64,000 nucleotides of DNA from Strigops habroptila. Taxonomy: Eukaryota > Chordata > Aves > Psittaciformes > Psittacidae. The notes under the pieces are model-generated. The model had not been told where the DNA came from. It ran no database searches and was given only the letters and a program-made list of their open reading frames with translations. Position numbers and translations under genes: made by a program. The stretch lies in assembly GCF_004027225.2 (NCBI RefSeq), contig NC_044296.2, positions 5,141,943 through 5,205,942 on the forward strand, in the 5' to 3' direction. Positions 1 through 64,000 of this stretch are shown here, piece after piece (within the stretch, counting starts at the first letter, position 1; each line of letters starts with the position of its first letter).

Positions 1-345
1 ACATTCATAGTTGAACAGGTTAAGCCCCATAAGCTTTTCCCTCTGGTTACATATCTGATCACTCTGAAGTATTTCAGGGGAAAGTATGTCTCCCTTTGCA
101 CGGTTCTCCAGAGCTGGTGGCTCAGTGATAGTTTTGCCCTCTCAGTGCTGCCAAAGAGGCAGGAGACCACCCTTATCCCACTGAGACTGCACAGATCTGG
201 TGCCTGGGTCCCCCTGGCACACGCAGGCAGCGTGCACATACAGCACCGGGCTGCGATTCAGAAGGTCTCTGTATGTCATATGTACATAATTATATATAGT
301 TAAGCTCCCCATGACCCATCAGTGTGCACTTGAGCCCAGAACCCC
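1..345. other. Left-edge intergenic sequence
   Basis: No exon-like reading frame, RNA gene or clear repeat is visible before the first CR1 copy. A short AT-rich stretch lies near 280-300. Confidence 0.5.
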
Positions 346-944
346 CCGTGTGCTGGGAGCACCCCCAGAGCGTGAGCAGCAGCTCAGGGAGGGGATCCTG
401 CCCCTCTGCTGCGCTCTGGGGAGCCCCCCCCTGCAGTCCTGATCCAGCTCTGGGGCAACAGCACAAGAGGGACGTGGAGCTGCTGGAGCGAGGCCAGAGG
501 AGGCCCCGGAGCTGCTGCGAGGGCTGGAGCAGCTCTGCTCTGGAGCCAGGCTGAGAGAGCTGGGCTGGGGCAGCCTGGAGAAGAGAAGGCTCCTGAAGGG
601 GAGACCTTAGAGCAGCTCCAGTGCCTAAAGGGGCTCCAGGAAACCTGGAGAGGGGCTTTGGACAAGGGCCTGTAGGGACAGGCCAAGGGGAATGGCTTTA
701 ACCTGCCAGAGGGGAGATTGAGATGAGCTCCGAGGCAGAAGCTCTTCCCTGTGAGGGTGCTGAGGCGCTGGCACAGGGTGCCCAGAGAAGCTGTGGCTGC
801 CCCATCCCTGGCAGTGTTCAAGGCCAGGTTGGACACAGGGGCTTGGAGCAACCTGCTCTAGTGGAAGGTGTCCCTGCCCGTGGCAGGGGTTGGACTGGAG
901 GAGCTTTAAGCTCCCTTCAACCCAGACCAGGCTGGGATTCTATG
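346..944 (+). repeat. CR1 LINE, 5'-truncated copy (3' end)
   Basis: This is one of the two longest copies of the family here, about 600 bases. It runs from the block with the CAGCAGCTCAGGGAGGGGA motif to the GGGATTCTATG end. It is nearly the same sequence as the inverted copy at 62049-62655. It carries the GGCACAGGGTGCCCAGAG form of the diagnostic block. CR1 elements are non-LTR retrotransposons that are usually truncated at the 5' end on insertion. The reading frames inside are relics with no intact protein. Confidence 0.93.
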
Positions 945-3569
945 TGCGGAGGGTGCGCTGAGCTGACTGCCACCTGCCAGCATGCACATGGCTGGGTAAG
1001 GGCAATCACACCGTGCAGGATCCCTTCTGCCCCTTGCCGAGGTCCTGGACAGGGAGATTTCTCCCCATCCCGTATCATGGATCATAAAGCAGGCAGGTGA
1101 TGCCGTGGCCCCAGATGCCTGTGGGTGCTGGGCTGAGCTCAGGCAGGCACATGGGGCCCAAGCCCTTGCACAGAGCAGCTTGGGGTGGTGCTGGCTGGGT
1201 GCTGTCAACAGAGGCAACACAAACTGTCTCACAGCTCATTACAGAAACTGAGCCGAAGGGAAGGCACGTTCCCAGCTTATGAGGCCACCTCCTCTGTGAG
1301 CTCTCTGATCTACTTTTGCAGTGATTGTTCCTGACCTAGGAGAAGCCCCTGAGAAATCTCACAGTTCATAGCCCGCAGCTACGCGGGCATCCACAAGCAG
1401 CCGGGGTGGGCAGCCGGGAGCACAGCGCTCACACTCTGCCTTAACCAGCTGGAAAATTCCACTCCTCTTCCTCGCAGCAGGCTCTGCTGAAGCACTTGGG
1501 AAGTGAACCTTGTCAGAGGGGGTTTATCTCCTCGCCAGGCTGCTGCTCCTGTGAATTGTGTCACATTTGCCAGGATAGCTGCACTATCTGCTCAGCCCTC
1601 TTTAGCACTGCGATAAGAAGTAGCTCTGGAACAGCATCTTGTCTCCTCTGCTCTGCTTTATGGCTATTTTAGCACTGCTGACAGTCACTAGAGTGACACG
1701 AAGGGTGAGGGTCCGGAATGGGGACCAGCAGAATTGGTCTCTGGCCCAGCTCTGGCCAAGATGACACAAGAAACCTGTTCCTCTGATGCCATCACTGACA
1801 AGTGACCAGCTCCACATATCCTCTCCTTACCCCAGATTAACTCAAAACGTGCTCACTTGTGTGAAATTGGTCCCACAATTTACAACTCACTGTCTCTCCT
1901 TACTTCAAGACTATCAAAGCAGGAATGATAAGGTAACACTGAAATAAGCCTTTCAGTACTGACGGAATCCTGGCTGCCCGAGGATCTGAAAGCTTTGATC
2001 CCAGCCCCCAGCTCCCTCTGCTTTATCTTTGCACATCTTTCCCTCTTCTCGGTGCATTCCCACCCAGGCACACGCTCTTTGCTTCTGACTTTGCAGCAGC
2101 GCTCACTGGAGGTTTGTTCAATCCCCTGTCAGGGGGTGAGGAAAGCTGCTGGGTGTCTGCATGGGCAGAAAGGCTCATGCTACAATGTCACTCGGGTCAC
2201 CAGCATACAGCTGTATGTGTAAATCCCATGGGAATTACACAGCTGTAAACCCTGGAAACTAAGCTTCACACTTTGAATGTTCTATTGCTGGTTTCCTTGC
2301 AATACTGTGCAATGAAATAATACAGAAACCTCTGGATTTAAACAGCAAAAGAATCATCACTCAGACTTTTTCCCCTAACATTCCTAAAACATGGAGTGTC
2401 TCACTTGCTAATGGCCACAAGGCATCCTGCTTCTCCTTAGCACGGGAGGCACATGGAAATGCAAAGTGAGCAGCTCCACAACCAGCCAAGGGACTGAACG
2501 TTCACCTTGCAGCAGTACCATGCTCTTGGTGCTGACAAGAGGCACCCTCTGAAGGGTTTTCCTTAGGTATTCAGTAACAAGGCTATTTAACAAGGCTTCA
2601 GTTCCATGATATGCTTCCCCTTAGACAGGTTTTTAGATGCATATATCAGTTTCATTCACATGTTTAAACCTCATGAAAGAGTTGATAGGGGAGGTCTGTT
2701 TGCACTTTCCAGGTCAGATCATCTAAACCACGGTATCAGAAGAGACACTGATACTTCAAGAAATGACTCTTGCTCCATCTAACCAACATTTCCAGGCACC
2801 TAGCACAAAAATGAACTCCTGAATTCTGCTTAAAATGTGTATCTTGAGAGCTGTGGTAGAAAATGGGAGAGACGAGGCGGAGTGATGTGACACAGTCCAG
2901 ATCCTGCCTTTATTTATGTGAAACCCAAAGGCAAAGCTGTTTCTTGAAGGTCAGGACTGTGTGAGCTTCTGGTCACAATCCCTGTATTTGTATCAGCTTT
3001 GTAAGAACAAATTATATTAGCTCTGTCCCATGCCCTCCTCACCTATTCCACCATCACCAGTGGGAAATGGCACAAAATCTCAGAAAACCAGAAATAAGAA
3101 AGAGTATTTCCTGGTCTTTGCAAGCCCCTCAGCACCTTTAGTGCTTCTCCGGATGAGGAGTTCTGCCTGCATTTGGGATCTCCTGTATGACTAATCAAGT
3201 CTTCATGCAAAATTGAGCAGCAATCTATTACCTTTACAGGGTTCTCGCCATACCTTCACACTGTAGACGTGGAGCAAAGCCTGTGGAGGGTTCTGGAGGC
3301 AGGGGGGAGCCCAGGCTGGCTCAGGAACCAACCTCTGCCTGCTCAGGTTGAACACCAGCATCTGCAAACTCCCCCAGCTGCAGAGTAAAGCCAAGCACCA
3401 AGCTTAGGAAGATGGAAAAGAAATCCTTTGGAGAGGAGCAGTCAGCCACAAGCCAGGGCCAGGACAAGCTGTGGCGGTGCAGGGGTATCTCTGCTGCACA
3501 GATAGCAGCAGAGCAGGAGCTGGTGAGTGGCAGGGCTCAGCCCCGCTCGCTGCCTGCTGGGACATGTTG
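945..3569. other. Intergenic, nothing recognised
   Basis: I looked for splice-bounded open frames and RNA genes on both strands and saw none that I can support. The open frames are short (under about 130 codons) and of compositional type. Local AT-rich stretches near 2220-2400 and 2600-3000 look like ordinary unique sequence. Confidence 0.5.
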
Positions 3570-3645
3570 GGCAATGGCAGGGGGTTGGAACTGGGTGATC
3601 TTTAAGATCCATTCCAACCCAGCCCAGTCTGTGGTTCTACAAATG
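3570..3645 (+). repeat. CR1 3' tail fragment (diverged)
   Basis: The sequence GGCAGGGGGTTGGAACTGG, followed by a GATCTTTAAGATCC-like block and CCAACCCAGCCCAGTCTGTGG, matches the last 75 or so bases of CR1 in sense orientation. It has more differences than the other copies, so it is older. Confidence 0.8.
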
Positions 3646-5233
3646 GCAGGCTGATGGAGGGGGGAAGCCCAACGGAGCCAGGTCTTGCAATGGCGAGAGC
3701 TGAGGGAGACAGAGCTTGTCCTGGGGATAAAACTGACCCTAACTGAGAGGAATACTGCTGTTAATAATGAACCAGTCGCAAAGTCAAAATACAGGAGGAC
3801 CCTCTCAGAGCACACAGTCATGCCCTGGGGTTCCTGGGAAGGGCTCGACAGCCGAGCACTGAACACTACAGTTGTGACTTGCAGCACAGGGATGGTGCCG
3901 GTACGTGCTTGCTGCCACATCTGCCGGCCCAAGCTGATCGCACCACAGAGCCGCTCAGCACGGGGCTGCTCTTGCAGAGTGCTCTGTGGCACCCTGCAGA
4001 TGCACTGTCTTACTGGAGATGCACTCCCAGAGCACTTGGGTGATGCTACCTTGTGTGGTGCTTATATATCATAGAATCACAGCTCATTTACAGCAACCAG
4101 TTTCCACAGACCAACGTGGTGGAAGCCTCACTCACTGTTCTCATCAGCAGGATGGCAACAATGACCCAAATGGCCTTTGTAAAAGATGCTCATTTTATTT
4201 AAAACAGGAAGTGTTTGATTGCTGGAGACTGATACTGGATTTGTACAGAGTATTGCTGTGAAACCCAGTGATGTGCAAAGCTGAGGAAGGAGCTGATAGT
4301 ACACTTTGGTCAGGTTTATATTGAACTTTAAAAGCTCTTAAAGTTGTTTTGTTTTGGTTTGGGGGTTTTTTTGTTAAAAAAAAGAACAGTAAAAGTGTGT
4401 TCTCTTTGGATTTGTTTACCTTAAAGTCCATGTTTCCATCTTTCAGGAAACTCTTTGTTGTACAGAGACAGTTGCCTTCTCCACATGAACCTCAACTGAA
4501 AACTCGTGTCATCCACCCCGGCACCAGTGTGAGTGTGTGGTAGCGACTGACCTTCCTTTAATCCAAGGTGGCACCCAGCAGAAGAAAATGCTCAGATAAA
4601 GAGGTGAGATAGTTCATCTCCAGCATGTGAAGTGACCGTCGCCTGCATGAGCGGCTTTGGGAGCAACCAGGGCTGCAGCTATGGACACTGGTACGTGAAG
4701 CGTGTTGCCTTAATGGTGAGGGTAACTCTGCTATTTAGTGATGCTGAGATAAGGGCATCTTGGCTCCACAGTCAGCCTCTGTAGTTACACTCCCCTCGCT
4801 CTGGAGACAGACAGGAGTGCAAAAGCTGTGCTCACACTCAGCCGGGAGCAGCTGCTGGGGTCTAACCCTGCCATCCTCTCGGGAAGCCTATTCTGTCTTT
4901 TAAAGGCTTTCAGAAAGCTTTGGTAGAGATGAAGGGCTCTGGTGCCCAGGGGTCTCTGCTGACCCCTATGCTTACGGCTACACACCACTTCTTGCTGGGC
5001 AGGTTGCAGAGGGTCGTTTAGTAAAGGTGGCAAATGCAGTGTCACTGGTTTCTCGAGTTGCCACTGCCCAGCCCAGGCGCACAGGGCATGCTTTGGCCAG
5101 GAATGTCTGCTGTCATCCACCCTGGGCAGTGCGAGGTGCCTGCAGTATTCGAGGTGGTACGTTCCTGCTGTGCCCCTGGCTGGCCCCGGAGGAATGTTCA
5201 GGGGCAGGGTGAGGCACATAGTCCCAAGTTGTC
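3646..5233. other. Intergenic, nothing recognised
   Basis: No gene could be supported here. There is a T- and A-rich stretch at about 4340-4400 (GGGGTTTTTTTGTTAAAAAA). A CATAGAATCAC word at 4069-4079 resembles a CR1 end, but the flanks do not continue the match. Confidence 0.45.
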
Positions 5234-5495
5234 ATAGAATCATAGAATCAAGGAATGGTTTGGGTTGAAGGACCTTAAAGCTCCTCCAGTTCCAACCCCT
5301 GCCACGGGCAGGGACACCTTCCACTAGAGCAGCTTGCTCCAAGCCCCTGTGTCCAACCTGGCCTTGAACACTGCCAGGGATGGGGCAGCCACAGCTTCTC
5401 TGGGAAAAGTCTGTGCCAGCGCCTCAGCACCCTCACAGGGAAGAGCTTCTGCCTCAGAGCTCATCTCAATCTCCCCTCTGGCAGGCTAAAAGGAA
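5234..5495 (-). repeat. CR1 LINE 3' fragment
   Basis: The copy begins with CATAGAATCATAGAATCAAGG, the reverse complement of the CR1 3' repeat, and runs to the GGCAGGCTAAA block. It carries the GGGAAAAGTCTGTGCC form of the diagnostic block and so belongs to the minor lineage also seen at 16448, 41004 and 43822. Confidence 0.92.
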
Positions 5496-8418
5496 AGCAG
5501 CTCCAGTGATCCCCACCCCAGCAATTTTAGGACTGTGCCCACAGGTCCTGCGTTTTAGCACATGCCTTCAGCCCCTCATGGAAAGCAACACCCGGGCCTC
5601 CGAAGCCTCCTTCTTGTGCTCTTTCTTGTGATCCTAGACCCCCATCTAGTGGGTGCTGGTGACCACACCGCAGCGACCAGAGGCGGCTATGCAAGGGCCC
5701 ATGGAGACCAGGTTGCTCTTCTGAGCTGATCCATAAGCAATCCCTGGACAAGCAGAGCTGTGTGCCAGCAGGAAGTGACTCAAATTCCAGAGTTTCTCAG
5801 CTGGGCAGTTTGTTACATGCAAAGCAATGGGATAGAGTTGGAAAGGAGACGGATTACCTGTGGTGCTGTCCTCACTCTACAGCCTCTATTTCTTACTCTG
5901 CCAATGAATGCTCGCAGCTAGGGATCAAAACGCCAAGTGATGGTATCACTACCACGTTCTGGAACACAACACTGTGTAAATGCTTCATGGTCTGAGCTCA
6001 TCTGAACTGCAAGGTCTCAGGAGCAGGAAGCCTTCCAACAGGGGGGGTTTTTTGTGGGGTTTTGAGAGCTCAGCCATGGAAAAAATATTTAATTTGTCAA
6101 AGTCATAGAGACTTTTAGGCCATGTCCCTTTAGAAATGCTGACCTAACAATAGTACTAATCAGAAAGTATGGCATTTATAGTATCTTAATGGCACACGCC
6201 CAAAATAGATTCTAGTTATATCAGCAAGTTGACAAGCTCACAGGGAACAGATAACTCTTGTTAATTAATTGCTAAAAGTCACAGGAACTGTAAAGTTGGT
6301 GTGGGTGGAGTTTACTTCTTCTTGAAATAATAAAGCGATGAATCACGTTTACCCTGGCATTATTATAGACTTACTTGAAGGTAAATGAAACCAGATTGTG
6401 GCCTCCAAACTCTCGTAGGCTAAAGCTGTTAATTTTTCTCTCTTATATTAATGAACCTGGAGAAGAATGGGCTCTAATTAGAACATGAATAGAGAACACA
6501 CTGTGACCTGCTGGCTCTCGAGGTCTAATGAGCATAACTTTCTGAGGTATGTTCTTGCTAAATCCCTTCCCTTAACCTGGTCACACCACCACCATGCCAG
6601 TACCACGTATTCATTGGAGAAGCACAGTACAGTAATTCCTATCATTATATTGCCTGACATTCCCATGACAAAAGCATGTTCTTGGTTTCTCAGAGGTTTA
6701 ATGCTCGGCAGTGAAATTTTCCACAGTGGGTATCTGTATCAGAACAAGGGCTTCAATTAAAAATGTAATTATTGTTTTTTAGATACTCACGTAATGGGTA
6801 ATTACTCTCACACCTTTGCAATATTAGTGTTTGGCTCGGTTTGTAGGACATGTCTACTTCAGGACAGGAACTTCATTCCACAAAAACTGGAGCTAAGTCA
6901 GCCACAATGTATATGCCCGAAAATGATGGTTCTCCTGTGATTAGAGACAATGTTTTCCGCTCAGTTCTCTGCACCAAATGTGATGCAGGTCTCCAGGGAA
7001 GAGGCACTGACAAGGTCCAAACCCTTACACAGACTCAGGCTGCCATCTGGACACCACAGAGCTGCCAGCACTCGTGCCCAGCTCTGTGAGCGACCAGCAG
7101 ACATGCCCCAAATGAAAACATCTGACAGAGCTGTTCGAAGTGTAAGGCCATGAATGGAGGAGATAATAAAATCAGCCTGAAGTCAGCTGGGATAAAAGCA
7201 AAGATGCTGCAGCCTAATGACCCCAGTTCCAGCAGTGTTGCCTGGGGCTACTTCTGATTTAGCAGTGCTGGTGCTCTCCATCAGCTCACCACGTCCACCG
7301 GCTACTTTCTCCTCACCTCCTGCCTGCTCTCAGCTTCCAGTACCTGCACTGCCGCAGAGGTGATCTGCGACCTCAGAGCTCCTACTCTCTTAGGTGCTCG
7401 CTGGGTATGTTCTTGGCTGTCGTTGTCAGAAGATGCGTTTAGTCTCTGCCAGGCTGTGTGTGGTCTCTGAGTGCAGCTGTGGCTTTCCCATTGCAATGAA
7501 AGCCCTGCTCCTGCAGAGCTCACAACTGCAGGTGAAGGTTACTCAGCTTTCCACACCTGCCTTGTGAATGGATGTTTGGTAGCCAGTAGCGAGAGACCAG
7601 AATCCTCTTCTGGGAGGATTCACCAAAGAGTTAATGCCCAATCTCCCTTTTTAGCCTCCTCAGAGATGACGTACATGGCTTTGCATTCAAACACTTTGTA
7701 TTCAGACCCTGCACCAAACACCAAATAATGAATGTTAATTATTATTAATTGCCTTGAATGTTTTTCTCTGATGTGTCTCTAAGTCTTGGATCCACTCCAG
7801 AATTTAGATGCTTAATCCCCATGGAAGTCAATGTGTTCAGCAGTCAGTGTGTTGGGGATCTGGGACATGTTTTAGGCAACCAACAACTTTCCAAATCCCT
7901 TTCCCATTCTTAGCTTCAGGAAGGAGAGGTTCCTGCTCAGGCCTAAGCCAAACATTCCTGAAGCCTTGCTATGTGTCCTCCAGGCATCTGTGTGTACTAT
8001 GGGCAGAGCCCTGCCCTCAGAGCCCCCGGGGATGACTTGCTCACGACCATGTACCACGCTGAATAGCAGCAAGTTTATTTAAGCCAGGGAAGGACAGCAG
8101 GACCCATGTGGGGGAATGGCAACACTCCTCACAGCATTTTTCTTCTGCCTTTTTCTTCTGCTGAGTGAAGAGATTTAAAGAGTCTTCTGGTGCTTAATGC
8201 GGCCCCCGTGAATGCGGACATGGCCCCCCCGAATCTCCAAACCTTCAAGAGAACAATGAGAGCACCAGAGTGTGCTTATACACTACAATGGACCACTCGG
8301 TGGCTTTATAAAGCCGTGCCAATGTTTTGAGCAGTGTGTGCAGTTATGGAGATGGCACAGTTGGAAGTCACCACATTTGTGGTGGAGCAGCAGCCTTCCA
8401 TAAACTTGAAAGTGTTAC
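5496..8418. other. Intergenic, nothing recognised
   Basis: This is mostly AT-balanced unique sequence. There is a T/G homopolymer stretch near 6040-6062. No exon chain, RNA gene or further CR1 copy was seen on either strand. Confidence 0.45.
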
Positions 8419-8897
8419 ATAGAATCCCAGCCTGGTTTGGGTTGAAGGGACCTGAAAGCTTCTCCAGTCCCAACCCCTGCCACGGGCAGGGACACCTTCC
8501 ACTAGAGCAGGTTGCTCCAAGCCCCTGTGTCCAACCTGGCCTTGAACACTGCCAGGGATGGGGCAGCCACAGCTTCTCTGGGCACCCTGTGCCAGCGCCT
8601 CAGCACCCTCACAGGGAAGAGCTTCTGCCTCAGAGCTCATCTCAATCTCCCCTCTGGCAGGTTAAAGCCATTCCCCTTGTCCTGTCCCTCCAGGCCCTTG
8701 TCCAAAGCCCCTCTCCAGGTTTCCTGGAGCCCCTTTAGGCACTGGAGCTGCTCTAAGGTCTCCCCTTCAGGAGCCTTCTCTTCTCCAGGCTGCCCCAGCC
8801 CAGCTCTCTCAGCCTGGCTCCAGAGCAGAGCTGCTCCAGCCCTCGCAGCAGCTCCGGGGCCTCCTCTGGCCTCGCTCCAGCAGCTCCACGTCCCTCT
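8419..8897 (-). repeat. CR1 LINE 3' fragment next to the RANBP3 CpG island
   Basis: The copy starts with CATAGAATCCCAGCCTGG and ends near CAGCTCCACGTCCCTCTGA. It is about 480 bases, antisense to the downstream gene, with the GGGCACCCTGTGCC form of the diagnostic block. The GC-rich promoter region of RANBP3 begins within about 60 bases of its inner end. Confidence 0.93.
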
Positions 8898-8939
8898 GAT
8901 GCTTGACTCTTCCCCCTGGAGGAAAGCCCAGGGAAGGCC

Positions 8940-9830
8940 GAGGCTCGCAGTGCCACGGAGGGCTCGGCTGGACGGCACATCGCCGCGCCCCACAGCCCCC
9001 CCAGCTGCCGCTCTGGGGCACTGGTGGAATCAAACACCCGCTTCGCTCATCGGGCGAACATCTGGGTCCCGCCGCCGCGGAGCGCACGGACACGCCGGGC
9101 ACGAAGTGGGCCAGGGGCTCGGCGGGACCCGCACCGGGGCCACGCACCGGGCACACGCACGGGGGCCGGTCCCCCCGCGCCTGCGCGGCGCTACCGCGGA
9201 GCGGCCGCACCGTGACGCGTGCGCGGCGCGGCCCGGCCCGCGGTGAGTGGAAGCGTCCGGCCGCGCGGTGCATTGTGGGCGGGATTGAGGAAGTAAAATG
9301 GCGGACCTGGCGAACGAAGGTAGGCGGGTGCTGGCGCTGCGCAGCGGGGAGGCCGCGGGGCTGCTCCGGCCCGGCTCCGCCGCCGCTCCCGGCCGCAGCC
9401 CGGCCCCGCGACCCGCTCTCCGCGGCGCGCCCGGGCGTGCGCGCGCCCTCGGGAGCGTTCCCTCCGTGCGGGCCTCTTCGTGCCCCGGCCCCTCCGGGGC
9501 GAGCGGCCGGACAAAGGGAGTTGCCGGCCGGGCCGCCGCGCTCCCCGCCGGCCCGCGCCGCGGGGCGGGTGCCCGCGCCGCCGCGGGGGTCGCGGGTGGT
9601 GGCGGCCCGGGGCCGCGCTGCGGGGCCCTCCCGCCGGGGGGGCGGTTCCCGGGGGCGGCGGCTGGCGGCGGGTCCGTGCCGCCGCGGTCCCTGCGCGCAC
9701 CGAGCGTGTCCCGTGCCCCGGGCGCTGCGAAGCGGGACGGGCCGCTGCGGAGCGGGGCAGCGAGCGCGGCGCCTGGGGCACTGCTGAGCCGCTTTGTGTC
9801 CCGGTTCGTCCGCTTGCGTTTTGGGGTCAT
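8940..9830 (+). promoter_or_regulatory. RANBP3: CpG island promoter of RANBP3
   Basis: An abrupt rise in G+C and CpG density surrounds the RANBP3 start codon at 9298 and continues into intron 1. I see no TATA box close to the start. Motifs include an NRF1-like word (CGCGCCTGCGCGG, 9175-9187), the near-perfect ZNF143-type site listed separately, and an ETS-like GAGGAAGTA just before the ATG. This is the usual make-up of a housekeeping TATA-less promoter. The long open frames across the island on both strands come from its base composition. Confidence 0.8.
9266..9281 (-). promoter_or_regulatory. ZNF143/THAP11-type SBS element
   Basis: CGGTGCATTGTGGGCG matches the reverse form of the known SBS consensus (CRRTGCATTRTGGGWR) at all but one position. 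It lies 17-32 bases upstream of the RANBP3 ATG. Such sites mark CpG-island promoters of broadly expressed genes. The match is read from sequence; binding is inferred. Confidence 0.65.
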
Positions 9831-12800
9831 TGTCCGCGGTTTTAGGCCTGTTTAAATCTTTCCTTAACTTCCACTCGTGTTAATCCTCTCTCTAGCTAAG
9901 GGGATAATAGAGGCGGTTATGTAAAACTAAGTGAGTTATATTTTTATACGTATATATTTAAGCCGAAAACCTGTGAAGTAAAGAAATAATGGCTTAATCT
10001 CTCTCTGGAGAGGGTTAGGAAAACATGGGCTGCACCACTGTAAGATTTGGGTATTCTTCTCCTAGGCGTATAGAATGTTTAGGTGACAGCAGGCATCAAC
10101 AGTTTGCCTTTGGGAATGACAAACTTCCTTCAGAGTCTGTGCAAAACCAAGTTTGCCCCAGCTGTCTGTTTCTCATTGCTTCTCTCAGCTAGTGAAAGAG
10201 GAGAGGAAATGCTGGAAGGAGACAAATGAAAGTGTGTGAGGCCTGTTCTGCTCCATGCATTTGAGCTCTGTACCAGTGGCAATTACAGTTCCAATATTAA
10301 CATTAAACAACAGGAAGTGAGTATCTGTTGTAGGTGTAGCGTTTGAAGATGAAGCCTACAAGCAGCTGGCACATAATTACACTGAAGTTACTTCACAAAT
10401 CCTGTGCTGCAGCGTGTCTTGGGCTGTTGGCTCCCAAACTCAAGATGAGCTGACAGTGCCCAAAGAGGCATGATAAGTGGTCTCAGGAATGGTAGTAAAT
10501 AGTCAAATGGATAATGACTGTTTGTGAGAACCTTAAGGGCAGTATTTCCATACCGTTGTTATAATGACCTTACGATAAATTTTCAGGGTTTAGTGTGTTC
10601 TTTCAGAATCAGAAGTTTGGGAATGGCTGGCTTAAGTTGTGCAAGCCTCTTGCTTAACCTCCTGGTTCTAGTGGGAAACGTTAAGCTCAACAGTGAATTC
10701 CAAGTTACCAATGTTTGTTGCATCTTTTGCTGCTGACTTGTTGTGTGTTTCTACCCCTGTCTCTACTGCTGCAGAATTGTGTAGACTGGGGGGGGAACTT
10801 TACTCTTTCATCTAATCTTCCTTTTTCTCTTTCTTTTTTTTCCTCTTCAGATCCTTTTCTGACCCCAGTGACTTCCCTCATGTGCTAATCTCTTTAGTTC
10901 GTACTCACATCTCCTTCCAGTTGTCATCTTCATCCTTTGCTGTTCTCTTTCTTCTTCCAGTAAGAAGGTGATACAATCTTCCGTAAGATCGAGCAAGATC
11001 GGCTTGCTTCTGAACTAGTGCCTCTTCTGCTCACCCTGGTAGTATTGGCTGCGTTGTCTTGTTTTGAGTTTCTTTCCTCCAGTTCAGTTTTGGAGGTGTC
11101 TGTTCTTTGTGTACCGGTGCAAATACTCCTGGAATCGGCATCATTCCCCTAAAAGTCAGTGGACTCCATAGTTTTTCTCTCACCTCTGTGAGGTGAGTCT
11201 CTGACATACCAGTGATGTTCTCAGGTGACTTCGATTGTTTTCTCCTCATTCTTAAACACATCACCCTATTTTTCCAGTACTGAGGTGAATGTTTTATTTC
11301 CTTGTGTCCAGGTATTTTCATTCAAATCTATGAAGTGACTGTTCTGGTTCTGGTAATTCCTTGATCTTCTACTTCATATTGATCTTTTGTTTGAAGTATT
11401 TGATAGCTAAATGGGCATGTTCACAAACCAAGCGTGATTAAAACAAAGCTCTTCGTATTCGTTAATCTTGATTGCTTTATACAGCAGTGCTGCCTCAATC
11501 ATACTGTTTTGTGAGGTGTGAAGTTCGTTATCCTTTGGCACAAGTACCTAGAAAGAGGTTTCAGTAATTCTTGCAGGTTGGTTTTGCTGAGCATATTTCA
11601 ACATTGGCTTTTCTTGTCTGCTCATGCAAGTGAGGCTTGCTTAGGCTCTTACCTGTTTGATTACTGCAACAAACCTTCTGGCCTTGGGAACTGGGTTTGT
11701 TCTGCCTGTGTCCTTTCATCTTCCTAACGCAGAGCTCTTTGAACCTGTCATTTTTACCATGGCACCCTTTTGTTTCAATTCATTCATCATTTTTTCCTTT
11801 TCCAACGGTATGTTAGCTTTACCTTTTAGATTCTGATATCTCAGTCTATTGTCTGCCTTAAATGTCTGAGATATTTGTCAGTACGTCAGTACTGCCTCCA
11901 AGTAACCATTCTCTAATATGCTTTAAGCCTTCAGCTATTTTAATAGATGATCTTTTTTGTGATGCATTTCTTCAAGGCTACCAGCATTCCCTCTGATATT
12001 CTCGTAACTGCTTCATTTGCTTCATGATGATCATGCCTTGATCTTTTTTCCCATTCACTTGTCTGTCTTTTCCTCCAGTGAGTTGCTGAAACCGTACGTG
12101 TACCTCTTTGTAGTAGTTTGATGGCAAACTGGATCTTGGCAGAAGAAGGTTGTTGGAGTAAGGGGGTCCCAGAGAAGGGGGGTGAAGGAGAAGGTGGTCC
12201 AAATACCACTTTCCAAAGAAGTTTGTACTGTGAAGTTTCCTGCTCCTCATCATGAGAGGCGATGGGCTGATAAGTGTGGAGCTAGTGAGGAGGAGAGAGT
12301 GACTTCTCCCCAGCTGTGTGAAGTTTGACTTTATCACAACGACTTAGTGACTTGGTGATAAAGGCATTGTGAGAAGTTTGATTATTGAAATCCAGAGTTT
12401 TTTTAATGGTAGGCACAGTTATTGTTAGTATTTTATAAAGTAGTTACTGAATGGTATCAGAAACTGTCTCTGAAGTTTTTGGTGTGATGTTCTTTGGTAT
12501 TCCTGCTCATCATGTCTTAAAACTGCCACTTCACGTGTGGAGTGCCATGGAGAACCAGACAGCTTCCATCACATAAACCCGCATGCTTTGTTCATTCACT
12601 GGCTGCTAATACACAACTTGTTGGTATAGAACGTGCTGCTGGAGCTGCTTTAGATGGTAGAATCTCCTTGTGTGAGAATGAGTTAGTGTCACCTTTCAGA
12701 TGTTGAAAAGATGCAAGTTTTTCTCAGCGCTAAAACTTGATGCTTTCTTCACATTTAGCTTTCAGGAGGTGCTGGCAAGCCCTCTCCTTAGCCAGCAAAC

Positions 12801-15800
12801 AGTTTATTTTGCTTTAGGAAATGGCAAAGCCATAATAGTTCATGGTTGGAACAAGTTCAGTGTGTGGAGCTGCCTTAAATGTGTCAAAGCCATGAGAATT
12901 GAAGCAGTTTCTCTCAGTACCTTTTGCCAGACGTGTGCTGCTGACCCCTCTTCAGAGAGGGGAAGGGCTGTTGTTCAGGAGGGGAAAGCTGACGTGCAGC
13001 ACTGCCCCTGATGCTGTAGCCCCTGTAAACAAGACCCTTTTCCCCATGGTGATTCACTTCACATAAGCCAGCGCACACAAAGTCAGGCTGAGTGATTTGG
13101 TTTGCCTTTTGTGGTTTTATGATTGGGATGCCCTAATCATTCACACCTAAATGCCATAAAGTGCTATTCCATTTACTAGATAGAACTGTCCAAATACTTA
13201 AATTAGTTTGGTTAACACTTTTTTGGAGTTCTTTATAAATATCGTATCTACGCTGCAAAGTACTTGGGCTGCCTTATGGTTTTCTTCCTGTCATGGGGGA
13301 AAAGAAGCTACTTTTTCCCATTTCTGACTTGTAACATTTACTTTATGTGAAATACTAGAGCTGAAATAGTAAAATTACCTAATGAAGAAGGTAACTTACT
13401 TCTGTTAGTGCCACAAGGGAAATGAACTGACACGTGCTGTGCAAACAAAAAAGGATTTATGCTTTAAATATGGTGGTGTGGAATTCTTATTTCATCTTAA
13501 ATATGTGAAAGGCATCCTACCTGCCCACGCCAGCTGGGGAAGTACTGTCTGGAAGGAGCTTGCTGATTTAATGCAGCGTTGTTAGCATGATTATGCTGCT
13601 GTTTATAACTTAAATAGCAGTAAGGTGGAAAAACCAACCCAATTTTGTGGCCTGAGCTGTTCAAATAAGCATCATTAAACTTAACGTTGAACTTCATTCT
13701 TTTCTTGACCCTCAGATAAGCTTTTCCCAGGCAGGAAATTACCACTCCGTAGTTTTGGGGTGTTAACAACCTAATTGCTGTTCTCCTTTTTAACACCCTG
13801 TCATTGTTCACAGGTATGATCTTGTTCTCTCAGGTGATGTATTACAATGAGGTAAAGTCAGAGCTGTTGTTCTCCACTCGAATGCTTTTAGTGTTGAAGG
13901 TTGTCTCTAAATCCAAGCCTGGAAGCTCCTCAGTGGGGTTTTTTCCTGCCTTTCATACAGGTTTCCGTGTAGTCAGACACTATTGCACTTTTACGTGTCA
14001 TTTGGAGTAGATTTAAAAAGAAAACGGTTGAAACAGTGTAGGGTTTAGCTTTAAAAATAAATTCACCTCATTATAATCTGGCTACAGAGGGTTAGGTAAG
14101 GATTTCAGACTTGTTCTCAGGAAATGGGGCCTGGGTGCCTTCTGAAACTTCAAGCTTAGAGTCAGCAAGGTGGCTGGTGATGGGGCTTGTGTGACCTGTG
14201 ATGAAAGCCTGAAGGAACTGGGCTGCTTCAGCCTACAGAAAGCTTCAGAGGCGCCTTTGGAGCTTTCCAGGGTCTCTGAGGAGGTTATTAAGAAGATGGA
14301 GCCAGGCTCATCACAGTGGTGTATGCTGGAAGCATAAAAGACAAGAGGTGAGAGGTGGAATGAGGTGTTCAGACTGGATACAGGGAAGAGGTAGGGGTGG
14401 TGTTTTGTCCTTGTCTTCACCATAAGGACAGTCAAGCAGTAGAAGAGATTACCCTGAGAGCAAGTTAAGGCCAGACTGGAGAACCTGATTAACCTGGTCT
14501 GACTTGATTGCTGACCTTATTTTGGAGCAGGAGGTTGAACTAGAGACCTCCTGTGGTCCCTTCCAACCTGAATTATCCTGTCTTCTTGTTTAGAGACACG
14601 GTGGTCTCAGCGGTAGAGGAGAAGAATGTTTTCTTGGCCTTTGTCACTGCTTTTGCCATGGGATTTACTCTGTGAGCCTGGTACCAGAGAAATACACTGC
14701 TGCAGTATATCAGGTTCAGGGGGGGTTTCTTTCCCCCATTTTCTGTAGTTTTACCTTGTCTTTTGTCTTTGCTATGTGGCTTTCATACAGGGATTCAAAA
14801 GGGACGTGTTTGTTGTGTCTCTACACTTCAAATCCCTGTTGGATTTTTCAGTAATAGGTCGTTTCATGCTGCAGTCAAGGTTTAGACCTTTGTATTGCAA
14901 ACATAACTATTGTGGCTGCTGGAGGTGCCACCAACTGCTCTGGTTGCCTTGTGAGAGCGGGTGGAGAGGTGAAGCAAGGCTATGTTTTGTCTAGCTGCAG
15001 GAAACATGGTCCACATGGACATGACATTGTGGTTCCTGCTGGATGCCATCGTGTCAGTTGGTCTCACAGCCAGCAAGAGCAATAGTGAGATCCCGAGATC
15101 TTGACTTCCAGAGGATGTGTTCCTTCGGCAGGTAGAAACTGTGTTGCCCAAGTGTTGTCTTTTTCACACATGGTTGTGTATCAGAGTTCAAAATCACACA
15201 TTGAAGAGTATATACGGCTTGAAGCCTCTGCCTGAGACATTGAACTAGTATTTTCTGTTCATGTGCTTTAGCTTCCAAGGCTTGGGAAGCAAGTGGGTAG
15301 GTTTAATAGTACATAGGGTATATATTGATAGTTAATGACTCAACAGTGAAATATGTTAAAGGAATTGAGGCTGTGAAAGGCAGCTCTTGAGGGTTTTGCA
15401 ATTATTCATTCAAGTTGAAATGTCTGAAACTTCTGAATAAACTCCAGGAGGGAATTCTGTAGGTTCAGTCATTTTTCAGACTGGTTTGACAGCCTTTGAC
15501 AGCCTACCACCTTTCAGAAGAAACTAAGTGGTTTGTACACGTTCCAGATCTTCAGTCTGGGGACTTGCTGTCTCAAAGACAGTAACCATGGAAGTTCTGC
15601 TTTCCTTCTGCCCTGCTTGGGCTTTCTCAGAACGCCTTTCCTGGACTGACATCCTTTCTGCATGTCCAGCTCCTCGTTTGATCTTGTTTCTGTCCACTTG
15701 TCTGGAGAAAACCCAAGTCTGTGCCACAGTTTAAGAACTATTTGCAGTGTCTGTTCATCTCTTAGGTGAAGACAGTCTCATGTTCCTTTACATGGACTGT

Positions 15801-18800
15801 ACTTGAAGTTTGAAAGCTGGGGTTTGTTGGTTTTGGTTTGGTTTTTATCCTGCCTTACTTTCCCTTTAACTTGATAACATTCTGTGCACCTGACAGGTCT
15901 ATCTCACTGTAGGTCATTCCTCAGACACCTTTGTGGAATGGAATCGCACTTACTGGTGAGAACAGGGCTGCCCATCTCTGCTGCTGGGTAGTACAAGTGA
16001 CAGTGTCATGCTTAATTTAGAGTAGCACTTAATAACTGCCATTCTTGCCATGGTGGGAGAAACCCCACAACTACCTAACATGAATTTCTGTCCTACAAGA
16101 AAACCCTGTTGTGGTGGTTCTTCAGTTCATAGGAAAACAGGGTTTGTGTAAGTGCTTTTGTAGGAAAACCATTAAATAGAGTTATGTAGCTGGTACCTAA
16201 ATGGGTTCTAAAAATGTAACGAGGAATGAGAACCGAGAGCTGAAACCAGACATCTGAGTGGGAAATTTGGCACTAGAGTTTTTCTACAAAGGGAGGGAAT
16301 GGATGATTTAGGACAATAATAATTTGCTTTTAATGTCTTCAATAATTGATGCCTTTGAAAATCTTTCCCCAAAACAATAAGGGTCAGAAAAATACGCAGT
16401 GTTTAATGAAGGTGGTTAGATTAGATGATCTAGTGACCCCTTCTTATCACAGAATCCCGGACTGGTCTGGGTTGGAAGGGACCTTAAAGCTCCTCCAGCT
16501 CCAACCCCTGCCACGGGCAGGGACACCTTCCACTAGAGCAGGTTGCTCCAAGCCCCTGTGTCCAACCTGGCCTTGAACACTGCCAGGGATGGGGCAGCCA
16601 CAGCTTCTCTGGGAAAAGTCTGTGCCAGCGCCTCAGCACCCTCACAGGGAAGAGCTTCTGCCTCAGAGCTCATCTCAATCTCCCCTCTGGCAGGTTAAAG
16701 CCATTCCCCTTGGCCTGTCCCTCCAGGCCCTTGTCCAAAGCCCCTCTCCAGGTTTCCTGTAGCCCCTTTAGGCGCTGGAGCTGCTCTGAGGTCTCCCCTT
16801 CAGGAGCCTTCTCTTCTCCAGGCTGCCCCAGCCCAGCTGATTTATGGATGATGTAGTGATACTGTCAGATTTAGGTGACCTTTAAGAAAGGGGTATGTGG
16901 GTGTGTACAGCAAAACTCCCTTTGCATTATGCTTTATGGTGGGGAAGGAGAAAACCTTTGTCTGTAAAGTTCACATGTGTTCAGAAACTACTGCTGCAAA
17001 GGGCTTTTCCTCCCGATGTACCCCAGTGTGGTAAAAGTACTGGTCTGAAATAGAGATCTGGAGGCAAAAGACAAAGAGCTTTTGGGTATCACTTGTATTG
17101 ATCTCCAAAAGGAAAAAGGAGTGTTTGAAGAACAAGTCCTTTAATTATATGTTACCAGGAACCAGTGGAAACAATCTGGGTAACCGAGATGTAACTGATT
17201 TGGGGATTCATTGCTGGTAAAAACATCCTAGAATGGAACGTTTTCATATTGGTCAGTAATGAGTGTGGTTGGAAAAAAACCCATTGATTTCTCTTTTTAC
17301 AGAAAAACCTGCCATTGCTCCACCTGTCTTTGTATTTCAGAAGGATAAAGCACAGAAGGTAAGGAGATGTTGATATGGATTTCTCTTTGATTTGTTCTGT
17401 AGCCCTAACATTTTCCATGGTGAGCAGCCGTTTGTCTTGTTTTGGAGCTGAAGCTGGATAATAAATCATTGACAGTTTAAATGGTCTTAAGGTGAAGAGG
17501 TAAAGGAGGCCTAAAAGTGGGAAGATGTATGATGGTGGCATGACATGGGTAGCTCTTCAGACAGATGGACCAAATGTTGGGGAAAAAGTATCTTCAAAGC
17601 TGTATCTTGAAGGACTAGGTGGTGAAGGAGTGCTGTGAGTTGCAGTTGCATGGGAAAGCCATAAAACTTCTTCTGATAACAGAATTAAGACAAAGCAAAG
17701 AAAACCATGATCTAAATTATTGCTTTTCACCTCAGTATATTTAATGTACTCATATCTTTGGTTAGTAAGCTGTGAAGTTTCTAATTACCTTGGACAATGG
17801 TCATCCCATTCCCTCCCCTGCCCCTCTCCCCCTGCCATGGGTTCCTGTCCCCCACCTTTGGGTCTGCTGTTGAGGTACGTTGGAGCTGCGCCGTAGTCTG
17901 CTGGGAGGTGTTTCTGTAGGTGAGTGTGTGTTGAACCAAGAGGCTGGTACAGGTCATCCTGTAGCTGCAGAAAGAGTGGAGCTCACGAGGAGTAGAAGAG
18001 CCTCTACTCGGGAGCAGAGCTCAGGAGAGAGTTGAAGGAAGGAGCAGAACCCTCCCTTGAGCAGAAATTGCTATGCAGTTGAAATAGATGGCATGGAAAG
18101 CGATGGTTGTGTGGATGAGTGCAAGATAGTTTGCATTCATTTTTACTTTGAAAGTGGCACACAAAGTGTTATGATGTTAGGGTGCAGTTTTTCTTACTTT
18201 TTGTTTCCAAAGAATAAGCCTTCCAGTTACTTACATTGTAAAAAGGTTTTTAGGCAAAGGAATTGATAAGACTCTTGATAAGAATCTCAACGTATCACAG
18301 TATTTAATTCTGCCTGGTTAATAGTGAAAGCTGTTAACATTTGGGGTGGGAGAATCAAGGTTACCCTTGTTTCAGCTGAAGCTGGTGGAACCAAGAGAAG
18401 TGTATTCCTGTACGTGAGTCACTTTCTGTTGTCTTCTCCAATGTGTGACTAGGAAATATTGCCTCATTCTGCAGGTGGTGGCTTTGCTTTGGAACAAGTA
18501 CCAGGCTCAAGCTTTCTCATGGGTTTCATAGGCATATTTCTCAGCAGGAGCTTGAAATCTTCCATCAGCTTGGAAAGTATTTAAATGTGCTGCTCTTCGA
18601 ATATTAGCTAATAAAATTACATACTTACAAGACATTCCAGTTACGGTTTTTTTTATGGTCACTGTTTACATGTACTTTGGAACAAAAGTAGTGCTGATGC
18701 TAATAGAATCATAGACTGGTTTGGGTTGGAAGGGACCTTAAAGTCCATCCAGTTCCAACCCGCTGCCACAGGGGAGGAGATTCCGTGACCTCTCTGGGCA

Positions 18801-21800
18801 ACCTATTCCAGTGCTCGGTCACCTCACAAGTAAAGTTCTTCCTCGTGTTCAGGTGGAACTTCTGTGGTTTAGTTTGTGCCTGTTGCCTCTTGTCCTATCA
18901 CTGGCACCACTGAGAAGAGTCAGTCCCTGTCCTCTTGACACCCTCTCTTCAGTTAACTCAAAACACATTGACCAGTTCCCTCCTGAAGCCTTCTCTTCTC
19001 TGTGCTGAACAGCCCAGTTCCCTCAGCCTCTCCTCATAGGAGATGCTCCACACCCTTAATTGCTGTAATAGCCCTTCACTGGACTTGCTCCAGGCTTTGT
19101 GGGGTGAGGTATGTGGGGAAGGTTTGGGGGAGCAGAGAAGACAAGAACCAGGGCACATGTTCAATGTAAGCCATGAGGAAAACCAGCTCTTCAGCGCTGC
19201 TTTTGTGGTTGGTGTTGTGTAGGTAACTTGTGACTTAAATCTGGTGCTTTTCTTATGGATGTATCCCCTTGAAGGGGAAGAAAACAGCTTGAGTGATGTT
19301 TGGAATGCTGTTAACTTTGAAAGTGAGGCTTAGCATAGAAAGGGCCCAGGAGGAATGGGTACAGAATGTCAAGTGCAGGACTGAAGTTTCTGCTCTGACT
19401 TTATGTATGAATAACATAAATATGCTCCAAGGGCTGTGCCCAGTTCCAGGTAGCCTTTCTGTGCTGTTCTGAGTCGAAGAGGTAAGAACAGCAGAGCGCT
19501 AGGCTTGGTTTAACTTTTGATGACAAGCAAAATGTTTCTTTAACTCTTTTTATTCTGCAGGGTTTTAAGTCAGTGTTTGGGTCTGTTGGTAACAGCTTTC
19601 ATTTTGCAAATCCAGAAATCCAGCATCCCCAGCTTTACCTGACCTCTTGTCCCTGTCAAATATATTTTGACTTTTTCTGAGCCTTAGTGGTGATAATTTC
19701 TTGCAAGATTTAAAACAGGAGTAACTCCACCGAATGGAACCTGCTGATAAATGACATGGATTGCTCTTTTACTGGTTGCTTCTGTTGGAGGACAGGCCAA
19801 GTCCATAGCTGAAGCACTTTGGACTCCTAAGGTTTAAAAGCTGCTGTTTGAGGTTGCTGTGTACGCTGTTTTCCATGGACCTGAGCAGTGATGAACGTTT
19901 TTAGTTTCTCTTCATCCTACTGAATGCTTTCTGAGAGCAAGCCAAGTCTCTGTGCTTGTGAGTGACGTCTTCTTGGTTCTCCAGATACTTCACCATAAGA
20001 CATCAGGAGGCTTGGTCCACACATTGCAGCTGGGAGAACATCCTGGGCTTGCATATAATCCATGGGCTATAATTTAGTCCTGATACAGCTGTTCAGGCTC
20101 AAAGCCTTTAACTTTATTCTTTAGACATGTGCAGAACATGGTAATGTTTATCTTTGTTCTACAAGTGGGGACCTGCAGCATTAAATGATCTAAAGAAATG
20201 TAAAGAGTCTGGGGCAGAAATTCAGCAGATACCAAAGCCCACGAGGTGAACTTGCTCTCCTGTCACCCCTCCCCTTGAAATAGATGGGCAACTTTTTAAT
20301 GTACAAAAGAGAATATTTGTGTGGCTTTTCAGGTAATTGACCCTCGTGTGGCTCAAAGGTTTGTGTCTTGTGTGAATGTAATAAATGAACTTCAGTGGAG
20401 AATTCTGTAATGAACCCCTCAGCCGTGCTCTGAAGCAGCAGCGAAGGACAGTTCCTGACAGGAGTTGCCTGTTGAGTTGGTATGTCTGAATCTGCGGGGT
20501 GAAAGGCATCGGCTGTCCTTTAGACCTTGAAGGATGGTGGAGTTAAACCCCAGCACCCTCTTGCCTGGCAAAATGCTCTCTTGCTGTGGACACTCACGTT
20601 TTTAGCTAAGGTTCAGAAAAGTGTATTTGCTTCAATTGGTGCTTTTTGTGGGAAGGGGAAGCTCATTCAGCCGGTGGGTTCTGTTACCTGGTTTGTGTGT
20701 GTTTCAACTGGGGTCTCAGCAGCAGCAATTCCTCTGTGAAGCCACCCGGTGAAAAGAGGGAATTTACAAGTGGATTAGCAGAATGACTGCAGCCTTGCAT
20801 TGAAGGGGCATTGTCTTTTCTGCTTCCAGTCCCCTGCAGAGCAAAAAGGCTTTTTGGATTGAGGTGAGGACCCCCAGGGAGATGTTAAGCCCCCCCAACA
20901 TGGTCTGGGTCAGAAAGAGTCAGCTGGTGAGTGTGACTCTTGAGCACCCTGGTGCCTCAGTCAGTGCTACCCTGAGTCCTGTTTCCGAAGCCCAGCTTGC
21001 TCCTGTGCAACAAGAACTGGCAGGGCTGAGCGTGACCTGCCAAGTACTTGTGCTGCTGAGGGGATCAAAGAAATAAAGTCCCTTCCACGAGGAGGATCTG
21101 TTCCTGTTAACCCCAGGTAGTGCAGTTCACTGTCTGGTTCTTTGATCCCGAGTGTTTGCCCCCTCTAAGCTGCCATTCCAATTAGTAGAAATGAAATTTG
21201 TCTATGACTCCCCAGTGGGTGTCATTACAGGAGATGCAGCAAGTGTCGATTTTAAACTAGGTGTAAACTGGGTGTGTATTGAGGTTAAGAGCTCCTCTGG
21301 GTGAGGAAGTGGGTGTACACAAGGATGCTGGAGAGGGACTTCTTGCAAGTGCCTGCAGGGACAGGAGAAGGGGAATGGCTTTAACCTGCCCGAGGGGAGA
21401 TTGAGATGAGCTCTGAGGCAGAAGCTCTTCCCTGTGAGGGTGCTGAGGCGCTGGCACAGGGTGCCCAGAGAAGCTGTGGCTGCCCCATCCCTGGCAGTGT
21501 TCAAGGCCAGGTTGGACACAGGGGCTTGGAGCAACCTGCTCTAGTGGAAGGTGTCCCTGCCCGTGGCAGGGGTTGGAGCTGGAAGAGCTTTAAGGTCCTT
21601 TCAACCCAAACCAGGCTGGGATTCCATGATTGTGACACCTACTCACGGCATGTTCTCTTTGATTGCTGAGGCTGTTCCACACAATACCTGCAGTCTTTTC
21701 TTGCAGTAGCTTCCCCCTGGCCCCCCACCAGAAATGGGCCTTTTCAAGTAAACCCAGTGGCGAATGGATCGTCCTTACAAGGTACAAACAGCTGAAGGTG

Positions 21801-24800
21801 TCTGCCTCTTGCTCAGTGGCCTGCTGCAGACATTTTCCTATTTACCACCCCTTTTTTTTTGAAGGTTAAAGTTTTCAAGGGTTAATATTTTTCAAATACA
21901 GGTGGGGAAGGTAGCCACAGATTTAGGTCAGTTTTCTATCCTTGTCAGTGTTACTAGGGCTGGCCAAGAGAATTGTGTTCATGAGGATTTTGGGAAACCT
22001 GTGACATGTGGTCATTATCTTAGACTTGTTCCTAAAGAGCAGAAGCCCTTTAAAAGCAGTTAACCCAGGGCTGAAAGAAGTTCAAGAACCAGAAATGCTG
22101 TTGGAGAACACATACAGGAATTCCTGGCTGTACACAAGAGCATCCTTCAAGTTCACTCCGTTCCCTTAAATGTATGGGATAGCACAGTGATCAGTATAGA
22201 GCCTGGAACATCAAATACGGTATTAATGGGATTGGGCTGATAGGTATGTGTGTGTGTGGGGGGGGTGTTCCAGAACTGTCATTCCCTGTTTCAGAGCTTT
22301 TCATTCCCTGTGCTAAGTTTCAAAGGTAGGATGCTGGTGAGGTAGCTGTACTCTTCTGGTCATGTAAAACAAACCAGAAGACCCCTTCAACCTAATTGCA
22401 TGGGCACAGTGCAGTGTAAATGGGGTTTTATTAGCATTGAGTGAAATACTGGTAGTACAGTAGTGTCTAGAGTCTAAACACACGCAGTGCTAAGTAGCAA
22501 GGCTTGTACTTTCTGCCCTTCGTATCTCCAAGGTATGTCTTTCAGATGATAGTCCTGTGCAGCTCTCAGCAGCCCCACGGTGCGTTGCCTGCTCCTGGTG
22601 TGACTGCCTGTTCTCCACGCTGAAGTTCATGCTGACACATAAGCTGGCGTTCATGTGCCTGAACTGGTCACTGGTTGCAGTGGGGAAGGCCAAGCTCTGG
22701 GGCTGCAGAGAGTCCGTCCATCAGCTACTGCTGGTCCCCAGTTCAGCCCCATTGCAGTGAGGTGGGGGCTGAAGGGGAGGTGTCCAGCCGTGTCCTGGTG
22801 TAGAAGTGGGGCTGGGGTAGTGTTGGACTAGGGAGAGGGTCCAGTCCTGTCAAGAGGTTTCACAATGAGATGAAGGTGCTAATGGTGCCCTGGTCGCTTT
22901 CCTTGGTGAAAGGAATCCATGGTGGGGTTATATGTTGCAGGAATAAGGGAAATTGTATTGGGGAGGAACTGGCAGAGCAAGTAGGAGAGAGACCTAGAAA
23001 TCATCAGAAAAGATGTGAAACCCATACTTGAAGACTTGTTGAATGTTGTGAGAGTTGGTGGTGCTTCTTGGTTTGTTTCTGGTACTGTGGAACGTGCTGG
23101 CAGACTCCTTCCTGTAAAACTACCCTAGTGTTGGTTTATAGAGTGCACTGTGAAAGGTCTTCCTCCTTTGCTTGAAGGAGGAGCTTGGAACTTCTGTGAT
23201 GTTTTTAAACTTGACCCAAATTTGAGCATTGTCACTTTGAGATTTTCAGTATCTGGAAGCTGTGACTGTAATAACGGTTGCATAGTCTCTGGAGATGTTA
23301 GTGCTTGGGTATAAATTTTCAGGTTATCTTATTTGTAAATGAAATCATTCAAACCTTATTTAATAGTAGTTGGGTGAAACTCAAGATGCTTCTATGTAAG
23401 CTGGAAATAATGCTTTGTCTTGAGTGTGTTTCATTGGCAGGAAAGAAAACCCCTTCAAACTGATGATTAAAACATTCAGATGGATCCCAAGAGATTGAAA
23501 TGTTCAGTGTGATTTTTGTTTTATCATTTTCATCTAATTTCAGAGATCAGCAGATGGGTCAAGTCCAGAAGATGGAGATGGTAAGAGACTTGATTGTAAG
23601 ATTAAAACCCACAAAATGACTCTCCAGGATTTTGTGCATTTTCCTCTAATTGCCTTTATCTTGCAGAATCTGATCGAGAGGACGGGAGCTACTGTCCACC
23701 TGTAAAGCGGGAGAGAACATCATCCTTAACTCAGTTCCCTCCTTCTCAGTCAGGTAAATGTTGCTACTATACTATATATGATACATATGGGTTTCCTTCC
23801 CATATATGTCATTGGGGGGTTTTGTCTCCAACAGATCATCTTGCATGAAGTCCAGTATGACAGGACTTACCAGCTCGTTTGGTTTTTATGAGGCTGTGGA
23901 GGGAGCTTAAGCATGATGAGATGGGAAAGGAAAGTCATCTCTGAACAGAAGATGCAGCACTTGCCTTTTCTATTGAAGTTCTAGATTATTTTTTATTTGC
24001 TTCTTCCCTTTAATTCCATCTTCCCTCTTTTCATTATGGTCTGCCTTAACCTTAAACATGATGCAGGTTCATATAAGAAAAACTTCCCTACCCTTGAGAG
24101 AGCTATAACCCCCACCAAAAATTGAAGAGGTTTGGAAAGTGAAAGATTTTCTGCAAACAAAGGCCATTGAATGCTGACAGCAATATTCAAAGAAACCTTT
24201 ATGGAAGTTGCAGGGGAAGATGTCTCTGCCTGTGGCAAGGAGTTAGAACTAATGAGCTTTAAGGTCCTTTCCAACCCATGATTTCAACTAAGCTGATGGA
24301 AATGAAGTAGTGAATTCTCCAAACGTGCCCCAAGCACTGACATCTCTTAACTAGAATAATTCTTGCCCAAAGCTGAAAATGCCTGTGAAGAGAGAAGCAT
24401 AAATTCTAGGGAACATTCCTGTGAGTGAATGCAGATATCAAGCGTTACCATTCCCAGTATGTGAACTGCAAGAACTTACCCCTGGCCTCCCCAGCAGTTG
24501 TGCTGCTGCCTGAACACACCACAGGCAGTGGTCATTCTCTCTTGCATCTGCCAGGAAGGAAATGTATTGAATCCTCTCTACTTTAAAAGGAATGGGAGGA
24601 AAGGAAAAGACTAAAACAACTCAAGCATGACCTTAGACTTAGAAGACTTCTCTGGCAGCAGAGTAACTAAGGAAAAGGTAGCTTTTTTTTATATGAAGGT
24701 GTTAAGAAGTGTCCTGATCACGGCAAATCTGAAAGATTTCTGTTGAATTCTTCAATTTAACAGCCTAAGATTAAAAGCTGAAACTACAAATACATGAAAA

Positions 24801-27800
24801 CTTACAGATAGGAACCATTTTTTAAAACATACCTGTCAACTCCTTTGGGCTGTACTGAATTTGTTAACAGACCACAGAAGTCAGAGGACATGGGTGGCTG
24901 CTGGGGGCTTAAGCCGCAGCAGGCAGTGATAAGGCTGCTGACAGCTTTGATATGCCTGGGAGCAGAGTTTAGAATTCAGATGAAATACACTACTTCTCTT
25001 TCTTTTTCTTTTTCCTTGGCTGCAGTAACAAAGAACAACGTTTTTATGCCATCAAGCTTCTGTGAACCGTCTACAGGCAATTCTGACTCGGAACCAGGTG
25101 AGCTTCCCCATTTCTCTGCTTTTGCTCAGCAAACTGCTGTCAGTCTGCCACCATCCAAAGGACTCCCATATTTCGAAAGCAAGACCCTGTCTGGGAGGAT
25201 GGAAGTGGTGCTGGTTCTTGTGTCACAGCTGTTCTCTTGCTCACTTCATTGCTTGAGTTCATCCTTGTGGAGGTAGTTAAAGGAACAAATAGCAAAGTTC
25301 TGCCGTGCTTTGGGAGTGGTGGTGGAAGCTGCGCTATAACTGTGCCTGCCTGGTGACATCAAGATAAAACTTAAATGACAGCTTCCCTTATCTGCTCTGT
25401 ATACTGGGGGGGGGGAGTGGGTTTAATAGTGGAAATGAAATCAACCATAATCTATGGTGATGTTCAGCCGTGATCTGTGAACTACTTATTTTGTTAATCC
25501 CTCCTGTTCTGTGGTTGGTTGTGCTGGTATTGCTGTATAGAATCCCAGCCTGGTTTGGTTTGGAAGGGACCTTAAAGCTCCTCCAGCTCCAACCCCTGCC
25601 CCGGGCAGGGACACCTTCCACTAGAGCAGGTTGCTCCAAGCCCGTGTCCAACGTGGCCTTGAACACTGCCAGGGATGGGGCAGCCACAGCTTCTCTGGGC
25701 ACCCTGTGCCAGCGCCTCAGCACCCTCACAGGGAAGAGCTTCTGCCTCAGAGCTCATCTCAGTCTCCCCTCTGGCAGGTTAAAGCCATTCCCCCTTGTCC
25801 AAAGCCCCTCCCTAGGTTTCTTGTCAGCCCCTTTAGCACATTGTTATCTTATACTTAAATGGCAGAATAAGTAAGATGGTAAGGTGCTGAGCACAGCCAT
25901 TATGCCCATGAGAGAAAACATTTATAATTACACCTTGTAAGTTCTTAGGAACTGATTTTGTAATAGCTGTGGGTTTATGAATATCATTTCTTGAGATTTT
26001 GGGGTTTTATCTAAAAGCTTGAAGTGCAGCGAGTGCAAACAAAGGAATTTCGTTTCCCTTCATACTGTAAAAGCAAATGGAATTATGAGAAATTAATCTT
26101 ACCCATTAAGTTTAACTGAATTTATGCTAATTAGCAGTTGGGTGCTTATTAGCAGCTGTCATGTTTAGTTATAGCGTTGGTTCTTCCTTCAGTTTGATTC
26201 TCACTTATAACCTCTGTTGCCTCGATTAATTCCTTCACACAAAGAACTCCATTTCTCTTGTGAAAAGGATCTGCCTCCAAAAAACAATTTGGAGGGGTTT
26301 TGATTGCAACAACTCGTGTTGCTGTCTTTGTGCGTTTGCTGTGATGATTCCTGGGAGTTCAGACTTCTCTTGGAAGAAGAGAATCGGTTCTTTGGAAATC
26401 CCTTTATGACTTTGGATATTTATAAAACTTCTAGCTTATTAGAGTGGGGAAAACATTGGGAATTGTGGCTTGCAGTGCACGTAGTGTGTTACAGCTGTGG
26501 CCTTTTGGGTTTGTTATTTTGCTTCCAGAGGAAAAGAGCAGTGGATTCCGGCTGAAGCCACCAATCCTTATCCATGGGCAGGCCCCCAGTGCAGGTGAGT
26601 TCAATCTGTTCTGCAGCAGTACAAAGAAACCAGTTCAAGCATTTCATCTATTTAGGACTTTCCTCAAACTGCTGCTGTAAGTGGAAACCAGAAAAAAATC
26701 TTCCATTCTCCACAGTGCTTATGCCCATATCCACTGTGTAACATGTACAGACACAGCCAGACTTTGGCTTGGCTCAGGACCGTGCTTCTGAAACGTGTCA
26801 GAGCTTAGTGTGCTTGGATTCAATCCTTAGAGTAGTGCTGGGCTCCCCGCACCAACACCTGGAAATCTCTTCATTAGGAGGAGAGAAGGAGACTTGGAAT
26901 GTGTAGTTGAATAATGTGTCAGTGCATAAGCAGGATTGCTTGTGTACTCTTCACTTCTCTTACATTTTGGCTTCTATTCCTGTATTAGTCATAAGCTCTC
27001 CTTCTGTGCTTTCCTGGATAAGGTAGAGAATATATTTTGAAGTGTTTTTTTTCAGGCTAGGAAGTTGTCTTCTCTATTTGGGACTAAGTCTATTTTAAGG
27101 CTGAGAGATGGGAAAGCAGCAGGTAGAAGCTTTTTTAATGGCTGCTTTTCCATTGTACGCTCTGTTGGAAGCAGTTACAGAAGAGATCAACTGAAGCTGA
27201 ATTTTTCAACTTTAAAGCTTTATAGCTCTTGGAAAACCTTTGTACTTGCAGGTCTCCCCAGCCAGAAACCGAAGGAGCAGCAGCGCAGTGTGCTACGTCC
27301 AGCAGTATTACAGGCACCACAGCCAAAAGCTTTCTCGCAGATGGGTAAATAACACTTTTGCTTTCTAAGGTACCACAGAGGGAGAACAAAACCCCCAAAA
27401 TCTCCTTAGTGCAGCAGTTTGTTTTACTCAGCATCCGTCTCTGTTGTGCTGGGTTTCTCCTTTCCAAAAAGCAACATCGTAGATGTGAGGTGGGTGGGGA
27501 AATGGCTGACAGGCTGCACCCAGTGCGTGGTGGTGGACAGCTTCCTCACCTGGGGACCTGTCACTAGTGGGGTCCCCCGGGGATCAATATTGGGCCCAAT
27601 GCTGTTCAATGTCTTCATAAGTGATGTGGGTGGTGGGATCAAAGGTACCGTGATGAAGTTTGCCAATGACACCAAACTGAGTGGGGAAGTGGACACTTTG
27701 GAAGGTAGAGCTGCCCTGCAGGATGACCTGGACAGGCTGGAGGAGGGGGCTCACGAGATGAAGTGACTTCTTGCTGACTTGGTTTTCTGCATTTGGACTT

Positions 27801-30800
27801 TTGATTCTGATAAGAATTGCTGAATCGTGGTCCTCATGTCTCTTGTAAATGCTATGGGAACTCTGTATTTTACATTGCAATGTTTCATGGGCTTAAGAAA
27901 ACAGCATGCAATTGGCAAGAGAAAACTTCTAGGACAATCTAAGTATTTAGAGAACTTCTAGAATTTTCTCATTCCTTATTCCAGTTCTCAGCAGTGGCAC
28001 CAATGGTGTGAATATCCCACCAGATTCCGCAGCCACATCAGAATCACTTAGTAATGCCACGCTGAAGAGTTCTGACTCTGAAGACAAGGTGAGTTGCAGG
28101 AGCATTGGAAAGACACTCAAGGTGACAAGCTTCAAAATAGTATTCCCTGAGCAAAGTCTGTTTGTTTAGTAATGGGAGTGCAGTTACACCAGTGATAGCC
28201 TCCTTCTCTACCCATACCATGGTGGTGCACTTGAGGTGTAGTATTAGATTTTATACTAGTAGTGTACTATTTTTATCTTTACTAAGTGCAACAAAGATTT
28301 ACTGAATGCAGTCTTAGGATGCTTTTTCTTACCTGTTTTCCCTCACAAAATACATTGCTCATTTCTGCTTCTACTGTCATTGTTTCCTTGTAGTCCTTCT
28401 AACTTTGTCTAGTCTTGCTGTAAAATCTTACTGCCACTTGAGAGCAACCTGCTCTACTGGAAGGTGTCCCTGCCCATGGCAGGGCTTTGGGACTGGATGA
28501 GCTTTAGGGTTGCTTCCAGCCCAAACCATTCTATGATTTAGTGCAGTTGAACATTGAAGCAGGCTCCCAAACTGAAAAGGCTTGGGAACATCCTTGGATT
28601 TTTTTTAAGACTTGGCTGTAGGACATCTCAGGTAGCCTGGCAGAGTTTTTGATGCTGCTTTGAGCACAGTTTGGACCAAGTGATTGTTAGAGATCCCCCT
28701 GAACCTCAGCTATTCTGTGATTCATTAAGGAAGATGATTTAAACAACAGGATTTTAAAAGCAAAATTTGTCTTGTAGCTCTGGAGATATTATTACAGGGT
28801 TGTCATTGCAAATGACTGTGTGACTCACAATGTCATAACGTGGCTTTTGTTTGAAGAAACTCAAGGCTAAAGCTTTCCGTTTCTTTTCTTTAGGCAGGAG
28901 AATGTCAGAAAAAAGAATCTAACAACACTTCAGATGATGACAGCTGTGAGAAGGCAGAACTAAATGCACAGCAAGCGTTTGTATTTGGGCAAAACTTAAG
29001 AGATAGAGTTAAGGTACGCATGTGTTTGTTATCTTGACTAAGAGTTGATGTATTTAAGTGAGGATAAGCAGCAGTGGAACAGATCATTTGATGGCACGAG
29101 CATTACGCACAGTTTCTGAAGTACTTTGAAGCCACCCTATATAGCAAGGTTAAAACCTGCATGTATTTAAACAAAATGAGCAGCTGTGAACACAGTTTGG
29201 TTGGCTCTTCAGGAAAACTGTTTTTCCAGACATTTAATAAATCAATTAATACTGTTCATTAGCATAAGAAGCTCACAGGTAACAAGCTCTGTGCAATCTA
29301 TTGTTTTCTCTTACCTTTTCGGTCAGAATTAAGTTGAAATGTGTTCCTAAGTTGCTCCCATGAAACTAAGACTTCACATAAAAGGTGAGAAAAGAAAACC
29401 AGGGCAGCCTGGGTTCAAACCTGTGCGTGGAGCGATTGAGCTGTGTTTTTTGTACCTACTGTTGAAGACAGGGTTGCACGGGTTTCCTGGCATAACAAGA
29501 GCTATACCAGGTCATAGGCTTATATTGCTTTATTGTAGGCAGTGCTTGTGGATGGAAGACTTTGTCTTGGGAAAGCATGAGCTAGAAAGTTTGTGGTCAG
29601 TAGTTTAGACTGACAATATCTCCTTGTTCTGTTCATAGCTGGGGGATGAAAGTGATGAAGCTGCCGACGTGCCCAACGCCGGCCTTCCTACGACAGACAC
29701 ACCTTCTGCAACAAATTACTTCCTACAGTACATCAGTTCCAGGTGAGCCTGCAGGGAAACCTGGAGGACACTTCTTCTGTGTTCAGGATGATTTGTGATT
29801 CTGCTGTTTGGGTGCAGGGCTTATACTGGGTCAGTGGGAACTCAGGCTTCTGGAGAATGAGGTGGCAAACTTCAGATCTGGGGGAACCCTCCATCATATG
29901 GTCAAGGGAGATGCATGTGACACCACTTACTTGACCACAACCTCAGCAAAGCCTCTTCAGAAAACTAACAAGCATAAGATGAGAGAAGTTTTCTCATGAA
30001 TGAATAGAAAGAAACAGTGATGGAGTTAATTGGAGCTACCAGTAGAATCCAGTAGATCTGTGCTTCAGCCTGCTCTAGTGGAAGGTGTCCCTGCCCGTGG
30101 CAGGGGGTTGGAACTGGAGGAGCTTTAAGGTCCCTTCAACCCAAACCATCCCATGATTCTGTGAACAATTCTTTAAGTTTTTTCAGTCTGTAAAATAAAA
30201 AAACCTGTTGTCCTTCCTAAATGGGATTTAAACTCTGTTAATAAAAATGCCACATGGGAGGAGGATGCTTATTCTATAAGGCAGATGCAAGGGCTGAGAT
30301 TTGATTGTGAAACTTCTTGGTGAGCATAGTATTGGAGCTAGTCTAACAAGAGGCATTACTTATCCCTGCTGCCTTTGCTTCAAGTGGCTTAGTTTCAGTT
30401 CTTTTCCTTTCTGAGAAAATTGACCTAAAAACCTGTAGTACTTCACATTTGTGTATGTAGAATACTGCTTAAAAGTACGTTGTGTGATTAAACAACAAGC
30501 CCTCACTTAGCGTTCAGCATGGCTTAATGTGGAACCCTTTAGATACCTAAAGGGAAGTTATTTGCAGTGACAAAACCATTTGCCATCATTCTGAGAGGAT
30601 TCTCACTCTGTAAAACCAGGATGTGCTCTTTGTGTTACTAAATTGTATTCATTTTTGCTGATGTTTGTGTCAACCAGTACTTAAAGCCAGCGACAGTCAC
30701 TCACTTACTGAGGAATTTTATCAGAAGATAAATGGGTATTTTCCTGACTTATAAAACCTATTTTGTTGGGGGGGGGGGGGTTTGTTTGCTTTTGTTCTTT

Positions 30801-33800
30801 TGTTTTCCTCCAGTGTAGAGAACTCTACAAACAGTGCAGATGCATCTAGCAACAAGTTTGTGTTTGGACAGAACATGAGTGAGCGAGTGCTAGTGAGTAT
30901 CCACAGTGTATGGAATGCTCTAAGTCTGTGAGGAGTCGGTGTTACAGATCCTCACTCAGGGATTTTGAGAACCTTTAATTATACTCATCACTGGAGCATG
31001 GTTTTCTTTCAGTGGTTTTCCGTTGTAGGTAATTCCCTTTTCTGAGTGCAGCGTGGGGGTTTCATTATGAGTACTGGCTGCAGCAGCAGTGTTCCTCCAG
31101 AGTTTCCCTGCTGACCTCTGCTAGTGTAAGGAGCTTGAGTGCCTTCCACTAGTCCATGTGGTTCTCAAGTCGAAGCACTTTATGGCACAGTTTGCTTTAA
31201 ATGGCTTCTTCAGTATAATTGTTGGAGTGTTTTATGTTTTCTACCCTCCAAATTGGGAAAAGTTCAGTTACATGGTCCCCCAGTGATGGGTTTCCAAGTC
31301 CAGCTGCCTCAGTACTGAGGTGTGATTCAGAAAACTGTTTATGGTGTGCCATCCAAAGGTACAACTTCCAGTGCCTCGCTGTTTCCTGCTGTTGTTTTTA
31401 TTGCTATGCTGGTCTAAAGGGGAAACACTGAATGCTGTGCACTCATAGCCATGTAACCGCTGAGCAGGGAGTTCAGTCAAGTGTGCGCCAGCTTGAACTG
31501 TAGCTGAAACTGGTTTGCTTTATTGAACATACCTTCACAATGAGGGTTGCAATTTGGTTTCAGTTCAAGGAAAAATGATCTGAACTGTGTTCAGGTCACG
31601 CTCCATTCAGTTCCTTGGCTGGGGAAGTAGGATAGCTGTTACTGTGAGAGCATGTCTTCTGTGGGGTGGTTCTTGTGCCGTACGGTTGATGAACACTCGG
31701 GCTTCCCTCAGTGACTGATCACTAGCTTTGTTCTGCAGAATCAGTGTATGCTTTCTGTCTTCTGTTTACCCCCTCCTCTTTTTGCAATAGAGTCCACCAA
31801 AATCAAATGAAGGTAGTACAGAGAGTAATAAGGAGAATGCTGCTACAGAGTCTGGGTCTGAATCATCTTCTCAGGAAGCCACACCAGAGAAAGGTGAAAA
31901 ACACTATTATTTTAGGAATGGTAGTTAATCCTTGTTTAAATGATTGCATTTTTCAATGTCCTGTTAGTTTATAAAAACATAACATTTTTATGTTGCCTTT
32001 ACTGTCTCCTGTAACCAAAGACACAGCCTCAGGGTGGGAGGTGATGTGCTGTTTGCTGGATTCTAGATCCAGCTGTTTGCTGGATTCTAGGCTGTTGGGA
32101 CTCTTCAGATTGGCAAGGTTTTCTGGAAAGCTTGGCTTTTCTCCAGCAAACTGCTTACAAGCCAAACAAAAAGTGGAACATGAGTGGTGCTGGACATGGG
32201 TGGACCCAGCTGCAGGGCTGTGGCAGTGTCAGGACTGCTGGAGCACCTACAGATCTGCAGGTGTCCATGTGACAGGAAAGGTTTTGAAACACTGTCTGCA
32301 GGGACAAGATTTGTCACTAACTTCCCTCTCCTGTCCCTTGTGTCTTGTGCTTAAAAGCCAAGCTTTAACTTCTGCTGTCAATTTCTGTCCTGTCTCTGAT
32401 ATTCTGTTAAGGTGTGTCTTCTGTGCTTTACTGCTTCAAATTCGGGTGTACTTGTGCGAGGCCTTTATCCAGCTTACAAATATGCTAATCCTTCTCCAAC
32501 TTTCAAAATGTTGTTCAGCAAACAATATTTCAGAGTCCCTGGCAGAGTCTGCAGCAGCCTACACTAAAGCAACAGCAAGGAAGTGTTTGTTAGCAAAGGT
32601 CGAAGTGATCACTGGGGAGGAAGCTGAAAGTAATGTGTTACAGGTAAGAAAATGATAATGTTTGAGGAGCTTTGACTTTATGGGGATTCATCTGGATGAA
32701 TGCACACCACCTGATTCCCTACAGCTCAGCCACCCCTTATCTCTAATGGATTTTCTTGGGTTAAAATGCAACCTTCTGATGTTTATTAATCGGAGCCTTA
32801 CTTTGTTGTTTCTTGATTTCCTCTTTCTGAAGACATGTTAGTGCTTGGGCTATCCAAATCTTAAGCATACTCTCCTGAATCCATCACAGCTTCTATCATA
32901 GAATGGTTTGGGTTGGAAAATGACTGATTTAAGACTACTGACTCTTCACCAGTCTCATATCACAATAAGTTTCCTCTGTGAAAGTTTGTACCTTACCTGA
33001 AATTGTCCTTGTTGCTTGCTCTTGAATGCAGATATTCTTTAAGAGTCTATAGCTTCTGTTAATAAAACTTTATGCAACCAGTCAACCTATTTTGAGGAAC
33101 TGATGGCATGAGAGAGGATGACTACCTTGCTTTACACAGCTATAGACAGTTAAAATTCCAATATGAAATCTGAATCTCTTTAACCAGCTGTAGGTGGCTA
33201 AGTAGGAACTATGTTATTTCAATTGACCGCTGTGCTACAGAGCTATTTTCTGTTACAGATTCAGTGCAAGCTGTTTGTATTTGATAAAAACTCCCAGTCT
33301 TGGGTGGAAAGAGGTCGAGGACTTCTGAGACTCAATGATATGGCCTCAACAGATGATGGAACATTACAGTCTCGGCTGGGTAAGAGGAACCAGGGGAGAT
33401 GAGGTACTGGATGACAGTCAGTGCTATTTTCATAGGATGTTTCCATGACGTGCAGCGGCATCTACTTTAGTTATGTCTTAGCTACAGGAACTCAGAAGCA
33501 GTTTGTACCTTTTCTCTTGTTTCAATTTGACACTTTCTTCCCAAGGGAATATCCCTCCTAGGGTAGCACATGTGCCAGTTGCTTTTTTTTTTCCCGTCTA
33601 TAAAAGCAAGCTGCATTTAGCAACTACAATTTGTGACTAGAAATTTCTGGTAATGTTCTTCAGATCTGGGCTCTCTGCCCTTTGGGATGGGGTGCTTGTG
33701 GCAGGGGAAGTCTCTTTGACTAGTGCACTACAGTTCAGACCAGCAGGAATGGGCATTAGCCTGAGGTTAGCTCAGATTCAACCACTGAACTTTGTATTAA

Positions 33801-36800
33801 CATGTAAGACTTTGGGCTAAGTGTCTTTAGACATGACTGCTAATTTTCAATAGCCTGTGTTCTTCTGATTAACACTTGTCACAAGATTCTTGTTTTAAGG
33901 GCTTTCCCTTGCTATTCCTTGTAAAGACACTTAAATGGTCCCACAATAACAAGCCATCTTGGCTGTTTTGAGCTTCCTGTTGTGTCTTTTTGCACCTAAC
34001 TGATCTTGTACGTTGGCTTTAGTGATGAGGACTCAGGGGAGTCTCAGGTTAATCTTAAACACCAAGCTCTGGGCTCAGATGCAGATCGATAAAGCCAGCG
34101 AGAAGAGCATCCGGATCACTGCCATGGATACAGAGGACCAGGGCGTTAAAGTTTTTCTTATATCAGTGAGTATTGGTTTTTCTTTACATCTTAACCTTCC
34201 TACTAAAATTGGTGCTTGCTTAAATTGGAGTTGAGATAACGTTCCCACTCTTCTTTGTACCCTCACCTCCTTACAACCACCACCTCCCAGAAGACAAAGG
34301 GCTTGGCAGACTTTACTAGTTGTGAAGAAATGCCACATAAAAGGCTGGTTTAGGAAGGCATATTGCTTAAAGCATTGACCGTGGAGTCACAGGATCTGTT
34401 CCATGCCTTCTGAGACTGTAACTGTAGGGTAAGATGAATGCAAATCATTTTTGTTATCGAGGGAAATAGGCATTTCATAGATTTCCTTGGAATAGCTTAA
34501 CCAAAATTAGATCTCCCAGAACCTGTAGCACAGGAAAGCTGTCATTGTCTATGTGCAGGGTGGGTGGGTGTACAGAGGCTCACTGGAAGTGAAACACTAA
34601 ACATCTGAAGAACATCGTATTTGTAGTTAAGGGTAAAACACTTTCACGTGGATTTTCTTTTAATACAGAGTATTCCAAGCAGTAGCAGGACAGTGAAAGT
34701 GATTTCTGTGCTTGCTAAATGGGGAAAGAGCAACCCCAGTTACAATTACTAAACCACTTGAGAGATCATGATAGAGTCAGTAAGAAAGGAAGGGCATTCC
34801 CTAATGCCTGCTAAGAGCACTTACACTTTTTGAGAGGTCTGAACACACTCTTCTAACTTACCCTGATTACCAAGGAGTTGCTAAAGAAGTAGTGGATTTG
34901 GGGATCAGAAACTGAGAACAGCACCAAATGGTCAGCTTTTCGAGGCATAAAGTGGTCATTAACCTTTGAGAGTAAAGAAAGAGAAATTCTGGGAGAGGTG
35001 GTCACAAATGCTTCCCTCTGGAAGAGCTGACCAGTGCAAAAGAAAGTGTAAAAAGAGATAAATTCCAACATAAATTGGAATCATCACTTGCCTGCTTGTC
35101 CAGGCAGTTTCCTTGTTGTGTCTTATGTTGGAATGTTGTCAGTGCACCGTGAAACAATTGACTCGATTACGATTAACTAATATGTAAAGTGGAGTGAATG
35201 ACAAACGTGGAAAAATCAGTGCAAGACAAACTTCTTCATTCGAGAACTTGTTAGCATAAGCTTTGGAGGTGTCAGAAAAGCTGTGTGACTCCTGGGTAAA
35301 GAGCTGATCTACAGTCAACTGCATATGTGAGCCAGAATTGGTGCTGAGCAGAGAGGAGTAGACCCTCACCATCACAGTTCAGTCTGTTGAGCATCTTCCT
35401 ATGTCTACCACAACCCATTCTGACCTACTGTGGAAAACCCTACATTAGAAAACTGAGTAGCTGGTGAAATTGGGCACAACTGGTGTGGATTCCATAAGCA
35501 GTGATTTATTCTTTTATAATTCCTTGCACCTTTTCTTGCTTCTGAATATTAAACCCATGTAGGCAAGCTCTAAAGACACAGGGCAGCTGTATGCTGCATT
35601 GCACCATCGGATCTTGGCCTTGCGGAGTAGAGTGGAACAAGAGCAAGAAGTGAAGAATGTAGCACCTGAGCCAGAGGTAACGCAATCAAACGAGGAAGAC
35701 AGTGATGATGATGTCATTGCACCTTCAGGATCAGTTGGAAGTGGTAAGCAAGAAAGAGAACAGAGCTTCCTGGTTTCCATACATTTTTCTCTGTCCTCTC
35801 TGTAACTGTATTAGAGATGTACTTCTGGCTTGTTACTGCTCACAGGGGTTTGTGAAATAAAACTCAGGGCACCGGGTGCCTTTTTGAATGCAACTGTTTG
35901 CTACTTCTCTAAACTGGTAAAAAGTCCCCTCCGCTGCTTCCATGGCACATTTAGCAGAGGTTCTCTGTGCTTCAGGTAGTTCTAGTTTTGTTTACGGGGG
36001 TTTTTTTTTTAAGGGATGGTTGTGAGTTGCATTTTTGCCTTCAACATGGCCAAGGCTTGCCCAGAGGAGCTGTGGCTGCCCCATCCCTGGCAGTGTTCAA
36101 GGCCAGGTTGGACACAGGGGCTTGGAGCAACCTGCTCTAGTGGAAGGTGTCCCTGCCCGTGGCAGGGGTTGGGGCTGGAGGAGCTTTAAGGTCCCTCCAA
36201 CCCAAACCATTCTATAAAACCTGAGGTGACTGTCTTGGGCTATCTTCAGCAGGAAGAATTCAGACTGACCCTTGAGTAGTAGCGTGCTATTTGGAAAGCG
36301 GAAGGTTTACAAAGGTACATGGAAAGTGTAATTAATTTCATTGTACGTGAGGAGACCATAATTTAAGAAAAGCTCTAGTCCTCAGTTTGAGGAAGGCTTC
36401 CTTCTGCACTTCTGACTTGGGAGTTCATCTGTGCTTTGCTTTCCTATGGCTTAGAACATCCAGCCTTTGGCAGAGACCAGTTCTCCATCCTGATTCACTG
36501 CAGGGGGGGAAAAAAAGAAGGAATGAATATGACCAAAAGCAGCGGGTGGATTTAAGAGGCTGAAAACTTGAGCTTTTAGGCTCTGGGGTGCTGCTGGGGT
36601 CCCCAAATGAGATAAATCAGATTAGTCAAGAACATAAGATTCTGTAGTGGACAGAACTCGATCTGGAGAAGGAAGATGTAAGGCAGGCAGAGGGGGACCT
36701 CTGCAGTTCTCATCTGTCCTTGAAATCCTCAATCTGAGACTTCTGTGGGCTTCTCAGGTGGGGTCTCTTAATGTAAAGCAAGAAACAAAAGATATTTCTT

Positions 36801-36870
36801 ATGACAAAGAACTTTCTTTGTTTCAGGTCCTAATGATGAAGGTGATGGGCAGAATGTTGGCAGCACATAG
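9298..36870 (+). CDS. RANBP3: Ran-binding protein 3
   Basis: Nuclear cofactor of exportin-1 (CRM1): it binds Ran-GTP and promotes export-complex assembly, and is also reported to export Smad2/3 and beta-catenin. Coding exons: 9298-9319, 17303-17358, 23544-23580, 23667-23753, 25026-25097, 26529-26594, 27252-27344, 27985-28088, 28894-29013, 29639-29742, 30814-30892, 31791-31893, 32534-32643, 33259-33379, 34023-34165, 35563-35743, 36827-36870. All have GT/AG borders and matching phases; the total is 1542 bases (513 residues). The start [15 protein letters not shown], a basic nuclear signal ([10 protein letters not shown]), two FVFGQN motifs (about 208 and 269) and a RanBD at about 315-460 ([25 protein letters not shown]) match the family. 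Human isoforms are longer: a Pro/Ala-rich stretch after residue 26 has no counterpart here. The acidic C-terminus ends GQNVGST. Confidence 0.97.
9320..14198. other. RANBP3 intron 1, first part
   Basis: Beyond the CpG island this is AT-rich intronic sequence with pyrimidine-rich runs near 10800-10860. No exon on either strand could be supported. Confidence 0.6.
14199..14585 (+). repeat. Old CR1 LINE fragment in RANBP3 intron 1
   Basis: Scattered blocks such as GGCTGCTTCAGCCTACAGAAAG and the end GGTCCCTTCCAACCTGAATTA match CR1 in sense orientation, with many differences and gaps. It is clearly older than the main copies in this window. Confidence 0.7.
16448..16838 (-). repeat. CR1 LINE 3' fragment in RANBP3 intron 1
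   Basis: Antisense copy of about 390 bases, from CACAGAATCCCGGACTGG to GCTGCCCCAGCCCAGCTGA. It has the GGGAAAAGTCTGTGCC form of the diagnostic block. It lies 465 bases before RANBP3 exon 2 and is complementary to the sense copy at 21345-21630 on the other side of that exon. Confidence 0.93.
18703..19095 (-). repeat. CR1 LINE fragment, older subfamily, in RANBP3 intron 2
   Basis: Begins AATAGAATCATAGACTGG and continues with AAGTCCATCCAGTTCCAACC, where the main copies have a CTCCTCCAG form. It follows the CR1 plan (CCTCTTGTCCTATCACTGG, CTTCTCTTCTCTGTGCTGAACAG) but differs throughout, so it is a separate subfamily. Confidence 0.88.
21345..21630 (+). repeat. CR1 LINE 3' fragment in RANBP3 intron 2
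   Basis: Sense copy running from GTGCCTGCAGGGACAGG to the GGGATTCCATGATT end, with the GGCACAGGGTGCCCAGAG block. It can pair with antisense copies in intron 1 (16448) and intron 5 (25537). Confidence 0.93.
24200..24290 (+). repeat. Diverged CR1 3' tail in RANBP3 intron 4
   Basis: TGTCTCTGCCTGTGGCAAGG and CTTTAAGGTCCTTTCCAACC match the last part of CR1 with substitutions. It is short and old. Confidence 0.7.
25537..25838 (-). repeat. CR1 LINE 3' fragment in RANBP3 intron 5
   Basis: Antisense copy from TATAGAATCCCAGCCTGG to the CCCCTTTAG block, with an internal shortening after CATTCCCCC. It has the GGGCACCCTGTGCC block. It forms an inverted pair with the sense copy at 21345, bracketing exons 3 to 5. 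Confidence 0.92.
27490..27775 (+). repeat. CR1-type LINE reverse-transcriptase fragment in RANBP3 intron 7
   Basis: The translation contains [16 protein letters not shown], then [18 protein letters not shown] and [13 protein letters not shown]. These are motifs of the CR1-clade reverse transcriptase, including the catalytic region, which is normally FADD and reads FAND here. It is an internal piece without the 3' end and is degraded. It begins about 145 bases after exon 7. Confidence 0.85.
28437..28541 (+). repeat. CR1 3' tail fragment in RANBP3 intron 8
   Basis: GAGCAACCTGCTCTACTGGA through CCCAAACCATTCTATGATTT gives the last 100 bases of CR1 in sense orientation. Confidence 0.9.
28610..28725 (+). 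repeat. Old CR1 3' tail fragment in RANBP3 intron 8
   Basis: GGACCAAGTGATTGTTAGAG followed by CAGCTATTCTGTGATTC resembles the tail of an older CR1 subfamily. It lies just after the previous fragment. The left limit is uncertain. Confidence 0.55.
30065..30164 (+). repeat. CR1 3' tail fragment in RANBP3 intron 10
   Basis: CTGCTCTAGTGGAAGGTGTC through CCATCCCATGATTCTGTG gives the last 100 bases of CR1, sense orientation, close to the main family. Confidence 0.9.
30768..30780 (+). repeat. G13 homopolymer before RANBP3 exon 11
   Basis: A run of 13 G lies 33 bases upstream of exon 11, followed directly by the T-rich tract of the 3' splice site. It is outside the acceptor itself. Confidence 0.8.
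32893..32922 (-). repeat. Very short CR1 end fragment in RANBP3 intron 13
   Basis: ATCATAGAATGGTTTGGGTT followed by GGAAAATGAC matches only the extreme 3' end of CR1 in antisense orientation. Confidence 0.6.
36054..36214 (+). repeat. CR1 3' fragment in RANBP3 intron 16
   Basis: GCTTGCCCAGAGGAGCTGTG to CCCAAACCATTCTATAAAAC, sense orientation, about 160 bases of the CR1 end. Confidence 0.92.
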
Positions 36871-37944
36871 CAGACGTGAGCCCCTCTGCTTGCAAGGCTG
36901 CTATGAACACCATCTTGCAGGCACCTCTGGATCCCCCAGGCCAGCTGTTATTTCAGGCAGTGTTGAAGGCTCCAGGACTTAAGAACTGTGCATCCCTGTT
37001 CTGTTTGTTTGGTTTTTTGGTCTGGATCAGTAGATTCCACACAGAAAAAAGCAGACTTGGAAACTACCTGAATGTGGTTTGGGACGTGAAAGCTCATCAT
37101 ATTGATGAGCCAAAAAGAAAACACAAAATAAAAAACACAAAACAAAACCCGACAAAACCCCAAACATTTCCCCTCTTCCTTGTAATTGAAATGGCACATT
37201 ACAGCTTGTCACAGCTTTTCATTGGGACCTTTTGACTGTTTCTTCAGTAGTCCATGTCTTGCAGGCCTCCGAGATAGAACTTTCCGACACGGTTCCAACT
37301 CGAATTCTGCTTTTGGAGCCCCTCCTCCCCCTTAGGAGTTTCTGCCACCTGCAGGGAAACTGTGTCCTCACCAGTTCACTGACTGCCCTTTTGGGTTCAT
37401 TCTCTTTTTGGACTGCAGATGGGGCAGATGATGTTGTTTCCCCTTTTAATTCCAGCGTAGGCTGTGGACACCGTTGTTCCCTGTCTAGTGGGTTTGTAAA
37501 CAGAGAGAAACAAAACGTTGTGCTTCACCAGGAAAGGGTTTTTTTTTTTAACGCAGTAACAAGAGACTTCAGAGTCTGCAGGATTTTGCTAATTCCTTTT
37601 CTTTCTTCCCATTTCATTATTATTATTTGGGGGTTTATATTGTGGTGATACATTTTTTTTTTTTTTTTTTATTTTAGTTTTTCAATAAGATGCTCTCGTG
37701 TGTTGAGAAAGTGAAACTATTGTTTTGTACTGTTCTTTTCTGTTCCTATTTAAGGGAGAGCTAAGGCCACTATATATAATAGATGTTGCATACAATTTTT
37801 TCTTAGGAAATAATATGTTTCTGTGGCTACAGTGAAGTGGAGGAGGCAAACAGATTACACCTTCAGGAAAGCTGAGGAGGAAACAGCAGTTTAGCCCTTG
37901 GAAGAATCAACCAGGCTCATGTAATGAGCTCTGCCAGCCATTCG

Positions 37945-37950
37945 AATAAA
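37945..37950 (+). terminator. RANBP3: Poly(A) signal, RANBP3 (proximal)
   Basis: Canonical AATAAA about 1.07 kb after the stop codon, in the context CATTCGAATAAACCCG. Confidence 0.6.
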
Positions 37951-38236
37951 CCCGTACTCTGAAGCAGCTCTCGTATAATGGCTTGATTCAACAAGCCATG
38001 GAAGCACTTGCCTGATTTACCTACATGTGAATAATCTTCCTGAAGTCAATGCAACTATTCATGCTTAAAGTTGAGTACATTTTTAAATACCTTGCTGGAT
38101 TAACGGCCTTAAATAGAAACTTCTAACCCTTCCTGTCCCCTGTTCTGTTTCCTGAAGTCTTGCAGCATGAAGAAAAAGGTAATATTGCCAGCTTTGAATA
38201 GTTTGGGCTGAAGGATATTGTATTCTGTTCCACCAA

Positions 38237-38242
38237 AATAAA
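38237..38242 (+). terminator. RANBP3: Poly(A) signal, RANBP3 (distal)
   Basis: Canonical AATAAA followed by a TGTGTTTTCCTGTGTG-type GU-rich stretch, the usual downstream element. I favour this as the main 3' end. Confidence 0.65.
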
Positions 38243-38262
38243 AGCAAGAATGTGTTTTCCTG

Positions 38263-41003
38263 TGTGTAATTCTGCAGTACTCCTACTGTAACCGTAGCTC
38301 ACTTTTTGCTTTGGATGTTTTCTAACCAGTTGGGCCGTCTGTGTGAAAGTTGAGCTTTATTTTGTTATTAAACCATAAGGTATATTCTTGTCCAGCAAAG
38401 TTGGAATTTGGTACTCACTAAAAACAGTGACCACGTCACTTAGAGCAATTTGGGCTATTTATAGGTTATTTCCATTATAAATAGTTTACTGGTAGATAAT
38501 TTCTCACTCGCTCCTTCTGTAGGTTGAGATTGAAAATGCACCATTTAAATGAAAATGAAAGAGGAAGGAGCATTTAATGTAGCATGCCTTGAAAAAGAAA
38601 GGCAGGTTGTAGCAGAAAAGCAACTTTGAAATTATCCAAATAGGAAAACAGTCCTTTCTGCCTCTATTTTAATGCAACACCCTTTTCTTCACTGGGAGTC
38701 AAGGTCATGTTTCTGCCTGTTACCTGTTGTTAACTGTTGCTGGAGACTTCAGCTGTTGGGGCAGGGGGGTGCTTTGTTTTTCCTGATTGAAGGAACATCT
38801 TGGATTACTGTGGGGTGAAAAGGGCCGATGATGAGCTGTGCCACTGCACTGGGGGGTTCTCTGCATTGTCTGCTCATGCCTTTTTGCATAACTGTGTTGT
38901 TTCCTCCTTAGAGTTCCGGGGTTTGTTAACCATGCACAAAGCTGTTGATGCACCCCATCTCCTGCAGCTCACCACCAGAAGCAGAGCATGGTTTTTAATA
39001 CCCACACAATTGTGTCTGTATCACAAGGGCTGGGGAACTTCTGTATTTTCAAATAAGTGATCTGCATAGTGGGTCTTGGATCTTCTTACACCCTGATGCT
39101 CAGATTTAAACTGCTCTCTTCAAACAACCTGACACCATAAAGCTGCTTGGTGGCAGCATAAAGAAAATTAGAAGGTGTCTTGGTTAGCAGAGCCTAGCTG
39201 TGGGGGAATGGGTGTTATTTCCTGATCCCAAACTATGCAGAGTCCCACTTTGAGGTGCTTTACCTAAACTGAAAGTGATGGTGCATGAAGACTCAGAAGG
39301 TGGCAGTAAGCATATCTTGCCTGATGGCGTTTGGTGGTGGTACACAGTCACCTACAGCATGTTTACACTATGTTTATAGTGAAGAGGGAAATATTACTGT
39401 GAACCACAACCAAAACTGCTATGGATTTTGTTCAAGATGTAGTTAGGCCATACCAAAACTCTTCCTTCAATCTCTGCCTTAAGGCTTATTAAACTGGTGA
39501 CAGGTAAAACCAGATCCTGCCCCAGTGTTCCTAAAGATTGATGTAACACTGTCATATCAAACTGCATTAAAACTTGGATCAGAAAATGAGCAAACCAACC
39601 ACCCCAAGCCTGGTGTTGTATTCCCTGTGCTGGGGGGCGGGGGGGGGGTTGGAAGGGAGGTTGGGGATGAGCTGTTTTGCCTCCTGACAACAGCCTGCCC
39701 CCTGCACCACCCTCCTGCTCCATCTGGGCCCTTAGGTCTGTTGCTAACATCTGGGTGTTGTCAGCAGTTACTGCAGTCTGTGTCCTGGCTGCTGACTGAT
39801 GTGGGCACAGCCTTCCAATGTTCTTGGGGACGGGGGGTGGAATAGTGGAGAGTGTAATAAAATGGAGCACATCACCTGATAGGGAAAATGGTGCAAGAAT
39901 GGTGGTGTTAGAACCCCAGGAGTAAACTCACCCCTAAACTTAAGATTACACCTACAGGAAATGCAAACGTTAAGGTGACAAAATGTGCCGTTCCAGCATC
40001 TTTCTGTAGTCCTGGTCCTAGTGCACCATGCACTAAGTCAGAGAAGGGCAGGGAATGATCTAAATAAACTAGTCCTCAGCTCTCCTTGGCTGGAAACAGA
40101 TGTCCAAGCTGTTAGAAGCCTGCAGGAATAACCCCCCCTCCAACTTTGTCCTGTCTCTCCCCTGTTCCCAGCCACTGAGGTATCAATTCCATTGCGTGGG
40201 TACTGCTGCCATCCTGCAGGCTGAGTGGCCTCGTGTTCTCCCAGTGAGTGTAGAAAATGGTTTCTTTCCTTTCTAGAAACATGTTACATATTTAAAAATT
40301 TATCATGTTTCCCCGTAATCTTCTCTAGTTTTAGGAATTCCAATTATGATAATTGCCATAATTTGTCAAGCAAGATTTCATTAAACTGACTTTTCACTGT
40401 GTGCTTTTCTCCCCTTGTTCTTTGGGTTTTCTGTGCAATGACTTGCTTAAACTGACCTCTGGAGTCTTGCTCAAGTAGACTCTTAAAGTCAGTCTTAATT
40501 CCTATCTGCCACATGTCTGGTACAGGGAGCTTGCAAAGGAAAGCTTGAAAGATGATTCTGTAAATAAAAGTGTCTCATTTAAAGACAGTATTCAGAGTTC
40601 CCTGAATCTGTCACCAAGAACACTGCTCCTGCTGCTGCTGGGGAGGGGAGGCATGGAAGAGTGTCTTTTATCTATGAATTGAATGGGGGGGATATGTTAA
40701 AAGACTAATTCCTGATGGAATTCTGGTAGCTTCCCTCCAGCTTCTAATGGGACCATGGAAAAGCAAAGTAGTGATGTTATATTTCATGTTCAGGATGCCA
40801 GAAGGGACCAGTCAGGCCCCAGCTGGAGGCCAAGGGCTGCAGGTCCCTGAGCTTCCAGCCCACTGTACACACGGGAAATGCTTTTGATGCTGACTGTAGC
40901 TCCCTCATTGCAGTCCATTCTGCAGACAAGATAAAACTCCTCTTCTGGAGAGTTTGAAGCAATTCTCCAATGGGCAGGAGTTGCCTGTGAACTGTCTGGG
41001 AAG
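38263..41003. other. RANBP3-NDUFA11 spacer
   Basis: In human the genes VMAC and CAPS lie between the counterparts of these two genes. I looked for coiled-coil or EF-hand-like exons here and found none. There is a G-rich run near 39634-39649. Otherwise it is unremarkable. Confidence 0.5.
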
Positions 41004-41340
41004 ACCTTAGAGCAGCTCCAGTGCCTAAAGGGGCTCCAGGAAACCTGGAGAGGGGCTTTGGACAAGGGCCTGGAGGGACAGGCCAAGGGGAATGGCTTTA
41101 ACCTGCCAGAGGGGAGATTGAGATGAGCTCTGAGGCAGAAGCTCTTCCCTGTGAGGGTGCTGAGGCGCTGGCACAGACTTTTCCCAGAGAAGCTGTGGCT
41201 GCCCCATCCCTGGCAGTGTTCAAGGCCAGGTTGGACACAGGGGCTTGGAGCAACCTGCTCCAGTGGAAGGTGTCCCTGCCCGTGGCAGGGGTTGGAGCTG
41301 GAGGAGCTTTAAGGTCCCTTCAACCCAAACCATTCTCTGA
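41004..41340 (+). repeat. CR1 LINE 3' fragment upstream of NDUFA11
   Basis: Sense copy from AGACCTTAGAGCAGCTCC to CCCAAACCATTCTCTGA. It has the CACAGACTTTTCCCAGAG form of the diagnostic block and ends about 400 bases before the NDUFA11 start codon. Confidence 0.93.
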
Positions 41341-41344
41341 CCAC

Positions 41345-41395
41345 TCTCAGGTCTCCCCGGAGCCTCCTCTTCTCCGGGCTGAACAACCCCAGCGC
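41345..41395 (-). repeat. Small CR1 internal fragment
   Basis: AGGTCTCCCCGGAGCCTCCT then TTCTCCGGGCTGAACAACCC is the antisense form of a conserved internal CR1 block of another subfamily. It abuts the preceding sense copy. Confidence 0.7.
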
Positions 41396-41489
41396 TCCAC
41401 AGACAAACACACCCCCCAGAGCAACCACGGAGGCGTTAAAGGACCAGAGCTCCCCCAGCGGGGAGTTGCTTTGGGTCAGACACGAGCTC

Positions 41490-41742
41490 CTACACCTGAG
41501 AACACCCGAGGACCCGCGGGGCCGGCGCGGGCCGCCGATACCTTCCTAAAGCCTTTCCAGGGGAGCGCTCGGGCGGCGGAGCCCGGGTCAGCGCCGCCGG
41601 GATCCGAACCCGAACCCGGGTCCCGCAGAGCCGCGGGCACCCCCCCGGCTTGGGGCGGACTCGGAGGGCGGCGCTGGCGGGGCGCGGCGGGGCCGTCCTC
41701 TCGCGAGAGCTCGCCGCGCCGCCGCCGTGCCCTTGCGGCGCC
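41490..41742 (+). promoter_or_regulatory. NDUFA11: CpG island promoter of NDUFA11
   Basis: GC- and CpG-rich sequence without a TATA box ends at the start codon. A perfect TCTCGCGAGA palindrome sits at 41699-41708, 35 bases before the ATG. This palindrome is a known activator element of TATA-less CpG-island promoters. The transcription start is inferred to lie near it. Confidence 0.75.
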
Positions 41743-43656
41743 ATGGCGGGGTACTGGGACGGGCCCGAGGGCGAGCAGTGCCCGCGCCGCGCCTGGCTCA
41801 CCACGCGGGTGGGCGCCGCCGCCGGTGAGGGCCGGGGCCGGGGCCGGGGCCGGGGGGTGCGGGCGGGGCCGCGCTGCGCGCACTGACCCCGTCCTGTGTT
41901 GCAGGCTTGGTCGGCGCGGCGTACCGCATCATCCTGCTGCAGCCCGGCTCGGCTCTGGCCGCCGTGCAGATGGCGGCGCTGGACACCGTCACCATGGGTG
42001 AGGGTCTCTGACACCGTCCTGCGGGGACAGGCCAAGGGGAATGGCTTTAACCTGCCAGAGGGGAGATTGAGATGAGCTCTGAGGCAGAAGCTCTTCCCTG
42101 TGAGGGTGCTGAGGCACCGGCACAGGGTGCCCAGAGAAGCTGTGGCTGCCCCATCCCTGGCAGTGTTCAAGGCCAGGTTGGACACAGGGGCTTGGAGCAA
42201 CCTGCTCTAGTGGAAGGTGTCCCTGCCCGTGGCAGGGGTTGGAGCTGGAGCAGCTTTAAGGTCTCTTCCAGCCCAAACCCTTCCATGATCCAACTGGTGG
42301 CTGAGCTGCACCTCCCTGTGCAGGATCTGATGGCACAGGGGGGGCTGCACGGCTGGACCGGGGAGGTGCCAGGAGGGACCGGAGGGGACTTGTCTGATGC
42401 TCAGTCTCACCACAGCAGCCAGAATATGATGCCCGCGGGTAACCGAAAGCAGATCTTGCTTCGTTTTCCTCTTTTCTCCCATTGTACAGCACCGTGTGTG
42501 TCACAAACATGCTTTGGGGGGTGCTCTCAGTTTCTTGAGGATTTTTGTTTTGTTTAGTTGTGGGGGTTTTACCTCTTGTTTGCAGCTACCCTCGGAGCTG
42601 TGTTTGGTGTGACTGCCTGCCTCACTGCCGAGATCCGGGAGAAGCCAGAGGATCCCTTGAACTACTTCATAGGAGGCTGTGCCTCCGGAGCTATCCTTGG
42701 GGCAAGAAGTAAGTGTGGATAACGCCTGTAATGAAATGAGCTCTCTCTGGGTTTAGAAGCCTTTCTAGAGGGGAAAAATGTCAATTAATCCTGATGTCAT
42801 CTCGTCATCTGAATTCCATTTCATGCCCGTTTGGTTGATGCTCCATTGTACAGGTCTGTTAAAATAAATCCTGCTGCAGAGTGACACCAAAGGTAACATC
42901 AAGCTGATTGACACAATGAAAACAGAGCTGGCCCAGTTCTGCCTCTTACAGCTGTCAGTTATACCTTGAAATGCAGGGTATGGAAGAAGGAACTGTGGAA
43001 ATCCATGTTTTCTTGGGAACAAATGTGCTTTATTTTACCTGGAAGATATGTTCTAACATCTGCCTTGTGAATTCTTCACCTGATCTGAGGGACAAGCTGT
43101 GTCTTGCTGCTGTCAGGCTAGATGAGCCCCTGCAGATGTTTGTACAGCTCTGCTTTCTGTAGGCATTCAGACTGTGTTAAAGGTGGGAGGCATTTACTGA
43201 AGTTGGAACTGGGATGAAATAGAATTGATCTTTACTTTTCCTAGTTGCTGAGCTGATGGGAGATGGAAACAGTGATTGTTGGGTTTGTCACTGAGATACA
43301 CGATGTGAGGTTGCCTGTGTAAGGAGATGGGGTAGAGGACTGGAGAAATTGGTATTTCCAATTGGAAGCTAAAAGCATGAGAAAATGTAAATCAAAGTCA
43401 CTTTGCTGCTTTCACTTGTCAAACAATGTTCCTGAGGGTCAAGGGACTGTGAGTAGCTCATAGAAAAATGACAGTCTGTCACGATCTGCTGTATAGTACT
43501 TGTGCCCTAAGAGATCTTTTCTGATTTGCTGTGTTGTTTCCAGCTCACAGTTACGTCACCGGTACCACGGCCTGTTTGGGGTTTGGGATCACTGCTGCCC
43601 TCACGAAGATTGGTAAGAAGGAGGGCTGGAGGCTGGCGGGACCTCCCAAGCTGTGA
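41743..43656 (+). CDS. NDUFA11: NADH dehydrogenase (complex I) 1 alpha subcomplex subunit 11 (B14.7)
   Basis: Accessory membrane subunit of mitochondrial complex I, needed for assembly and stability of the membrane arm. Coding exons are 41743-41824, 41905-41997, 42586-42708 and 43544-43656, all with GT/AG borders and every junction in phase 1. The total is 411 bases, 136 residues; the human protein has 141. The start [14 protein letters not shown] lies in a CCATGGC context. The protein has the Tim17/22/23-like plan: small-residue-rich membrane segments (about 27-45, 59-73, 84-98, 104-121), with [18 protein letters not shown] and the loop [13 protein letters not shown] typical of B14.7. It ends [12 protein letters not shown]. 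Intron 2 carries a CR1 insertion directly after the exon 2 donor. Confidence 0.97.
41829..41857 (+). repeat. Short GGGGCC repeat at the NDUFA11 intron 1 donor
   Basis: Four consecutive GGGGCC-type units plus a G6 run begin only four bases after the exon 1 boundary. The G-runs could fold as a G-quadruplex in DNA or pre-mRNA (inference). Confidence 0.75.
42019..42290 (+). repeat. CR1 LINE 3' fragment in NDUFA11 intron 2
   Basis: Sense copy from CTGCGGGGACAGGCCAAGG to CCCAAACCCTTCCATGATCC, with the CACAGGGTGCCCAGAG block. It starts about 21 bases after the exon 2 donor site. The words flanking the junction include a 9-base direct repeat (GACACCGTC at 41982 and 42010). Confidence 0.92.
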
Positions 43657-43712
43657 CTGTAGCCTTTCCTGCAAGGTGTCCTTGGAATGCTGTATGTAAT
43701 GAGGCTTCGAGG

Positions 43713-43718
43713 AATAAA
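43713..43718 (+). terminator. NDUFA11: Poly(A) signal, NDUFA11
   Basis: AATAAA 57 bases after the stop codon, giving a very short 3' UTR, as is common for mitochondrial subunit genes. Confidence 0.8.
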
Positions 43719-43821
43719 GATGCTGTTAAATCAACAGCTGTCACAGAAATCTGGTGCTGGCCAGCTGCTGACAGCTGATGGAGCTGTTGGAGAGGAAGCT
43801 GCATCTGCTGCTCCTGCTGAG

Positions 43822-44282
43822 TGAGGCCAGAGGAGGCCCCGGAGCTGCTGCGAGGGCTGGAGCAGCTCTGCTCTGGAGCCAGGCTGAGAGAGCTGGGCTG
43901 GGGCAGCCTGGAGAAGAGAAGGCTCCTGAAGGGGAGACCTTAGAGCAGCTCCAGTGCCTAAAGGGGCTCCAGGAAACCTGGAGAGGGGCTTTGGACAAGG
44001 GCCTGGAGGGACAGGACAAGGGGAATGGCTTTAACCTGCCAGAGAGGAGATTGAGATGAGCTCTGAGGCAGAAGCTCTTCCCTGTGAGGGTGCTGAGGCG
44101 CTGGCACAGACTTTTCCCAGAGAAGCTGTGGCTGCCCCATCCCTGGCAGTGTTCAAGGCCAGGTTGGACACAGGGGCTTGGAGCAACCTGCTCTAGTGGA
44201 AGGTGTCCCTGCCCGTGGCAGGGGTTGGAGCTGGATGATCTTAAGGTCCCTTCAACCCAAACCGGGCTGGGATTCTATGATT
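43822..44282 (+). repeat. CR1 LINE 3' fragment downstream of NDUFA11
   Basis: Sense copy of about 460 bases from GTGAGGCCAGAGGAGGCC to GGGATTCTATGATTTC. It has the CACAGACTTTTCCCAGAG form of the diagnostic block. It begins about 100 bases after the NDUFA11 poly(A) signal. Confidence 0.93.
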
Positions 44283-45710
44283 TCTGTGCACAAGTCATGT
44301 TGCCTCTATGTCCACGTTGCACACACAAGCTTGAGGAACACAATGACCATTTCCAGTCTGGTCTTTTGAGAGTTGTCCCTGTAGTTTCGAGTGGGTCCTA
44401 CAGGGGTTTTTTTTGCATAGAATGGGATTGCACCGCACCGAGAGCATCTGTAAGGGTTTGGACTCAAAGCTTCTGAAGAGGTGCTTGGCTCTAGGTTGGG
44501 GATGAGGAGCTTGGTGTGGGGGACAAGGTGTAGGTTGCCCACAAGGTGTTTGGCAGCCTGGTGGCTTTTTTCAGTGTGCATTGAAGGAAGTTCAGAGCCC
44601 ACATCTTCAGGGTTTGAATGGGGGAAGAGCTGGATTTGGGAGGGACCACTGGAGATGTTCCTGCTCAGAGATAGAGCAGGTTGCTCAGGACTGTGTCCAG
44701 TTGAATTTTCTGTCTGCAAACTGAAGCATGTCCAGCAAAACCACCAAGAACGTGCAGAGGGTTGAGGCACAGGATGCACAAGGAGAGGTAAGGAGAGAAC
44801 TGCATCATCCAGCCTGGAGAAGAGAAGGTCAAGGGCTGATCCAGCACCATTTTTTCCACAACTTAATGGTTACAGAAGAGGCAGGCTCAGGAGCACAGTG
44901 AAGGATGAGAAATAACAGGCACAAGTTGTTACAGAAAGGTAGGCAGAAGGTAATGAAACATCTCACAGGGTAGAGAAGTGCTGGAAAATGGGCTCGGAGA
45001 GGCTGGGAAATCATCTCTGGGCGCACAGGATTCAGCCAGACTCATGGGAATACAAGGGTACAGGGATGGGAGATTTGGGGATTGGGATGTGAATTAATAG
45101 ACAGGGAATATGGGCCCTAGGGGAAGCAGGGATGTGGGGCAGGGGAACATAGAGGTGTGAGAGGAGGAGACAGGAGACGAGGAGACTGAGAGACTCAAGG
45201 ACAGCAGAGGAGGGGACAGGCTGACACAGGGGGATACACAGTCACCATGGAAGGCTGTGCTGCTGTTTGGTCTGTGCTTTCAGTGTGTGTGTGTGGGGTG
45301 CCCCGGGGCGGGTGCAGGATCGTCCTGGGAGTGCTTGGGGGCTGGGCAAAGGGGCTGGTGTCCCCACATGCTGCCTGGCACCAGGGCTGGGAGACCCCCA
45401 GCTCTTCAGCGTGAGGCTGTGCCCCGGTTCAGGAGCACGAGTGGTGGTGGACGTGTCACCCTCCGTGGGGCTGGGGGAGCAGGGGGTTGTTTCACTCCCA
45501 GCCAAGGACTTCTGAGCCTCAACCCGGACGTGAGCAAGGTTTGGGGGGGATCCGATGGGCCTGCCCAGGGTCAGCCGGGGTTTGCAGCTCTGCCAACACC
45601 TTCCTGCTGCCCGAGAGGGGGGAACCTCCTGGCAGCTCCCACCCACCTGTCCTCAGGGCACCGGGTGTCCCCACCGCCCCATCCCGGGGCTCGGGGCCCT
45701 CGGCCCTCCC
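44283..45710. other. NDUFA11-kelch gene spacer
   Basis: No gene could be supported. The sequence becomes steadily more GC-rich towards 45500. Open frames on both strands after 45250 look compositional: they lack family resemblance and conserved-looking starts. Confidence 0.5.
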
Positions 45711-45734
45711 TCTGCCTGAGCCTCTCCCAGCTCC

Positions 45735-45830
45735 TGCCCGTGGCCACGTGTCCTGCCCGGGCTATAATTACCCCGTCACATTCCCGGGGGGTCACAGGAG
45801 CTTCCCGCAGCGGTGGCCGGCGGGTAAGGA
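45735..45830 (+). promoter_or_regulatory. Possible promoter and non-coding first exon of the kelch gene
   Basis: GGGCTATAATTACCCCG at 45760-45776 is TATA-like and differs from the MEF2 consensus (CTA[A/T]4TA[G/A]) at one base. A CACGTG E-box lies at 45743-45748. A good donor (GGCGGGTAAGG, 45822-45832) follows about 50 bases downstream, and the coding exon starts behind an acceptor at 46531. A short non-coding first exon joined to 46532 is therefore plausible, but it is inferred only. Confidence 0.4.
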
Positions 45831-46239
45831 CGAGTGCCCGGTGCAGGACAGCGCGTCGCGGAGATGCGGCGCACGGCTCACGGCAAACTCCCCGCGCGGC
45901 CCGAGCAAGGACACGCGACGCCAGCGTGCAAACCCAGCAAGTGACACGTGAGGTGGCACCCGGGGCGGGGGGCAGCGGCGCCGCGGGGTGACGTGGGGCG
46001 CCCCAGCAGTGGTGTGTGAGCACGGCAGGAACCGGCGCGCGGCGCATCACGACATGCGACGGGCAGCGCGACGGGGGCGATCGCCGCGGGGCTGTGCTGG
46101 GGACAGCAGCTTGGCTGCTCCTGGAGCACTAGTACTTTTGGCCATGGTTGGAGAAGAGTTTGGTGGCTTTTGCTGCAGGGTGGAGTGTTTGATGGGGGGC
46201 AGTGGCCTGGGTGATGGGGTTGTGGTGCAGCAGTGTTCA

Positions 46240-46500
46240 CTTTGGGCCGGTGGCTTCACCCTGAGGGTTCAGCGATGGGGCAGATAAGGTCCATCAGCCT
46301 CAGCTATAAGGCAGCAGCATGGCCTGTGGTCTCACCTATGGGGCTGTAGTTTTTCCAAGAGCCACCAACTTCAGTTGTGGGGCAGTAGCAAAGCCTGGTG
46401 GTCTCAGCTATGGGGTGGAGGCTTTGGCAGTGGACCCAGTGGCTCTCACTATAAGGCAGTGCCCTGTGTCCCCAGCCAGAGGCTCTGGCTATGGGGACAG
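46240..46500 (+). repeat. Decayed minisatellite upstream of the kelch coding exon
   Basis: About six degenerate units of roughly 35-60 bases each carry a core like CTCAGCTATGGGGCAGTAGC (CTCAGCTATAAGGCAGCAGC, CTCACCTATGGGGCTGTAG, CTCACTATAAGGCAGTG). The units have drifted in both sequence and length. Confidence 0.65.
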
Positions 46501-46536
46501 CACCCTGACCCCGCTCCACGTGTTCCCACAGGCAAG

Positions 46537-49500
46537 ATGTGGGTCGCAGAGGGGCCAGCCCCGGCCCAGTGGAACCTGCGGGACAGGGCCCATGCCCGAC
46601 ACGTCCTGGCCACGGCTGACGACCTCCGCGCCACAGGACAGCTGGTGGACGTGTGCGTGGGCCCAGAGGGTGACATGGCCCATGCTGTGGTCCTGGCCTC
46701 CATCAGCTCCTTCTTCCTTCGCTTCCTGGAGGGCAGGACCAGGGAGCAGCACCAAGGCTCCAAGCCCCATGTTCCCCTGCCCCCTGGGGCCACGCTGTGG
46801 GGCTGGAGGGCCGTGCTTGCCTTCGCTTATGGCGGAACCGTGCCCCATGGCCGGAAGAAGGAGGTGGAGGAGGCTGCCCAGGCACTGGGGGCCCCGCGGG
46901 TGGTGGCCGCCTGTGCCCTGTGCCTGGACGGTGACTCCCAGGAGGGAGGTCCCGAGCCCCTGGAGGAGCAGTGGGAGACGCTCAGAGCCATGGAGCGGCT
47001 CCACGCCAGCGGCCTGGGCTGCGACCTCCAGCTCCAGGCAGGGGACGAGGTCATCTCAGGTGAGCCAGAGGTCCCCCAGGAGGGGCTGAGGAGGGGGACG
47101 GGGCATGGCGGGACAGGCAGGTCCCCTGGCAGGGGTGAGGAGCCCACGTGGCTGGTCCCATGGGGAGAGCTGGGGGTTTGGAGGGGTTGGGGAGGGGGGG
47201 TGTGTGTCCTCTGCTGCCCCCACCACCACCACTCCTCTTCCCCTAGTTCAGCGCCTGGTCCTGAGCTGTTCCTGTGACTTCTTCCGAGCCCTCTTCACTT
47301 GCCCCATGCGAGAGGCCACCCATGACCCCACCGCCCCGCTGGCCACGGGGCTGTCCCCCGCCGAGCTGCGCCTGCTCCTCTCCTTCGCGTACACCGGGGC
47401 TGTGGCTGGGCCGTGGTCCACGGTCCTGGAGGCAGCCGAGACCTCCCTGCGCTACCAGGCATGGGGGCTCCTCACGCTCTGCCTGGATGTTTTCACCCAT
47501 GGCCTGACCCCAGACACTGGCCTGGATGTTCTGGCCTTTGCTGTGGCTTATGGGCTGGCCCAGGTGAGCCGTGTAGCAGAGGACTACATCTTGGCAACCT
47601 TCCCCAGCGTGGTGGCCACACCGGCCTTCCTGGATCTTCCCGCACACCTTCTCATCCGCCTCCTCCGTTCTGATGGTCTCAATGTCCTCCATGAACTGGA
47701 GGCATTGGAAGCAGCATCTCGGTGGCTTACGGCCAATAGAGATGGCCAAGAGGATGTAGCCAAGGAAGTGCTGTCATCCGTTCGCTTCGCCCTCATGTCC
47801 ACCTGGGAGCTGAAGAAGGTCTCATCGGTGACTGCAGGAGTAGCTGACCCAAAGGTCATCCGTGAGCTCATAGTAGCAAGTTTGGCCCCCATGGCCCAGC
47901 TGCCGTGTCGGGTGCGATCCTTGCAAGAGGTGCTGGTGGTTTGTGGTGGAGAAAAGCTGACATCCAACCTGGCTGCCCGGAAGCCCAGCAGACACCTCTG
48001 GTTTGCACATCGCTACCTCAGCACTGTGGGGCTGGTGAAGAAGGTGGAGTGGAGGGCGCTGGGACACTTTCCTGATGGCCCACGCTTCCGCCATGCTATA
48101 GCTGTGGTGGGCAACATTCTCTACATCCTGGGTGGAAAGCACTACTACGGGGTCCATGACACCCTGGCCAGTGTCTACAGGTGAGAGCTACCGAGGACCT
48201 AAAGGTGCTATGTGGCAGCATATGTTGTGGGATCGCAGGAGGTGTTGGTGAAGCTAGAGCTGCGCCATGGACCCAAGGCATTGTGGCATTGCAATTGGTC
48301 AAGTGGCCCCAAGGCATTTGGGGCTTGGTTGGGTGTAGCGCTGGGAGGTGCTCTCCCGCTCTGGGATGCTATAGCTTTTTGGGGGGTAGGGCAGGGAGGG
48401 TCCTACCTGGAGACGCCTCAGGGCATTTTCTGGGTTTGGTGGTGTGCAAGAGGAGGGGATATTCCCATGCAAGGCAACCACATGGCTCCAAGGCATTACG
48501 GAATTGGCTGGTTGTAGGTGGGTTGTTGCCCTCGGTGGTGCCAGCATCACCTCATGGCATTGTAGATAACGGGTTGCCCCTTCACCTCTCAAATGCAGGT
48601 ACCAGCCTCTGGACAATTCCTGGGAGCGCTTGGCCAGCATGACCTGCGGACGGAGCTACTTCCCTGCGGTGGCACTTGGGGATTTCATCTACGCCCTGGG
48701 GGGCAGCTCGGGAGAGCTCTACTGCACAGACACAGTGGAGTGCTATGACCTGACCAACGACACCTGGAGGTGAGACCGCTCCACAGAGACACTTGCTTTT
48801 CTCTACCCTAGGAACCCCTTGCACTGGCCAGTGGTGTCCATTGAGTGGTCTTTGGGCCACTGAGCCTTCAATGGAGAAATGGCCTAAAGTGGCCTTTGGG
48901 AGAGGTCTACTGGCTGTTGAGCAACCATGTCCCTTGGGGGTCATTGGGTGTTGGCCCGTGTCACCTGTTGGGTGATGAATGAGTTGTTGGCCAATAATAT
49001 TCGCTGAAGGTTTGTTGGCCGATAAGACAAATCATTTCCAGCAGTGTTCATTGGGTGTTGGCCAATACTGTCCATTGAGGGAGTCCACTGGGGGTTTTTG
49101 GAGCCTATAAAGCGTTGAAGTGATGTCCCTTGGGCACCCATTATGTGTGAGCTGATGCTGCCCACTGGGGCTCCTTGGTGCTGGCCAGCGCTGCCTGCTG
49201 GGCACGCAATGGAGCAAAGGGAGAACTCCTGGGCAGGCAGTCACCATGGGGCAGCCCTGCTTGACCTGCCCTTCACCCCCTCCCTCTCTCCTCGCCCAGG
49301 AGGTGCCAGCCCCTGCCGATGGCTCTGTGTGGGCACGCGGCGTGTGCCCTGGATGGTGCCCTCTACGTATCAGGGGGGTGTGATGAGGCGTCCCAGTGCC
49401 AGGCGTCCCTCCTGCGCTACGTCCCGGGTGCTCCTGCCAAGCTCCTGGCCCCCATGAATGGCCCCCGAGCCGGGCACATCATGGAGGAGGCGGGGGGGCA

Positions 49501-49876
49501 GCTCTACGTGGCCGGGGGGCTGTGCCAGCGGGCTGGGCAGATGGGCTACAAGGACCAGCTGGCCTTTGAGGTCTACAGCCCCAAGCTGGACATCTGGGTC
49601 CTCCTCAGCCCCCTGCCCCGAGCCCATGTAGTTGGGGGTGCGGCTGTGGTAGGGGGGGAACTGCTCGTACTGGGAGGGTACAGTCATGACACCTACCAGG
49701 ACACCCACTTGATCCATGCCTACCAGCCGGCTGCCCGGCGCTGGATCACTCGCGGCACCTTGCCCCATGCCTATACCGACCTCCAAGCCTGCGTCCTCAC
49801 TGTCCCCCCTGCCTTGCGTGGCCCCAGCTGCCTTGAGGACCCCTTGAGATCACCTGAAACCCCCAATAGTACTTAG
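46537..49876 (+). CDS. KLHL33: Kelch-like protein with tandem BTB units (KLHL33-like)
   Basis: BTB-BACK-kelch proteins usually act as substrate adaptors for CUL3 ubiquitin ligases. Coding exons are 46537-47059, 47247-48180, 48599-48769 and 49300-49876, with GT/AG borders and matching phases (1, 2, 2); 2205 bases, 734 residues. The start MWVAEGPAPAQWN lies just after an acceptor (exon from 46532). A first, diverged BTB-like unit (VDVCVGPEGDMAHAVVLASI, about 35-130) precedes a typical BTB at about 159-265 (CDLQLQAGDEVISVQRLVLS, DFFRALF). BACK lies at about 281-365 (AEDYILATFPSVV). Six kelch-type repeats fill about 403-720 (LYILGGKHYYG, IYALGGSSGE, LYVAGGLCQ, LLVLGGYSHD). The family call is firm. 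The symbol is my best guess from the overall plan and a long N-terminus; another KLHL member is possible. Confidence 0.88.
48190..48590 (+). repeat. Decayed tandem repeat in kelch gene intron 2
   Basis: The core CCCAAGGCATT recurs with drift (ACCCAAGGCATTGTGG, CCCCAAGGCATTTGGGG, CTCAGGGCATTTTCTGG, CTCCAAGGCATTACGG, CTCATGGCATTGTAG), each followed by a TTGGTTGGGTGTAG-like segment. It nearly fills the intron. Confidence 0.6.
48815..49200 (+). repeat. Decayed tandem repeat in kelch gene intron 3
   Basis: Degenerate units are built on CATTGGGTGTTGGCC followed by a variable 15-25 bases, for example TTGTTGGCCAATAATATTCG, TTGTTGGCCGATAAGAC and GTTGGCCAATACTGTCC. The unit differs from those of intron 2 and of the upstream region. 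Confidence 0.65.
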
Positions 49877-50160
49877 GGGGGCTTAAAAGCTCTGCACCCC
49901 AGGTATACTGGCATCTCCAGGTAGCATCCATGGGCACCTCTATGGGACAAAGTCACCCCCAGATCCCTCCTTCAGAATGGGTTCCTCCTGTGGTTTCCAG
50001 CAATGCCGCACCCCAGGGTAGGTGCCCTAGGCTATGGGGACCCCATGGGACAGAAGGACTCCCCACACTGCGACCCTGTGCCTCCAGGAATACTCACTCT
50101 CTGCCCTGAGCCCTTCACTGGGAGATGGGGATCCCCCAATTTCCCCCCACACTTGGGTGG

Positions 50161-50166
50161 AATAAA
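50161..50166 (+). terminator. Poly(A) signal, kelch gene
   Basis: AATAAA about 285 bases after the stop codon, followed by a GTGGGTCGTCTTGTTTCTG-type GU-rich stretch. Confidence 0.75.
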
Positions 50167-50184
50167 AGTGGCTCTGGAACTGCT

Positions 50185-50694
50185 CATGTGGGTCGTCTTG
50201 TTTCTGCTGGGGAACCCAGACATCCAGGTGCTTCTCACAAGGAAAAGGAGGAGAGCACTGGATGGGTTGTGGTGGGGACCAGGAGGTGGGGTGAGGGCAC
50301 TGGGGCTCTGGGGTGCCTGTGTTCATTGTTCCATGCATGTGTCTTGGGATTGAGAGGCCTCTTGGGCTGCATGGGGGATCCTGAGGGAGTAGGAGAGTCC
50401 TGTGGCTGCCAGGGTTTGGGGAGGTAGATGGCAGGGTAGACAGTGGCGTTCGGGGGCTCCTGGGCACTTCTGGAGTTCCTACATGGTTCTGGGAGGTCTT
50501 GGCTTCCTGGAGGGGAGCGCTGCTTGTGCGGAGAGGTGGGAGAATGCTGGGGAGGACTTGCAAGCAGAAGCAGCGGTAATGGGATTCTGGGAGATACTGG
50601 AGTACCAGTGGTACCTTTGCGGAGGCAATCGGGGGTCCTGGCATGTGTAGGGGAGGGTTTCAGGTTCTCATAGCTCACCAAAATAGTATTTTAG
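50185..50694. other. Spacer after the kelch gene
   Basis: G-rich unique sequence with no supported gene on either strand. Confidence 0.45.
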
Positions 50695-51230
50695 ATGTGG
50701 TCTAAGGAGTGCTGAGCAGAGGGGGACGATCGCTTCCCTCAGTGTACTGGCTGTGCTGCTGTTCACCCCGCCCAGGCTTCTGTTCTTCTCTCTTTGCTGC
50801 CAGGATACACTTCTGGATCTTCTTCACCTTTCTGTCAACCAAGACACAGAGCTCTTTTTCCATAGCTCTGCTCCCCAACCCGTCTGTGCTCCACTGGTCC
50901 TGTTGTGCTCCTCCCTCCAGGGTACAGGACTTTGTCCTTGTTGACTTTCACCAGGTTTCTGTCAACCCATTTCTCCAGGGTGAATGGTGCTCCCTTGAAG
51001 GGTATTCCCGTTGGAAGCATGCTAACAGATCCCTCCCAACCTGCTGTCGCCTGCCAATGCGATAAAAACACACTCAGTCACCTCCTCCATGTCACTGATG
51101 AAGACTTTAAATAGAAGAGTTTCCATCACAGCCCCACGTGCTATTCCATGCTAACACCATGCAAGAAGAGTTATGATCCATTAACAACCAGGCACTGGTC
51201 CTGACCTTCACACCGCTTTATACCTGTCCA
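50695..51230 (-). repeat. Old CR1 LINE internal fragment
   Basis: Antisense sequence follows the CR1 order upstream of the 3' end: GTGCTGAGCAGAGGGGGACG, AACCAAGACACAGAGCTC, CAGGACTTTGTCCTTG, GTCACTGATGAAGACTTTAA. It is heavily diverged, hence an old insertion. Confidence 0.72.
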
Positions 51231-51261
51231 ATTCTCCAGCCATTCAGATCTGGAGATCTCA

Positions 51262-51364
51262 ACTCAATCTCCCCTCTGGCAGGTTAAAGCCATTCCCCCT
51301 TGTCCTGTCCCTACGGGCCCTTGTTCAAAGCCCCTCCCCAGCTTTCTTGTCGGCCCTTGTAGGA
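51262..51364 (-). repeat. CR1 LINE fragment
   Basis: CTCAACTCAATCTCCCCTCT through TTTCTTGTCGGCCCTTGTAG is an antisense internal piece of the main CR1 family without its 3' end. It sits next to the older copy. Confidence 0.85.
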
Positions 51365-51508
51365 AGCTAAAGTGGACTTTTCCTCTCTATCTATCTTCAC
51401 TATTCCAAGTACTGAAGACAATTTTGTTGTTCACTGGACCCTGCCAGGACTATGAGATGTCTAACGAAATGAAACCAGCATCCATTTGAAACTCAGGCAA
51501 AGGGAATA

Positions 51509-51514
51509 TTTATT
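51509..51514 (-). terminator. GP1BA: Poly(A) signal, GP1BA
   Basis: TTTATT on the plus strand reads AATAAA on the minus strand, about 355 bases after the GP1BA stop codon. It sets the likely end of a compact 3' UTR. Confidence 0.65.
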
Positions 51515-51867
51515 TTCTGTGATTAAGAGCACCAAGTTGGAAGCATCACGCAGCTTAATGTGCATCATTTGGGCAGAAGCAGTTGGGACATAGAGGACAA
51601 AGCAAGCTCTGCTTTCCCACACTTACTCCGAAACCAGGCAGTGGCATCCCCAGACTATCACTGACCAGTTTAGGACATCTTCTCCCCATGGCAAGTACCT
51701 AAGTGATTATTTCAGATCTAGAAACCTCAGGGTGTGTGAGAGTAACACTAGAGGAAAGAGCTGGATGGCTTCCTCCCGGGCAAGCGGATCTTGCCCTTGT
51801 AAAACAAGGGTACATGAGGCAGAGTCATGACCCTCCTCCATCTCTTTTGCTGAATGTACAGAAGCAT

Positions 51868-53853
51868 TTACAAGCTGTTGCCAGCGTATTTTACTCTCAC
51901 ATCACCAATGGCCTTGACACCGCTGTCCAGACTGTAAGCAGAAGAGGTCCTCAGGGAGCCGAGGTTTGTGACCATCAGCTTCCTGGAGAAAGACTTGAAT
52001 GAAGCATTCAGAGGACTATGGTGGATACAGAGGTCCTTCGTGGTGCAGAAAGAAGAACTTGCAGGAGGACTGCACCGTATCCCCAGGTCTTTAATTGTGC
52101 AGTAAGTGACCTGAGGGTACAACTCTACTTCTTTGATGGTACAGAACGTGGTGCGCTGGAGGTGGCTTTTGGAGCTGCTGAGGTGCATCGCAGGGCTTCC
52201 TGTTGACTCCCTCAGCAGTAGATACTGAACCTCTTGTGCCTGCAGGGACTTGTGCCAGGAGGGCCATCCCACCAGGCACATCCATGCCAGCCAGCCTGCT
52301 AGGGCCAGCACAGTCAGGACCAGCAGCACCAAGGAGGCCAGGTAGAGCACCCAGTGCAAGAGGCAGCAGTGATTCAGCACCCAGTGCCTACCCTGCAGAC
52401 CATCCTCACCTGCCCATGAGCGCAGCACTGGTACAGCCAGCCCCGGTGTGGAGCAGGGACACAGGGGCAGGGGGGCAGGTGGAGGGGAAGGTGCAGGCAG
52501 CGTGAAGCATGTAGTGTCCAGCGTTGGGGCATGAGTGGTGGAAGCCACCAGTGTGGTTGACATCAGAGGTGGAGATGAAGATGCAGCAACGGAAGAGGCC
52601 TCTATCATGGTAGTAGAAGGCAGAGCCACGGAGGTGGTGGGAAATGTACCAGTGGACACCATTGGAGTTGGCAGTGAGGTGGTGGCTCTGTGCGGGGTGC
52701 TGGCAGGAGCACCAGTGACAATGGTGGCAGTACTGGGGGCCGGTGTGGGTGTGACAGTGGGACTGGCTGGGGCAGGAGTGGTGGTGCTGGGAGCTCTGGG
52801 GTTTGTGGGTGAAGTGCTTGGGGTGCTGAGGGGAGGCCACGTAACAGCACGGGGCATGGTAGTGTGCTCTTTGGGGATGGGTGGATGTTGGGGGGAGAAG
52901 GGGGCCGTGGCAGCTTTCTCTACCGTTTCTTCCCCATCACCATAATAATCTTCCTCCTCCTCTTCATCCCCCACGTTGCCGCAGTTGGGCTTGAAGTGGA
53001 TGATGGGCTTCCCCTGGTGCTCGGCGGGGCTGTGGCACAGCACCCTCTCGGGGGCGACCTCCACCTTTGTCTTCTCCAGGCCCCGCTCCGGCTGGTAGAC
53101 GCTGCCCTCGTTCTGCCAGATCCAGCCCCGCAGGTAGTGCAGGTTGCAGTCGCACTGCCAGGGGTTCTCCGTGAGGAAGACGTACATGAAGATGTGGCCC
53201 TCAGGGAAGAAGTTGGGGGGGAGGCTCTGCAGGCGGTTCCCCGAGAGCCAGAGGGTCTCCAGGTCCTGCAGATCCTGCAGCAGCTCCTTGGGGAGCTTCT
53301 CCAGGAGGTTCTCTGAGATGTCCAAGTCCTTGAGCTCCCTCAGCCCTGCAAAGACATCCTGGGGCAGCGTCCGCAGCCGGTTCCCGCGCAGGTCCAGGTC
53401 TTGCAGACTCGGCACGGCGAGGAAAGCCCTCGGCGCCAGCGTGGCCACGCTGTTGTGTGCCACGGCCAGGCGGGTGAGCGCCGGCAGCCCCTGCAGCACG
53501 GGCAGGGCCCCCAGCGCGTTGTGGGACAGGATCAGCTCCTTCAGGGACGGCAGCGTGGGCCCGGTGTGCAGAGCCACCAGCCCGTTGTCGGACAGGTCGA
53601 GGTCCTGGAGCTGGGCGAGGCGCAGGAAGGTGCTGATGGAGACGGACACCAGGCGGTTGGCACTGAGGAGCAGGATGCCCGTGTCCGCAGGCAGGTCTGG
53701 GGGCACCGTGCTGAGAGCCTGCCCGGTGCAGTTCGCCTCCAGGAGGTCCTTGACCTTGTTCATCTCCACCGGGCAGGGCTGGCCTGGGTCAGAGGCGCCG
53801 GCTGGGGACAGCAGGGCTGGGAGAAGGAGCAGGAGCAGGGCAGGGTCCTGCAT
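51868..53853 (-). CDS. GP1BA: Platelet glycoprotein Ib alpha chain
   Basis: Ligand-binding subunit of the GPIb-IX-V receptor, which binds von Willebrand factor. One uninterrupted coding exon gives 661 residues. I start at the Met at 53853, preceded by an acceptor (TCTCCCCTCCAG/GCCATG), as in the mammalian gene; the in-frame Met at 53886 would lie in the intron. Order: signal peptide (1-20), N-cap, leucine-rich repeats (about 45-220), C-cap (ENPWQCDCNLHYLRGW), acidic DEEEEEDYYGDGEE resembling the sulfotyrosine segment, Thr/Ser/Pro-rich mucin stalk (about 310-470), membrane-proximal Cys pair (496-497) for linkage to GPIb-beta, membrane span (about 501-529), and tail. The C-terminus (RVKYAGNSL) matches the mammalian 14-3-3 binding end (SIRYSGHSL). 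The roughly 130-residue tail is longer than in human and has two ITIM-like motifs and a triplicated motif. Confidence 0.95.
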   Translation of the reverse strand: MQDPALLLLLLPALLSPAGASDPGQPCPVEMNKVKDLLEANCTGQALSTVPPDLPADTGILLLSANRLVSVSISTFLRLAQLQDLDLSDNGLVALHTGPTLPSLKELILSHNALGALPVLQGLPALTRLAVAHNSVATLAPRAFLAVPSLQDLDLRGNRLRTLPQDVFAGLRELKDLDISENLLEKLPKELLQDLQDLETLWLSGNRLQSLPPNFFPEGHIFMYVFLTENPWQCDCNLHYLRGWIWQNEGSVYQPERGLEKTKVEVAPERVLCHSPAEHQGKPIIHFKPNCGNVGDEEEEEDYYGDGEETVEKAATAPFSPQHPPIPKEHTTMPRAVTWPPLSTPSTSPTNPRAPSTTTPAPASPTVTPTPAPSTATIVTGAPASTPHRATTSLPTPMVSTGTFPTTSVALPSTTMIEASSVAASSSPPLMSTTLVASTTHAPTLDTTCFTLPAPSPPPAPLPLCPCSTPGLAVPVLRSWAGEDGLQGRHWVLNHCCLLHWVLYLASLVLLVLTVLALAGWLAWMCLVGWPSWHKSLQAQEVQYLLLRESTGSPAMHLSSSKSHLQRTTFCTIKEVELYPQVTYCTIKDLGIRCSPPASSSFCTTKDLCIHHSPLNASFKSFSRKLMVTNLGSLRTSSAYSLDSGVKAIGDVRVKYAGNSL

Positions 53854-53856
53854 GGC

Positions 53857-56579
53857 CTGGAGGGGAGAGCCGGGAGCCGTGGGCACAGGCAGGAGCGTAC
53901 CTACATGTCACCCTTCTTCCCGCACAAGCACCGCTGCAGAAGCAGTGGCTCTGTGGTGGTCACATCCCCGCATCCCCACACCCACCCCATCCCAGACAAG
54001 CCGTGTGCTGGAGGAGGCTCCCTCAATATCCTTCTACCCAACACCAGCTGTGCCCTCTGCTAGATTTGGGTTCCCAAGGTAGGAGCTTCCCCTGCACAGA
54101 CACGGCTACGCCAAGTGCCTGGCCCCCGATGGATGCTGCTTCCCCAGGACTCACCCATGGACTCTCCAGTGCTTGCTCTGCTGCTGCTTTTCCTCCCGAG
54201 GATCAGGCTCTGCTCTGGTGGCAGCGCTGGTGGTGGGGGCTGGCCTCTATCAGCACACACGGCCACGGGCAGGAACCTGCGGCTTCCTGAGCAGCACAAC
54301 CCACCTCCTGTCATCACTGTCTCCTTGCAGAAGTCTCAGCCATAACCAGCTTCCTCATTTCTTGCTGTGCACAGTGAAGGGGGAGGTTGCACCCCAGGCA
54401 GAGCCCCTGCACCCCACAAGGGGAGCGCCCTTGTTACATCCTGGGAAAAGGGGCCCTTGCACAAATGTCTCCCCTTCCCCTGCTTCAAGGCAAGGCACCT
54501 CTTTCCCAGCACACTCTGGGCTTTGATTCTTGAGGCACCTCAACCTGGGGACGCAGCCTCATTGGCATACCATTATGAAACAGTTCTTGCACAGTACCTC
54601 AGCCAGTTGTTTGTGGTGTAGATGAGGGATCTTTCTGGCTTTGCCAGGAAAAACAGGGATGGCTCTTCTGGAGAGCTGAGAAGCAGCTCTAACACTTGTG
54701 GGAGAAGCCACAGCACAGACCAGGCACGGAGATTAGAGGCAGCGGAAGGAGCTCGGTTTTGCTGTTTCAGCTGAGCTGTCTCTGCTTCCCTGGCCCAGGG
54801 GTCACTGCAGAGCATCTCGGGCCACAGGGCTGGAGGTCACCCAGAAGCTGCAAGGGGAGATGCTACAGAGGAGGGGAGGTTTCCTATTGGTTTTCCATTC
54901 TGTGGATGGTGGTGGCATACAGAGGGCTCAGTCCCATGTGAGCGAAGCATTTCCCTACCTGAAAACCAACCCGAACCGTCCCTCTGCGACCTAGCCTGTC
55001 ACCCGCTTCCTCCTGCACTGCCTCTGCTCTAACCCCAAAGGTGCTGAGTGATTTGGGCACTTCTGGCAATGCCTTTGCTCCAGAAATGTTCTTCTGTTGA
55101 TGTCTCCAGGCTCACCTTCCACAGCTCCACAGCACGGCCTCCTCTGGCAGCTCCCCCCTTGCGGAGAGGATGGATTCTGGCAGCACTTTACATCCCCCAG
55201 GAAGAGCCGCTGGGAAGGAGGGAGGCGACGGGACCCGGATTCCATCCAGAGGCGATGCCGGGGCGGGAGCAAAGCCCAGCACTAGCTTAAAAACTGCTTA
55301 GAATTCCCACCCTGGCTAAGAGGTGAGGCCATGGAGCAGGGTTTGGTCAGGGAAAGCTGCTGCCCTAAGATGTGTCATGAAAGCAGGCCCATGGGGTGCT
55401 CCGTGTGGGTGCACATGGGAGGTAAGAGCATCCGCTCGGGTAAAGGGATCTGAGCAGGGAGCTTGCCAAAAGAGACAATGAGGAAAAGGTGATAAATGAA
55501 GCCTACAGAGACACAGGCCTGGCCAACAGATGATAGCAGAGGTAAGTGTAATAAACGAAGCTCTTCACTCATGACAGTCACAGGGGTATCACAGGCATCA
55601 CTTCAGGAAGCCCAGCTTTTGTGACTGAGGATGCAAAGCTGTGGGGTCCCAGATGCTGGGGGTGTCAGCAGCAGGGGCCGGAGCTGCCCGTGCTGAAGCC
55701 CCCACCATGCCCGTGTGACCACACGACTGAACAGTCCCTGCTGAGCCCATCTGTGCTCGGTGCTGCCTGCCCAGGTCCCCGTCCCAGCCCCAGGCAGTGG
55801 GGCCGTCTGGCTGCAGCTCCCTTCACGCTCTGCTTTATTTTGTGCTTGAGCTGGTGGCTTTCAGAGCAATGTGACAAAGCCACCACCCAGGGTCCCTGCA
55901 AGCAGGGATGAGGCCATCACGCCAGGCACATGAAAAGCTGCCAGGAGCAGAGAAGTGAGATGCAAAGCCCAGCGTGTGCTGCTCCCCTCATTTACCAGAG
56001 GGAAATGTCTCCACCCTGAAACCCATTGGCAGCACGACAGATCCGGGCAAGCAGCTCCCACATGGAGCCAGGCCTCCTCCCTCATCACATCTGGACCCCC
56101 AGAGCATGGCCACTGGTCTGTGACTGGTGTCCTCCTGCGACATCCCACTGGGCTGGAGGTGCACGTGGTGCCATCGAACATCCTGCTGCAGGAAGATACA
56201 GCCTCTTCCCGGCTCTTATCACCCACCGGCAGCTGCCTGAGGGAGGGGAGATGCAGCAGGTCTGCTCAGGGCACTGGAGGGACTCCCACATCCAAGTGCT
56301 GGATGAGGTCACACGCCACCAGCAGCGTCACGGCTTGGGAAGCGGTCACCAAGAGGAGGGGAGGTGGAAGCTCTGGTCCCCCGCTCAGAGAGGAGAAGGT
56401 GCCAGACCCCGGCCTTGCTCCCCAGGCCATCCAGCCCCTTCGGACTGACATTTGCTCCATCAAACAAGCTGGAAGTGCTGTGTGAGCCCAGCCCAGCCAT
56501 GAGGAGATCAGGGCTGTGGAGAGCAGACTGAAGACCTTCAAACCCATCCAAACTCTCCTTTCCTGGAGTCAGCCTGCAG
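53857..56579. other. GP1BA upstream region and spacer
   Basis: The non-coding first exon and promoter of GP1BA should lie in the left part of this stretch on the minus strand. Good donors in that direction include those near 54152 and 55114, but I cannot choose between them. A donor-like CCTGCAG/GTAAGT at 56579/56580 on the plus strand may end a leader exon of the SPRY gene. I see no coding exon with family resemblance. Confidence 0.4.
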
Positions 56580-56726
56580 GTAAGTGCCTGGATACTGTGT
56601 TTTTCCCATCATTCCTTCTGCTTCTTTATCACGTTTAAGCAGTCTCTGAGTCTTGCAATTTCCACTTGCAACAGGGATTCCTGCCTCCCCTCCTGTTGAT
56701 TTTCTACGGACATGCTTGAATCCAGG

Positions 56727-57932
56727 ATGGAGAGAGAAGAGAATGAGACCCTGCCCAGTGAGGTGGAGGAGATGAGTGGAAGAGGTGAGTTTTCAGAAGG
56801 GAAAAGGAGGGGGAACTGTCCTCTGTTGAGGAGAAAAATGCATCCTGCTTCTTTGTGGAAGATCTATTTAGGATCAGAGCACGTGGGGCTTGTCCCAGCC
56901 TGGGTTTGCCATGGGGTTGAGACTTGGTGGCTGCAACACCCCACAGCTGAATTCCTCATGCTTATATGTAGACCCACCACCAACACCAAAGACACCTGAG
57001 CTGCATCTTTGGCTTTCTCCATTTCCTACAGGAAAAAATGGGAATTTGGGGCTGTGAGTTTTGGGGTAATGTTGTCCACAGTCTGCACTAGTTTGTGCCC
57101 AGGTGCGCAGCACTAGAGACACCCAAGTTCAGGTCCACGTATCTACAGGGCAGATGTGCACCCATCCACTCAGGTGCACCCTCCTCCAGGACACCGAGGT
57201 CTCCTTGGCCAGGGATTGCATGGAAGCTCCTGGATCAGGAGCAGGATCAGGGCACCACTGAGGCTGGGGCAGTCCAGCATTTGTGGGTTTCCCACCCCAC
57301 GCTGGACATCTCTGGCAAGGGGAAAGAAATCGCTGTGTCTCTTCTCTTGCTGGGGTGGATGCAGCCCCTGGGGCTGCCTGTCCTGAGCATCTTCTCCTCC
57401 TCTGTCCCCAGCCAACGTGACCCTGGACCTGGACACCGCCAACCCCTTCCTCATCCTGGCTGGTGACCAGCGAGGCGTGGGCCGTGGGGACGAGTGGACC
57501 TCGGTGCCCGACAGCGCCGAGCGGTTCGACACGGAGCCGTGTGTGCTGGGCAGCCAGGGCTTCGCGATGGGGAGGCACTGCTGGGCCGTGGAGGTGGCCG
57601 AGGGGGGCGACTGGTGGGCTCTGGGGGTGGCCCGGGAGTCTGTCAGGAGGAAAGGGGTCCTCAGCTTTACCCCCCAGGAGGGCATCTGGGCCGTGGGGCA
57701 GTGGTTTGGACAATACTATGCTTTCACTGAGCCTGACTGGACTCCCCTGCACCTCCCCTGCCTCCCCAGGGCCATCCAGGTCTGCCTGGACTTCACGGAC
57801 AGGCAGGTGGCATTTGCTGATGCTGAAAACAAAGCCCCAGTCTTCGCTTTCTGCCTGGATCCGTGTCCTGGGGAGAAGCTACGCCCCTGGCTCTGGGTGG
57901 GGATGGGCTCCTGGCTCCAGCTGTGTCCCTGA
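56727..57932 (+). CDS. PRY-SPRY (B30.2) domain protein, TRIM/butyrophilin-like
   Basis: B30.2 domains are ligand-recognition modules at the C-terminus of TRIM ligases, butyrophilins and relatives. The model has exon 56727-56784 (or a longer upstream exon) joined to 57412-57932; phases match (1/1) and the total is 579 bases, 192 residues. The Met at 56727 has a good context (AGGATGG) and lies right after an acceptor-like CCAG. The last exon holds a full PRY-SPRY: NVTLDLDTANPFLI, a GRHCWAVEV core, WWALGVARESV, GIWAV, and IQVCLDFTDRQVAFADA. No RING, B-box, coiled coil, Ig or membrane segment was found upstream. It may be a SPRY-only gene, the end of a TRIM-like gene with exons I missed, or a relic. 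The B30.2 call is firm; the gene model is not. Confidence 0.7.
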
Positions 57933-58261
57933 CGTGGATGAGTGCATGTGGAGGACCAGAGAGGAGAACACCATCGTGTGGGTCTTGGTGCTGGGAACTG
58001 AGAGGACCCCGTGTCCTGCCAGCTTCTTCTCACATGGTTCCTCTGGCCACCAAGTGGGAGGACCAGCAGGTCTTGGAGATGGGCACCACCATCCCTTCCA
58101 GCCCGCATCCGGGACTGCAGAGATTTGATGAAGGATGAGCTTGGTGCCAGGCAGCCCAGGACAGAGAAGTGGCATTGAGTGGTCTGTACAAGGCCATGAG
58201 CAATCCAGCAGTTTCAGGCCCCTCTGCAGGTGCCTCTGGCTCTTTTCAATTAAGCTTAATC

Positions 58262-58267
58262 ATTAAA
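58262..58267 (+). terminator. Possible poly(A) signal, SPRY gene
   Basis: ATTAAA variant about 330 bases after the stop codon; it is the best candidate I see before the CR1 copy at 58536. Confidence 0.35.
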
Positions 58268-58535
58268 TTAAGAAAACCCCAAACCCAGCTGGATGCTGGA
58301 GCTCCTGATAACAGTTATCTCCTCCATACATCCGAAGCCTCTCCTTACTTCCAGTTCTAACACGTGCATTAAGCCCATTTCTTACAGCAGAACACTGGTA
58401 AAAGCTATGGGGACAGCCAAAGAAGTTAAGGAAGGAATTGAGAAGTGTCAGAAGTCACAGGCCAGGCATTCCCACAGAGCTGCTGTGCCCCGATCTCCCC
58501 CCATCAAGGCCTCACTTTCCTCACACAGGGTAGAC

Positions 58536-58930
58536 TAAACTACACTAGTTCAGGTGGAAGGGACCTACAGCAGTCATCTAGTCCAACTGCTTGACCACTC
58601 CAGGGCTGATCAAAAGAAGCACGTTATTAAGTGTATTGTCCAAATGCCTCTTCAGCACTGACAGGTTTGGGGCATCAACCACCCCTCTCGGAAGCCTGTG
58701 CCAGTGTTTGAACACCTCAGCAAAGAGACGCTTCCTAATGTCAAGTCTGAACCTCCCTTGGTGCAGCTCTGAACCATTCCCAGGTGTCCTGTCCTGGAGG
58801 AGAGATCAGCACCCCCCTCTCCATGTCCCCTCCTCAGGAAGCTGCGAAGAGCAACAAGGTCCCCCTCAGCGTCCCTTTCTCCAACCAAGACAAGCCCAGA
58901 GTGCTCAGCCAGGCCCTTCTGCTGCAGGTC
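58536..58930 (-). repeat. CR1 LINE 3' fragment, older subfamily
   Basis: Antisense sequence from GTTCAGGTGGAAGGGACCTAC through TCATCTAGTCCAACTGC, TTGGGGCATCAACCACC and CCAGTGTTTGAACACCTCAG follows an older CR1 subfamily. It is well diverged from the main copies. Confidence 0.88.
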
Positions 58931-59310
58931 TGCTCCAGAACACCAGCATTTGGGGAAGTGACACTCAAAGGACATGGGACTGCAGGAGGTGTTGGGGCTC
59001 CCCATCACACCATGGTAAAGGGACTGCTGGATGCCTGGGTCTCTGCCCTGAGGAGTGTTATATATCCACCCTGGGTGGGCATCCTGCCCCACGTCACCCT
59101 GGTGCTGGCCCTGGGTGGCTTTTGGAGCCACCTGCACAGTGTGTCCAGCTTCAGCTCAACTGTGAAAGCTTCTGCCCGCTCTGCTGGGGCAGGGCTGGAA
59201 ATCTGCCCACAGCACCCCAGGAAGGCAGCACATGGGGCTCACCATCAGCCCGGCTTCCCGAGGCCCCTCCATCCCCAGTAACTACACAACAGCCCAAGGT
59301 TTGTCTCACT

Positions 59311-59316
59311 TTTATT
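59311..59316 (-). terminator. MARCHF2: Poly(A) signal, MARCHF2
   Basis: TTTATT on the plus strand gives AATAAA on the minus strand, about 2.4 kb past the MARCHF2 stop codon. It is the first strong candidate after a stretch that otherwise looks like 3' UTR. Confidence 0.55.
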
Positions 59317-61742
59317 GACTCAATTGCACAGCCCGTTTCCCCACGACACTGGAACATGGCAGGTCAGAGACACTGATTTCCCACATCCATGAGCTGAACA
59401 TCTCCTCTGGGAAGGAGGAGAAGACCCCAAGAGTTGCTGTTGGGTTTTGCAGGGGCACATGCAACAACTCCAATTATTGGCAACTATGATAAAGATGACG
59501 AAGCTGCAAGTGAAGCCATGGCCATGCAGCAGCACAGGGCCAGGCCCCTGCTGCCCCCAGCCAGGGACTCTGGCTTTCACAGTTGCATGTTTGGAACCAC
59601 AGTGAGTGGATCACAGTGACCCACGGTGAGAAACACTGGCTCCGTTAAGTCCTTACGAGGGGAACGTGGTCTGGGAGTGCACATCCTTCATTACCTGCCA
59701 GAACTAGACATGGTGCAAGACCAAGCTCCTGGGAAGTAGCCAGGGCTGGGAAGTGAAACTAAACCCCCACGTTTCTCTTCACTGGGAATGCCCTGGTGCC
59801 ACGGGGTTTGTTGGGGAGCTGCTGAAGGAAGGAGCACCCAGGACAAGGCACAGAGCAGTGGTGCAGCTCCACTGCCAAAGGGTGGTGTGTGTGGAGGTGG
59901 GAGCTCCACTGCACAAGCCAATTTGAAGCAGGATGCTGCTACTGTGCAGGGACTGTAACTGCAGCTGGGTTGACGAGGTCCCACTGCACTAGAAACCTCC
60001 AGGAGCACTGGGGGCCAACTCATCCCTGCGTGACATGGAAAAGGGAAGGGGCCACGAGTATGTGGCAGAAGGAAAGAGATGGGCAGGGAGGGTGGCAGAG
60101 AGGAGATGCACAGCCTGGCTGTGGCAGCAGACATCCACCCTGTGATCAAACAAGACCCTCATGCTCAGAACAGACACCAGCTCGGACCAGCCCAAAGCTG
60201 GGCAGAAAAGCTGCTGCCAGATGTGCTGGGAGATCACTGAGTTGCATTAGAAACCTGGGACAGGAGATGGAGAAGAAGAGCAGATGCAGAGCAGGCCCCA
60301 GGGCTGGAGTAATCCTGTTGGAAAAGAGAGGACACTGGTCCCTGCTACTTGTGCCACCAGTGACTTCCAGCCCAGGGAATACGTAAGGAAAAGCATCCTG
60401 CTTTGCAGCTAGAGAGGAGGAGGAATGGGATGTGGTGCTTTGAATTCAAGAAATGACAGGTCTCCATCTAGCAGGGCACTGGACTGACCCACTTGTGTCC
60501 AGCAAAGGAGCAGGGGGACATAGTGTGTGACTGCCACCACCCACTGAAGGACATGGGCACCTTGGAGCCTGCCTCCTCCCTGCTCTCTTGGGGTGTTTCA
60601 CTAGAGGACACATAACAGGCAGAGCACTTCCAGGGATGATCCCAATGACAGCAGCTCCTCCAGCTGCTGCTGAGGAATGTGCAAATGAAGCACAGAGACA
60701 GCCAAGACCACCCGCATCCTGCCAAGCAGCTGCAGTGACGGCCTGTCCCGTGAGGGGTGTGTGTAACCAGCACTACGAGAGGTCCAGCCTCAAGGTGGTG
60801 AAAGGACATCAGCAAACAGAGACTCCAACTTGCCTCTTTTGGGGTCAGGAAAGCTCCTTTTGGAATCTTCAAAGCAGAAGGCAATGATGGGTTTAGCACG
60901 TACGAGCCACCACTTTTCACCCTCAGACCCTCCATGTACCTTTGCCAGACACAGCAAGAGCTGAGGGCATCCAAGTCCTGGGGATGAGCCAAGATCCACA
61001 AGGAAAGTGTTCTGTGAGATCACGTCTGCACAGGAAGAGCTTTTCTCACTTTGAAACGTGTTGTGAAATTCTCAGAATTCCAGTACTTTCCAATACAAAC
61101 CGGCTCCGCTCAGAATCACGTCATTTTACTCCTTCTGGGATTACAGTAACTCTTAAAACCACACAACTTTCTAGAATGGACAGAAACACCACGACAGAGA
61201 CCAGAGGAATGGGAAAGGCTGCTGCAGGATTATCAAAGCCAACTTAGTGCAAAGGAGAAGGGGACTTTGAAGAACATTGATGAAAAGTGGTGTTCTTTGT
61301 ATGCTCACTTGGAGAAAAGGCATAGATTTAACCTCTGAATGAGATCAGGCTGCCAGCTTCTAGAACTGAAGCTTAGAACAACACAAAAGGACTAAGACAC
61401 AATATGCATGGCCATTAAAAAATAATATTATATATAGAGATATATATATAGAGAGGGAGATATTTTCCACGTATGGTATTTAGTTATAGAAAGTGTCCCT
61501 GCAGACAGGCATGTTCTACCATCTGGCTCTTTCGGGCCATTTCACATGCCAGCGCTCAATTCTCTGTCTGTTTGCCATGGTATAAAGTACACGCTGACTG
61601 CAAAGTCCTCTGGGTGGGATGATTGTTTCCGAGGGCCTCCACGGTCACCACGTTTCCTGTGTGCACGTGGGGACACCCGACCCCCCTCGCTCGTGCCAGC
61701 CCTGAAGGGCTGCCCCGGCCCCAGCAGCCAGGTAGGACGGGC
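59317..61742 (-). other. MARCHF2: Probable long 3' UTR of MARCHF2
   Basis: Non-coding sequence between the stop codon and the AATAAA at 59311, without CR1 copies, which is unusual for this window and fits exonic sequence. It holds an AT/AG simple repeat at 61421-61460. The extent is inferred from the poly(A) signal. Confidence 0.5.
61421..61460 (+). repeat. AT/AG-rich simple repeat
   Basis: AATAATATTATATATAGAGA followed by TATATATATAGAGAGGGAGA. In the antisense direction it would be a U/C/A-rich stretch of the MARCHF2 3' UTR, about 280 bases after the stop codon. Confidence 0.75.
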
Positions 61743-61901
61743 TCACACGGTGGTTTCATCCGCGGTCTTTTTCATGAGCTTGGCGGAGAGGAAGGAGTGG
61801 GGCACGGGGTGAGGGCTCCGCGAGGATGGGAGCATCAAACGGACTTTCTGGTTGGTCCTTCGCCACTCCGAGTACAGCTGACAGTGGTACCGGAACGAGA
61901 C
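61743..61901 (-). CDS. MARCHF2: MARCHF2 last coding exon (RING-CH membrane E3 ubiquitin ligase), partial gene
   Basis: MARCHF2 is a RING-CH ubiquitin ligase with two membrane spans in endosomes and ER; it turns over membrane proteins and binds syntaxin-6 and PDZ scaffolds such as DLG1. This exon encodes the last 52 residues: [20 protein letters not shown], right after the second membrane span, then a less conserved stretch and a C-terminal TADETTV. The first part is almost the human MARCHF2 sequence; MARCHF3 differs (HCRLYNEW, KETVV end). The acceptor is good on the minus strand (TTGTCCTCCCCAG/GTC). The final ETTV is a class I PDZ ligand, ETPV in human. RING-CH and membrane exons are not seen up to position 64000, so the rest of the gene lies beyond the window. 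Confidence 0.92.
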
Positions 61902-62048
61902 CTGGGGAGGACAACGTGGCAGGATGGTCACCAAACCCCGGTCCCGGGGCTGGAGCTGTAGAGACACAGTCACCCATCCACTCTCTGTGTATTCCTTGCC
62001 AATCCATCAGCATCCCCAGCCAAAGGAGGCAGCACTGAAACGGTTTTC

Positions 62049-62655
62049 ATAGAATCATGGAATTTGGGTTGGAAGGGACCTTAAAGCTCCTCCAGCTCCA
62101 ACCCCTGCCACGGGCAGGGACACCTTCCACTGGAGCAGGTTGCTCCAAGCCCCTGTGTCCAACCTGGCCTTGAACACTGCCAGGGATGGGGCAGCCACAG
62201 CTTCTCTGGGCACCCTGTGCCAGCGCCTCAGCACCCTCACAGGGAAAAGCTTCTGCCTCAGAGCTCATCTCAATCTCCCCTCTGGCAGGTTAAAGCCATT
62301 CCCCTTGGCCTGTCCCTCCATTCCTTGTCCAAAGCCCCTCTCCAGGTTTCCTGGAGCCCCTTTAGGCCCTGGAGCTGCTCTAAGGTCTCCCCTTCAGGAG
62401 CCTTCTCTTCTCCAGGCTGCCCCAGCCCAGCTCTCTCAGCCTGGCTCCAGAGCAGAGCTGCTCCAGCCCTCGCAGCAGCTCCGGGGCCTCCTCTGGCCTC
62501 GCTCCAGCAGCTCCACGTCCCTCTTGTGCTGTTGCCCCAGAGCTGGATCAGGGCTGCAGGGGGGGCTCCCCAGAGCGCAGCAGAGGGGCAGGATCCCCTC
62601 CCTGAGCTGCTGCTCACGCTCTGGGGGTGCTCCCAGCACACAGTGGGGGGGTCTG
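62049..62655 (-). repeat. CR1 LINE, 5'-truncated copy (3' end)
   Basis: Antisense copy of about 605 bases from CATAGAATCATGGAATTTGG to the GGTGCTCCCAGCACACAG block. It is the inverted partner of the copy at 346-944 and carries the GGGCACCCTGTGCC diagnostic block. It lies in the last intron of MARCHF2, in sense with that gene. Confidence 0.93.
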
Positions 62656-64000
62656 CGCTGCAAGTTTTGGGCTCTCCATGTCCCAAGCCTTTGATGAGGA
62701 ATCAAAGAATTCCTGATAACACCTATGGTAACACACCCATAGGGGCTTTCTGGGCAGCACCAGGACAGAGGGACAGAGTTTGGGTACCAGGCTGCTGAGA
62801 TGTGGCAGGGAGGAACCGCAGCTTCACCCTGGCCACGGGCTGAAGTGAGCACCTTGTCTGGGCAAAACAAGGGGTTCTCAATAGGACCATCCTCGTGTCT
62901 GAATCCAACCAGCCTCCTCCCATCTCACAGATCCTGGTAGATCTTCTCTGCCCTTTGCAAACTTCTCTCCTTGATCTGTAACAACAGGACAGTGGTTGGA
63001 CTCACTTGGCCAGGAGAGAATGCAAAGACTCAAGGGAGCTGAAGGAGAGGCTGCAGTTCTAGAGCAGCCCTGCAAGGGGGAGCTTCGAGCTGTGCTTCCC
63101 CAGCAGGCGGGCTCCTCCCTGTGTCCTTTTGCAATCCTTAGCACCACTACAGATTGTCTCACAGCTCCTGCTGGCTCCTTAGCTTTGAAATGAAACTTTT
63201 CTAGAGTTTCTGGAGGAAGGAACAAAACGAGCATGTCTTTCCCTCCTATTTATTTTCCTTCAAATTATGAGCAAGAGAATTAAATCCTGAATCCAGTCAG
63301 CAACTCGTCGAAACCAAGCTTTCATCCTTCGTAAGAGTACAGGAAACATTTGCCTAGCAAGTAGGAAGTATATCTGACAAGGAAAAGGCAGTATTCCTAT
63401 TACTTTGGGACAGGTCTCGGATACCTGCTATGAGAAATGAAGCTGCACCACAGCATCAAGGTAATTTAGCTCATTCATCTGTGCACTCCCCTTTTTCCTG
63501 TTGTGGAGGGACAACTGTGGGAATAAGGTTGTTTGCTCATAAGCAAGAAGCAAAAGCACCTCCAACCTTCAGAGACAGCGTGTGAAGGGGGAGTTAATGG
63601 TGCAAAGCTCAAGGAAAGCTCCTGCTCCGCAGGCAGGAGCTGCAGCCTTGGCCACAGCCTCTCACAATCCTCACACAGACACACAACAGCTCCTTGTGCT
63701 GCACAGCCCATGGTGGCACAGGAAGAGCTGCAGCTGAATATGGTAAATGTGAATAAAGGGGCTTCATTTCATGGCCTTCTCTGCTCAAGGGAATGTGAAG
63801 CTCAGCAGAACTAGAGCCATTTTAGTCAGGACTTATTAATTCATAAAAAAACCCCAATTTTTCCATTTCAGCCAGATTTCCAGCTCCTCCAGAGCAGTCC
63901 TGGGACACAGAACACAGGAGCACTTCCCCTTAAGGTTTCCAATTTTAGCTTCGCTTTCACAGAAATGAACCTCATGCAGCATGTACATGAGATGTCCCTC
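62656..64000. other. Right-edge sequence, probable MARCHF2 intron
   Basis: No exon with RING-CH or membrane-span features is visible on the minus strand, and nothing on the plus strand. An intron of MARCHF2 is the simplest reading. Confidence 0.5.

Follow-up and report, generated by a model that had tools for sequence, protein, structure and literature searches.

GPIb-alpha binds von Willebrand factor (VWF) outside the cell and docks 14-3-3 at its phosphorylated C terminus. The published 14-3-3 sites of the human protein are Ser609 and Ser587/Ser590 (PMC4284388; Ser609 also in PMC3382782), its Cys484/485 bond GPIb-beta, and its contacts with filamin include Phe568 and Trp570 (PMC4284388). Ligands of filamin bind by beta-strand addition in the C-D groove of its Ig repeats (PMC2654154). 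In the strand of FilGAP, EQFFSTFGELTVEP, the residues facing the groove occupy every second place (Phe726, Thr728, Gly730, Leu732, and Val734); the Phe, Leu, and Val are common to FilGAP and the human GPIb-alpha strand, the latter having Ser in the place of Thr, and filamin binding by FilGAP is disrupted by the G730W substitution and unaffected by T728V (PMC2654154). A phosphorylation switch between filamin and 14-3-3 is described for Thr758 of integrin beta-2, which lies inside the filamin-binding strand (PMC5882645). Among receptors of thrombocytes, chicken TREM-B1, with one ITSM and two ITIMs, is tyrosine phosphorylated, SHP-2 recruitment was shown for its whole tail in a transfected line, and cross-linking of the receptor lowers thrombocyte degranulation (PMC4788293). 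For GPIb-alpha of bird, crocodile, and turtle, a 2015 report describes proteins without a cytoplasmic domain, following BLASTp and tBLASTn searches with human probes at an e-value threshold of 1e-6; it proposes that the missing tails could contribute to the prolonged bleeding of birds and to their lack of tight thrombocyte aggregates, and it regards a GPIb-V-IX receptor with full function as an innovation of placental mammals (PMC4486697).

We analyzed a 64-kb stretch of kakapo DNA (the window), in which an uninterrupted GP1BA reading frame occupies positions 51868-53886 of the minus strand, its first ATG, at 53853, giving a protein of 661 aa. The gene and its main parts are as follows.

51868..53853, minus strand: GP1BA coding sequence, a single open frame of 661 aa plus stop
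52363..52368, minus strand: Cys-Cys pair just outside the membrane helix (aa 496-497, from the translation)
52270..52350, minus strand: single membrane helix (aa 502-528, from the hydropathy peak and AlphaFold2)
51871..52263, minus strand: cytoplasmic tail (aa 531-661, 131 residues, from the translation), low-confidence and probably disordered in AlphaFold2
51871..51951, minus strand: final 27 residues, homologous without gaps to the 14-3-3 region at the human C terminus (from alignment and blastp)
51509..51514, minus strand: AATAAA polyadenylation-type signal, about 350 bases beyond the stop

A search of the PDB recovered GPIb-alpha chains as 11 of the 12 best matches (E = 2.6e-47 to 1.8e-44; seen among the best 60 of 428 matches). 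The region responsible is a leucine-rich repeat (LRR) ectodomain of the GPIb-alpha type, which leads to human GPIb-alpha chains (best E = 2.6e-47) and has LRR matches in Pfam too. It is followed by the other hallmarks of GPIb-alpha, namely, a Ser/Thr/Pro-rich, mucin-like stem before the helix (identified by eye in the translation), a Cys-Cys pair that resembles human Cys484/485 (a correspondence likewise drawn by eye), and one membrane helix. AlphaFold2, run on the helix and tail as a single sequence, places the helix at aa 502-528 with block means of pLDDT of 95, 96, and 82 and gives the tail block means of 30 to 48 with scattered strands; because of this low confidence, we make no structural claim on the repeat units described below. 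The 500 bases 5' of the ATG hold one GATA-type site and seven GGAA/TTCC sites and were uninformative.

The surroundings of the gene can be described briefly. A KLHL33-like gene (46288-49876, plus strand; Pfam BTB, BACK, and Kelch) stands tail-to-tail with GP1BA. In humans, KLHL33 is on 14q and GP1BA is on 17p, so the neighborhood seems to be different. Upstream of GP1BA, a PRY-SPRY exon (57387-57932, plus strand; Pfam E = 2.4e-19 and 4.3e-12) may be the final exon of a gene of the TRIM or butyrophilin type. A scan for an octamer that we take to be the end motif of CR1 elements gave six matches with two or fewer mismatches, two of them overlapping, against 0.11 expected, which is consistent with a sauropsid genome, of a bird or a related animal.

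5233-5256, 18702-18717, 28528-28543, 30148-30163, and 62048-62063: CR1-type octamer ends (pattern scan)

The G+C content is lower from 12001 to 40000 (0.42 to 0.47) than at the richer ends (0.48 to 0.62); 10 of the 18 frames of at least 110 aa starting in that part were compared with Pfam and gave zero matches, and Rfam had no match anywhere in the window.

The homology of the tail to its human counterpart is carried by its last 27 residues, RTSSAYSLDSGVKAIGDVRVKYAGNSL, which align ungapped with the C terminus of the human tail (sequence verified with chain a of PDB 8wfs). When the human tail was compared with the bird protein by blastp, the best match consisted of the last 27 residues of both, reaching both C termini, at an E value of 0.009 or 0.020 depending on the setting, and within the tail this was the sole match. 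The score of the local alignment of the two tails was reached by 0.1% of 2,000 shuffles (0.15% with softer gaps), and comparisons anchored at the C terminus, at six lengths, were matched by 0 to 2 of 50,000 random draws. As compared here, the bird tail is the longer (131 versus 100 residues) and the richer in tyrosine (five versus one), and the two receptors have in common the single-pass LRR architecture, the Cys-Cys pair before the helix, and the C-terminal 14-3-3 region. General searches added nothing to this picture: the tail alone had no match in Pfam, and helix plus tail had none in the PDB up to an E value of 10. The tail alone brought up three mitochondrial UPS1 sequences in the PDB (E = 1.3 to 1.4), which we took as chance. 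Pattern scans for relatives of the helix and tail gave 5 matches in viral contigs and 26 in contigs of prokaryote genomes, none of either set confirmed; given the collections, these scans address contaminating DNA only. From sequence comparison, we consider it nearly certain that the locus encodes a full homologous tail. The gene would specify a complete sauropsid, probably bird, GPIb-alpha with a signaling tail of the mammalian kind.

Within the aligned C termini, bird Ser638, Ser641, and Ser660 correspond to human Ser587, Ser590, and Ser609, and the residues identical in the bird are human Arg584, Ser587, Ser590, Tyr605, Ser609, and Leu610. The bird protein thus has, at the aligned positions, the Ser609-Leu610 and Ser587/Ser590 elements of a GPIb-alpha-type 14-3-3 ligand; in the terminal stretch (KYAGNSL in the bird, RYSGHSL in human), human Ser606 is replaced by Ala. 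The tail is predicted, with good confidence, to dock 14-3-3 at its C terminus. The first-pass annotation of this DNA had implied a contrast with the 14-3-3 signaling of human GPIb-alpha, which falls for the bird gene because all three published 14-3-3 serines are kept. A fourth tail tyrosine, Tyr640 (51934-51936, minus strand; SSAYSLDSG), lies between the serines aligned to Ser587 and Ser590, in the place of human Leu589; once phosphorylated, it could disturb a 14-3-3 site of the Ser587/Ser590 type.

As read from its sequence, the locus contradicts the published absence of the tail in at least one such animal. The human tail, used as a tblastn query against the 64-kb window, missed the bird tail even at an E value of 10, and in blastp it reaches the bird tail at an E value of about 0.01, short of 1e-6 (with the tail, rather than the full human protein, as the query). 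A divergent tail would therefore look absent in a search of that kind.

Further features of the tail are listed here.

52213..52230, minus strand: VQYLLL, ITIM-like and YxxPhi-like motif 1, with Tyr544 (pattern match)
52093..52110, minus strand: VTYCTI, ITIM-like motif 2, with Tyr584 (pattern match), the first six residues of repeat unit 2
52111..52152, minus strand: repeat unit 1, TTFCTIKEVELYPQ, with Phe at the position equivalent to Tyr584 (repeat scan)
52069..52110, minus strand: repeat unit 2, VTYCTIKDLGIRCS, with Tyr584 (repeat scan)
52015..52056, minus strand: repeat unit 3, SSFCTTKDLCIHHS, with Phe at the position equivalent to Tyr584 (repeat scan)

The two motifs had been singled out earlier as a pair of inhibitory docking sites for phosphatases, and much of that description stands. 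VQYLLL and VTYCTI are present with the numbering (from the ATG at 53853) and the spacing claimed; both fit [SIVL]xYxx[ILV], and no other stretch of the reading frame does, even when T is allowed at -2; both lie on the cytosolic side of the single span, following the AlphaFold2 helix in a protein whose ectodomain is the GPIb-alpha LRR; and the human tail, with one Tyr and no consensus motif, indeed has no such pair. The interval assigned to the pair, 52102..52230, is right at its end, but its start cuts VTYCTI at the Tyr codon, so the pair spans 52093-52230. When the 131-residue tail was shuffled 100,000 times, at least two consensus matches arose in 4.7% of the trials, a figure that precedes the choice of motif and protein; as the reader was free in both choices, the pair is suggestive at most and goes only weakly beyond chance.

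VTYCTI proved to be the beginning of the middle copy of a three-fold repeat, the divergent copies of which read TTFCTIKEVEL, VTYCTIKDLGI, and SSFCTTKDLCI. For none of the three lengths tried did any of 500 shuffles score as high as the best set of three copies. Across the seven core codons, each pair of copies differs by two or three silent and two or three replacement changes, from which the copies are probably old, with a Cys-Thr-x-Lys-acid core that has been kept. The aromatic position runs Phe, Tyr, Phe (TTC, TAC, TTC) through units 1 to 3, so that within the gene it is Phe in two of the three copies; Tyr584 is therefore a variant at a site whose aromatic character is kept, and this speaks against the tyrosine as the reason for the motif.

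We tentatively interpret the central part of the tail as a three-strand array of the filamin type, [ST][FY]CT[IT]K[DE][LV]x[LI], although we place this reading somewhat below an even chance. Every unit would supply one strand to an Ig repeat of filamin, where human GPIb-alpha supplies a single strand in all; the receptor might thereby grip the actin skeleton several times over, and VTYCTI would be the middle strand with Tyr for Phe rather than an ITIM kept for phosphatase docking. At the groove places, the units (F-C-T-I-K-E-V-E-L, Y-C-T-I-K-D-L-G-I, and F-C-T-T-K-D-L-C-I) have Phe/Tyr, Thr, Lys, Leu/Val, and Leu/Ile; they share with the FilGAP strand the spacing Phe-x-Thr-x-x-Glu-Leu-x-Val, with an acid before the Leu place in all three (PMC2654154), and all three show the alternation F-x-[ST]-x-x-x-L-x-V in a loosened form. 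That form, [FY]x[ST]xxx[LIV]x[LIV], is matched in the 661-residue protein by the three units and nowhere else; the human tail matches it once, at its established filamin site. Among 20,000 shuffled tails, 8.8% had at least one match and 0.005% had three, figures to be read with the pattern having been loosened and picked with the units already in view and with the copies not being independent. The position also agrees roughly (tail residues 40-80 for the units, 53-61 for the human filamin site).

Similarity to individual filamin ligands is modest or absent. The units are the three tail 9-mers that score best against the FilGAP strand (14, 14, and 12), but two 9-mers of the ectodomain score 13; the best 9-mer score was reached by 775 of 5,000 shuffles and the summed score was reached by 352 of 5,000. 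With the human GPIb-alpha filamin peptide (22 residues; PMC5484675 and PDB 2bp3), the best 9-mer score was reached by 4,485 of 5,000 shuffles, and a separate alignment gave a P value of 0.72; thus, neither known peptide is significantly similar to the tail. Human Phe568 and Trp570 have no counterpart in the units. The Lys of the units, unproven as a groove residue, occupies the place of FilGAP Gly730, the site of the disruptive G730W, and the shared Thr says little because T728V was without effect. FilGAP further differs in being another protein with a single copy and with Gly where the bird units have Lys, its similarity to them lying within the reach of shuffles. The bird tail differs from mammalian GPIb-alpha in having three repeated units, without the Phe568/Trp570 pair, against one filamin strand in human. 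We also considered a different filamin site, SFKSFSRKLMVTN (tail residues 88-100), whose 9-mer FKSFSRKLM tied for fourth against FilGAP and came second on the summed score, which leaves it a candidate. Taken as a whole, the explanation that combines the full tail, 14-3-3 docking, and the filamin-type array appears to us evenly poised between right and wrong.

That the units are a real repeat with a partner other than filamin, or a mere spacer, the tyrosine pair being incidental, is a possibility that we take seriously while judging it to fall clearly short of even. The clarity of the repeat beside its modest or absent similarity to known filamin strands speaks for it, whereas the kept residues are spaced like the published groove positions, and the units sit roughly where the human filamin site is.

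A trafficking role, in which the AP-2 mu chain would recognize YLLL and YCTI and the receptor would thereby be internalized or sorted, strikes us as unlikely, even though it is compatible with the filamin-array explanation. YLLL, YCTI, and also YPQV fit the YxxPhi pattern, the human tail has no match, and Tyr544 stands 16 residues from the helix, a usual distance for such signals. Against this, the pattern is very permissive, and both sister copies have Phe in place of Tyr584. VQYLLL itself is left unexplained, being either chance or a YxxPhi trafficking signal.

Still less probable is the original proposal, by which Src-family kinases would phosphorylate Tyr544 and Tyr584 upon VWF binding and the paired SH2 domains of SHP-2/SHP-1 would be recruited, damping thrombocyte activation. 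Both motifs fit the consensus, and kin motifs work elsewhere (human TLT-1, VTYATV; chicken TREM-B1, VMYVNI and VEYATL; PMC4788293). The TREM-B1 precedent in thrombocytes makes a dual ITIM in GP1BA possible, with nothing specific in its favor: TREM-B1 and TLT-1 share the VxYxx[IVL]-type tyrosine motifs in the tail, and TREM-B1 shares the cell type, but these are Ig-like receptors, and phosphorylation and SHP-2 recruitment are results for TREM-B1 (PMC4788293). The frequency of equally good shuffled tails and the Phe in both sister copies leave selection of the pair as phosphatase docking sites unsupported. Passages of a review describe activating GPIb signals, and its text has zero occurrences of ITIM or SHP (PMC8976409). 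Among the matches listed from the open-license literature, no title or abstract opening was recognized as dealing with ITIMs in GPIb-alpha or with a bird GPIb-alpha tail, except for PMC4486697, which reports the tail as absent. A filamin-type strand array seems likelier than a dual ITIM.

Least probable of all, and in our view hardly to be expected, is an anchor that grips filamin at several points and contains a tyrosine switch, in which phospho-Tyr584 would break one grip and form, with Tyr544, an SH2 (SHP-2) dock while the C terminus keeps 14-3-3; it would share with integrin beta-2 the idea of a phosphorylatable residue in a filamin strand choosing the partner, hypothetical for the bird tail, with Thr and 14-3-3 there and Tyr and an SH2 phosphatase here (PMC5882645), and, if true, it would make shear-loaded adhesion and inhibition mutually exclusive in nucleated thrombocytes.

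If other birds agree with this locus, the explanation of bird bleeding by a missing tail would fall. The question would then no longer be whether a tail is present but in what way its central part tunes adhesion under shear, with one filamin strand in mammals set against three repeated units here.
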